64,000 nt of DNA, taken from Eucommia ulmoides (taxonomy: Eukaryota; Streptophyta; Magnoliopsida; Garryales; Eucommiaceae). Both the position numbers and the translations under genes were made by a program. Of the stretch, positions 1 to 64,000 are shown in pieces. The notes under the pieces were generated by a model. The model made no database searches. It was given only the letters and a program-made list of their open reading frames with translations, and was not told the DNA's origin. The stretch covers positions 1,054,001 to 1,118,000 of the forward strand of contig CM028336.1 in the NCBI GenBank assembly GCA_016647705.1, in the 5' to 3' direction. How positions within the stretch are numbered: position 1 is the first letter of the stretch; each line of letters starts with the position of its first letter.

Positions 1-1072
1 CCAACATGTTCTCTGTCTAACTCTCTCTCTCCCCTTAATTTTTTTCTTGTATATTTAACAAAGATAAAATAAAACAAAAATAAAATAAAGGATAGTTATG
101 TTTATTTCATGTAAAATTTAAATGGAAAAAATAATTTTACACATTTTACAGCATATTAAAAATATTTCGCACAAAAATTAATTCTGGATATCGGGAAAGG
201 GGGGGAGGAGGGAAGGAATTTCGGTGTTTGGATGGGGGAGGGTGGGGAGATTAGGAAGTATTCACTTTCCATCCAGATTTTCATGTAATCTTACTATTTT
301 ACCCCTATTGAATTAAGGGTTAATAGCACTTTAAACCCATGTGATTTGGTCAATTTGTACTTTATCTCCTTATAGTTTGGAAATCGTCACTTATCCTCCA
401 TATGGTTAGATATTTGTTGCACTTACCCCCTATATCTAATTTGTCTAGTTTCATGCCAATTGTGTAATATGGTCTTAATTTCATGCCAATTGTGCTCTAT
501 GGTCTTATTTAGTCACATGCCAATTGTGTAGTATGGCTTAATATTCTGCCCCCTTTTTTTTTCCTGTCTTATATTATGTGTTGCTTATTTTACATTCCAG
601 AGTGGTTTTAGTTAATTTTTTTTTGTCCTTTGTTCTGTTCTTTTTTCTAGTTTGTGTTCTCCCTATATCTTTGTACTGTTTCTATATTTTGTCCATTTTT
701 TTTTAAGTTTTTTAAAAAATGGACAAAATTGAGGGAAAAAATAGAACAGAAACTAGAAAAAAAAAATAGAATAGAAAAAAAAAACTCTAGAGATTTATTA
801 AAAAACAAAATTGGGAGGAAAAAATAGAATGGAGATACAAAAAAACAATAGAATGGAGATACAAAAAAATTGGAATTTTGGAAGGGATAGATTTAAATAT
901 TAAAAATATAGGGGCCATAATATAATTTTCCAAAAATTGAGGGTAAATTTTGCTATCCATTATGCCTCAATCTACCCCACCTGTTCAATTTCCACAATGG
1001 GATGCTTCCAGGAAAGTTCACTCCAAATGTTTGTTAAGTAGAGGAGATCACGTTGCAATTGCATCAAAAAGA
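1..1072. other. Upstream region of first plus-strand LRK10-like kinase
   Basis: This non-coding AT-rich stretch repeats almost exactly at 18430-19501. Positions 4-300 also resemble 16621-17110, an older and more diverged local duplication. Around 690-735 is a fold-back of the type attttgtccattt / aaatggacaaaat, flanked by looser inverted sequence, so a small fold-back element may sit in the promoter. An ORF reading back to about 950 is open only in this copy. The second copy has a stop there (cataaaa for catcaaa), so I do not treat it as coding. Confidence 0.6.
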
Positions 1073-4000
1073 ATGCTTCCTAACCCAAATATGTCGATTA
1101 TTCACCATCATCATCTTCTTCTTCTTGTTCTACTTATCATAAAAACCATGGAAGGAGCAGCACAACACTGTTCTCCATCATCTTGCGGCAATCTTAAAAA
1201 CATTAGCTATCCTTTCCGCTTGAGAGGTGATCCCCCAGACTGCGGTCGTCTTCCGGAATTAGAACTCACCTGCACGAATAATCGTGCCATTTTGCATTTG
1301 AATTCAAAACCTTACTACGTGGAGGAGATTAATTACCAGAACTTTTCCATACGCCTAGTTGATCCCGGTCTCCAAAAGGGTAATTGCTCTTCTTTTCCAC
1401 AATCATTGTCCCTATATGAAGTCATATCTACAACCTTTGGGTTCGGTGTATATAACAGTGAGTATCCCCCTGGGTATGCCTACGCGAACCTTCCAGTAAT
1501 TTTTATCACCTGCAATAGAACCCCTGCCAATTCCTCTGTCCATTATGTAGCTGATTCTTGCGATAAAAACACGACCCATCCTTCTCCATCTTCCTCGAAT
1601 AGTTATTCTTATGTAGTGGTAGGGCCAAAGGCTACAATATCAGAGTTAGATTACTCCTGCAAACCCAGACTGGTGGCGTGGTTCTCATCTGATGCACCCA
1701 TATTTAAAAGTAAGAGTGGAACAATAAGCTCTTTTTCGGACATTCACGAGAGTTTGCTCTATGGGTTTGAGCTTCTGTGGTATCGCCAAACCATATACTG
1801 CAGACAGTGTGAAGCAAGAAATGGACACTGTCATTTGACCTATGACAACCAAATCACTTGCTTAGACACCTGCGATTTCCTCTATTTCGACATCCGTCCT
1901 ACGTTGCGAAGTATGTGATCAGCTTTTTTAGCATTTTGATTTTTTCTCGTATCCTAATTCTCACTTTGTCCTTGTCACTGTTCTTATATATATATATATA
2001 TATATATATCATTTATTTTTATTTTTATTTTTGTGGAGGTTACTTCAATTTACTCTTGCAATTAAATTTGAGTTTTCTGACATTTCTTCATTCTTGATTT
2101 ATGTAGATATGCGTCATCTATGGCGATGTGAGTGTTCCCTGCAATTAGTGATTTCTTTTTTCCATTCATATTTATATTCACTAAAAGATTTATCATAATT
2201 CTCACTTTCTCAATGTTAGTGTGTGTGTGTCTATTGTAGAGATTTAATTAAATTTGCTCTTGTAATTAAATTTGAGCTTTCTGACATTCTTCATTCTTGG
2301 TTTATGTAGGGATGCATACGTTATGGCGATGTGAGTATTCCCTACAATTAGTGTTTCCTTTTTCTCATTCATATTCATGTTCAATAGAAGACTTATCCTA
2401 ATTCTCACTTTTCCACTGTTAGTGTGTATGTATATATTGTAGAGATTTAATTAAATTTGCTCTTGTAATTAAATTTGAGCTTTCTGACATTCCTCATTCT
2501 TGGTTTATGTAGGGATGCATACATTATGGCGATGTGAGTATTCCCTACAATTAGTGTTTGCTTTTTCTCATTCATATTCATGTTCAATAGAAGACTTATC
2601 CTAATTCTCACTTTTCCATTGTTAGTGTGTGTGTGTGTATATATTGTAGAGATTTATTTGAATTTGCTCTTGCAAATAATTTTGAGCTTTCTGACATTCT
2701 TCATTCTTGGTTTATGTAGATAAGCTTGATCTATGGAAATGTGAGTATTCCCTGCAATTAGTGATTTCTTTTTCCCATTCATATTTATATTCACCAGAAG
2801 ACTTATCCTATTTCTCACTTTCTCACTATTAGTGTGTGTGTACTTGTAGAGGTTTACTTGAATTTGCTCTTGCAATTAAATTTGAGCTTTCTGACATTCT
2901 TCATTCTTGGTTTATGTAGGCAAGGGTCAGCTATGGCGAGGTGAGGGTTGCCTATAATTAGTGTTTGTTTTTTCCCATTCATATTTATGCTTACTCCACT
3001 CTCTCTCTCTCTTACTCTCTTGGTGTGTTTGTTTACACAGACTATTACCCATTGAACCGCAATATTATTGGTAAGATGGACTTTCTTATTTTCAAATATT
3101 ATTTTGTTTTAGTTGGCTATAAAAATAGAAGGAATGAAATTGGAGGATGGAAAAATACATTTTTCCATTGTTTGTTACCAACTGAAAATGGGAAGAAAAT
3201 TTGGATGGAAAATATTGCAATTTAAAACAATAATTGTGGAAGAAAATTGAAAATAAATTTTTGAATTTACTTTTTCTGGAAAAAAAGAGCATCGGTCCAC
3301 TTTCCAATCATTCCAACCAAGTGAACTTTTAGGAAATGCTAACATTTTTTTTTCCTTGTACAGTTTTAATCATTATTATCATTCTTTCAAAAAGATTTCT
3401 ATGCGGGATAATATTGTTACTCATACTATTGTGGTACAAATGGAGGAGAAGACATTTATCATCATTCGGCACGATTGAAGACTTCTTACAAAATCACAAT
3501 AACCTTATGCCCATAAGGTACACTTACTCCAATATTAGGAAGATGACCAATGGTTTCAAGGACAAATTGGGTGAAGGAGGGTTCGGTACGGTTTATAAAG
3601 CAAAACTTCGAAGCGGCCGTTTTGTTGCTGTCAAAACGTTGGGGAAATCGAAGGCGACAGGACAAGATTTCATTAACGAAGTAGCTACCATCGGTAGAAT
3701 TCACCACGTAAATGTGGTGCATCTCGTTGGCTTCTGCGCTAGCGGTTCAAAACGTGCTCTCGTCTACGATTTCATGCCCAATGGTTCTCTCGACAAATAC
3801 ATTCTTGCAAGAGAAGGAAATAATGTCTCATTGAGTTGCGAAAAAATGTATCAAATTTCGCTTGGAGTCGCCCGTGGGATCGAGTATTTACATCGGGGTT
3901 GCGACATTCAAATCTTGCACTTCGATATCAAGCCTCACAACATCCTTCTAGACGCGAATTTTGTTCCCAAAGTTTCTGATTTTGGGCTCGCTAAATTGTA

Positions 4001-4526
4001 TTCAACTGAAGATAGTATTGTGTCTCTGACTGCAGCTAGAGGAACAATCGGGTACATGGCTCCTGAGTTGTTCTATAAAAACATAGGAGGTGTCTCTTTT
4101 AAAGCCGATGTCTATAGTTTTGGGATGTTGCTTATGGAAATGGCTAGTAGGCGAAGGAATTTGAATGCGTTGGCAAATCAGACGAGCCAGATTTACTTCC
4201 CGTTGTGGGTGTATGACCAATTTATCGAAGGAAAAGAAGTGGAAATGGGTGCAACAACGGACGAAGAAAGGGAGATGGTGAGGAAGATGATAATCGTGGC
4301 GTCATGGTGCATCCAACTAAAGCCTAGTGATAGGCCTTCGATGAGCAAAGTCGTGGAGATGCTTGAAGAAGACGTTCAACTTCTACATATGCCTCCGAAA
4401 CCTTTTCTTTGTCCTCAGGACATGCCGACAGAAGAACAGAGAACAAACACAACACCATCGTCTGATTTTCCTGTCTCGTCAAGTGATTTCATATATTCTG
4501 TCACTTCAGATATAAACGAAAGTTAG
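1073..4526 (+). CDS. LRK10-like receptor kinase (GUB_WAK ectodomain, non-RD kinase), copy 1
   Basis: Predicted plasma-membrane receptor-like kinase of the LRK10L / At1g67000-like group. Proposed exons: 1073-1910, five 21-nt microexons (2107-2127, 2310-2330, 2513-2533, 2720-2740, 2920-2940), 3041-3070 and 3364-4526. All junctions are phase 1 and the product is 711 aa. Exon 1 gives a signal peptide (His run then LLLLVLLII), a GUB_WAK_bind domain ([24 protein letters not shown]) and a WAK_assoc-type end (YGFELLW...[11 protein letters not shown]). The last exon starts with a transmembrane stretch and KWRRRHL, then a kinase: glycine loop GEGGFG, VAVK lysine, HFDIKPHN catalytic loop, DFG and APE. 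HFD in place of HRD marks a non-RD kinase. The ATG at 1073 is used because it is also the first in-frame ATG in the second copy; Met at 1091 is an alternative. Ligand unknown. Microexon use is inferred from splice sites and phase. Confidence 0.82.
2107..2940 (+). repeat. Tandem microexon cassette array, copy 1 (five 21-nt exons)
   Basis: Five exon-intron cassettes of about 200 bp lie in tandem. Each has a branch-like ttctgacatt, a pyrimidine-rich stretch, the acceptor tttatgtag, a 21-nt exon and a gtgag donor. With the one base carried over from exon 1, the heptads read NMRHLWR, WMHTLWR, WMHTLWR, YKLDLWK and CKGQLWR. The following 30-nt exon (3041-3070) reads [10 protein letters not shown]. 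Every exon is a multiple of three in phase 1, so adding, losing or skipping a cassette keeps the frame. The heptads would lie just outside the membrane, between the ectodomain and the transmembrane helix. Confidence 0.7.
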
Positions 4527-4830
4527 TTAAGACGTTACTTTAATTCAGGACGAGTGATTTTACCCTCGTATTTTCCAAGTTTCTATTAAGAAAAATTGTA
4601 ATAAATTAAGTGTGTAAACTTGTGTGGGAAATATTGTTGTTTGTACTAAACTTGTAATGGGTTTTTTATGAAATATTTATGTGATAGTATCTATGGAGTT
4701 TTTTTCTTTGTAAATATCACCATAGACTTCAAAAACTCCTCCAAAATCAAGCAAAGAGTTGAGGCCACCTTCTTTAGGATTGTTGTGATAGCACATTGTT
4801 CTTCAATCTCTCACATAAAAATTTAAATTG

Positions 4831-4870
<40 letters not shown>

Positions 4871-5250
4871 TGTGTTTGGTTAAAAAAAAAAAAAACTTTG
4901 ATGGGGTATTTCTCACCTAAGACCGATTCCTCCATTCGAGTTGGAGGTATTGCCCTCGGGCTGACTGAGTGACCGTTACTCTAAGACGGGGGCTTATTAG
5001 ACCATTTAAGCCAAGTCTATTGGATCTTGTTGGGGTTTCTATTGTTGGGTCACTTGTGGAGGATAAATTGGGCTTGAGTACAAACAAATTTTAAATTATA
5101 TTTTTTATTTTTATAAGTGTTTTTATAATTGTAAAGCAAACATTAATTTTATAATGCAGCATCTTAAAGCTAGAAGAGTAAACATTTTGACTACACCACA
5201 AATTGTTATGGGCTACCATTCTATCAATAAATAAACCCCAATAAAAAATA
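4527..5250. other. Intergenic, 3' of kinase copy 1
   Basis: Holds the kinase 3' UTR with AT-rich polyadenylation-like sequence, a (TA)n microsatellite at about 4832-4866, and a moderately GC-rich stretch (4900-5070) with no ORF. It is almost identical to 22917-23655, apart from the (TA)n length. Confidence 0.5.
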
Positions 5251-8048
5251 GGCCCAAATACAATGCAATAGAACAAAACAAATCAATAATAACAATGCAA
5301 CAAGGCATGTAAAATAATAAATTTATTCTTATATCCAATTCAATCTAATTAGACCCAAAGAATTAAAAAAAAAAGAAAAAAAAAAAGGACAAACGGATAA
5401 TACTTGACCCGTGCCAATTAATATTAAATGCTTAAAAAAATATTACGGAAAATAACATACAATTGATTTAAATTATAGGGAACAAGGTGTCATTAATCTT
5501 TAAAAAAAAATAAATAAATAAATAAATAAATCATGGGACAGTTTCCTCACAAAAAATTTATTATTATGATAATAATAATAATAATAAATTAAAAAATTGG
5601 CAAAAATACACAAACTGTTTACTTAAATAGTGCTAAAAAGTTGTCAAATTACACAAATAGGTCCATTTTTATCTTTTTTACAAAAATAGGTCTAACCAGC
5701 CGTAACACAGCCGGTTTCTATAATATTTTTTTTCTTGGTAAAACCGGCCTTGACAAGCCCTGTTTCACCAAATGGGGTACCCCCCCCCCCTCCCCCTCGC
5801 CCCCCCCAATCCCATGCCCCAGCCCCCAGCCCCATCCCCTTTAGTTATATATATATAAATTTAAAACTTGTGATTATTTTATTATATATTTATATTTAAA
5901 TTATGAAAATTTGAAAGTTTATTTAATATTTAAAAATTAAATATAAATTATAATTATTTGGTAAATGTAATTAATTTTAAAAAATATTAACAAAAATAAT
6001 ATTAAAAATTACCATTATATTGAAATTAAATGTGTTTTTCATAAAAACGCAATTTCTTTATGAAACCTAAGTTTTCATGGACGAAAGTGTCCACAATAAA
6101 AGAAAAAATAAAAACTAAAATTAAATAAAGGGATAAAAATATAATTAACACTTTTTAATTGAAAGCGAGTTTCAGAGATGAAAATGTAAAAAAAAAAAAA
6201 ATTGAAACTAAAATTAAATAAAAGGATAAAAATGTAATTAATATTTTATAATTGAAACCCAAGTGAAAATATAATTAAAACTTTGGACATGATTAAAAAA
6301 TAGGGGCGAAAATATAATTAAAAACTTTTTAGTTGAAACCCAAGGTTTCAAGAAAAAAAACAAAAAAACTAAATTAAATAATGGGGTGAAAATGTAACTT
6401 TTAAATAATGAACCCAATTTTTTGGTACATAAACTGTGTTACTAAAACTACATAATAAAACTTAAAAAAGTCAAAACTTTTAAATAATCGTCAAAATTGG
6501 TCGGTTGAGTTGTTTCGACGACGATGTAGTTTTTTTGTCAATTTTGAGTTAGAAAAAGATAGTCTATTAATAACCGAAATAAATCTAATTTTTTTTAACA
6601 TATACTGATACGTCAAATCTTCTATTCATGACACATCTCCACTCAGAACCGTCTTCCTGTCCTCAATAAAAAAGAGGCCCAAATACAATGCAATAGAACA
6701 AAACAAATCAATAATAACAATGCAACAAGGCATGTAAAATAATAAATTTATTCTTATATCCAATTCAATCTAATAAGACCTGAAGAATTAAAAAAAAAAA
6801 AAAAAAAGGACAAATGGATAATACTTGACCTGTGCCAATCAATATTAAATGCTTAAAAAAATATTACGGGAAATAACGTACAATTGATTTAAATTATAGG
6901 GAACAAAGTGTCATTAATCTTAAAAAAAAAAATTATATAATCATAGGACAGTTTCCTCAAAAAAATATTATTATTATAATAATAATAAATTAAAAAATTG
7001 GCAAAAATACACGAGCTGTTTACGTAAATAGTGCTAAAAATTTGTCAAATTATGCAAATAGATCCCTTTTTATTTTTTTTTACTAAAATAGGTCTAACCG
7101 GCCGTAATACGGCCGGTTTCTATAAAAAAAAAATTATGGTGAAACCGGCCTTGACAAGGCCGGTTTCACCAAATGGGGCTGCCACGCTAGCAGCCCCCCC
7201 CCCCCCCCCCCCCCCCCGGCCCCATCAACCCCATGTCCCATCCCCATCCCCTTTATATATATATATATTATGATTATTTTATTATATATGTATATTTAAA
7301 TTATGATAATTTGAAAGTTTATTTAATATTTAAAAATTAAATATAAATTATAATTATTTGGTAAATGTAATTAATTTTAAAAAATATTAACAAAAATAAT
7401 ATTAAAAATTATCATTATACTGAAATTAAACACGTTTCCCATAAAAACGTAATTCATTTATGAAACCTAAGATTTTATGGACGAAAGTGCCCACAATAAA
7501 AAAAAAAATAGAAACTAAATTAAATAAAGGGATAAAAATATAATTAACACTTTTTAATTAAAAGCGAGTTTCAGGGATGAAAGTGTAAAAAAAATTGAAA
7601 CTAAAATTAAATAAAAGGATAAAAATGTAATTAATATTTATAATTGAAACCGAAGTGAAAATATAATTAACACTTTGGACATGATTAAAAAATAGGGGCA
7701 AAAATATAATTAAAATTGTTTAAGTAGAAACCCAAGTTTCAAGAAAAAAAAATTAAAATTAAATAATGGAGCAAAAAATGTAACTTTTAAATATTGAACC
7801 CAATTTTTTTTTTATATAAATTGTGTTACTAAGAATACGTAATAAAACTTAAAAAAGTCAAAACAGACTAATGAATAACTTTTAAATAATCGTTAAAGTT
7901 GGTCGGTAGAGTTGTTTCGATGACGATATAATTTTTTTTTTCAACTTTGACTTAAGAAAAAATAGTTTATTCATAACCAAAATAAATTCAATTTTTATTT
8001 GTACATAAATATACGTCAAATCTTCTATTCTATTCATGACACGTGTCC
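5251..8048. repeat. Tandem duplication (about 1.4 kb x 2) upstream of PP2C copy 1
   Basis: The stretch beginning ggcccaaatacaatgcaata at about 5251 recurs at about 6674. The two units (about 5251-6650 and 6674-8048) share the same order: poly-A tract, inverted motifs around AACCGGCC, a poly-C run, AT-rich filler, then ctattcatgacac. The proximal unit keeps a perfect GACACGTGTC (8038-8047); the distal unit has GACACATCTC at 6630-6639. The same pair occurs upstream of the second PP2C, so it predates the 18.5-kb duplication or was homogenised afterwards. Confidence 0.8.
7096..7169. repeat. Twin perfect palindromes around AACCGGCC, copy 1
   Basis: Two perfect inverted repeats lie 20 bp apart. 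The first has 11-bp arms (7096-7106 and 7108-7118, AACCGGCCGTA). The second has 15-bp arms (7139-7153 and 7155-7169, GTGAAACCGGCCTTG). Each has a single A at the centre. The distal duplicate at about 5696-5770 is degraded by substitutions in both. Confidence 0.85.
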
Positions 8049-8386
8049 ACTCAGAACCGTCTTCCTGTCTTCAAAATAGATCAAGTAAGATTCAACAAAA
8101 ATCTACTCTGCCACGTCGTTGCTTCTAGACTCTACACATGGACCTTCGCCTTCCCTCAGTCCCCACGATCTTCCGCCACGTGTTCCCTCACCCAACATCC
8201 ACCGTCCACGTCCGCCGTCACCAGTTAGTAGCCGTACTCATTTCGGTGCTGTTTTCGGAACTTGACCGCCGCATTTCTTCCAAGCACGTGGCGGAGATCG
8301 ATCGGCGTTGGAATATTCAACGATCGCGATTTCAACCAGCCTTTTTATTTTGAATATTGTATCGCGGTGGGCTCAGCTTTCACGTG
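8038..8386 (+). promoter_or_regulatory. G-box/ABRE cluster upstream of PP2C copy 1
   Basis: Four CACGTG cores occur in 350 bp: inside GACACGTGTC (8038-8047), and at 8177-8182, 8285-8290 and 8381-8386, the last directly against the start codon. Further ACGT cores lie in gccacgtcg (about 8111) and tccacgtcc (about 8205). G-box/ABRE clusters bind ABF/bZIP factors, and ABA induction is known for clade A PP2C genes. ABA response here is inference. The start of transcription is unknown, so the downstream motifs may lie in the 5' UTR. Confidence 0.6.
8138..8353 (+). other. Possible upstream ORF (71 codons) before PP2C copy 1
   Basis: An ATG-started ORF ends 33 bp before the PP2C start codon, and its 71-residue translation is the same in the second copy (26548-26763). 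If transcription begins upstream of 8138 it would act as a uORF. The surrounding DNA is itself nearly identical between copies, so conservation is weak evidence. No protein family recognised. Confidence 0.3.
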
Positions 8387-11300
8387 ATGATCGAAAACTT
8401 CAAGCATTCGTCGCCGTCAATGAGTGATTGCCGTCGAACGGCGTGTTCGAGTCCCGGTTCATTGACGGAAGTCATTGTCAACAAAGCGCAGTTTGTTCGC
8501 CGGAGAAGAATGGAGCTTCGTCAACGGAAATCGCCGTGTCAGATCAGATCCGAGATCGCCGACGAGGATTGTCGATCGCTATTTAAGAAGGTGATTCACG
8601 AGATTGATTCGAACGTCGAGGAATTTGAAGGTGATAAGTCGTCGGGAAATGACGCAGTTGTCGCCGGAACTTCGAAAGCGAAAAACGATGAAGTGATGGA
8701 GAATTCGCGGAGCAGAGCATGCTTGTCGCACGGATCTATGTCGGTGATCGGACGGAGAAGAGAAATGGAGGACGCGGTGACGGTGGAGCGAAGCTTTCTA
8801 ACCGGAGACTCGGGAGAGTACGATTTCTTCGGCGTGTACGACGGTCACGGAGGGTCACGCGTTGCGCATGCTTGCCGTGACTGGTTGCACCGGCTACTGG
8901 TTAAAGCGGTGGAAGAAGATGGAGGAGGAAAGGTGGACTGGACGAAGGTGATGAGGGCTAGTTTCCAAAAGATGGACGAGGAAATGAGCCGGCGTGGAGC
9001 TGCGGTGGCGACGGTGGGTTCTACCGCCGTGGTGGCGATTGTGGGGGAGGAGGAGTTGGTGGTTGCCAACTGTGGCGATTCGAGGGTTGTGTTGTCACGC
9101 GCCGGTCAAGCCGTGGCGTTATCCAGCGATCATAAGGTAAAATCAATGTCCCATTATTGATTTTTTTCCTAGTAATTTACATGATTTTTAATCTCAATTA
9201 TAAATTTATAAAACGATTTTTTATATATATGTATTTATAAATTTTTTTAAGAACAAAAATGCTAATACCGTAAAATCGAATAATGATTTTATGACATCAA
9301 ACAACTTTACTTATAATTTTTCACAATAAAATGTCAGTTTCGTCTAGGGATAGCAACAGTTCGATTTTGGGCCGATTTCACTATAAATCAAAATTAAAAT
9401 TGTTAAGAATATACGGAACTCAAAAATCAAAATTTTGAGTTTATTAAGAAATAGGTTTAAAATCGAACTATTTAATTTTATACAAAATCAAAACCAAAAT
9501 AAAGATTTTATATATAAACAAATCAGCCAATTAACCCTAGTAAAAATATATCTAAAATACCTGTTACACTGTTCGATTTGTTACTATCCCGCAATCAAAA
9601 TTAAAATCACTTCAATTTTCAATTCTGAAACCAAAATCGTAACCAAAATCATTTAATTGGTTTCAAAATCGAACTGTTCAATTTAGTTTGGATATCCGTC
9701 AGTTCGGGTTGAATTGTCATCCCTATTTCTTTCTCTAGACGAGTAAAAGGTGGTGGGCGATCTGTAAGAATAAAGTACAAGGTTTAAAATGAAATAAAAC
9801 TAAAGTAGGAGGGGATGAAAAGACAATTAAACCCTGTTGATTTTATAGTGTTCTCTTGACATTCAATTTTTGGAAAGCCTGATAGGCCTGATGAGTTGGG
9901 AAGAATTGAAGCCTGTGGTGGAAGGGTGTTAAATTGGAATGGACAAAGAGTATTGGGTGTTCTTGCTACTTCAAGATCAATAGGTACGTCTTACAAATTA
10001 CTCTCTTTCTTTATTCTTTACTTCTTTCTTTTGTAAAACTATATTGTTTGACTAATCCAATGATTACAATAAAAACACAATCGAACATAATGTTTGTTAG
10101 GTGGTTCCAATTTAGTAATTCATTTGATTTATACAATAGTCTGAAAACTCTATCGTTTACACGGATGATTTGACTACGAGAGAATAATGAGAAACATAGA
10201 AAGTGTCGTCCCAGGCTGAAGCCACCAAAGCAATTGTTCTGGGTTCCAATTCAATATGGGCATCAATAGTTTTAGGCTATAGTTTTTGGTTGTGTAAAAC
10301 ATATGGTTTATTGAATTTACCTATTGTCGGAATAATATCAATTTTAAAATCACGACGAGCAGTCAACTACATATGGTTGGACCTGTTTAAGTGTCTTTTT
10401 AAGTTCAGTGGTTAACTTTGCCAACGGGTTAGTGGTCTAACAAAATCAGACAATGTGTCGTGCATAGTGTTTGGCTAAGTTATGGTGAAACATATTGAGA
10501 TTGGATTAAAGGGCATGTTAATGCACAAAGGTTTTCACCATTGTAAGGTCTCGACAGGGTCAAATGTATGTGTTTTTACCCTTTGTATGCAAAGATAAAA
10601 TTTTCGAGATTTGAACGCATGACCTCTTAGTCTATCATTGCTCCAAGGCTTACCTTTCATATTTAAATATTGTGTCAAGCGTATTTTTTTATTAATTCAC
10701 GGATATTGTCTAACACAATCAGGCAGGGTGTCGAGTATAGTTTTTGACTGATTTAACCGTTTGTTGGAGGCAAAATCAGGCAAGTTGTTATGCATGATGT
10801 TAACTAATCGAGCGGCTATTGTAAAGTACAATCAAAAGTGTCAAAACCAAAATTATGTAAGATGCTAAAGTCGTTAAGCCTGATTGAACAGTAATTATGA
10901 AAGCACAATCGTACAAGGCGTCAAACACAGATTTAGTCGAGATGTTAAAGTTGTTAAGCCTAATGCTTGACTAATCGCTCGGTTATTGTAATGCGTAATC
11001 AATTGGAACTAATAAGAACCCTAGGTGATTGACTCGAGCCTCCCTCTATTTTCGAAAATTTTCATTACAATCCCTTTATTTAAAAAAAAAAAAAAAATCA
11101 ATTAAAATCCCTTAAACTCCACCATTGGACAAGGTATCAAATACCAATTTAGTCGAGATGTTAAAGGAAGCAGTTTATTCAATCGTTCATCTAAAATAAA
11201 AATCTTTGTAAACTTCGCCTTGTTACAAGGTTTGTTCGGATTGTAGGAGACCAATACCTTAAACCGTTCGTAATATCAGAACCAGAAGTCACAGTAAACA

Positions 11301-11569
11301 AAAGAACTGATGCTGACGAATTTCTTATACTAGCGACCGATGGATTATGGGATGTTATATCCAATGACGTGGCATGCCGCGTCACGAGGAGGTGCTTAAA
11401 TGGACAAACAAAGAGGAAATCTCAAGGGACTCTAGATGAAAGAACGGGTGAGTTTAACCGGGCATCGGCGGCTGCAACGGTGTTAGCGGAGTTAGCCATG
11501 GCTCGGGGGAGCAAAGATAACATTAGTGTCATGGTAGTAGAGTTAACAAAATCAATGTCAAATATGTAG
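8387..11569 (+). CDS. Protein phosphatase 2C, clade A-like, copy 1
   Basis: Mn/Mg-dependent Ser/Thr phosphatase of the plant PP2C family, resembling the clade that represses SnRK2 kinases in ABA signalling. Exons 8387-9136, 9878-9983 and 11247-11569 join without frameshift into 392 aa. Visible motifs: an Arg-rich N-terminus ([14 protein letters not shown]), [17 protein letters not shown] with metal-binding Asp, [15 protein letters not shown], the exon 1/2 join [32 protein letters not shown], the exon 2/3 join [22 protein letters not shown] and SKDNISV. The ATG at 8387 is the first in frame; the open frame upstream has no ATG. The usual Ala in CGDSRAVL is Val here (CGDSRVVL), while copy 2 has Ala. 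Clade A is judged from the exon 1 core and the G-box promoter; the exact subgroup is not assigned. Confidence 0.9.
9984..11246. other. Intron 2 of PP2C copy 1, degenerate internal repeats
   Basis: No coding potential. It contains several degenerate repeats of the type aatcagacaatgtgtcgtgc and agatgttaaagtcgttaagc. The copy 2 intron holds the same sequence plus an extra 273-bp internal tandem duplication. Confidence 0.5.
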
Positions 11570-13316
11570 CATGAATGTTGGTTTAGTACCAAACGACATG
11601 GTATGTGGTGTTCTTTGTTATTAATCTTCTTGGTTTTTCTCCTCAATTTTGGGCTAATTTTGTGAAAATGAGCTATGTTTCTTCTTTTATTTTTTAATAA
11701 AAATGGAAAAAGAGTTGGGTACATCAGATGTTGATTTTTCTTCCAAACAGTTTCATAATTCAATTTCATCTATTTATTATCGTCAAATCAATCTCACCCA
11801 ACGCTTTAAATGATAAAAATATATAAAAATCGTCTTCATTTATTAATAAATCAGAAGGATTGTATATGACTCGAAGACAGATGAAAATACATTGATATGG
11901 AAAAACTCCCGCTTGTAATTGACATAGGCATTTAGCCTTAAACGTGTCGGATCTATAAGAATTTTGATCCGTAACAGACAGACCCATTGAGTTATCTGGA
12001 CTGAAACATGACAGACTCACTTGAGTAATAACTTCGACAGTCTTCTGGGCAAGATTTACTGCCCCAAAATGAGGCCCATATTTGGATATATTCAAACCTG
12101 TAATGTCAAAGGCCAAGGAACAAATAGGTTAGCCCAATCTGAACGACTCCTCTACACTTGTGAAAATGAGTCAGATTGATTGTAACGGCTCATAATTAAT
12201 GGAGACCATTACAAAGATCTCCCCCTGAGATCATAGGGATATTAGTTATCATCCAAGCCGTTAGGAGCATATCAAGGAGTTGGCGACCTCTCCAAAATAA
12301 CGGCAACATATCTATGAACCTATAAAAAGGGTAGATATCACTGATAATATTTACGATTCAATCTGTGTACAATTTTCTTCATATACCAATTAACTTATTC
12401 TCATACCAGATAGTTTTTGGCCGGTATCACACCGGTGTCTCTCATTAGAACTCACGGTTTTGCAGGTAACAGGAAGAAGGTGAAGAGATTTCTGGTACGT
12501 GTGAAGTTGTTACACGTGTCGGAAATTTTTTCGCAACATCATACATGAATAAATAATAAAAGATATTCATAAGACTGTTTCTTCAGTTAATTTCGAAATA
12601 ATTATATTGTTCAGAACTCTACTTGGAAGTAATTTTTGTTTTGAACATATATAGTCTAATTATACTATTCGTCTAAGAGAAAAATAGTAAAAGTAATCTG
12701 TAACCGGATATTTTTGGAATGTCGATTGCAATTCTTTTATTAGATTTAGGGCATGTTTGATAACCATTTAAAAATTAAATACTGAAAATTTAAGTGCTTA
12801 ATTTTAAGTGCTGAAATTTTAAATGTTGAAAACATCAGAAAATTATTTGATAAAATTGTACTGAAAATTTAAATAATGATTTTTTTTTTATAAGTACAAA
12901 ATTTGTATACTAAAAATTGTTTAATTTACATAACTACATTTGATTCAGGAGAAAAAAAATTGAGACCAAAATAATAAAATCAATGTGCCATTTTTTTTAA
13001 AAAAAAATTATATTAAAATTAAAAGTAAAAATTAACCCAAAAATATATAATATTATGTATTTTTATGCAATTTGATTGCTTAAATTAAATTATAACAATA
13101 ATTTAAATATAAAATAAAATTAAAACCCTAAAATAATCCAAAGTTAATCAAATTCTCATTAAACCTAACTTTAATTAAACTATCATAGGGATCAAGCGTA
13201 AAATGGTCAAAACATAATTTTTTTTATTAAGTGAAAAATAATGGAGTGCATTAAGTAAAATGAAATAAGTGAAAGGGCCTTAACTTAATTTTTTTAGTGT
13301 ATTGAGAAAATGATCA
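11570..13316. other. Intergenic, 3' of PP2C copy 1, with LTR-like remnant
   Basis: After the PP2C 3' UTR comes an LTR-like stretch at about 12181-12539, starting TGTAACGG and ending CGCAACA with a tataaaa-type box at about 12320. It recurs at about 31176-31530. No matching target-site duplication is visible, so it may be truncated or part of a longer LTR. From 12750 the sequence resembles the left end of the MITE at 33497 (gcatgtttgataacc), but no right end is found. Confidence 0.4.
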
Positions 13317-13777
13317 TTCAAATGCCTACATTAAGTTTTTGGTCCCCGTAGCCTTCTTAAAGTTTAATCCCTAATCATTACCCCTTATTTATGTCATTAT
13401 GTTAAAAAAATGTGAGTGTTCACTTTTTCAAAAATCACCAAAATCATCCCACACAATTCACGCTTGATAGAAATTAAAAAAAATATATATACCAAATTAA
13501 TCTACGAAAAATTATTTTTTCGACGATATGAATTTTAATTTTTTTTGGTAACTTTTTACTAGTTTGTGAATGTTCATGTCTTTTAAAAAATTAATTTATG
13601 AAAAATCTTATTTCCGACGACATGAACATTTACATTTTTATTTTTGTTATTTTTGAATATTTAATACATATTTATCCTAATCCTAATTGTATTGATGTGA
13701 ATGTTCATATTTCCATCGAAACACATTGAAATATGTACTTTCACCAAAATATTACGATATAAACATTCACAAAAATA
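13317..13777. repeat. Repeat 'E', truncated at the tandem-duplication junction
   Basis: Matches in inverted orientation the repeat at about 55037-56549; for example aatgcctacattaagttttt here against the complement of its right end. It is rich in gaatgttcat motifs. Similarity to copy 2 stops after aaaaata at 13777, where the minus-strand kinase sequence begins. Confidence 0.65.
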
Positions 13778-15823
13778 ACCTCAGGCTCGCCTGTGTACGC
13801 CCTTTCACGAGTGGTTGTTGCGCCATCGTTGTTGTTCATCGACACAAAAGGATTTTGAGGGACACTGAGATTGTCATCTTCTCCTTCCAACATCTGAATC
13901 ACAGCTTTCATGGATGGCCTATTTACGGGGTACCATTGTATGCATCGAAGCCCAACAATCGTTAATCTCCTTGCAATCTTACCATCACACACTTCCTCAA
14001 TTCCAAGTCTGAGATTGTCCTCTGCTTCCAACTTCTTGTATATCCATTCCGGAAAGTAAACATCATCGTTACCCTTCTTTTCCTTCTTGGTAGTTGCTCC
14101 CACAATTTCGAGCAATAACATTCCAAAACTATAAACATCGGATTTGTAGGAAACGTTTCCGAAATTCCTAGAGAACACTTCTGGAGCAATGTAGCCCATT
14201 GTTCCTCTTGTTGCTGTCATGGACACAGCGCTTTGTTCCTTGGAGCACAATTTTGCCAAACCAAAATCCGAGATTTTGGGATTGAAGTTGCAGTCGAGAA
14301 GGATGTTTTGAGGTTTGATGTCGAAATGGAGGATCCTTTGGTCGCATCCCTGGTGGAGATACTCGATTCCTTTGGCTATGCAAAGAGAAATGTGGCGGAG
14401 TTTATCCCAACCGAGGGAATTGATCCGGTGTGGCGATTGTACGAATTTCGCCAAGGAATCGTTCGGCATGAACTCGTAAACAAGGGCTCTTTTGAACCCA
14501 TCGGCACAATACCCTACAAGGCGAACAATGTTTACGTGGTGAATTAGACCGATCGTGCTAACCTCGTTCACAAAATCTTCACCGTTTCCAGTAGAATTCT
14601 CAAGTACCTTAACCGCTACATAGATTTCATCCGACAACTTTCCTTTGTAGACCGTTCCGTAACCTCCTTGGCCTACTCTTTCCGAGAAATTATTGGTTAT
14701 TTTCTTGATATCCGCATATGAGTATCTTGTCGGTTTGAGAGCCTCGTAATCTTCCAAAAACTTTTCTATCTTCAATTGATCCTCTTTCTTCGCCTTAAGT
14801 GAGGTAATAAGCCAGTAAAGAAAGACAGCAGCTAGAAACAGGCCGATGACGGTACCTGTAAGTGCATTCATTTTCAGCTCCAACAATCTTAGACAAATGA
14901 ATTGGAATTAAAAGGGGAAGCAAAACTTTGATCACCTGCAATCTTCAATTTTTTCATGATGAGACCTGTTGAATAGTGAAAGTATACATACAAAAGGGTC
15001 ACATTTTCTGCTCATCAGCTATTATATTATTTCGTAGAAAGATGGAAATCAGAAGGCGAAGTGAATAATAATAAGTATAAAAATGAATGAATAAACCTCT
15101 CATTGATGGCCTGGGGAAGCATTCAGTTTCTTCTTGTGTGAGGCGGTCCTCCTTCAATCTACAAAACTTGCCTTTTGCTTCGCAGAGTCCACACGCTGGT
15201 TGGGACCAATTTAGTTCTATAGGAGACGAATCGTAAAATAGTCCAAATGGAACTGCTGAGATGTTGTACATTCGGCTGCATCCAACAGGCAAGTAATACA
15301 GTGGGTAATCAGAACTTACGACGTAAACTTGGTTACCTGGACTGCTTAGGCAAGCAACAGGCTCCCCATAATAAGTATTAGTTTGAATCATTGAGCAATT
15401 GATTATGGTAATATCAGCCGTATCCGTGAATTGGAAGGGGGAGGCTGAAAAATTTAGGTTAGGAAGCAATCTGGGGAGGCAGCCATTGATTTCGGAGATA
15501 AGTATCGACTGCCATTTGTAACCGATTTTCTTTACTTGTAGTTTCACGGAATTGGGGGGATTGGTTTGGTTGGCTGAGTTTGGAGATTTTAAGGGAAAGG
15601 GGAGGTCTAGCACGGTGTGCTTGGTTCGGGTGCAAGAGAGCTCAAAACCGGGGTAGCCACAGTCGGGTGATTGACGGTCTTTGAGCCAAAAGGGAAACCG
15701 GATATCCGGGCCATGATGTTTGTTGCACCTCATCACCTTGCAGTTGTCTTCTTGGAATGCTCCTCCTCCATACTCAGGCAAGAGCAGTACTGTGAAGAAC
15801 AACCAGACTTGGTAGATGGCCAT
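13741..15823 (-). CDS. LRK10-like receptor kinase (minus strand) with chimeric C-terminus
   Basis: Two exons read leftwards: 15823-15097 (signal peptide and GUB_WAK_bind / WAK_assoc-like ectodomain) and 14855-13741 (transmembrane segment and kinase). The phase-1 join gives ...PSMRG-TVIGLFLAAVFLYW and a protein of 613 aa. Ectodomain marks: IRFPFWL, DCGYPGFELSC, CGLCEAKGKFC. Kinase marks: GQGGYG, VAVK, HFDIKPQN (non-RD), DFG, YIAPE, NRPSMK. A 241-bp intron with gtttat donor and acttacag acceptor separates the exons. There is no microexon array, unlike the plus-strand neighbours. The last 11 residues (IFVNVYIVIFW) and the stop are encoded by repeat sequence beyond the duplication junction, so the native tail has been replaced. 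Likely functional as far as the sequence shows. Confidence 0.85.
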
Positions 15824-16897
15824 TACTCAAGGTCAAGGATCAATCTCTGCCTTCTATTAGTTTTTTGCTTATTTCAACCACTTTTTATCAAGATCTTTTT
15901 TTTTATTATTATTATTATATAGAAAAAAATTAAAAAAAGGCAATGGACTTTCAACAAGTCAACCACATGAATTATACCACTATACCACTGTTGCATTTTC
16001 ATTATCACCACGTTTTTCTAACAACGATTAATCTGAAAAATGAGAGAAAAGTCTAAATCATTGTTGGAAAAGGTTAAGAAAAAATGTTTTATATTTAGTG
16101 GATGAATAAAATAATGAAAATAACAAAATTGTCTCCATTAGAAGGCCAAGTGCTAAGCTCAATCCATTTTCATCCGAATCCGAAATTATTAATCATTTTT
16201 TAGATTTGCCGTACTAAAACATGTTAAACTTGAGGGATCAAATGTGTAATTTGACAAAGTTCAGGGTCCATGTAGACACCCATCTCATATTCCAGGGGCA
16301 AAAATATAATTTCCCTTAAAAAGTATTAAATGTTGAAATTTTTACTTTTACTGAGAATTAATTATCCTTATAATCTAACGGATATCTAGTTTATCTCTTT
16401 TTGTAGAAAATATAGAGTTTACCCCCCACGTCCAACATATGTACTAAAAAAAAAAAGGATTAATTGTCTTTTGCCCCCTTGCATTTTGATATAATATCAT
16501 TTTAATTCCTCTACTTTGAATATATACATATTACCTTAAAAATAAATTTAAAATAACTTAAATCTTCTTTATTTTTTTTATTCAAAAATAATATTTAAAG
16601 ACAGGGAAAAAAAAAAACTAACATGTTCTCTCTCTAACTCTCTTTTTCCCCTTAATTTTTTTTTTCTATATTTAACAAAGACAAAATAAAATAAATGATA
16701 AGTCTGTTTATGTAAAATTTAAATGGATTTTTTTTACACATTTTCTAGCATATTAAAAAAAATTTGGATGAAAAAATTAATTCTGTTAAAAATTAATTGT
16801 GTAGTATGACTATTCATGCATTTTTTACTGTACAATTACTTAAGACTAAAAATAAGAAGAAAAAGATGATGATATAGCTCACAAGGAGATTCTTAAA

Positions 16898-16943
<46 letters not shown>

Positions 16944-17612
16944 TGATGCTAAAATCCCATATCGGAACAAGATTTAGTCTGTTCCCACATTTCTGTTTCT
17001 GTTCTTAAAAAAAAATTGGATTGAGGGAAAGGGTGGGTGGGAGTGGAAGGAATTTCGGTGTTTGGATGGGAGAAGGGCCAAGGGAGGAGAGATTAGGAAG
17101 AATTCACTTTTTATTTAATATTTTTTATATAATTTGACTGTTTTATCCCCCGTTGAATATCTTTTATTACAAAGTACTTTTTATTAGTCTCGTACATATA
17201 TACGTATATATAAAGAGTACAATCGAAAACATTACAAAATGAAATGTAAATCTCTCTACATACATCCAATCACAACCAATGAAAGACGATCCTTCTCTTC
17301 CCCCTCTACTTTCCTCCTCTTCATAGAAATAAACCCTAAGAAATATCATAAGTCGATAATCTATATCATAACCCTAAATTTTCATTTTAGGTAATTATAT
17401 TAAATATTTAACAGTTGTACTTAAATTTGAATCAGGTAGGGTAAGTGATAACAAAAATAGAACAGGGGTATAAAATGCAATTCAATTAAATTACAAAGGG
17501 CTATATATTTTTTTTTTAATCCAAATTTAATGTTTAATGACAAGAAAACAAAAAAGAAAAAAACTAGCGTGAAATACATACATATTACCTTAAAAAATAT
17601 AAAATAACTTAA
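15824..17612. other. Intergenic, between divergent LRK10-like kinases
   Basis: No convincing gene. It contains a (TAA)n microsatellite (about 16903-16942) and, at 16621-17110, a diverged copy of the kinase upstream sequence at 18430-18720. The stretch around 16556-16572 (ataacttaaatcttctttat) is a clean empty site for the MITE that follows. Confidence 0.5.
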
Positions 17613-18349
17613 GGTTGCGTTTGGGTAAAGAATTTGACAAATGAAAGAATTTCAAAATTCAGGATTTCCAAATCCCGTCATTTATAAATCTCTTTGTTTG
17701 GATAAATTAGACCACATTACCACCAAGAACAAAACCATCGCCACTGAAGACCGATGAAGAACCCTAGAAAATCAAACGAGAAGACGCGACGAAGAAGATC
17801 GAAAATTAATCGAACCCTAGAACAAAATCAAAAACAGGAATCGGAATCAAAAATGGGAATTGATTGCAATTTGTTGCAGTACTCAACCCAAACGAACCCT
17901 AAAACGACCGATGCAATTGCGAATTGTTGCAACAGGAATCGATTGCAATTGAGATTGCGATTGGGTTTTGGGGGGTGAGGATGTTCTTCGATTGCGATTC
18001 AGATCGCCCAAGAACGATGGACGACGAAGAATGGTGACGAAGAACCCTAGACGATGACGAAATACCAGCCATGATGTTCTCACTCTCCGGCAAGGTGACT
18101 TCAATGAAGAAGAAGGGGTTTCGGCTTCAACGACGAAAGAACGAAGAAGAAGAAGAAGACGAAAAGTTGGGGAAGAAATGATTTGTGAAATTGCACCTAT
18201 TTCAAAAGGATTTCTAAATCCTCTCTTTCACCCCAAAAGAGATTTTACAAATTCTTCCTACCCAACACGTAAACAAGGTATTTGTTAAAAAAAAAAAAAA
18301 AATTGAAATCCCTTAATCCCTCCCCCAAATCCCTTACCCAAACACAACC
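17613..18349. mobile_element. Tourist-like MITE, family M1 (737 bp)
   Basis: Terminal inverted repeats ggttgcgtttgggtaa and ttacccaaacacaacc. The flanks are taa on the left and tat on the right. The related empty site near 16560 reads acttaaatcttc, so the original target was probably TAA with one later substitution. The interior is purine-rich with small gene-like ORFs that I judge non-coding. Family mate at 45061-46142. Confidence 0.8.
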
Positions 18350-19501
18350 TATATCTTCTTTATGTTTTTTAATTCAAATTTAATGTTTAAAGACAAGAAA
18401 ACAAAAAAGAAAAAAAGAAAAAAAAAAAACAACATGTTCTCTGTCTAACTCTCTCTCTCCCCTTAATTTTTTTCTTGTATATTTAACAAAGATAAAATAA
18501 AACAAAAATAAAATAAAGGATAGTTATGTTTATTTCATGTAAAATTTAAATGGAAAAAATAATTATACACATTTTACAGCATATTAAAAATATTTCGCAC
18601 AAAAATTAATTCTGGATATCGGGAAAGGGGGGGAGGAGGGAAGGAATTTCAGTGTTTGGATGGGGGAGGGTGGGGAGATTAGGAAGTATTCACTTTCCAT
18701 CCAGATTTTCATGTAATCTTACTATTTTACCCCTATTGAATTAAGGGTTAATAGCACTTTAAACCCATGTGATTTGGTCAATTTGTACTTTATCTCCTTA
18801 TAGTTTGGAAATCGTCACTTATCCTCCATATGGTTAGATATTTGTTGCACTTACCCCCTATATCTAATTTGTCTAGTTTCATGCCAATTGTGTAATATGG
18901 TCTTAATTTCATGCCAATTGTGCTCTATGGTCTTATTTAGTCACATGCCAATTGTGTAGTATGGCTTAATATTCTGCCCCCTTTTTTTTTCCTGTCTTAT
19001 ATTATGTGTTGCTTATTTTACATTCCAGAGTGGTTTTAGTTAATTTTTTTTTGTCCTTTGTTCTGTTCTTTTTTCTAGTTTGTGTTCTCCCTATATCTTT
19101 GTACTGTTTCTATATTTTGTCCATTTTTTTTTTAAGTTTTTTAAAAAATGGACAAAATTGAGGGAAAAAATAGAACAGAAACTAGAAAAAAAAAATAGAA
19201 TAGAAAAAAAAAACTCTAGAGATTTATTAAAAAACAAAATTGGGAGGAAAAAATAGAATGGAGATACAAAAAAACAATAGAATGGAGATACAAAAAAATT
19301 GGAATTTTGGAAGGGATAGATTTAAATATTAAAAATATAGGGGCCATAATATAATTTTCCAAAAATTGAGGGTAAATTTTGCTATCCATTATGCCTCAAT
19401 CTACCCCACCTGTTCAATTTCCACAATGGGATGCTTCCAGGAAAGTTCACTCCAAATGTTTGTTAAGTAGAGGAGATCACGTTGCAATTGCATAAAAAAG
19501 A

Positions 19502-22500
19502 ATGCTTCCTAACCCAAATATGTCGATTATTCACCATCATCATCTTCTTCTTCTTGTTCTACTTATCATAAAAACCATGGAAGGAGCAGCACAACACTGT
19601 TCTCCATCATCTTGCGGCAATCTTAAAAACATTAGCTATCCTTTCCGCTTGAGAGGTGATCCCCCAGACTGCGGTCGTCTTCCGGAATTAGAACTCACCT
19701 GCACGAATAATCGTGCCATTTTGCATTTGAATTCAAAACCTTACTACGTGGAGGAGATTAATTACCAGAACTTTTCCATACGCCTAGTTGATCCCGGTCT
19801 CCAAAAGGGTAATTGCTCTTCTTTTCCAATACAATCATTGTCCCTATATGATGACATACCTGAAACCTTTTCCTACGCGAACCTTCCAGTAATTTTTATC
19901 ACCTGCAATAGAACCCCTGCCAATTCCTCTGTCCATCATGTGGCTGATTCTTGCGATAAAAACACGACCCATCCTTCTCCATCTTCCTCGAATGGTTATT
20001 CTTATGTAGTGGTAGGGGAAGAGGCTACAATATCAGAGTTAGATGACTCCTGCAAACCCAGACTGGTGGCGTGGTTCTCATCTGATGCACCCATATTTAA
20101 AAGTAAGAGTGGAACAATAAGCTCTTTTTCGGACATTCACGAGAGTTTGCTCTATGGGTTTGAGCTTCTGTGGCATCGCCAAACCATATACTGCAGACAG
20201 TGTGAAGCAAGAAATGGATACTGTGATTTGACCAATGACAACCAAATCACTTGCTTCGACACCTGCGATTCCCTCAATTTTCCTACGTGGCAAAGTATGT
20301 GATCAGCTTTTTTAGCATCTTGATTTTTTCTCGTATCCTAATTCTCACTTTCTCCTTGTCACTGTTCTTATATATATATCATTTATTTTTATTTTTATTT
20401 TTGTGGAGGTTACTTCAATTTACTCTTGCAATTAAATTTGAGTTTTCTGACATTTCTTCATTCTTGATTTATGTAGATATGCGTCATCTATGGCGATGTG
20501 AGTGTTCCCTGCAATTAGTGATTTCTTTTTTCCATTCATATTTATATTCACTAAAAGATTTATCATAATTCTCACTTTCTCACTGTTAGTGTGTGTGTGT
20601 ATATTGTAGAGATTTAATTAAATTTGCTCTTGTAATTAAATTTGAGCTTTCTGACATTCCTCATTCTTGGTTTATGTAGGGATGCATACATTATGGCGAT
20701 GTGAGTATTCCCTACAATTAGTGTTTGCTTTTTCTCATTCATATTCATGTTCAATAGAAGACTTATCCTAATTCTCACTTTTCCATTGTTAGTGTGTGTG
20801 TGTGTGTGTATATATTGTAGAGATTTATTTGAATTTGCTCTTGCAATTAAATTTGAGCTTTCTGACATTCTTCATTCTTGGTTTATGTAGGCAAGGGTCA
20901 GCTATGGCGAGGTGAGGGTTGCCTATAATTAGTGTTTGTTTTTTCTCATTCATATTCATGTTCAATAGAAGACTTATCCTAATTCTCACTTTTCCATTGT
21001 TAGTGTGTGTGTGTGTGTGTATATATTGTAGAGATTTATTTGAATTTGCTCTTGCAAATAAATTTGAGCTTTCTGACATTCTTCATTCTTGGTTTATGTA
21101 GATATGCGTGAGCTATGGAAACGTGAGTATTCCCTGCAATTAGTGATTTCTTTTTCCCATTCATATTTATATTCACCAGAAGACTTATCCTATTTCTCAC
21201 TTTCTCACTATTAGTGTGTGTGTGTGTATTTGTAGAGGTTTACTTGAATTTGCTCTTGCAATTAAATTTGAACTTTCTGACATTCTTCATTCTTGTTTTC
21301 TGTAGGCAAACATGTGCTCTGGCGAGGTGAGTGTTCCCTACCTATAATTAGTGTTTGCTTTTTCCCATTCATATTTATACTTACTCCACACTCTCTCTCT
21401 CTTACTCTCTTGGTGTGTTTGTTTACACAGACTATTACCCAGAAAACCGCAATACTATTGGTAAGATGGACTTTCTTATTTTCAAATATTATTTTGTTTT
21501 AGTTGGCTATAAAAATAGAAGGAATGAAATTGGAGGATGGAAAAATACATTTTTTCATTGTTTGTTACCAACTGAAAATGGGAAGAAAATTTGGATGGAA
21601 AATATTGCAATTTAAAACAATAATTGTGGAAGAAAATTGAAAATAAATTTTTGAATTTACTTTTTCTGGAAAAAAAGAGCATCGGTCCACTTTCTAATCA
21701 TTCCAGCCAAGTGAACTTTTAGGAAATGCTAACATTTTTTTTTCCTTGTACAGTTTTAATCATTATTATCATTCTTTCAAAAAGATTTCTATGCGGGATA
21801 ATATTGTTACTCATACTATTGTGGTGCAAATGGAGGAGAAGACATTTATCATCATTCGGCACGATTGAAGACTTCTTACAAAATCACAATAACCTTATGC
21901 CCATAAGGTACACTTACTCCGACATTAGGAAGATGACCATTGGTTTCAAGGACAAATTGGGTGAAGGAGGGTGCGGTACGGTTTATAAAGCAAAACTTCG
22001 AAGCGGCCATTTTGCTGCTGTCAAAATGTTGGGGAAATCGAAGGCGACAGGACAAGATTTCATCAACGAAGTAGCTACTATCGGTAGAATTCACCATGTA
22101 AACGTGGTGCATCTTGTTGGCTTCTGCGCTAGCGGTTCAAAACGTGCTCTCGTCTACGATTTCATGCCCAATGGTTCTCTCGACAAATACATTCTTGCAA
22201 GAGAAGGAAATAATGTCTCATTGAGTTGCGAAAAAATGTATCAAATTTCGCTTGGAGTCGCCCGTGGGATCGAGTATTTACATCGGGGTTGCGACATTCA
22301 AATCTTGCACTTCGATATCAAGCCTCACAACATCCTTCTAGACGCGAATTTTGTTCCCAAAGTTTCTGATTTTGGGCTTGCTAAATTGTATTCAACTGAA
22401 GATAGTATTGTGTCTCTGACTGCAGCTAGAGGAACAATCGGGTACATGGCTCCTGAGTTGTTCTATAAAAACATAGGAGGTGTCTCTTTTAAAGCCGATG

Positions 22501-22916
22501 TCTATAGTTTTGGGATGTTGCTTATGGAAATGGCTAGTAGGCGAAGGAATTTGAATGCGTTGGCAAATCAGACGAGCCAGATTTACTTCCCGTTGTGGGT
22601 GTATGACCAATTTATCGAAGGAAAAGAAGTGGAAATGGGTGCAACAACGGACGAAGAAAGGGAGATGGTGAGGAAGATGATAATCGTGGCGTCATGGTGC
22701 ATCCAACTAAAGCCTAGTGATAGGCCTTCGATGAGCAAAGTCGTGGAGATGCTTGAAGAAGACGTTCAACTTCTACATATGCCTCCGAAACCTTTTCTTT
22801 GTCCTCAGGACATGCCGACAGAAGAACAGAGAACAAACACAACACCATCGTCTGATTTTCCTGTCTCGTCAAGTGATTTCATATATTCTGTCACTTCAGA
22901 TATAAACGAAAGTTAG
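19502..22916 (+). CDS. LRK10-like receptor kinase, copy 2
   Basis: Tandem paralogue of the kinase at 1073-4526. Exons: 19502-20294, five 21-nt microexons (20477-20497, 20680-20700, 20891-20911, 21102-21122, 21306-21326), 21431-21460 and 21754-22916, all phase 1, giving 696 aa. Domain order is the same: signal peptide, GUB_WAK_bind, WAK_assoc-type Cys motif, heptad stalk, transmembrane helix, kinase. The ectodomain is about 15 residues shorter because the stretch between SLSLYD and YANLP is replaced. In the kinase, the glycine loop reads GEGGCG in place of GEGGFG and the Lys motif AAVK in place of [15 protein letters not shown] and APE are intact. The Phe-to-Cys change could weaken ATP binding, which is inference. 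The stop just upstream of the ATG fixes the start. Confidence 0.82.
20477..21326 (+). repeat. Tandem microexon cassette array, copy 2 (five 21-nt exons)
   Basis: Same architecture as in copy 1, with a different composition: [35 protein letters not shown], followed by the 30-nt exon [10 protein letters not shown]. The third cassette here has the same 21 nt as the fifth in copy 1. The fifth here has no equivalent there. All five are 21 nt, open, phase 1, with AG and GTGAG borders. Introns also carry (TG)n tracts of variable length. Confidence 0.7.
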
Positions 22917-23220
22917 TTAAGACGTTACTTTAATTCAGGACGAGTGATTTTACCCTCGTATTTTCCAAGTTTCTATTAAGAAAAATTGTAATAAATTAAG
23001 TGTGTAAACTTGTGTGGGAAATATTGTTGTTTGTACTAAACTTGTAATGGGTTTTTTATGAAATATTTATGTGATAGTATCTATGGAGTTTTTTTCTTTG
23101 TAAATATCACCATAGACTTCAAAAACTCCTCCAAAATCAAGCAAAGAGTTGAGGCCACCTTCTTTAGGATTGTTGTGATAGCACATTGTTCTTCAATCTC
23201 TCACATAAAAATTTAAATTG

Positions 23221-23272
<52 letters not shown>

Positions 23273-23655
23273 TGTGTTTGGTTAAAAAAAAAAAAAACTT
23301 TGATGGGGTATTTCTCACCTAAGACCGATTCCTCCATTCGAGTTGGAGGTATTGCCCTCGGGCTGACTGAGTGACCGTTACTCTAAGACGGGGGCTTATT
23401 AGACCATTTAAGCCAAGTCTATTGGATCTTGTTGGGGTTTCTATTGTTGGGTCACTTGTGGAGGATAAATTGGGCTTGAGTACAAACAAATTTTAAATTA
23501 TATTTTTTATTTTTATAAGTGTTTTTATAATTGTAAAGCAAACATTAATTTTATAATGCAGCATCTTAAAGCTAGAAGAGTAAACATTTTGACTACACCA
23601 CAAATTGTTATGGGCTACCATTCTATCAATAAATAAACCCCAATAAAAAATAGGC
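22917..23655. other. Intergenic, 3' of kinase copy 2
   Basis: Nearly identical to 4527-5250. The (TA)n microsatellite at about 23223-23268 is longer here. No gene seen. Confidence 0.5.
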
Positions 23656-25187
23656 CCAAATACAATGCAATAGAACAAAACAAATCAATAATAACAATGC
23701 AACAAGGCATGTAAAATAATAAATTTATTCTTATATCCAATTCAATCTAATTAGACCCAAAGAATTAAAAAAAAAAGAAAAAAAAAAAGGACAAACGGAT
23801 AATACTTGACCCGTGCCAATTAATATTAAATGCTTAAAAAAATATTACGGAAAATAACATACAATTGATTTAAATTATAGGGAACAAGGTGTCATTAATC
23901 TTTAAAAAAAAATAAATAAATAAATAAATAAATCATGGGACAGTTTCCTCACAAAAAATTTATTATTATGATAATAATAATAATAATAAATTAAAAAATT
24001 GGCAAAAATACACAAACTGTTTACTTAAATAGTGCTAAAAAGTTGTCAAATTACACAAATAGGTCCATTTTTATCTTTTTTACAAAAATAGGTCTAACCA
24101 GCCGTAACACAGCCGGTTTCTATAATATTTTTTTTCTTGGTAAAACCGGCCTTGACAAGCCCTGTTTCACCAAATGGGGTACCCCCCCCCCCTCCCCCTC
24201 GCCCCCCCCAATCCCATGCCCCAGCCCCCAGCCCCATCCCCTTTAGTTATATATATATAAATTTAAAACTTGTGATTATTTTATTATATATTTATATTTA
24301 AATTATGAAAATTTGAAAGTTTATTTAATATTTAAAAATTAAATATAAATTATAATTATTTGGTAAATGTAATTAATTTTAAAAAATATTAACAAAAATA
24401 ATATTAAAAATTACCATTATATTGAAATTAAATGTGTTTTTCATAAAAACGCAATTTCTTTATGAAACCTAAGTTTTCATGGACGAAAGTGTCCACAATA
24501 AAAGAAAAAATAAAAACTAAAATTAAATAAAGGGATAAAAATATAATTAACACTTTTTAATTGAAAGCGAGTTTCAGAGATGAAAATGTAAAAAAAAAAA
24601 AAATTGAAACTAAAATTAAATAAAAGGATAAAAATGTAATTAATATTTTATAATTGAAACCCAAGTGAAAATATAATTAAAACTTTGGACATGATTAAAA
24701 AATAGGGGCGAAAATATAATTAAAAACTTTTTAGTTGAAACCCAAGGTTTCAAGAAAAAAAACAAAAAAACTAAATTAAATAATGGGGTGAAAATGTAAC
24801 TTTTAAATAATGAACCCAATTTTTTGGTACATAAACTGTGTTACTAAAACTACATAATAAAACTTAAAAAAGTCAAAACTTTTAAATAATCGTCAAAATT
24901 GGTCGGTTGAGTTGTTTCGACGACGATGTAGTTTTTTTGTCAATTTTGAGTTAGAAAAAGATAGTCTATTAATAACCGAAATAAATCTAATTTTTTTTAA
25001 CATATACTGATACGTCAAATCTTCTATTCATGACACATCTCCACTCAGAACCGTCTTCCTGTCCTCAATAAAAAATAGGCCCAAATACAATGCAATAGAA
25101 CAAAACAAATCAATAATAACAATGCAACAAGGCATGTAAAATAATAAATTTATTCTTATATCCAATTCAATCTAATAAGACCTGAAG

Positions 25188-25221
<34 letters not shown>

Positions 25222-26458
25222 CAAATGGATAATACTTGACCTGTGCCAATCAATATTAAATGCTTAAAAAAATATTACGGGAAATAACGTACAATTGATT
25301 TAAATTATAGGGAACAAAGTGTCATTAATCTTAAAAAAAAAAATTATATAATCATAAGACAGTTTCCTCAAAAAAAAATTATTATTATAATAATAATAAA
25401 TTAAAAAATTGGCAAAAATACACGAGCTGTTTACGTAAATAGTGCTAAAAATTTGTCAAATTACGCAAATAGATCCCTTTTTATTTTTTTTTACTAAAAT
25501 AGGTCTAACCGGCCGTAATACGGCCGGTTTCTATAAAAAAAAAATTATGGTGAAACCGGCCTTGACAAGGCCGGTTTCACCAAATGGGGCTGCCACGCTA
25601 GCAGCCCCCCCCCCCCCCCCCGGCCCCATCAACCCCATGTCCCATCCCCATCCCCTTTATATATATATATATATATATATAATTTATGATTATTTTATTA
25701 TATATGTATATTTAAATTATGATAATTTGAAAGTTTATTTAATATTTAAAAATTAAATATAAATTATAATTATTTGGTAAATGTAATTAATTTTAAAAAA
25801 TATTAACAAAAATAATATTAAAAATTATCATTATACTGAAATTAAACACGTTTCCCATAAAAACGTAATTCATTTATGAAACCTAAGATTTTATGGACGA
25901 AAGTGCCCACAATAAAAAAAAAAATAGAAACTAAATTAAATAAAGGGATAAAAATATAATTAACACTTTTTAATTAAAAGCGAGTTTCAGGGATGAAAGT
26001 GTAAAAAAAATTGAAACTAAAATTAAATAAAAGGATAAAAATGTAATTAATATTTATAATTGAAACCGAAGTGAAAATATAATTAACACTTTGGACATGA
26101 TTAAAAAATAGGGGCAAAAATATAATTAAAATTGTTTAAGTAGAAACCCAAGTTTCAAGAAAAAAAAAATAAAATTAAATAATGGAGCGAAAAATGTAAC
26201 TTTTAAATATTGAACCCAATTTTTTTTTTATATAAATTGTGTTACTAAGAATACGTAATAAAACTTAAAAAAGTCAAAACGGACTAATGAATAACTTTTA
26301 AATAATCGTTAAAGTTGGTCGGTAGAGTTGTTTCGACGACGATATAATTTTTTTTTTAACTTTGAGTTAAGAAAAAATAGTTTATTCATGACCAAAATAA
26401 ATTCAATTTTTATTTGTACATAAATATACGTCAAATCTTCTATTCATGACACGTGTCC
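23656..26458. repeat. Tandem duplication (about 1.4 kb x 2) upstream of PP2C copy 2
   Basis: Second-copy counterpart of 5251-8048, with units at about 23656-25060 and 25077-26458. The poly-A, poly-C and (TA)n tracts differ in length from copy 1; the rest is nearly identical. Confidence 0.8.
25507..25580. repeat. Twin perfect palindromes around AACCGGCC, copy 2
   Basis: Same pair as at 7096-7169: 11-bp arms at 25507-25517 / 25519-25529 and 15-bp arms at 25550-25564 / 25566-25580, each with a single central A. Both are intact. Confidence 0.85.
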
Positions 26459-26796
26459 ACTCAGAACCGTCTTCCTGTACTCAAAATAGATCAAGTAAGA
26501 TTCAACAAAAATCTACTCTGCCACGTCGTTGCTTCTAGACTCTACACATGGACCTTCGCCTTCCCTCAGTCCCCACGATCTTCCGCCACGTGTTCCCTCA
26601 CCCAACATCCACCGTCCACGTCCGCCGTCACCAGTTAGTAGCCGTACTCATTTCGGTGCTGTTTTCGGAACTTGACCGCCGCATTTCTTCCAAGCACGTG
26701 GCGGAGATCGATCGGCGTTGGAATATTCAACGATCGCGATTTCAACCAGCCTTTTTATTTTGAATATTGTATCGCGGTGGGCTCAGCTTTCACGTG
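26448..26796 (+). promoter_or_regulatory. G-box/ABRE cluster upstream of PP2C copy 2
   Basis: GACACGTGTC at 26448-26457 and further CACGTG cores at 26587-26592, 26695-26700 and 26791-26796, in the same positions as in copy 1. Both PP2C copies therefore keep the same potential ABA/bZIP control. Confidence 0.6.
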
Positions 26797-29700
26797 ATGA
26801 TCGAAAACTTCAAGCATTCGTCGCCGTCAATGAGTGATTGCCGTCGAACGGCGTGTTCGAGTCCCGGTTCATTGACGGAAGTCATTGTCAACAAAGCGCA
26901 GTTTGTTCGCCGGAGAAGAATGGAGCTTCGTCAACGGAAATCGCCGTGTCAGATCAGATCCGAGATCGCCGACGAGGATTGTCGATCGCTATTTAAGAAG
27001 GTGATTCACGAGATTGATTCGAACGTCGAGGAATTTGAAGGTGATAAGTCGTCGGGAAATGACGCAGTTGTCGCCGGAACTTCGAAAGCGAAAAACGATG
27101 AAGTGATGGAGAATTCGCGGAGCAGAGCATGCTTGTCGCACGGATCTATGTCGGTGATCGGACGGAGAAGAGAAATGGAGGACGCGGTGACGGTGGAGCG
27201 AAGCTTTCTAACCGGAGACTCGGGAGAGTACGATTTCTTCGGCGTGTACGACGGTCACGGAGGGTCACGCGTTGCGCATGCTTGCCGTGATTGGTTGCAC
27301 CGGCTACTGGTTAAAGCGGTGGAAGAAGATGGAGGAGGAAAGGTGGACTGGACGAAGGTGATGAAGGCTAGTTTCCAAAAGATGGACGAGGAAATGAGCC
27401 GGCGTGGAGCTGCGGTGGCGACGGTGGGTTCTACCGCCGTGGTGGCGGTTGTGGGGGAGGAGGAGTTGGTGGTTGCCAACTGTGGGGACTCGAGGGCTGT
27501 GTTGTCACGCGCCGGTCAAGCCGTGGCGTTATCCAACGATCATAAGGTAAAATCAATGTCCCATTATTCATTTTTTTTCCAAGTTATTTACATGATTTTT
27601 AATCTTAATTATAAATATTTATAATTTTTTTTTTTTACTTTTTTTTTTAGAACAAAAACGGTAATACAGTAAAATCGAATAATGATTTTATGATATCAAA
27701 CAACTTTACTTGTTGATTCAATATACATTTTTGGTCTTAAATTATAATTTTTTAGAATAAAATGTGAGTTTCTTCCTAGAGAAATTGTTTGATTTTGAGC
27801 CAATTTCACTAGAAAACAAAACTAAAATTGTTAAGAATATGTCAAACTCAAAAATCAAAATTTTGAGTTTTTTAAGAAACGGATTTAAAATCGAACCATT
27901 AAATTTTATGTAAAATTAAAGGTTTTTTAATCTTATTTTATATATAAACAAATCAACTCAATTAACTCTTAGAAAAAAGTAATATATATAGTAAATATAT
28001 ATCTAAAATACCCGGTTATGTGGAGGTTTTTTATATATAAACAAATCAACCCAATTAATCCTTAGAAAAAAAGTAATATATATAGTAAAAATATATCTAA
28101 AATACCTGGTTATGTGGTTCGGTTTGTTACCATCCCACAATCAAAATTAAAACCGCTTCGGTTTTCAATTCTGAAATTAAAATCGTAACCAAAACCATTT
28201 AATTGGTTTTAAAATTGAACCGGTTTAGGGAGTGCAATAGAGAATCTGAGATCCGATGCGAACAATCAGTCGAAAGAGCAAAGCTTAGAGCCTTGACTTT
28301 CTAAATGATGAGTCAAACGCACTCACTCTAATGGCGTACCTTTTGCATGATCGGTCAGCGAGAAAATGGGAACAACGACTTTTAGTTTAGTTTAGTTATT
28401 ATCTGTTTGAGTTAAATTGTCATCCCTATTTCTTCCTCTAGACAAGAGTAGAAGGTGGTAGAAGGTGGTGGGCGATCGGTTAGAATAAAGTAAAAATTTT
28501 AAAATGAAATAAAACTAAAGTAGGAGGGGATGAAAAGACAATTAACCCCTGTTGATTTTATATTGTTCTCTTGACATTCAATCTTTGGAAAGCCTGATAG
28601 GTCTGATGAGTTGGGAAGAATTGAAGCCTGTGGTGGAAGGGTGTTAAATTGGAATGGGCAAAGAGTATTGGGTGTTCTTGCTACTTCAAGATCTATAGGT
28701 ATGTCTTACAAATTACTATCTTCTTTAATTCTTTACTTCTTTCTTTCAATACAAAACCATATTGTTGACTAATCCAACGATTACAGTAAAAACACAATCG
28801 AACCTAATGTCTGGGAGGTTCCAATTTAGTAATTCATTTCATTTATACAATGGTCTGAAAACTCTATGGTTTACACGGATGATTTGACTGCAAGAAAATA
28901 ATGAGAAACATAGAAAGCGTCGTCCTAGGCGGAAGCCACCATAGCAATTGTTCTGGGTTCCAATTCAATATGGGTATCAATAGTTTTAGGCTATAGTTTT
29001 TGGTTGTGCAAAACATATGGTTTATTGAATTTACCTATTGTCGGAATAATACTAATTTTAAAATCACGACGGGCACTCAACTACATATGGTTGGACCTGG
29101 TTAAATGTCCTTTTAAGTTCAGTGGTTAACTTTGCCAACGGGTTAGTGGTCAAACAAAATTAGACAATGTATCATGCATAGTGTTTGGCTAAGTTATGGT
29201 GAAATATATTGAGATTAGGTGAAAGGGTATGTTAATGCACAACGGTTCTGGCCATGCAAGGTCTCGAGAGGGTCAAATGTATGTGTTCTTACCCTTTGTA
29301 TGCAAAGATAATATTTTCGAGATTTGAACGCATGACCTCTCAGCCTACCATTGCTCCAAGGCTTACATTTCATATTTAAATTTTGTGTCAACCATATTTT
29401 TTTTATTAATTCACAGATATTGTCCAACACAATCAGACAATGTATCGTGCATAGTGTTTGGCTAAGTTATGGTGAAATATATTGAGATTAGGTGAAAGGG
29501 TATGTTAATGCACAACGGTTCTGGCCATGCAAGGTCTCGAGAGTGTCAAATATATGTGTTCTTACCCTTTGTATGCAAAGATAATATTTTTGAGATTTGA
29601 ACGCATGACCTCTCAGCCTACCATTGCTCCAAGGCTTACGTTTCATATTTAAATATTGTGTCAATCGAATTTTTTTATTAATTCACAGATATTGTCTAAC

Positions 29701-30563
29701 ACAATCAGGCAGGGTGTCGAGTACAATTTTTGACCGATTTAACCGTTTGTTGGAAGCAAAATCAGGCAAGTTGTTATGCATGATGTTGACTAATCAAGCA
29801 GCTATTGTAAAGTACGATCAGATAAAGTGTCAAAATAAAAATTACGTAAGATGCTAAAGTCATTAAGCCTGATTGAACGGTTATTATGAAAGCACAATCA
29901 TACAAAGTGTCAAAGCACAGATTTAGTTGAGATGTTAAAGTTGTTAAGCCAAATGCTTGACTAATTGCACGGTTATTGTAACACATAATCAATTGGTCAG
30001 GGTGGAACTAATAAGGACCCAGAGGGATTGGATCGAGCCTCCCTCAACGTTTTGAAATTTTTTGTTACAATCCCTATATTTTTAGAAATAATCAATTAAA
30101 ATCCTTTAAACTCCGCCGTCGAACAAGGTATCAAATACAAATTTAGTCGAAATGTTAAAGGAAGCAGTTTATTCAATCGTTCATCTAAAATAGAAATCTT
30201 TGTAAATTTCTCCTCGTTACAAGGTTTGGTTGGATTGTAGGAGATCAATACCTTAAACCGTTCGTGATATCAGAACCAGAAGTCACAGTAAACAAAAGAA
30301 TTGGCGCTGACGAATTTCTTATACTAGCGACCGATGGATTATGGGATGTTATAACCAATGATGTGGCATGCCGCGTCACGAGGAGGTGCTTAAATGGACA
30401 AACAAAGAGGAAATATCAAGGGACTGTACTTGAAAGAACGGGTGAGTTTAATCGGGCTTCAACAGCAGCAACGGTGTTAACGGAGTTAGCCATGGCTCGA
30501 GGGAGCAAAGATAACATTAGTGTCATAGTAGTAGAGTTAACAAAACCAATGTCAAATATGTAG
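26797..30563 (+). CDS. Protein phosphatase 2C, clade A-like, copy 2
   Basis: Exons 26797-27546, 28593-28698 and 30241-30563 give 392 aa, the same exon lengths as copy 1. All PP2C motifs are present: [82 protein letters not shown]. Exon 1 is almost identical to copy 1 up to about 27290, then differences build up. Exon 3 differs at about 20 of 323 nt, including changes near [10 protein letters not shown] and [10 protein letters not shown]. Introns are longer than in copy 1. Intron 1 holds a mitochondrial rRNA fragment and an internal repeat of about 90 bp (27940-28110). Intron 2 holds a 273-bp tandem duplication. Likely a working enzyme in the same pathway as copy 1. Confidence 0.9.
28226..28379 (+). 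pseudogene. rrn26: NUMT: fragment of mitochondrial 26S rRNA inside PP2C intron 1
   Basis: About 154 bp resembling plant mitochondrial large-subunit rRNA, with hallmark pieces gagatccgatgcgaacaatc, agcttagagccttgactttc and ggcgtaccttttgcatgat. It interrupts sequence that is continuous at the matching place in PP2C copy 1 (about 9665-9690), so it most likely entered copy 2 alone. It is spliced out with the intron. The rRNA match is from recognition, not a search. Confidence 0.75.
29163..29708. repeat. 273-bp tandem duplication in PP2C copy 2 intron 2
   Basis: The segment beginning gacaatgtatcatgcatagt at 29163 repeats from 29436 with few changes. Copy 1 has a single version (about 10450-10720), so the duplication followed the 18.5-kb event. 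Confidence 0.8.
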
Positions 30564-32221
30564 CATGAATGTTGGTTTAGTACCAAACGACATGGTATGT
30601 GGTGTTCTTTGTTATTAATCTTCTTGGTTTTTCCCCTCAATTTTGGGGCTAATTTTGTAAAAATGAGCTATGTTTCTTCTTTTCCTTTTTAATAAAAATG
30701 GGAAAAGAGTTGGGTACAGCGGATGTTGATTTTTCTTCCAAACAATTTGATAATTCAATTTCATCTATTCATTATCGTCAAATCAATCTCACCCAACGTT
30801 TTAAATGAAAAAAATATATAAAAATCGTCTTCATTTATTAATAAATTAAGAGGATTATATATGACTCAAAGACAGATGAAGATACATTGATATAAAAAAA
30901 CTCACTCGTAATTAACATAGGCATTTAGGCGTAAACGGATCGGATCGGATAAGAATTTTGATCTGTAATAGATAGACCCATTGTATTATCTGGACCGAAA
31001 CATGACAAACCCACTTGAGTAATAGTTTCGGCAGTCTTCTGAGCAAGACTTACTGCCCCATAAGGAGACCCATATTTTGGTATATTCAAACTCACAGTAT
31101 CAAAGGCCAAGGAACAAATAGGTCAGTCCAACCTAAACCACTCCCCTACATTTGTGGAGATGAGCCAAAGTGATTGTAACGGCCCATAATTAATGAGGAC
31201 CATTACAGAGATCTCCCCTAAGATCATGAGAATATTGATTATCATTCAAGCTGTTAGGAGTGTATCAAGGAATTGGCGACCTCTCCAAAGTAACGGCAAC
31301 ATATCTATGAACCTATAAAAAAGGTAGATATCACTGGCAATATTTACGATTCAATCTATGTACAACTTTCTTCATATACCAGATTATTTATTCTCATGCC
31401 GGAGGTTCTTTAACCGGCACAACACCGGTGTCCCTCATTAGAACTCACGGTTTTGTAGGTAACAGGAAGAAGGTGAAGAGATTTCTGGTACGTGTGAAAC
31501 TGTTACACGTGTCGAAATTTTTTTCGCAACATCATACATGAATAAATAATAAAAGATATTCATAAGACTGTTTCTTCAGTTAATTTCGAAATAATTATAT
31601 TGTTCAGAACTCTATTTGGAAGTAATTTTTGTTTTGAACATATATACACGTATCTTAATGAACACACAAAAATGCTATTGATACTTCACAAGTATCCACT
31701 TGTAGTCTAATTATACTATTCGTCTAAGAGAAAAATAGTAAAAGTAATTTGTAACTGGATATTTTTGGAGTGTTGATTACAATTCTTTTATTAGATTTAG
31801 GGCATGTTTGATAACCATTTAAAAATTAAATGCTGAAAATTTAAGTACTTATAGTACTTAAATTTTAAATATTGAAAACATCTGAAGGTTATTTGATAAA
31901 ATTGTGTTGAAAATTTAAGTAATGATTTTTTTTTTTATAAGTACAAAATTTATATACTAAAAATTGTTTAATTTACATAACTACATTTGATTCAGGAGAA
32001 AAAAAAATTGAAACCAAAACAATAAAATCAAGCTGTCATTTTTTTTAAAAAAAATTGTATTAAAATTAAAAGTAAAAATTAACCCAAAAATATATAATAT
32101 TATGTATTTTTTATGCAGTTTGATTGCTTAAATTAAATTATAACAATAATTTAAATATAAAATAAAATTAAAACTCTAAAATAATCCAAAGTTAATCCAA
32201 TTCTCATTAAACCTAACCCTA
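30564..32221. other. Intergenic, 3' of PP2C copy 2, with LTR-like remnant
   Basis: Counterpart of 11570-13176. The LTR-like stretch is at about 31176-31530. An extra run at about 31645-31700 (acacgtatcttaatgaac...) is absent from copy 1. A stretch of about 550 bp present in copy 1 (13176-13728) is missing here, probably by deletion between cctaa-type microhomologies. Confidence 0.45.
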
Positions 32222-33460
32222 ATTGAAATATGTACTTTTACCAAAATACTACGATATGAACATTCACAAAAATACATTAATAAGAACATTCACATAAGCA
32301 AAATTATCAAATATGAACAATCACAATTAATAAACCAAACTCCACTAAAATCACAACCACCGCAACACCAAAATCAAATAATGAACATTTAACAAAAAAA
32401 CAAAACCTAACGAACCAAAAAATAATCACTGTCATTGGTGAACTCTAGAGGCCAGTGGTAACGGCGGTGGCGAAACGGCATGGGTAGAGCCAAAAAACAT
32501 TCACATGAACAAAAATTCCACATAAAATCAACAAAAAAATCACATGAACGTGAACACTAAACATGTTCATTTTGATTTGAACATTCACACTAAACAGATT
32601 TATTTTGATATGAACATTCATATATACCAAAAACCTCACACAAATCACAGAGGTGAACATTCAGCTAGTCTGGAAATTCCCAAATCTGAAAAATCTCACC
32701 GCTTCATCGTCGCCGCCTAGTCGGATGAACAATTTCGATTGCCACCGACGAACCAATCAGCAATGGCATTCGCCACCGTCGATTTCTGCCATTATCCATG
32801 GCCAAGCGGTGGAGAACGGAGGTGTTAACGGTATAGTCTTCGTCACCTTTTCAATTTTCGATCTAGATCTGAAATTTTTTGACAGATTCAGAAAACCTAG
32901 AGGAGAGAAAGAGGTCCGATTTCAAGCGAACGGCGGTATCTCATGCAGGTAGTGGTGAACGACAATAGTTAACGATATCGTCTTCATTGTTTTGTTCAAT
33001 TTTCGATGGGAGAAGCTTGCGAGCACGACGGCGATGGGAGTTGGCCTCCGACCTGAACAATCGCTAGAGTTAGAGAGAGACAGAGCACTATACGATTTCA
33101 AGTGGACGGCAGTATCTCGTGGAGGCGGTGGTCAATGGCGGTAGTTAACGATATCACCTTCATTGTTTTGTTCAATTTCCGATGGGAGAAGCTTGCGAAC
33201 ACGACAGCGATGGGAGATGGCGTCCGACCTGAACAATCGCTAGAGTTAGAGAGAGAGAGGGCTATGAGATAGAAATGAGGAGGAGATGAGGGTTAGGGTT
33301 TTATAAGGGATATAATCGTCCATTTTATTTTATTTTTTGAAATGGACTTTTCTCTAATAATGTTTAGAAAGGGGTTTAAAAAATAATCTTTTTCCAAAAC
33401 AGATTAAATGAGAAGAGAGAAAACTGAAGATTGCCTAGACAATAAAAAAACCTTTTTTTT
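32222..33460. repeat. Repeat 'E', right-hand portion, spanning the duplication end point
   Basis: Matches in inverted orientation 55037-56200, most clearly at 33290-33460 (agagaaaagtcc, aatggacgatta and caataaaaaa read in complement). It is rich in gaacattcac motifs at 32255-32640. A GC-richer part (32690-33290) contains a roughly 180-bp tandem duplication (gatgggagaagcttgcga at about 33005 and 33181). Short ORFs here look like repeat by-products. Confidence 0.6.
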
Positions 33461-33496
33461 TTAGCTTTCTTTTTTATTGTAAAATGAAAATAATTA

Positions 33497-33966
33497 GGTC
33501 GTATTTGATAACTGCTTAAATTTTAAGTGCTAAAATTTTAAGTATTGAAATTATAAGTGCTGAATATATCAATACTTTTAACTTCAACAAAAATATTTTT
33601 TTTTACAAATTTTTATTTTTAAAAAATTTTTTACAACTTTATTTTTCTAAAATATTCTCTCTCTATAACTTTCTCTCTATTTTCTCTCACTTTAATATTT
33701 TCTTCATTTATAATTTTTTTCATATAACTTTTTTTTTGAGATTTTTCAATATTGGTGTAAAATGTTGATTGTGATAATTAAATATTTTATGGCAGTAAGT
33801 AATAAATGTTAAAAAATTAAGTGAATCATACTTCACTTAAAATTTTGAACAAATTTTAAGTAATGCTCATTTAAGTGAATGTTTAATTGTGTTATCAAAC
33901 ACATTTAATTTGATAAATACTTAACATATTCAATTTAAGTATTTAATTGCATTATCAAACGGAGTC
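33497..33966. mobile_element. Tourist-like MITE (470 bp)
   Basis: Ends ggtcgtatttgataactgc and the complement of gactccgtttgataatgc, with the direct flank TTA on both sides (33494-33496 and 33967-33969). No coding capacity. A related left end occurs at about 12750 and 31800. Confidence 0.65.
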
Positions 33967-33969
33967 TTA

Positions 33970-34434
33970 GTGAATGTAAAGTACAACCGGGAGTCTTAAT
34001 ATATTCAATTTAAGTATTTAATTGCATTAATAATTGTTTAGTCTTAATTTAACAAATTTAACATCTATTGAGTCTAGAATTGACCAAGATTTATAAAATG
34101 TGTTTTTAAGATTAATTTGAGGAGAATGGATCGACCAGATAGGATTATAGAAAATTTTGAAGGGAGAAATTTCATGGCTGAAAATGTCATACCCCTCCTT
34201 CTATAGCAATAGCACTCGAGTTAAGTGATCTTTTATCTGCTTTAATTTGAATATATGTATTTTATATTTATTTATTTTTATTTATATTTATAAATTTAAA
34301 AATAGATATAGTGTTTTTAATCACGTGAAATTCTTAGTATATTCTTAATTATAAGGAGTTTTCATGTGTAATCTCATATTACGATTAGCATAAATGTTTT
34401 TACTTTATTATGATTTAAGTAATAAAATATGAAT
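33970..34434. other. Intergenic, AT-rich, no gene seen
   Basis: Low-complexity AT-rich sequence with no recognisable feature, ending in the 5-bp target TGAAT (34430-34434) of the solo LTR. Confidence 0.5.
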
Positions 34435-35374
34435 TGTTTTTGCAGAAAATAAGTAAAGAACGAGTTTACCAATATTTCTTGGGATGAGTCGCGGACTAGG
34501 TCGCTCTCTTTAAGACGTTTCGCGGCTCTGCCCAAGAACGTGCAAGCAGTGTATTAGCCCCGTCGTCCCCAAGATAAAACAGCCCAGAATTCTCCTCTGT
34601 CTAGGACGTTCTTTGCACTGTAGAAGTCCCGAATACCAAACACCCCCACACACTGTTCGCAAAACGAACAAACTGCTCGGAAACCAAAATCGGACTGACA
34701 AAACAGTACTGGAACAAATCGGAACAATTCCGGAAGATCAAACCAAAAATTGTTTCGGAACAGAAACGAAAACAGAAGCAGAAACAGAAAAAAAAAATCC
34801 GGAACAGAAACAGAAACAGCAGATCAGGAACAGAAACAGTGCAGGAACAAAAATGAGGAACAGTGCACTGTTTTTTTTTTTTGTACTTCAACTGAAAAAA
34901 AAACTTCAATTTATAGGAAAAAAAAAATTTGTTTTGAAACCGAAAATAATAAATGAAAAAAAAACGTTTACATATTATTTAATTTAAAACGTTTTGATTT
35001 CAAAACGTTTTTTTTCTATTTATTTTAACGGTTTTCAAAAAGTTTTAATATATATAATTTTTATTTAATTAAACTGTTTTTTTAAATAAATTTTTTTCTA
35101 AAAAATAAATAAGTGCCACCTCATCACAGGCTCGGCCGGACGGCGGCGGCAGCACGCGCGTGTGGTAAACCGATAGGGATGTAACTCCTCTCCCCTCCAC
35201 AAAATGTGGGTACCCCTTGGGGCACACCCCAAGTGTCTCACATACCCCTAGATATCCACTTTAATTTTTCCTCTCCCAACCAATGTGGGACAAAAGGTTT
35301 TGAGGAAAAAACCAATTTGACACATTTGGCACTTTCTATTCTAAAAATTAAATTAAAATTCATTTGTTTCAACA
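34435..35374 (-). mobile_element. Solo LTR (940 bp) with TGAAT target duplication
   Basis: Begins TGTTTTTGCAG and ends TTTCAACA on the plus strand, so both strands read TG...CA. It is flanked by TGAAT at 34430-34434 and 35375-35379. On the minus strand it has an upstream tgtcccacattgg motif, a tataaattgaag TATA-like box (complement of about 34905-34916) and a transcribed-type region ending near ctgcaaaaaca. No internal retrotransposon sequence is present, hence a solo LTR left by recombination. Superfamily (Copia or Gypsy) not decided. Confidence 0.85.
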
Positions 35375-38275
35375 TGAATCGTTAAACTTAAAGTGTGATC
35401 TAGGATAAATAATGAATTATTTATTATATAGATAAAAAGGGAATGTTCATCTTATTTTCAACAAAGATGATATCCAAACATGATATAGAAATATATAGTC
35501 CATATCACCTTACGTATTTTATTTATTTATTTATTTGATTTCACAGTAAGATGTGTTTAAATCAGTTTACACATACTTCAACTAATAATTTTTCTTAACA
35601 GTTTTAAAGGTGCATTATTTCACAATAATCTGATACATAATTAAATTAAAATTTAATTTCTGAAATGTTCTCATCTGGACTATTTAATTATTCTTATAAT
35701 TTTATTTTTTTAATTTTGCGATAAAGTGTGTACAGGTCAGCTTACTGCTTGTGTGTACCTCGACTAATCACCTTATCAGGTGATCTAAAGAGTGCACTCT
35801 CTTACATTAACCTGGTACATTCAGGATTAAATCCAAAATTTAATTCTCAGAGTAATCTACAGAAAAATCGAACCCTACTTGGCAAAAAAATATAACACAT
35901 TTTCTTACCAACTGGATTAACACCCCATTGGATCTATCCTGATTATTTATGGTGTATTGTCTAGTTATATAATATGATGAGAATAATTTTTTTTTTTTTA
36001 TATATTATTTTAAATAAATAATAATATAATATTTTTTTTTTTAAAAAACATGGGCTTTTTGTCACATCATTGTGAGGCCTACACAGAACCATAATAAAGC
36101 ACCCACTTTTATTTAAATTTAAATATTGTCTACCTCACAACTCATATTTATTTCCCTTTTTTATTTCTTTATTTCTTTTTTTTCTTTTTTTCTTTTTAGC
36201 CTCCAAAGCTACAATTCAACACAAAAAATTAATGTAAAATTGCTGAAAAAATCCACACTTTATTTATTTTAATAAAGAATTATTCTCCAAAAATATGATG
36301 ATGACAAAATCTTAGGATCTGTTTGGTTAGATAGAAAAATTGAAGAAAAATAGTTGGAAAAAATACATATTTTTTATTATTATTAGGTAAGAAGTGAAAA
36401 TTGAAAGGCGGAAAAAAATATGTAAAATAATATTTCTCATATTAAATTCACTTTTATATTAAATATTGCACTTTGATCTCAATACTATACTAAAAAGTAT
36501 TCTTTTTATATTTTTCTATTAACTATAATTAAAAAAAAAAAGATTTTTAAAAATTAATAAAATATAGGGCTAATTACTTGTATGTCCTACTATGCGCTAC
36601 ACGCCAATGGTAGATCTAGAAAATTGATTGGGAGGTAAAAAAAAAAAAATCTATGTGAAATTTTGAGCGTTTTTAATTAGTTTTTATAAAAATATAAGAG
36701 TTAAAAAATAAAAATAAAATTGAGGGGACTTGAGTTCTCTCTCGGCCTAACTATACACCGGCATCTTCCACTTTGTGACAATTTTTTTTTTTTACTAATT
36801 AATTATAATTTTTAATTCTAATTGATCACATAATTATAAATTAATTTTAAAAAATGATACAATACAATTATAAACAGTGTAAAGAGGTGTCTTGTTCCAA
36901 AATATATCTATCTTTTTATTTTAATTTTTAATATTTTTGAACCAAACAATATTTAAGTGGATATTTTAAGAAATAATTTTAATTAATTTCTAAATAATTT
37001 TTTACAAATAAATATACAACATTCATGTTCTCACAAAATAAAACATTAATATATATATCAAAATTTAAGATTGAGTCTCATAAATAATTGGGTCATAAAA
37101 TACTTTAAAAAAAATTATACAATTGTCTTTCATATGAAAAAAAAACGACTGGATAAACGTGCACATGTAACACAGACTTACAAAAGAGACAGAGAGCTAA
37201 AAAAAAATTAAATCAAGACAAATAACTTTTGACCTTAAACTTTCCGAAGTAAAAATTATAAAGGTGGTGTAAAAACGTGATAACAACAATTAAGTCTTTG
37301 TCCCGCTTATATAGGGTCAGGTACATGAATCCGTTTATGCCAAAGAGACCGATCAAGGGTCATCCCTTCTGTCAGATTTAATTTCATCAAATCAGCTCTA
37401 ATAGTCTCGTCACAAGTCTTCTTAGATCTATCTCTCCCTCTAATAACTCCTTGCACTTGAACTAAATCATATTTTCTCACTAGTATTTCAATGATTTTTC
37501 TATGAACACACCAATACCACCGTAAATAATATTTTCTAATATTCTCTTCAATGGGTGTAAAAACGTGATCTTATTCTAAAAATATTTTTTTGTTTTTTTT
37601 AAAAAAAAATTCTCATCCAAACAATTCCTAATTCCTCTTCTTTCTTTATCTTTTAAATAATGGTATGTTGTTCCCTTCTCGTTGGACAAGGGCCAAAGGT
37701 GGAATATAATAAAGTAGGTAAAGCGTCTACCATATGAAGGGATTCACGTGGCTTGCTTTCCTGCTTGACACCAACACCAAATATATTACATGTAATAAAC
37801 GTGGCGTTGATAGCTTACCAAATTTTGAGGCTCCATAGTTGTTTAAATGTATGTCCAAGTCAGTTTACGTACACTTTGACTAATTATTTTTATAGATATT
37901 TTTTTTTATATTGATCTGATTCATTTAGAACTTTAATCTTGAAGTGTTCTCCAAAAAGATCGAATTTTAGTTGACAGAAAAAATGAGTATCTGCTCTTAG
38001 TAGCTAAACTGACCTTCTTGAATGTGTCTTAATCATTTAACGTAATTTTATTAGAAAATAAATAAATAAATCATTCGGGATTTGATTTGGACCAATCTTA
38101 ATCTAAGTAACAATGTGTTGCTTATAGTTTACCGACAAAATTTTATCGCATAAATAATTAGTATATATCTCGATGTTTTGTGAGAAAAACGCCTGAAATT
38201 AATAAAAGTAAGGAGATTTGAGATATTAGGAATACTTCATTCTATAATAAGATTATTAATCACTACACATATTTA
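35375..38275. other. Intergenic, AT-rich, fragments of old repeats
   Basis: No gene seen. Inverted ends ggatctgtttggttag (36315) and the complement of ggaattgtttggatgag (37628) may mark another Tourist-like element of about 1.3 kb, with the LINE-like fragment nested inside. The rest is low-complexity AT-rich DNA. Confidence 0.4.
37290..37560 (-). mobile_element. RTE-type LINE 3' fragment (remnant)
   Basis: Contains the motif gtctttgtcccgcttatata, then gggtcaggtacatgaatcc, with downstream blocks (cttcttagatctatctctcc, gaacacaccaataccaccg) like the 3' part of plant RTE non-LTR retrotransposons read on the minus strand. No ORF survives. Family assigned from memory of typical sequences. Confidence 0.5.
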
Positions 38276-38691
38276 GAGTGTGTTTGAGTGGATGAAAAAT
38301 GAATGGAAAAAAAAATGAAAATGAAAATGCAATAGAAAATGAAAAAAAAAAAAACATGTTCGGTTGAATGAAAAATGGAAGGGAAAAGAAAATAGGATGG
38401 ATAAAACATAATTTTTGAGACAATTTTTTTTCCTCACAAATTTGGGAGGAAAATTATTAAAGGTATCAAAATTACAATTATAGCTTTAATAATATATTTT
38501 TTAATTTATTTTTGTAATATATAAGGGCAAAATAGTAAATAACTTTAAGGTGAATTATTTTCCCTTGTTTCGTTTTCTTTCCCAACCAAACAACATTAGG
38601 GAAAATAATTTTCCTTTCACAATGGATAAAAATATTATTCTCTCATTTTCTTTTTCATTTTTCTTTTCCATCCTTCCAACCAAACATAATC
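38276..38691. mobile_element. MITE (416 bp) with TTTG-rich inverted ends
   Basis: Left end gagtgtgtttgagtggatg and right end complement gattatgtttggttggaag form imperfect terminal inverted repeats. Purine-rich aatgaaaatgaaa on the left mirrors pyrimidine-rich tttcattttcttttc on the right. Flanks are tta / ata, an imperfect 3-bp target duplication. Confidence 0.6.
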
Positions 38692-39804
38692 ATATCATGT
38701 CTAGCCAAATATAAATTGTCTATTTATAGCATGAGTGAATTGAATCACTTGCGAAATTAATTATTTTTTAACAATATATTTACTTATATATAAAAGAAAA
38801 GAAAAAATATGATTTATGTATTTTTTAATTTTTTTGTCACACAAAACATCGAACGGTTAAAAAAATATAAAAATATATAGATTTTTTATATTCGTCTAAT
38901 TTTAATATATAACTTTTTAGGCACAAAGAACGAAATTATATTATATATATAATCTTATTATATATATATATATAATATAATCTTATTATATATATTCGTC
39001 TAATCTTATTATATATTAACCTAGAAATTTTATATTTGAAATAATTTAAATGATATGATGGACTATAAAAATGATATTGATAGTCAAATTAAGAGGTTAT
39101 ACAACTTATCAAACATGACAACTTTAAATTATTCAATTTAATTTGTTTTGACTTTTGATGTAAGTTGTTTTCAACTAGAATGACCTTGCAACCATTGTTT
39201 TTTTTCCTCCCAACCACTCACATTTTTTATTGGTCAATAGTTTAATTTTCTATTTTAATATTAACTTAAATATAAATCATCTGATTATATTGTGTCTTGT
39301 GTTTTATTTCCACAGTCGATCTGTTATATCTTTAATTAAATACTTCTAATCAAGGTTCGCATCGTCTGCCGCTTACACCATCCGCTACTGTCCGTCATCA
39401 AACTTCAGGATTCTGGGTGCCAAAGTCAGGCCGCCGGCGTTAGAATGTGTTTAGTTCATAGTACTATTTTAGTTACATGTAACTATTTTAATGTATTTTC
39501 AATTGCATTTTAAGTTTATTTTTAGTTATATTTTAGTATGTATTCACGTAATTTTTTGGTGATTGTCAGGCAAAAAATTAGTTGAATATAACTAAAAATA
39601 ATTATGGTGACCGGTGACTGAAGTTTTGGCGACTCGTTGTGGCCAAAATCTGGCTTCCAAAGTCTGGCGCCTAGCGGTGGCAGAGCGACGGTTGGTGACA
39701 CAATTCTAGTTGAAACATCAATATTTTCATAAACTCTAATTGATAGGACTAAAACTAAAGTATTTTTTAGAACTTTTTATTAATTTGGTATTATTATTAT
39801 TATT
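38692..39804. other. Intergenic, AT-rich, no gene seen
   Basis: Contains (TA)n-rich sequence at about 38935-39010 and a small GC-richer patch at 39355-39445. No supported feature. Confidence 0.45.
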
Positions 39805-40284
39805 CCACCATATGTTTATTCTATTTCTATGTATGACAATATCTATATTATAAATTAGGTCGATTTTAAAAATTTATTTTCATTAAAGGTTGGAATTGAT
39901 TTTAAAAAAATGAGCAAATGAGATTAGATTATCGACGCACTTGGAGAAAAAAATTCACTACAAAATTTCACACTCTCACTTTGAAGGCTGTTGAATTAAA
40001 TTATATTTTATATTTTTAAGTTTTGCGTTTGTATTTCATCGGTTATAAAATAAAAAATCGATATAGTGTCTTCAAGCACACATAATCATAATCTCTAGTT
40101 ATTCAATAAGTTGATTATCTAATTACAAAAAATGCTAAAAAAATATAAAAGATTAAAGAAAATATTATTAAATTATCTTTCAAATAAATTACTTATAATT
40201 ATTAAGTTTTTTAGGTAACATCAATTAGATTCAATCTGATAAGTTACGTTAGCTGTTGAATTTATCTTTGATTTTATAATTAAC
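39805..40284. repeat. Direct repeat S, left copy (480 bp)
   Basis: Starts ccaccatatgtttattctat and ends tttataattaac. It matches 44730-46273 in the same orientation, where the copy is split by a MITE. This left copy is the empty site for that insertion (aaaagattaaagaaaa at about 40147-40162). Confidence 0.8.
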
Positions 40285-40683
40285 ATTAATTAAAATTGTT
40301 GATCCTAAAATTTTAATGGACAATTAAATGTTGATATTTTTTGTGGAACTAACGAGTTTATTGAGTGTTTCAGTGTAAAAGTTTCATTGATGATATTATC
40401 ATGAAAAAATTGTTGAAGATGCTAAGGATGCTAAGAGACAATCAAAGAGTTAGACATTAAGAGATTGAAGATCCTGAAGAATTTAGGTGAAAACAAATCA
40501 AACTAATTTTTACTCTTAATGTATCCCGATTAGGATTACACTGGACACAAAAATGAATTTATATTTATGTGTGTTTTTATTAGGGTCTTAATTAATTAAC
40601 ATATTTGCTCCAATATGAAATTGAAGAAGAAATATTGACCTTAGAAAGATTAGTGTTTAAAATTGATTAAAAGTGTCAATTAA

Positions 40684-43600
40684 GATGGCGTTTGGTTAGT
40701 GTTCCCACTTTTCTCAACCCAACTGGGATGGGTTGGGTTGAGTTGGTGATCGCTAAAAAATAATACTCTTTTAATGGTACTGCGATACTGATGTAATACG
40801 GTGTTCAAGTAGGGTGTCAAACCATAGAGATTGATCTTGTAATCATCGATTTCTAATTATTTTTCTTTCCGAAATGAAAATAAATTTTGATTTGATCCTT
40901 TACTAGGTACCTATAAAGCTATTCTTAATGCCGCTGGCTTTGCTTATGACCCTTAATGACCCATTTAGGAATAATCAATTCATGGGGCGGTTGGAGTTTT
41001 AGATGAGAGACTCTAAAGAATCTGGGTATTTGGAGTTACAAAGGTGTAGCCGGGGCACATATTTTCTTTTCTGGATTATGCTTCTTGGCATTAGAACTTG
41101 CTGGGTCGGAGCGTAGACGAGCGAGCAGAGCCCAGGAAACAGGAAAGCCCGTCATAGAGCAATCGACTCACCAATTCCTTCATTATTTACAACGATCCTG
41201 TTGGACGAGCAACTCTTTCTATTCGCTTCACGAACCAACCTCCCCGCTGCTGCTATTTGTTAATGCATCACTGCCCGAACGAACTGACCTTAGAGGGTGT
41301 CGAACTGGCTATCAGAGCCATTCATTCCAGAACCATACTTGCCTACGTCAGTTCTCATAGCGAGGCTTAGGCCGGAGGAGGCTAGGGGCGGCCCCCCAAT
41401 TCTCAACCCTGACGGTGTGTTTTATAGCAAATGCATTCGGACGTTTTCTAGGATCAAAAGGAACCGCTATAATGACCACCCCAGAATTTCTCCTTCCTTT
41501 ATTCCTCCAGCTGGGGTATCAGCTACAACAGCGTTATTCACATTGGAGGATTGGGAAAGAGCAGCCCTAGACTTTGGTTCTTAGGAATGATTCATCCCTA
41601 TGCTATGTATGATTCATCGGATTATTCTTATGCGTCTTCGGTGGGTAATTTAACGTAGTGAAGCTTAACAAGTAATGCCGAAGCCGTTGGGTTGCACGCC
41701 AAAGCGCAACAAGTTTTTTCGAGAAGCGAGTCATTCTCTTCAAGTGAAGCGCTTGCTGAGGTAGTTAATGGCCTCTCCGCTGTCTATGCTATGGCCGCCG
41801 CCTGACTCTGTCGTACAACAACTGACGGTCTCTCCACCATTCATTCGCAGAAGCGTCAATCTTCTAAAAATAGAAAGACGTTTCTATATCTGGGTTTTAA
41901 TATAAGAAAAATAAAATACTAATCTAAAACAAATAAAAATAGATAACCGAGTTAGGAATTGCGAGTTTCCTATTTTGAACTCATGTGGGTTTCGTATTTT
42001 CTTTTTAATTCAAATTTGTGTAAACGAGTGTTCCTAATTATAAGTCGGAACTACTCAGAAATATTCAATTTATTATTTTTCGGCATGATTTATATTCGGT
42101 ATGTAATTCTTACGTTCTCTAATATAGGGTAAATTACAATTTAGGCATAAACCATCTAAACCAATTATTAAATCACAATAATACGATTGTATTATCGTTA
42201 GATCTAGATCACAGGTACTAGATCTAACGTTCTAGAAGTAATTGAATCTAAAATTCAAAATCTCTACAAGAACACTTTGAAAATAAATCCAACCACAGTG
42301 AAACTATTTAAAACACAATATTCCTCATCACACAATAGTTCACACACAACCCAAAATTAAATTAAAAATATAATATTACATCAAATCCAAAATATTTATC
42401 CGAATCCTAACTTAGCTAAAGGGACTAGCCGTTTATAGCGGTTATTCTTTCCAAGAATATGTTTAACAATTGCTCCATGAAGAATTTCATACCAAAATCC
42501 AGCCGGAAAAAAAAAAAAAAGGAAAAAAATATAGAAGAAGAAGAAGAATTGGACAGCCGAGTGAATAATGAAGATAAAACGTGGAAAAAAAGAAAAAGAA
42601 AAAAATGGAAAAAAATGAATATAAAGTGCAGTGCCCAAAATCCCACTGTTTGGCCACTTTCCTCAATTAATTCCATTTCCTTTTTTGAATGGCCTTAATT
42701 ATTGGCCATTTATGGCCATTATTCTCAGCAGTAATGGTCCCAAGTTGATCCGCAGTGGTTTGGGGGTCGGAGTGGCTCGCGAGTCGTCGTCAATTTTGCC
42801 TCCATTTTTGGTCCTTTTTCAGTTTTGTTTTGTCCCAAAATATAAGATTTTTGCTCCAATTCCGAAAATCTAAATAAATAAATAAATAAATAAAATTATA
42901 CTAATTTAATTTATTTAAAAGAATAACAAAATGTAGACTAGTGATATTAAATCGTGTAAAATGTTCCGTGATCAGTTGGGTTAAGAATTTTGTTTCCTGT
43001 TGGGAACATAATTGCGTTTGGTAACGATAATTTTTTTTGTACTGGGAACATAATCGCGTTTGGTAACGATATTATCCTAAAATTGATTTCAGATGTTTTA
43101 GCAAAAAATTCCCAAATCAAGAACCAACCCTAGAATTAGTTTCAGAAAATTCAACCAAAACGCCAATTAAAAGTAAAAATCCTCAAATCAAGAACCAACC
43201 CTAGCACTGATTTCATGAAATTCAACCAAATCAAAATCAATTCACAAACTAAAATCGAAACCCTAAATCAATTCACAAATCGAAATCGAAACCCAAATCA
43301 ATTCACAAATCAAAATCGAAACCAAAATTCAGAACGAAATCGAAATCATTGAACAAAAATCGGTGGCGGTGGCGATGGCGACGGTGAAGACGATTGCGAG
43401 GAGGTGGACGACATCGATGATTGCGTGGGATTGCGAGGAGGTGGACGACATCGATGATTGCGTGGGATTGCGAGGAGGTGGACTCACCGACGGCGAAGAC
43501 GATTGTGAGGAAATCGAAATCGAGAGAGAGAGAGAGAGCTTACGGTGGAGACGATGACGACGAACAATGGTGATGAGCGAAGAATAATGAAGTTGGAAGA

Positions 43601-43873
43601 ACAAAGGAAAATGATCGTGAGACGTTGGAATGAAGTGGGATGGATTTGGCTCATTAATAATTTTGTAAATATCAAACGTGTCCTTACTTGGGTTGAGTTT
43701 TTTTGGCACAAAAAAACAACAAAAGTATTTTTGAACCTCCTTTCTTTAGGATTTTGAGAATCAATTCTCATTTTTTGAATTGAGTTGGGTTGAGTTTTGT
43801 GTTTGCCAAACGCATTCCCAAACACCAATTCCAAAATTTTTGGGTTGGGTTGGAAACACTAACCAAACGGGGC
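40684..43873. mobile_element. Tourist-like element (3.2 kb) with nested insertions
   Basis: Inverted ends gcgtttggttagtgttccca (left) and ccgtttggttagtgtttcca (complement of right) are flanked by TAA on both sides (40681-40683 and 43874-43876). Much of the interior is probably later insertion, including the organelle-like block. Inside the right part (43380-43480) is a short GA-rich tandem repeat of about 38 bp (attgcgaggaggtggacgac). Confidence 0.65.
40890..41870. other. Organelle-like (possibly mitochondrial) insertion
   Basis: About 1 kb with clearly higher and more even GC than its AT-rich surroundings and many intact CpG sites. It contains short open stretches (41085-41360 and 41297-41584) that match no gene I recognise. 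The texture resembles plant mitochondrial intergenic DNA. No conserved organelle gene was identified, so the origin is tentative. Confidence 0.4.
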
Positions 43874-43919
43874 ATAAGTTAACCGAGAAAAGAAATCGGT
43901 TAAAGGATCGAAAACGTCG

Positions 43920-44280
43920 AAGATTGGAGTTAAAATAAATTAAGGAGGAAATGTTTTAGTAAGAATTGGTCAACCGACTAATAAGGATCTGTCAACCGAT
44001 GAGAAGTGGCTGAGAATTGGAGATGTCTCTAGATCGATCGGTCAACCAACCGACGGGAGATCGGTCGATCTATGGCCGATACCTAAACTCTCTGAATCGA
44101 TCAGTCGACAGACTATGGCCGAAAAATGGCCTAGGGAGCATCCTGAATCGATCAGTCAACCAATACATGGAAGATTGGTCGATCGACTGGAGAATATGTT
44201 TGGCTTGGGTTACAACCTAAATCGATCAGGCGATTGATATGTTTTGGTCAGTCAACCGATGGTGTTGTTTCAAGATTGAA
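43920..44280. repeat. Cluster of atcgatcggtcaac-type motifs
   Basis: Seven or more near-repeats of the form (g/a)atcgatc(g/a)gtc(a/g)a occur in both orientations within 330 bp. Examples are at about 44031 (tagatcgatcggtcaacc), 44068, 44095, 44146, 44176 and 44220. Such clusters occur in some plant LTRs; with tataaat at about 44583 this may be an LTR remnant. Confidence 0.4.
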
Positions 44281-44729
44281 TGATTTCGTGGATTTGATAA
44301 AAAAAAAATAGCCGTTATTAGCCGTTTTTTAGTAAATATCTTGAAGATATTCTGGGAATTTGAGTATATTATAGATATATTGTTGTTATTTTGATATCCC
44401 TAAATACATGTTGTATATATTTTAAGTGTTTCTCAAATTGATACATTAATACTTTCTATCCTATTGATTTGAGATTAAAAAATGTTTGAGGGACTTAATT
44501 GAATGATTTGAAAGTTATAATTAAATGAATTGAATCAGAATTGAGTCATATCAATATATAGGTTCTGTTTCAAATCAGTATTTATAAATCTACGTTTTTC
44601 ACTTGTGAGTAATCCCAATCAATCAAGAACTGAGTGTTCATGAGCTTTCTGAGAGTTATCATTCTGAGATTATATTGAGCGATTATCATGAAATTTTTCT
44701 TGGGAATAAGTGTTGTGAATTTTGGCGTC

Positions 44730-46273
44730 CCACCATATGTTTTTTTCTATTTCTATATATGACAATACCTATATTATAAATTAGGTCGATTTTAAAAATT
44801 TATTTTCGTTAAAGGTTGGAAGTGATTTGAAGACAATGAATAGATGAGATTAAATTATCGATGCACTTGGGGAAAAAAATTCGCTACAAAATTTCACACA
44901 CTCACTTTGAAGGCGGTTGAATTAAATTATATTTCGCGTTTGTATTTATTTGGCTATAAAATAAAAAATTGATATAGTGTCGTTAGGCACGCGTAATTTC
45001 TAGTTATTTAATAAACTGATTATCTAATTATAAAAAATGCTAAAAAATATAAAAGATGAAGGTTGTATTAGGGTAAGAGATTTAGGGGAGGGATTTCATT
45101 TGGGTAAGGGATTTCAAAATTATTTTTTTAATAAATATTTCATTTGGGTATTAGGTAAGAAGAATTTGTAAAATCCCTTTAGGGGTAAAAGAGAGGATTT
45201 GAAAATCCTTTTGAAATAAGTGTAATTTCACAAATCCTCCCAAGAGAGGATTTTATCAATCCTGTTCATCAAGCTTCTTCTTCTTCGCGATTGCGTCTTC
45301 GCTCTTTCACCTCCATCAATCTTCGCCACCATCTTCGTCGATCTTTACCGCCGTCTTCGTCCATCTTCGTCGTCGTTGTCTATCGTCTTCTTTTTTTTCG
45401 TTGTTGCTCTGTCGTCGCCGTTGTCCATTGTTCTTCTTCGTCGCCATCGCCGTCTTCTTCGCTCCTGACTCCTGACCGTCTTGCTCGTCTCCATTTTCGT
45501 CATCATCTTCGTCGCCTTCTTCTTTATTATTCAGGTTCGCCTTCTTCTTCCCTATTCAAGTTCGAAAAACCCTAAAAAATCATCTCCATTTTCACCCTAA
45601 AAAATCGTCGATCGAAATCGTCAATCGGGGTTGCAAATTTGCATACTCTATGCGAAATCGCTAATTAGGGTTTATCGATATTTCAAATTCTAATGTTTGA
45701 TTTCAATTTGTGTATTTTTGTGGATTTCGTCTCTCATTTCTTGTTGTTCATTGCCATTTCTTGCTTTCGTCACAGTTGATGGGCGATTTTTTGCCGTTCG
45801 TCCTTGTCGATGGGTGATTTCTTGTCGTTCGTCCCCATCGATGGGTGATTTCTTTCCTTTCGTCCCTTTATTCTTGCTTGATGGGAGATTTTTTTCCATT
45901 CGTAGATGAGCGATTTCTTTATTTTTGGAGATAAAGATTTCAATTTTGCGGTTTGTTGATGGGCGATTATAAATTATCTATCCAAATAAAAGAATTGTAA
46001 ATTACAAAATCAAATATTTTAGCTCAAATAGTTATTCAAATAAGGGATTTGTCAAATGATGGGATTTCAAAATTCAGAATTTTAAAAACTCATCATTTCA
46101 CAAATCTTTTGGATTTGTCAAATTCTTTACTCAAACGCAACTTAAAGAAAATATTATTAAATTATCTTTCAAATAAATTATTTATAATTATTAAGTTTGT
46201 CAGGTAAAATCAATTAGATTGAATCTGATGAGTTATGTCAACTGTTGAATTTGTCTTTGATTTTATAATTAAC
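44730..46273. repeat. Direct repeat S, right copy, interrupted by MITE
   Basis: Matches 39805-40284 in two blocks: 44730-45057 and 46143-46273. The gap is exactly the MITE at 45061-46142 with its target duplication. Confidence 0.8.
45061..46142. mobile_element. Tourist-like MITE, family M1 (1.08 kb), with empty-site proof
   Basis: Ends ggttgtattagggtaaga and the complement of gttgcgtttgagtaaagaat, the same family as 17613-18349. Flanks are gaa (45058-45060) and taa (46143-46145). The empty site in repeat S reads gattaaag, so the target was TAA with one later change. The interior has cttcttcttcgcg-type sequence and short ORFs (for example 45291-45575) that I regard as repeat-derived. Confidence 0.85.
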
Positions 46274-46599
46274 TGACATGGATAATAATTTGATAGAATT
46301 AGAAAATATTTTTTATAAGAATAAAATATATAATTAGAACCCAAAATTGAATATATTCTCGTAATAATAAAAAAGAAAATAATTTTTTATTTCTTTTCGA
46401 TGGAATTAGTCGGAAAGTAAATTTTGAACACTAAATAGGCATATTAGATAACCGCTCCACTATGCCTTTTTTTTTTTTTCAAAATGGTGATAGTGACCTT
46501 AATTAATATAATGTAAAAATTACGCAATATTCAAATTGTTGGTGGTACGAATGCGGTGCATTTGCGTCATTTCAATCATCAGCCTTTTTACGCTGATAA
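46274..46599. other. Upstream region of spermine synthase
   Basis: AT-rich putative promoter with a poly-T run at 46467-46481. No specific element assigned. Confidence 0.4.
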
Positions 46600-46761
46600 A
46601 ACGCCATTTTCGTCCAGACGAAGCTTTCCGAAGAAGACCTGCAAAATCTCTTCGATTCCTCCTTCCCGCCCGCCCCCTCACTCCATCTCCCGATTCCTCC
46701 AATCCTCTCTCTCTCTCTCTCTATCCGTTACTCGCATTCGGCATATCGCCATTAACAGCAG
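46600..46761 (+). other. 5'-UTR exon of spermine synthase (predicted)
   Basis: CT-rich leader (agacgaagctttcc to cattaacagcag) ending at a gtatgt donor (intron from 46762). The intron would run to the acceptor gtggttag at 48327, giving a roughly 1.57-kb leader intron with (CT)n tracts at 46766-46798 and 48040-48077. The start of transcription is approximate. Confidence 0.55.
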
Positions 46762-46765
46762 GTAT

Positions 46766-46803
<38 letters not shown>

Positions 46804-48036
46804 CGCTCATTCTCCGCCCTCTCCCTCTCTCTCTCGATGCATATACGTATATTGCTTTTGTTTCAGTAAATTTGGTAAGGATTGAAGTTTATTCTTCCTG
46901 GAGATGTTTCCGGCTGTGTTAAACCCTAGCTCGATGTTTTGATTTCCATGGAAGCTCGAAACAGAGGCATAAAAAACCTAAATTAGGTTTCCGAAATTTG
47001 AAATGTAGGAAAAATATTTGATAAAATCGGTGTTGAGTATCTGAGTTACTGTTAATTGGATTGGTTTCTTCTATCCTTTTGATTAGAATCCCGTACAATT
47101 TTTCATTCACGGATGCCAAAGGCTTTCTTCTAGATATCAATGCGACGCAAGCTGAAGAGAAATTCTTTTGATTCTAGCGTGACATTATTACGTAACTGTT
47201 TGTGCGTCTGAAGCTTTATCTGAGCTTCTAACCTGTTTGAAAAGTATTAGTTTTTTAATTTGAGGGTGATTAGGTTGCATCTGTATTTGGGTATGATTAA
47301 TTTTTTTGTACTTTAAAATTGGCCAAATTATTCTTCATTACTATTTATTGTAAGATTCGTTTCTAGACTTCCTTTTTTGCTTATTTTATTATTTTCTTTC
47401 CTTTTTTACTCATCATTGGCTCGGTTATAAATTAAAAACCCTCTTTGTGGTTAAAGTTGTATCACTTCTTTCTGGTATTCTCCTTCTTTCTTTGTCTGCG
47501 GGCTTGCTCTTCCCCCCCCCAAACCCCAAGTTTTGTTGAACTATTTGCGTCTTAGTATAATTTTGATGTTTGCAGTATTTTTTTTGTTCGATTTGATTTT
47601 GCAAACATTAGAATTAATTGGTTTGTATCGTATTTAGGAGTCGAATCATCTTTGATGGAGAGGATTTAGTGCATATTAATAATCTAATTCATGTTGGCCT
47701 CAGACTTGGTGGTTTTGTGTCTTTTGTTTCTTCATGCTGTGTCCGTTGGTTAAGGTTTTGAGTTTTGTCTTATTTAGATAGTTCCGGCTTTTTGTTAAAC
47801 CCCATGTTGGTTTTCCAGAGAAGTTTAGAAATTTGTTTTTTCTTTTTATTTCTTTTTATTGTTTTTTTATTTTTTAGGAAAGGGAAGTTAGAAACTCCAT
47901 CCAAAATTGCACTCCAAAATTAACTTGCTGCGCTGTGTCCTTGTGAGTGTGATGAGAAGTCGTCAAGAGTCAAGAGCAATTCTGGAGTGTGAATAGAGAC
48001 TCATTGAAATAATCATGCAAGTGTGCAAGTTTTGAA

Positions 48037-48080
<44 letters not shown>

Positions 48081-48358
48081 GAGTATGTAGTCAACAAGAA
48101 ATAGCAGTTGCAAACTTCCCAAAATTTTTACTTTTGATTTTAATGCTAGGCAAGCATGGGATAATCTTTTTATCGAGTAGTTTCTTGCATCAATGATGAC
48201 TTTATTGTGATTATTGTCTTCTCTAGTTGGTTTGAGCTTTATATTGTGATGGAAAGTTGGTTCCTTTTCGTATGACTGTTGTTGATTAAAATATTATTGT
48301 CTATTAAATATATATTTCTGTGGTTAGAGACTGGAGCTGGAGAAGAAAAAGATAATAT

Positions 48359-53428
<5,070 letters not shown>

Positions 53429-54030
53429 GATTCTCCGGCTCCGGCATACCCTTCCCTCTTTTGTCGATCGATATATATTATAAGGCCGTGTTTGGGTAGT
53501 AGTAGGAGGATGATTATTAGTATTGCTTGTAATAGGAGGTCAATCTGATGGATTGCTATGTATTGCTATATGAATGACTTATGCATCATTTTAACAAGAC
53601 AATGAACTATTTGAACTCGATTTGAGTTTTACCTTTTTATTTGGAAAATTAGTAGATTGTTCGGGAAATAAGTCGTTTATAATTTTTTTCATTGTACTCT
53701 GTACTCATCAAGGTTGAAATTCAACTTTAGTCCTTTGTTCTTTCAACATTAAATCTTAAATTGTGTTAAGTTAATTTAGAATGTACACACATGGAGTAAT
53801 TTCGTGTTTGACGCGTGGTTAATTTTCGTCATAAAAAATGATGAAGTTTTTGATTTGGACTGATTTCATACAATTTGGATAATTCAAGATTCAATGTATT
53901 TAAATTGGGAGTAGGTGAGTGCAGAGTGGATATTTTTGGTATTTGTTTTTTCATTTTTAATTAGATTGAATCTATAAAATTAATGTTAAGTTAGACGTGA
54001 TATTTATATTTGGTATCATAGTTGATGTTA
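53429..54030. other. 3' UTR of spermine synthase and intergenic
   Basis: Begins with the 3' UTR (polyadenylation-like AT-rich sequence at about 53490-53600). No further gene seen before the MITE. Confidence 0.5.
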
Positions 54031-54040
54031 ATTAAAATAT

Positions 54041-54804
54041 GGGTTTATATCAAAGACCTCTTCTATGGTTTTGCACTAAACCAGAACCAGATACCTCCAT
54101 TGTAGTTTAATCCCAATCACCGTCTTTATTTATTTTTTAGTGTTAAAACTTAAAAGACATAAATGTCCTAATGTTATTTTTTAAAAAATTAATGATTTTA
54201 TTTTTATAAAAATTCATTAACTCCTCTTTATTTTGAAAATTATATTTTTTACTCTTAATATTTTAAATAGCTATATTTGCCACCACCACTCACCGCCATC
54301 GCCCCATCACCACCGGCACCGCCACCATCCACCACCGCCGGCCCCACCATCCACCGCCACCACCTATCGCCGCCGCCATCACCGGCCTCCACCACCACTA
54401 CCCCCACCCTCCACCACCACCGCTGCCACTACTGCCGGAGAGTGAGAGAGGGGATGGTGGTGGGGAGAGAGAGGGGAGATAAAGATATTTTTTATTTTTT
54501 TAATAAAAGGGTTAATTTTTTTTTTAGATGGGGATGTTAGTGTAAAAAATAAAAGATGAAAATATACATATAGAAAAATTAAAGGGTTATTTATATATTT
54601 TTAATTTTTAATTACTTAATCATTTTTAAATAGTTAAAAGTAAAATTGTCATTATAATAAAAAAAAAATTAATAATTTTTTATCTATAAGGGAAGTAAGT
54701 GATAATTGACTAAAAAAGATAAAGAGTTGACTGAGATTTGCAAAACTATAAAGGAGGTATCTAATTTAGTGTAAAATTATAGGAGAGGTAAATGATATAT
54801 ACCC
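54041..54804. mobile_element. Mutator-type MITE (764 bp) with 10-bp target duplication
   Basis: Long imperfect terminal inverted repeats of about 70 bp: gggtttatatcaaagacctc on the left and the complement of gggtatatatcatttacctc on the right. Flanked by the exact direct repeat ATTAAAATAT (54031-54040 and 54805-54814). Target duplications of 9-10 bp with long TIRs are typical of Mutator-like elements. The interior has a ccaccaccaccg-rich tract (54280-54440) giving Pro-rich spurious ORFs. Confidence 0.85.
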
Positions 54805-55036
54805 ATTAAAATATTATAAGCCCTGAAAAATAAAAATAAATTGAGAATTGATAAATTTAAAAAAAAATATAACACAATTAATAAAAAAAAAAAAAATTAA
54901 TTTTATTTTTTCCCTTTAAGACAATTATAAAATTACGTCATTATTATTATTATGTTGGGGTTGGAGGATAAATGGTTCATAAAATTTGGGGCAAAATGTG
55001 TAAATATGGTTATATATACAAGTAAAATTTAAATTT
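54805..55036. other. Intergenic with short direct repeat
   Basis: AT-rich. The stretch ggttggaggataaatggttc (about 54960-55010) resembles ggctggaggataaataggcc at about 56623-56670, so the E repeat that follows sits between two related direct repeats. Confidence 0.4.
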
Positions 55037-56549
55037 AAAAAGGGTTTTTTATTGTTTAGGTCTTTTTGAGCTTTCTCTCTCCTTATTTAACCTGTTTTTA
55101 AAAAAGATTATTATTTAAACCATTTTGAAAACATTTTTAGAGAAAAGTCCTTTTTAAAAAAAATAAAATTGAATGGACGATTACACCCTTACGTATATGT
55201 TATGAAACCCTAGGATCTAAAATAGTTTTCATTCCCGCTCGTTTGCTCTCTCAGCTGCCTCCCCCAATCCTCTCTCTCAATACTCCCTGACGATGGCCGC
55301 CGAACAATGATCGCCGCCGCCGCCGAACAATTGCCGCCAACCACCGCTTCTGCCAAACGATGACCATCACTCCTGCCAGACGAACGATTGTCGCTCACCT
55401 TCGTCTCTGTTGGAGGAGCGATTTGCGAAGACGACCGATTTGCGAAGACATCTCTGTTCCCGAGCGCCTTGTGAGCGGCAGCTGCTTTGATGACCGACCG
55501 AGTTTGGTTGGGGTGGGGATGTAGATTGGTTTTAGGAGACGTGAATTTGTTTCTCATCTTGACACGTGGCAAATCGTTAGTTAATGATCTTCCATGGCAC
55601 TGTTTACGATAACATCGTGCTACTCGTGGATTTTTTATTTGACGATGGATGTTCACAACAGTTGTCTGTTCATCGTAGGTGAATATTCACACCGTTATGT
55701 CTCTTTTATTTTCTGGTGAATGTCCATGTGTGTTTTGTTTTTTGTGAATGTTTTGCAATTGATTTAGATTTATTTTATTTTTGCTGCTGTGTTGTTGATT
55801 GTTCATGTGTTTTGTTTGAATGTTTATGTTGATTGTTTCTTATTTTTCAGATCTGGTTTGAATGTTCTCAGATCTGATTTATCTCTCTTCATTTTTCAGG
55901 TCGCGGTGAATGTTCATATGAAAATACACAGATTTAATGTTCATTCTTAGTGTGGGTTGGTGGATGTTGATTTTACTATTTGGTGGATATTCATGATGAT
56001 TTTGTTAGATATGTTTTGAATTTGCAATTTTGCAAATATTTTTATATTTTGATTTGTTGTTCAGTGAACGTGTGTATTAGGAATGTTCATGAAATTTTTC
56101 TTTCTCCATTTCCAGATTTGAAAAATTCTAGATTTAGAACGTGTGATTTGCTCTCGTTCTCAGACCTTTGATTGAATGTTTTCAAATTTGGTTTTTCTTC
56201 ATTTTCTAGATGTGAAAAAAATTTAAATTTGAATTTTTATTATTTTTTCAAAAAACATGAACATTCACAAACCAGCAAAAAATTACCCAAAAAAATTGAA
56301 ATTCATATCGTTGAAAAGAGGATTTTTTTAAGATTAATTTGGTGTATTTTTTTTTTTTTTTTTTTAATTTCTATCAACCGTGAATCGCGTGGGATGATTT
56401 TGATGATTTGGTGGGTCTTAAAAAAGTGAACACTCATATTTTTTAACAGAATGACATAAATTGTAAATATAGCACAATTAAAGGGCAATAACTAGAGACT
56501 AAATTGTAAAAAGATTACGGGACTAAAAACTTGATGTAGGCATTTTTTA
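55037..56549 (-). repeat. Repeat 'E', most complete copy (1.5 kb, inverted)
   Basis: Carries both the portion seen at 13317-13777 and the portion at 32690-33460, joined in one unit of inverted orientation. It has a GC-rich block (55220-55560), then many gtgaatgttcatg motifs (55660-56110). Terminal inverted repeats are not obvious. Short ORFs, for example on the minus strand 55656-55210, look non-genic. Confidence 0.6.
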
Positions 56550-56639
56550 TAAAACCAAATAATGACATCCCCATTTAAAAATAGAGTTGTTCCAAACAAT
56601 TTTAAAGCATAATACTTTTCGGGCTGGAGGATAAATAGG

Positions 56640-56944
56640 CCGCAAAATGGGGGTTTAATGTGTAAATAAATGAGAGATGTGGTGGGCGCAGTCAAAGGAT
56701 TGAGAAGATTCCCTCTCGCTGTAACATCAGAGGCACGAGTCCTCCACACTCCCCAATCTCCGTCCAGATCCTTCTTTCTCTCTCATCCCCTCCCGTCTCT
56801 CTCTCTCTCTCTCTGTATGAGCGCTGAATTTTGCGATTCAAATACATATAACGTGAAGAAGAAAAGGTTTCAATCGCAGTGCGGCGTTCTGCGTTCTACC
56901 ATTTCTGTGGGGTTTTGCCGTTTTCCCATTGGAACCTCCAAGAG
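56640..56944 (+). other. 5'-UTR exon of unidentified gene (predicted)
   Basis: CT-rich leader with (CT)n at about 56793-56813 and donor gtatgt at 56945. An ATG at 56670 opens a frame, but joining it to the next exon at 57694 brings an immediate in-frame stop. I therefore take it as leader, possibly with a uORF. Confidence 0.5.
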
Positions 56945-57116
56945 GTATGTTATTTCATTGTTCATTCGTCCGCTTATTTGTCTATTTGCGTGGAATTTTA
57001 GAGCATTAAAATCGAAATTTGAATAGGCTAATGTAAATTTTCAACGATTTCTCGAGCGTTCAATCTTAATTCGAAACCTCGAATTGCTTACAACCAAATA
57101 GTGATTTAAGTATTTG

Positions 57117-57283
57117 ATTTACGAAGATTTTTTACGTATTCGACATGTTGCCGATTGGTTATGGTGAATTTAAACGACCTTGCATATTCCCGTGTTTGTG
57201 TGACAAATGATCGTAAACGGTGTATACCTAATTCACAATAACCAATCGGCAGCATGTCGAATGCGTAAAAAATCTTCGTAAAT
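57117..57283 (+). repeat. Near-perfect inverted repeat (54-nt arms, 59-nt loop) in intron 1
   Basis: Arms 57117-57170 and 57230-57283 differ at only three positions. Read as plus-strand RNA, two of these become G-U wobble pairs, leaving a single G/A mismatch. It lies in the first intron of the downstream gene, in the sense direction. It could be a hairpin RNA precursor or a short fold-back MITE. Confidence 0.8.
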
Positions 57284-57731
57284 ATCTTTTGCGACGAAAG
57301 GGCTAAGCAACGAAAGAATTGAAAAAAGAAAAAGAAAAAGAAAAAGAGGGAACGAAAAGTCCAATATCAAATCGTTGAGAATTTTCCCCTTCAGGGTTTC
57401 ATGCTTTGATTGCCAAAATTTATTCATCAAAGTGGGTTAAATTGTAGCTCCAGTTTGCGTATCCATACTTCACTCGTTCCCCTCTTTCCGGTCTCTTTAA
57501 TCATTTCACTGGAATAGGTAGTTTCAAACCCATGAAATCGCTTCACTCAGTATGAGTTGTTACCGCAGTGTAAAGCATCTTCATCTTTTCTTTGTTGATT
57601 CCATTCTCTAGGTCATTACATAAATTATGATTTCCCACCTGCCTCTCACAATTTTTCAGTTTAGTTATACCACTTTTACTGTATATTTAGCAGGTTGGAA
57701 GATTCATGTGTAACTGAATACTAGCTTAGAG

Positions 57732-60700
57732 ATGACGATGCGTGGAGGCTCAGTTTGTTTGATTGCTGATCAGGCAGCATTATCACATTATGTAAGCACT
57801 TTATCCCTTCATACATGTAGAATTGTTGATGCATCATAACTTGGTGGTTATTTGTATATCCACAAATCCACTATTTTAATTTGATTTCAAACAATTATAA
57901 ACCTGTCTGTTTGAGAAGGCCTTCCATGAAGGGACTTCCTTGCTTGTCTTTTATCTGCTATTTGTTTTGTTTTCTTTCTTGATTTTGCTTCTCGTGTTTG
58001 AAATTTAGAGGCTATACTTTTTCTTCCTTTTTAATGGATAGTATAATATTTGAAACGAGGAATCTGAGATGAATTGTGTATTAGTGTTCAGGTTTCAATA
58101 AAATTTTAGTTGAACTTGTATTTGGACTTTGGAAGAATTCGGGATAAACATCAATATGTTCATTGTCCATCATTTTGAATCTTAATCAAGTACTTTTGTG
58201 ATGCTATAAAATGCAATTATGAGATAAAAGTAGCAAACATGGTGTTTTTAGTGAGATGGCCTTGCTACTATCCATGATTTTGATTTTTAATCAAATACTT
58301 AATTTTTTAAATGTGATTATGGAATAAACGTAGCCAAAATGATTTTTTAGTGAGGTACAACTTCGTTATTGTCCACGATTTTGAATTTTAAAGAACTACT
58401 CTCTTAACTCTATAAAAATTCAGGGATGAAAACAAAAACAAAATGATGTTTTTAGTCCGTTACAACTTTGCTATTGTCCGAGATTTTTTTTAAGAAAATA
58501 ATTCGTTAGCTTTGTAAAATGCAAATATGAGATAAAAGCTACAAAAAAATTGGTTTTATATTTATTGAGCTATAAGCCTATAACCTTGCTATTGTCCATG
58601 ATTTCAATTTTTATATAAATACTTCCTTAACTTTGTAAAATGAAATTACAGTGTAAAAGTAGCAAAAGTTGTATTTTTAATGAGTTATACCCTTGCTATT
58701 GTCTATGTTCTCGATTTTCAATCAAATATTTTCTTAACATTGTAAAATTAAATTATGAGATAAAAGCAACGAAAACAAGGTTTTTAGTGAGCTGTAGCCT
58801 TGTTATTCTCCACGATTTTGAATGTTAATCAGGTACTTGCCCAAATCTTTAAATGAAAAGATTGGATAAAAGTAGTTGAAATGGTATTGTAGGAGAATTA
58901 TATAACCTTGTTGTTGTCCTTGAATTTGATTTTAATCAAAATAATATTTTTTGACTTTGTAGAATGCAATAATGGGATAAAAGTATCATAAATGGTATTT
59001 TTAGTAAGCTATAGTCTTGCTACTGTTCACGATTTTAAATTTTAATCAAGTACTTTTCTTACGTTGTAAAATGCCATTATAAGATAAGGATAATAAAAAT
59101 GGTATTATTAGTGAGTTATAACCTTGCTACTATCCTCGATTTTAATTTTTAATCATTTACTTTCTTAACTCTGTAGAATTCAATTATTTGATAAAAATAA
59201 AAAAATAGTATTTTTAGTGATATAGTCTTGCTAATGTCCATGATTTTGATTTTAGTCAAATATTTCCTTAATTCTACAAAGTGTGATTATGGGATACAAG
59301 TTGGCGAAATGGTGTTTTTAGCGAGTTACAACCTTTTTATTATCCACGATTTTGAATTTTAATCATGTACTTTTTTAACTCTATACCAATAGAAGTGTGG
59401 GCAACGGTGTTTTTAGTGAGCTATAGCATTGCTATTGTCCAAAATTTTAGTTTTAATCAAATAATTCCTTAACTATATAAAAAGTATTTATGATAGAAAG
59501 GAGTGAAAATGGTTTCTTTATTGAGCTATAACTTTCCTATAGTCCATTATTTCGATTTTTATTAAAATATTTCCGTAATTCTACAAAATATAATTATGGG
59601 ATACAAGTAGCAAAAGTAGTATTTTTAGTGAGGTAAAAGCCTTGTTTTTATCCACACTTTTGAATTTTCATCGAGTACTTCTTTAATTCTATAAAATGCA
59701 ATTGTGGGATAAACAACAAGAATTTTGTTTTTAGGGAGCTATGGCCTAGCTATTGTCCATGATTTTGATTTTTAATCAAATATGTCCTGAACTTTGTAAT
59801 GGAATTATGGTGTAAAAGTAGCAAAAATGGTATTTTTAGTGAGCTATAGCCTTGCTATTGTCCACGTTTTCGACTTTCAATGAAATACTTCCTTAACCTA
59901 GTGAAATGAAATTATGAGGGAAAATAGCAAAAATGGTGCTTTTTGTGTGCTATAGCCTTGTTATTGTCCACTATTGTGGATTTTAATCAAGTACTTTCCA
60001 CACTCTTTAAAATGAAAAGATTGGATAAAAGTGGCAGAAATGATATTTGAGTTGAGCTACAATCTTTATGATTGTCCATGATTTTGATTTTTAATCAAAA
60101 TACTTTTTTACTCTATAGAATGAAATTAAGGGATAAAAGTATCAGAAATGTTGTTTTGAGTGAGATATAGCCTTGTTATTATTCACGGGTTTTGAATTTT
60201 AATCAAGTACTGTCCTATCCATGTAAAATGCAATCACGAGATAATAATGATAAAAATGTTATTTCTAGTGAGTTGTAGACTTGCTATTGTCCATGTTTTC
60301 GATTTTTAATAAAATATTTTCCTAACTTTGTGAAATGAAATTATGAGGTAAAAATAGCAACAATGATGTTTTTTGTGACCATAGCTTTGCTATTTTTCAT
60401 GATTTAGAGTTCCAATCAATTGCTCTTGTAACTCTTTAAAATGAAAAAAATTGGGTAAAGTAGCGTGTCGATGGTGAGGCCACCGGCGTCCGGCGAGGCC
60501 ACGTGGATGACGCGCCTCCGCTGGCAAGGGCGTCAGTGGTTGTAGCCGTCGCCGGAGGGGTTGCCGGTGGTCTGCACGTGGCGTCGACAGGGCTTTTGGC
60601 GGCTTGGCGCCGTCATTTGCGGTGTCAACAGTGGCGGTTGTGCTCGATACCCGTGTGGCAGAGGTTTTGTTGGGGCTCAAGTAGATATCTGGGATGACAC

Positions 60701-63700
60701 GCCACCATAATTATTTCCTTCCCTTAATTAAGTCATTGAATTTGGAAATTACCTTTTTCACCACTTTCCTTTTTGATACCTTCCACAGGTATTATTATTA
60801 GTAAGCTATAGTTTTGCTTTTGTCCATGTTTTCAATGTTGAATGAAATACTTCCTCAACACTGTGAAATGAAATTATGAGATAAAAAATAGAGAAAATAG
60901 GTATTTTTTGTGAGTTATAGCATTGTTATTGTCCATGATTTCAATTTTAATCAAGTGCTTTTGTAACTATATAAAATGAAAAGATTAGATAGAAGTAACA
61001 TAAATGGGATTTTAGGTGAGCTATAGTCTTTATAATTGTCCATGATTTTGATTTTTTAATCAAATTACTTTTTGACTCTATAGAATGCAATTATTGGATA
61101 GAAGTATCTGATATCTGAAATGTTGCTTTTAGTGAGCCATAGCATTGCTATTGTTCACAGTTTTGAGTTTTCATCAAGTGCTTTCTTAGCTATGTAAAAT
61201 GCAATTATGAGACAATAATAATAAAAAACGGTATTACTAGTGAGCCATAGCCTTGCTATTGCCCATGTTTTGAATTTAAAATATTTTCTTAACTCTGTGA
61301 AATAAAATTATGAGATAAAAATAGTGAAAATGGTGTTTTTAGAGCAATAGACTTGCTATTGTCTATGTTTTTGAGTTTTGATGAATTTGTTTTCATAACT
61401 CTTTAAAATGAAAAGATTGTATAAAGTAGCAGAAATGTTAATTTAGGTGAGCTATGGCCTTGATGAGTGTCCCATGATTTTGATTTTTAATTGTAATAAT
61501 TTTTTACTATGTAGAATGCAATTATCGGATAAACGTATCGGTAATGTTGTTTTTAGTGAGCTATCCTTACAATACTTCACGGTTTTGAATTTCAATCAAG
61601 TACTTTCTTAACTCTTAAAAGGCAATCATGAGATAATAGTAGTAATAATGGTATTACTAGGTAGCTATAGCCATGCCATTGTCCACGTTTTTTACTTTTA
61701 ATCAAATACTTTCTTAACTCTGTGAAATGAAATTCTGAGATAAAAATAGCAAAAATGGTGTTTTTTGTGTGTTATGCTTTGGTATTATCCAGGATTTTGA
61801 ATTTGAATCAAGTGCTTCCCTAACTCTTTAAAATGAAAAGATTGGATAAATAGAGCTGAACTTGTATATTTGGTTAGCTATGGCATTTATGTCCATGATT
61901 TTGATTTTTAATCCGATAATATTTTTGACTCTGTAGAATGAGATAATGGATAGAAGTATCGGAAATGTTGTTTTTAGGGAACTATAGCCTTGCCAGTGTT
62001 CACTGTTTTGATTTTAATCAAGTACTTCGTAAACTCTTTAAAATGCAATTATGAGATAGTAGTGATAAAAATGGTATTATTAATGAGCTATAGCCTTGCT
62101 ATTGTCCATGTTTTTTATTTTTAATCAAATACTTCCTTAACTTTGTGAAATGAAATTATAATATATAATTAGCGAAAATGGTGTTTATTTGTGACCTATA
62201 GGCCTGTTATTGTGCAGGATTTTGAATTTTAATCAATTGTTTTCCTAACTCTTTAAAAAGAAAAAGATCGGATAAAAGTAGCATAAATAGTATTTTAGCT
62301 GAACTATAGCCCTTTATGAATGTCCATGATTTTATTTTTAATCAAATTACTTTTTGACTCTATAGAATGCAATTTTTGGATAAAAGTATCGGAAATGTTG
62401 TTTTCAGTGAGCCATAGCCTTGCTATGGTTCACGGTTTTGAATGTTAATCAAGTAGTTTTTTGACTCTATAAAATGCTATTATCAATAAAAATGGTATTA
62501 TTAGTGTGCTATAGCTTTGCTATTGTCCATGTTTTTGATTTTCAATCAAATACTTACTCAACTCTGTGGAATGAAAAGATTGGATAGAAAATGCCAAAAT
62601 GGTATTATAGGTGAGCTATGACCTTTATGATTGTCTATAATTTTGATTTTTAATAAAATAATACTTTTTGACTCTGTAGAATGCAATTATGGGATGATAA
62701 TATTGGAAATATTGATTGTGAGCTATGGCCCTTCCTATTGTTCACGATTTTGAATTTACTTCCTGTACTTTGTAAAATGCAATTAAGGCATAAAATTAGG
62801 AAAAATGGTGTTTTTAGTTAGGTATAGTCTTGATGTTGTCCATGATTTCGATATATATCTAAATACTTCCTTGTAGAATGTAATTTTGTTGTAAAAGTAG
62901 CTGAAATGGTTTTATGGTGAGTTAGAACCTTGTTATTGTCCATGTTTTGAATTTTAATCAAGTACATCCTTAACTCTATAAAAGTAGAATTAAGGGTAAA
63001 AGTAGAAAAAAAAAATGATGGTTTTGGTGTTTTATAGCCTTACTATTATCCAAATTTTTAGTTTTTAATAAAATAATTTAAACTTTGTAAAATGAAAATA
63101 TGTAACAGAAGCAGCAAAAATGGTTTTTTTATCGAGCCATAACCTTGCCAGCATTCTTGATTTTGATTTTATTTATATACTTCCTTTATTTTATAAAATA
63201 TAATTATGCAATAAAAGGAGCAAGAGTGGTATTTTAAGTGAGGTATATTGTCCATGATTTTAAATTTTAATCGGATTCTTCTTTTACTTTGTGAAATGCA
63301 ATTTTGGGATAAACAACAAAAAGGGTATTTCTAGGGAGCTATAGCCTATTTATTATCCGTGAATTTGATCTTTAGTCAAATACTTCCTGAACTCTGTGAA
63401 ATGAAATTATGAGATAATAGTAGCGAAAATTTATGTTTTTAGTGAGATATAGTTTTGTTGTTGTCTGTGATGAATTTTAGTGAAGTGTTTTCCCAATTCT
63501 TTAAAATGAAAAGATTGGGTAAAATTAGCAGAAATGGTATTTTTGGTGAGCTATAGCCTTAGTAGTCCATGATTTTGATTATTAACCAAATAATACATTT
63601 TGACTTTGTAGAATTTGATTATGGGATATAAACATATTGAGTTATGGCTATATGCTAATTTCATTTTTTTAAATTTTAATCAAGTGCTTTCTCAACTTTT

Positions 63701-64000
63701 GTAAAGTGCAATTATGATATAATAGTAATAAAAAATGGTATTATTTGTGAGCTTTGGCCTTGCTATTGTCCATGATTTTGATTTTTAATCGGCTACTTCC
63801 TTAACTTCTTAACTTTGTAAAATGTAGTTAAGGGATAAATTTTTTTAAAAAATGGTGTTTTTATTGTGCCTTTGCTCTAAATTCGCAGGTCATTCAAAGT
63901 GCTGGTTTAGCATATTTCACACCCTTCAGCTTACTTGGGAAGACGCCATGTACTTTTCCTGTAGACAGGCTGGTCTCAAGGGTGAAAATCACTCCATTGG
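57732..64000 (+). CDS. Unidentified protein, N-terminal exons (cut by window end)
   Basis: Proposed coding exons: 57732-57791 within an exon starting at about 57694 after a tttagcag acceptor, then 63889-64000, after attcgcag and running off the window. The join is phase 0 and gives 57 codons: MTMRGGSVCLIADQAALSHY, then VIQSAGLAYFTPFSLLGKTP and onwards. No domain is recognised in so short a piece. Support comes from clean GT-AG sites, a CT-rich leader and uninterrupted reading across the exon join. The intron between them (57792-63888) is about 6.1 kb and filled with satellite. An alternative is that coding starts further downstream. Confidence 0.5.
58150..63860. repeat. Intronic satellite, monomer about 103 bp, four-monomer higher-order repeat
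   Basis: Over fifty diverged copies of a monomer like ctatagccttgctattgtcc - atgattttgatttttaatca - aatacttccttaactctg - aaatgaaattatgagataaa - agtagcaaaaatgg - tgtttttagtgag. Spacing between neighbours is 97-108 bp. From about 59860 to 62200 four monomer types recur in fixed order: A (gtgaaatgaaattatgag), B (ctctttaaaatgaaaagatt), C (tttatgattgtcc, tagaatgcaattatggg) and D (ttgttcacggttttgaat, gataataataataaaaatgg). The composite period is about 410-422 bp. Monomers carry no ORF. Confidence 0.85.
60463..60795. other. GC-rich insertion inside the intronic satellite
   Basis: The satellite breaks off in a type-B monomer after ggtaaagtagcg and resumes at about 60790. The insert's first 230 bp are GC-rich with many CpG (ggcgtccggcgaggcc), the rest AT-rich. 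A minus-strand frame of 96 codons spans the junction and so is not a native gene. Possibly a transposon-captured fragment; no terminal repeats seen. Confidence 0.5.

Follow-up and report, generated by a model that had tools for sequence, protein, structure and literature searches.

Two LRK10-like receptor kinase genes, genes A and B, each carry five tandem cassettes of 21 open nucleotides (nt) between the exon for the ectodomain and the exon for the transmembrane (TM) segment and kinase. On the whole, we consider it likely that these cassettes are coding microexons that would have originated from one short exon, been multiplied by unequal exchange, and come to encode a stalk of heptads. Judged from their sequences, the arrays are real and older than the split of the two genes, and they are probably functional. 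The window, that is, the whole stretch of 64,000 nt that was analyzed, corresponds to C12:1054001-1118000 in a genome of 946,670,599 bases (947 Mb).

Anatomy of the cassette arrays

Gene A (1073-4526) and gene B (19502-22916), both on the plus strand, occupy the two copies of a segmental duplication, which lie about 18.4 kb apart. Identity between the duplicons is 97 to 99% in the first 9.3 kb and falls to approximately 90 to 93% beyond; a break in their alignment coincides with approximately two copies of a 273-nt tandem unit (29149-29708; 95% alike). Large arrays of a diverged unit of ~107 nt, organized in part into higher-order units near 215 and 421 nt, cover 58578-63589 (Tandem Repeats Finder). 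The minus strand at ~13843-15800 harbors another receptor kinase gene, belonging broadly to the family of genes A and B (kinase 49 to 50% identical), with an apparent 30-nt phase-1 juxtamembrane exon when read by eye.

Exon 1 of gene A (1073..1910; start ATG at 1073 or 1091) encodes a signal peptide and an ectodomain with GUB_WAK_bind (PF13947; 68.5 bits against a cutoff of 29.4, E = 6.6e-19) and WAK_assoc (PF14380; 27 bits, exactly its cutoff of 27, E = 7.3e-06) domains. Its last exon (3364..4526) encodes the TM segment and a Pfam Pkinase domain (E = 4.6e-48), the TM segments of both genes being assigned solely by reading the hydrophobic run. Searched against solved structures with the kinase part alone, so that only kinases could be found, gene A matches plant receptor kinases, such as BAK1 and BRI1, among the best 60 of 2638 matches. 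With a GUB_WAK_bind and WAK_assoc ectodomain, a TM segment, and a Ser/Thr kinase of the receptor-kinase type, gene A has the domain set of an LRK10-like gene.

The exons of both genes are ordered as exon 1, five cassettes, a 30-nt exon of phase 1-1, and the TM-kinase exon. In gene A, exon 1 runs in an open frame to a GTATGTG donor and ends in phase 1 at 1910. The cassettes, all on the plus strand, are A1 (NMRHLWR; 2107..2127), A2 (WMHTLWR; 2310..2330), A3 (WMHTLWR; 2513..2533), A4 (YKLDLWK; 2720..2740), and A5 (CKGQLWR; 2920..2940, with the strong donor GAG|GTGAGG), followed by the terminal juxtamembrane exon (3041..3070). Gene B comprises its ectodomain exon (19502..20294), cassettes B1 (NMRHLWR; 20477..20497), B2 (WMHTLWR; 20680..20700), B3 (CKGQLWR; 20891..20911), B4 (DMRELWK; 21102..21122), and B5 (RKHVLWR; 21306..21326), the terminal juxtamembrane exon (21431..21460), and the TM-kinase exon (21754..22916). 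The cassettes sit in tandem repeats with a unit of ~203 nt in gene A (2040..2989; 4.7 copies by Tandem Repeats Finder) and ~211 nt in gene B (20410..21379), so that exon and flanking intron are copied head to tail, the arrangement expected of tandem exon duplication. Repeat units are 86% alike according to Tandem Repeats Finder, and their ungapped identity to a reference copy ranges from 66 to 96%.

The sequence-only reading had described five-cassette arrays in the two genes, each cassette with an acceptor, 21 open nucleotides, and a donor in phase 1, lying between the ectodomain and TM exons of an LRK10-like kinase, and this description is borne out at 2107-2940 in gene A and at 20477-21326 in gene B. 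TGTAG directly precedes and GTGAG directly follows each of the 10 cassettes in the window, and all 10 heptads end in LWR or LWK, as had been claimed. Because exon 1 of either gene runs one base past its last complete codon, every cassette is phase 1-1. Models with five cassettes are open to the stop codon (711 amino acids in gene A from ATG 1073 and 696 in gene B from ATG 19502), as are models with zero, in agreement with the expectation that the frame is kept at any cassette number.

It had also been argued that 10 equal lengths are unlikely to occur by chance. Against a background of 122,080 nt, made up of the two window strands with both arrays removed, the module of branch point, AG, 6 to 90 nt, and GTRAG was encountered 15 times, and in none of these was the enclosed stretch 21 nt long. 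This part of the argument stands, but the copies are not independent: they share descent, and genes A and B stem from one duplication, which makes the equal lengths a weaker argument. Better evidence comes from the sequences of diverged paralogues and from the pattern of substitution.

Cassette paralogues and the origin of the unit

A scan of the genome for the cassette pattern, allowing at most one mismatch, returned 34 matches, compared with 11 for the reversed control. Sixteen of the 34 were exact, all of them inside five of the six cassette genes; the 18 matches with one mismatch included three cassettes, and the other 15, approximately the control number, were unrelated as far as seen. 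All 21 matches in a DNA search with one repeat unit (best candidates scored, 8 of 8) fell within the same six genes; cassette 1a_3 was detected through DNA similarity and by eye.

Cassettes number five in gene A, five in gene B, four in C16, three in C1a, two in C13, and one in C1b. All 20 are 21 nt long and free of stops, with their phase set by the homologous end of exon 1, and all 20 have the acceptor, donor, open reading, and phase of a coding microexon. Leucine is conserved in 20 and tryptophan in 19. A branch-point-like CTGAC lies ~26 nt before the exon in 18 cassettes and is replaced by TTGAC in both cassettes of C13. The random lengths or phases for which relatives were to be inspected did not appear among these paralogues from one genome. 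The earlier suggestion that the array could vary in copy number holds to the extent that paralogues within a single genome carry 5, 5, 4, 3, 2, and 1 cassettes at constant length and phase.

C1a, whose exon 1 is 80.8% identical to that of gene A, is intact: its frame stays open from start to stop across three diverged cassettes and a final 33-nt exon. C16, C13, and C1b contain frameshifts or stops in exon 1 or the kinase and look like pseudogenes, so that 7 of the 20 cassettes sit in decayed genes and the copy range among apparently intact genes is three to five. In the C13 paralogue (C13:4549500-4559000), the donor that follows the juxtamembrane exon is altered and the next intron is far longer, at ~1.8 kb; a partial copy with the TM-side sequence of this gene is located at C65:969273.

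A kinase search of the genome yielded 118 matches. Upstream DNA was fetched for nine close relatives, and four more distant ones (50 to 53% kinase identity) were excluded from the juxtamembrane comparison. An ectodomain match was present in three of the nine (r12b, r16b, and r12c). The fetched stretches of r12a, r65, r12d, r65b, r16c, and r65c contained no ectodomain match, and these genes were left out of the counts; in the viewed parts of the first five of them, no juxtamembrane exon was seen. At the position of the cassettes, a 39-nt and a 36-nt exon occur in both r12b and r16b and a single 39-nt exon in r12c, all multiples of three. The r12b gene reads open through both short exons over the fetched sequence and has a kinase free of stops; the TM exon of r16b is interrupted by a stop, and r12c is broken at several points.

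The 60 nt upstream of these long exons align to those of the 1a_2 cassette with scores of 55 to 58, versus 11 to 12 ± 6 for shuffled sequences. Within the 39-nt exon of r12b and r16b, GCCTAAGAAAAATATGGGAAG-GTGTAT can be aligned with a cassette plus the GTGAGT donor, 12 of 21 bases being identical, such that TATGG and GTGTAT fall in register with the cassette. The other three long exons match the cassette at 8 to 9 of 21 bases. The last exon of C1b, at 36 nt, retains a cassette-type acceptor.

These observations suggest that the cassettes most likely derive from one short juxtamembrane exon through an internal donor cut followed by unequal exchange. The ancestor would have had a single 36- to 39-nt exon of phase 1-1 encoding the stretch between the ectodomain and the transmembrane helix, and a donor arising inside this exon after 21 nt would have created the heptad exon. 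The resulting unit of ~203 nt (an intron with a branch-point-like CTGAC, a pyrimidine tract, a TGTAG acceptor, the 21-nt exon, and a GTGAG donor) would then have been multiplied and shuffled by unequal exchange to yield one to five copies per gene. The ectodomain tree groups A with B and C16, C1a with C1b, and r12b with r16b and r12c, leaving C13 alone; because this tree is rooted only at its midpoint, it is our inference that the long exon came first and was shortened to the cassette. This order fits the ~50%-identical kinase gene on the minus strand of the window, whose apparent 30-nt phase-1 exon was read by eye.

Variation within cassettes and exchange between arrays

Among the 12 full repeat units, the mean pairwise difference is 0.384 at exon nucleotides 1 to 12, zero at nucleotides 13 to 17, and 0.091 in the intron. 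The first 12 bases of the exon are thus ~4-fold more variable than the intron, and the Leu-Trp codons are nearly fixed. No intron block of 12 nt reaches 0.384, whether all units (0 of 182 blocks) or only those of genes A and B (0 of 186) are considered. Over all 20 cassettes, the exon differs more than its flanks in 161 of 190 pairs (means of 0.305 and 0.156). Copies within a gene are recent and not independent, and intron variation near the exon is lowered by constraint on the upstream splice signals. None of the 21 exon columns and 31 of the 190 intron columns contain gaps, but the absence of exon indels is a weak argument because the 31 intron columns come from about three places.

Variation by codon position across the 20 cassettes is 0.33, 0.36, and 0.23 for positions 1, 2, and 3. 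The ratio pN/pS is 1.8 for codons 2 to 4, 0.6 for codons 5 to 7, and 1.2 for all six, as summed over nonindependent pairs of the 15 distinct cassettes. With a pS of 0.24, silent exon sites likewise exceed the flanks (0.156) in divergence, and part of the exon excess is therefore not a matter of amino acids. Older exon types combined with homogenized introns may account for this part.

Individual comparisons vary. Cassettes A4 and B4 differ at 4 of 21 exon positions but only 1 of 130 flanking positions (P = 0.0013), and 5 of the 16 listed pairs show significantly more change in the exon than in the flank (P below 0.02). Four of the 16 (A1/16_1, A5/B3, 13_2/16_4, and 1a_2/1a_3) lean in the opposite direction without significance (P = 0.076 to 0.74). 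The 1a_2/1a_3 pair had been considered as a sign of constraint on the exon (33 of 124 flank and 2 of 21 exon positions differing) and was dropped, the difference being nonsignificant (P = 0.105); similarity is soon lost in the flank downstream of 1a_2, and the upstream 60 nt are identical at 56 positions.

Genes A and B were also compared region by region. Between their first exons, 19 codons are changing and 2 are silent (dN/dS of about 3.0), and the kinase exon has 7 changing and 6 silent codons, with one compared codon being a stop. At the nucleotide level, differences amount to 4 of 30 in the 30-nt exon, 5 of 100 in the intron preceding it, 14 of 1164 in the TM-kinase exon, 2 of 182 in intron 1, 3 of 293 in the last intron, and, in the flanks of the genes, 3 of 1071 on the 5' side and 0 of 673 on the 3' side. 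The two ectodomain exons (1073-1910 and 19502-20294) also differ by in-frame indels of 3, 39, and 9 nt, between flanks that are 99.7 to 100% identical where bases align. These differences fit a diversification of the outer part, and the pattern within cassettes suggests, but does not prove, diversifying selection on the first 12 exon bases.

The arrays of genes A and B exchange units, as indicated by one chimeric cassette and two exact correspondences. The exon of B3 and its near flanks are identical to A5, its downstream intron is identical to A3, and further upstream it again resembles internal units. B1 is an exact counterpart of A1, and B2 of A3, across the exon and 130 flanking bases. Such traffic bears on the selection step alone, since the excess of exon differences between A and B might instead reflect gene conversion with diverged paralogues, or old exon types with homogenized introns. 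The chimeric structure of B3 (A5-type exon, A3-type intron), the many sites in exon 1 where A and B differ and B matches other paralogues, the elevated differences at silent exon sites, and the 5 of 100 bases that differ in the intron after the last cassette are all compatible with such a history. Conversion should, however, bring flanks along, contrary to what is seen in A4/B4, and the preponderance of changing over silent codons in exon 1 also speaks against it. We think it somewhat unlikely that conversion or old exon types, and not selection, lie behind the excess.

Splicing, the proposed stalk, and known systems

The cassettes would be included in mRNA, and may be alternatively spliced. 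Donor strengths, as gauged by pairing with U1, are a point against inclusion: 14 of the 20 cassette donors are only moderate (-5.0 to -5.3 kcal/mol, a strength attained or exceeded by 7 to 9% of GTs), and 6 are strong, although the donors of exon 1 in genes A and B are weaker than either class (-1.8 and -1.9 kcal/mol). Such a mixture would allow partial skipping. A 217-nt spliced query from gene A returned no joined retrocopy from the genome, each of its five matches representing a single exon.

Combinatorial or tissue-specific alternative splicing could even be the purpose of the array, a possibility that is compatible with the coding-microexon reading. All cassettes are symmetric, leaving any subset in frame, and exons as short as 21 nt are prone to skipping when their donors are moderate. 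In A, B, C13, and C1b, the final cassette is one with a strong donor (about -10 kcal/mol), and plant micro-exons can be regulated, with GRP20 controlling some of them according to PMC10808074. But the last donors of C16 and C1a are not strong, B3 and the first C1a cassette have strong donors as well, and constitutive growth of an array needs symmetry equally. As the purpose of the array, regulated splicing has, in our estimate, the lesser share of the probability.

It is very unlikely that the array is an intronic minisatellite, i.e., a 203-nt repeat that expanded around a once-used exon, with signals kept by youth and with most or all cassettes skipped in mRNA: the close similarity of the units (from whose shared descent equal lengths follow), the open splice product lacking cassettes, the moderate donors, and the few indel events overall speak for it, but variation that peaks in exon nucleotides 1 to 12 and vanishes at 13 to 17, as in no intron block, the retention of 21 nt and frame in the intact C1a, and an upstream intron homologous to the one that precedes the 36- to 39-nt exon in relatives all speak against it.

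If the cassettes are coding microexons, each spliced copy would add one heptad, roughly x-M/K-R-x-L-W-R, to the outer juxtamembrane stalk. Because 21 nt are whole codons and seven residues make two turns of a helix, gain or skipping of a copy would preserve both the frame and the helical face, so that stalk length could change without breaking the receptor. A helical heptad would extend ~10 angstroms over about two turns, with the Leu-Trp face staying aligned. In each of the three arrays tested, the hydrophobic moment is greatest at 102 degrees, although a harmonic close to this angle is a property of every heptad repeat. The five-heptad stretch has a net charge of +7 in gene A and +8 in gene B, histidines uncounted. 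We think that this stretch is an outer, cationic, amphipathic stalk adjoining the membrane, in which the first part of the heptad would be diversifying, like the ectodomain, and Leu-Trp would be held.

A bolder proposal is that the stalk varies in both length and sequence, as a recombining heptad array whose count differs between individuals and whose selected residues serve recognition or pairing; we regard this as distinctly unlikely. Were it true, unequal exchange, and perhaps splice choice, would set the number of heptads between individuals while keeping the frame and helical face, the variable residues would be under diversifying selection alongside the ectodomain, and the juxtamembrane stalk would itself be part of recognition or receptor pairing in plant immunity.

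Like other LRK10L kinases, gene A combines a GUB_WAK_bind and WAK_assoc ectodomain with a TM segment and kinase, but the genes described here have one to five 21-nt cassettes in the place taken by one or two exons of 36 to 39 nt in the three relatives from this genome that could be read. The cassettes share with plant microexons their very short coding length, their set size and phase, and the ease with which annotation misses them (PMC8831610; MEPDB, PMC12409088). The exons treated in these two catalogues, grouped into 45 conserved clusters, are no longer than 15 nt, and neither main text contains the word "tandem" or "receptor" (PMC8831610, PMC12409088). Micro-exon genes of Schistosoma likewise have short exons, mostly of 15 bp and usually multiples of three, that are alternatively spliced, but as described in PMC10526429 they encode secreted parasite proteins composed largely of such exons, whereas here a single array is set in an ordinary plant receptor. 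The coding sequence of gene A is not largely made up of short symmetric exons, the cassettes contributing 105 nt of ~2.1 kb.

Fast skeletal troponin T (TNNT3), a muscle protein as opposed to a plant receptor kinase, has very short exons 4 to 8 that, to our knowledge, do not form a homogeneous repeat array. These exons are alternatively spliced and mostly of one phase class, and the abstract of PMC2447309 suggests exon shuffling. Mutually exclusive tandem duplicated exons (PMC9741552) have a comparable origin in tandem exon duplication, but one copy is chosen there, whereas here all copies could be joined. The sequence-only reading knew of no described system of this form in LRK10-like kinases, and our literature search agrees: among the top matches listed, no paper reports an array like this for any receptor kinase of plants, a weak absence given the thin coverage of subscription journals.

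Arrays of short exons and tandem exon duplication are thus already known, and the array described here would be a variant of tandem microexon duplication in a plant receptor kinase. Its growth, starting at a single exon of 39 nt and ending at five heptad cassettes, would be traceable inside one genome, and it would supply a natural series of receptor stalk lengths with which to probe juxtamembrane length in receptor kinases. The anatomy also suggests that annotation pipelines may drop cassette exons and report the ectodomain as joined straight to the membrane helix.
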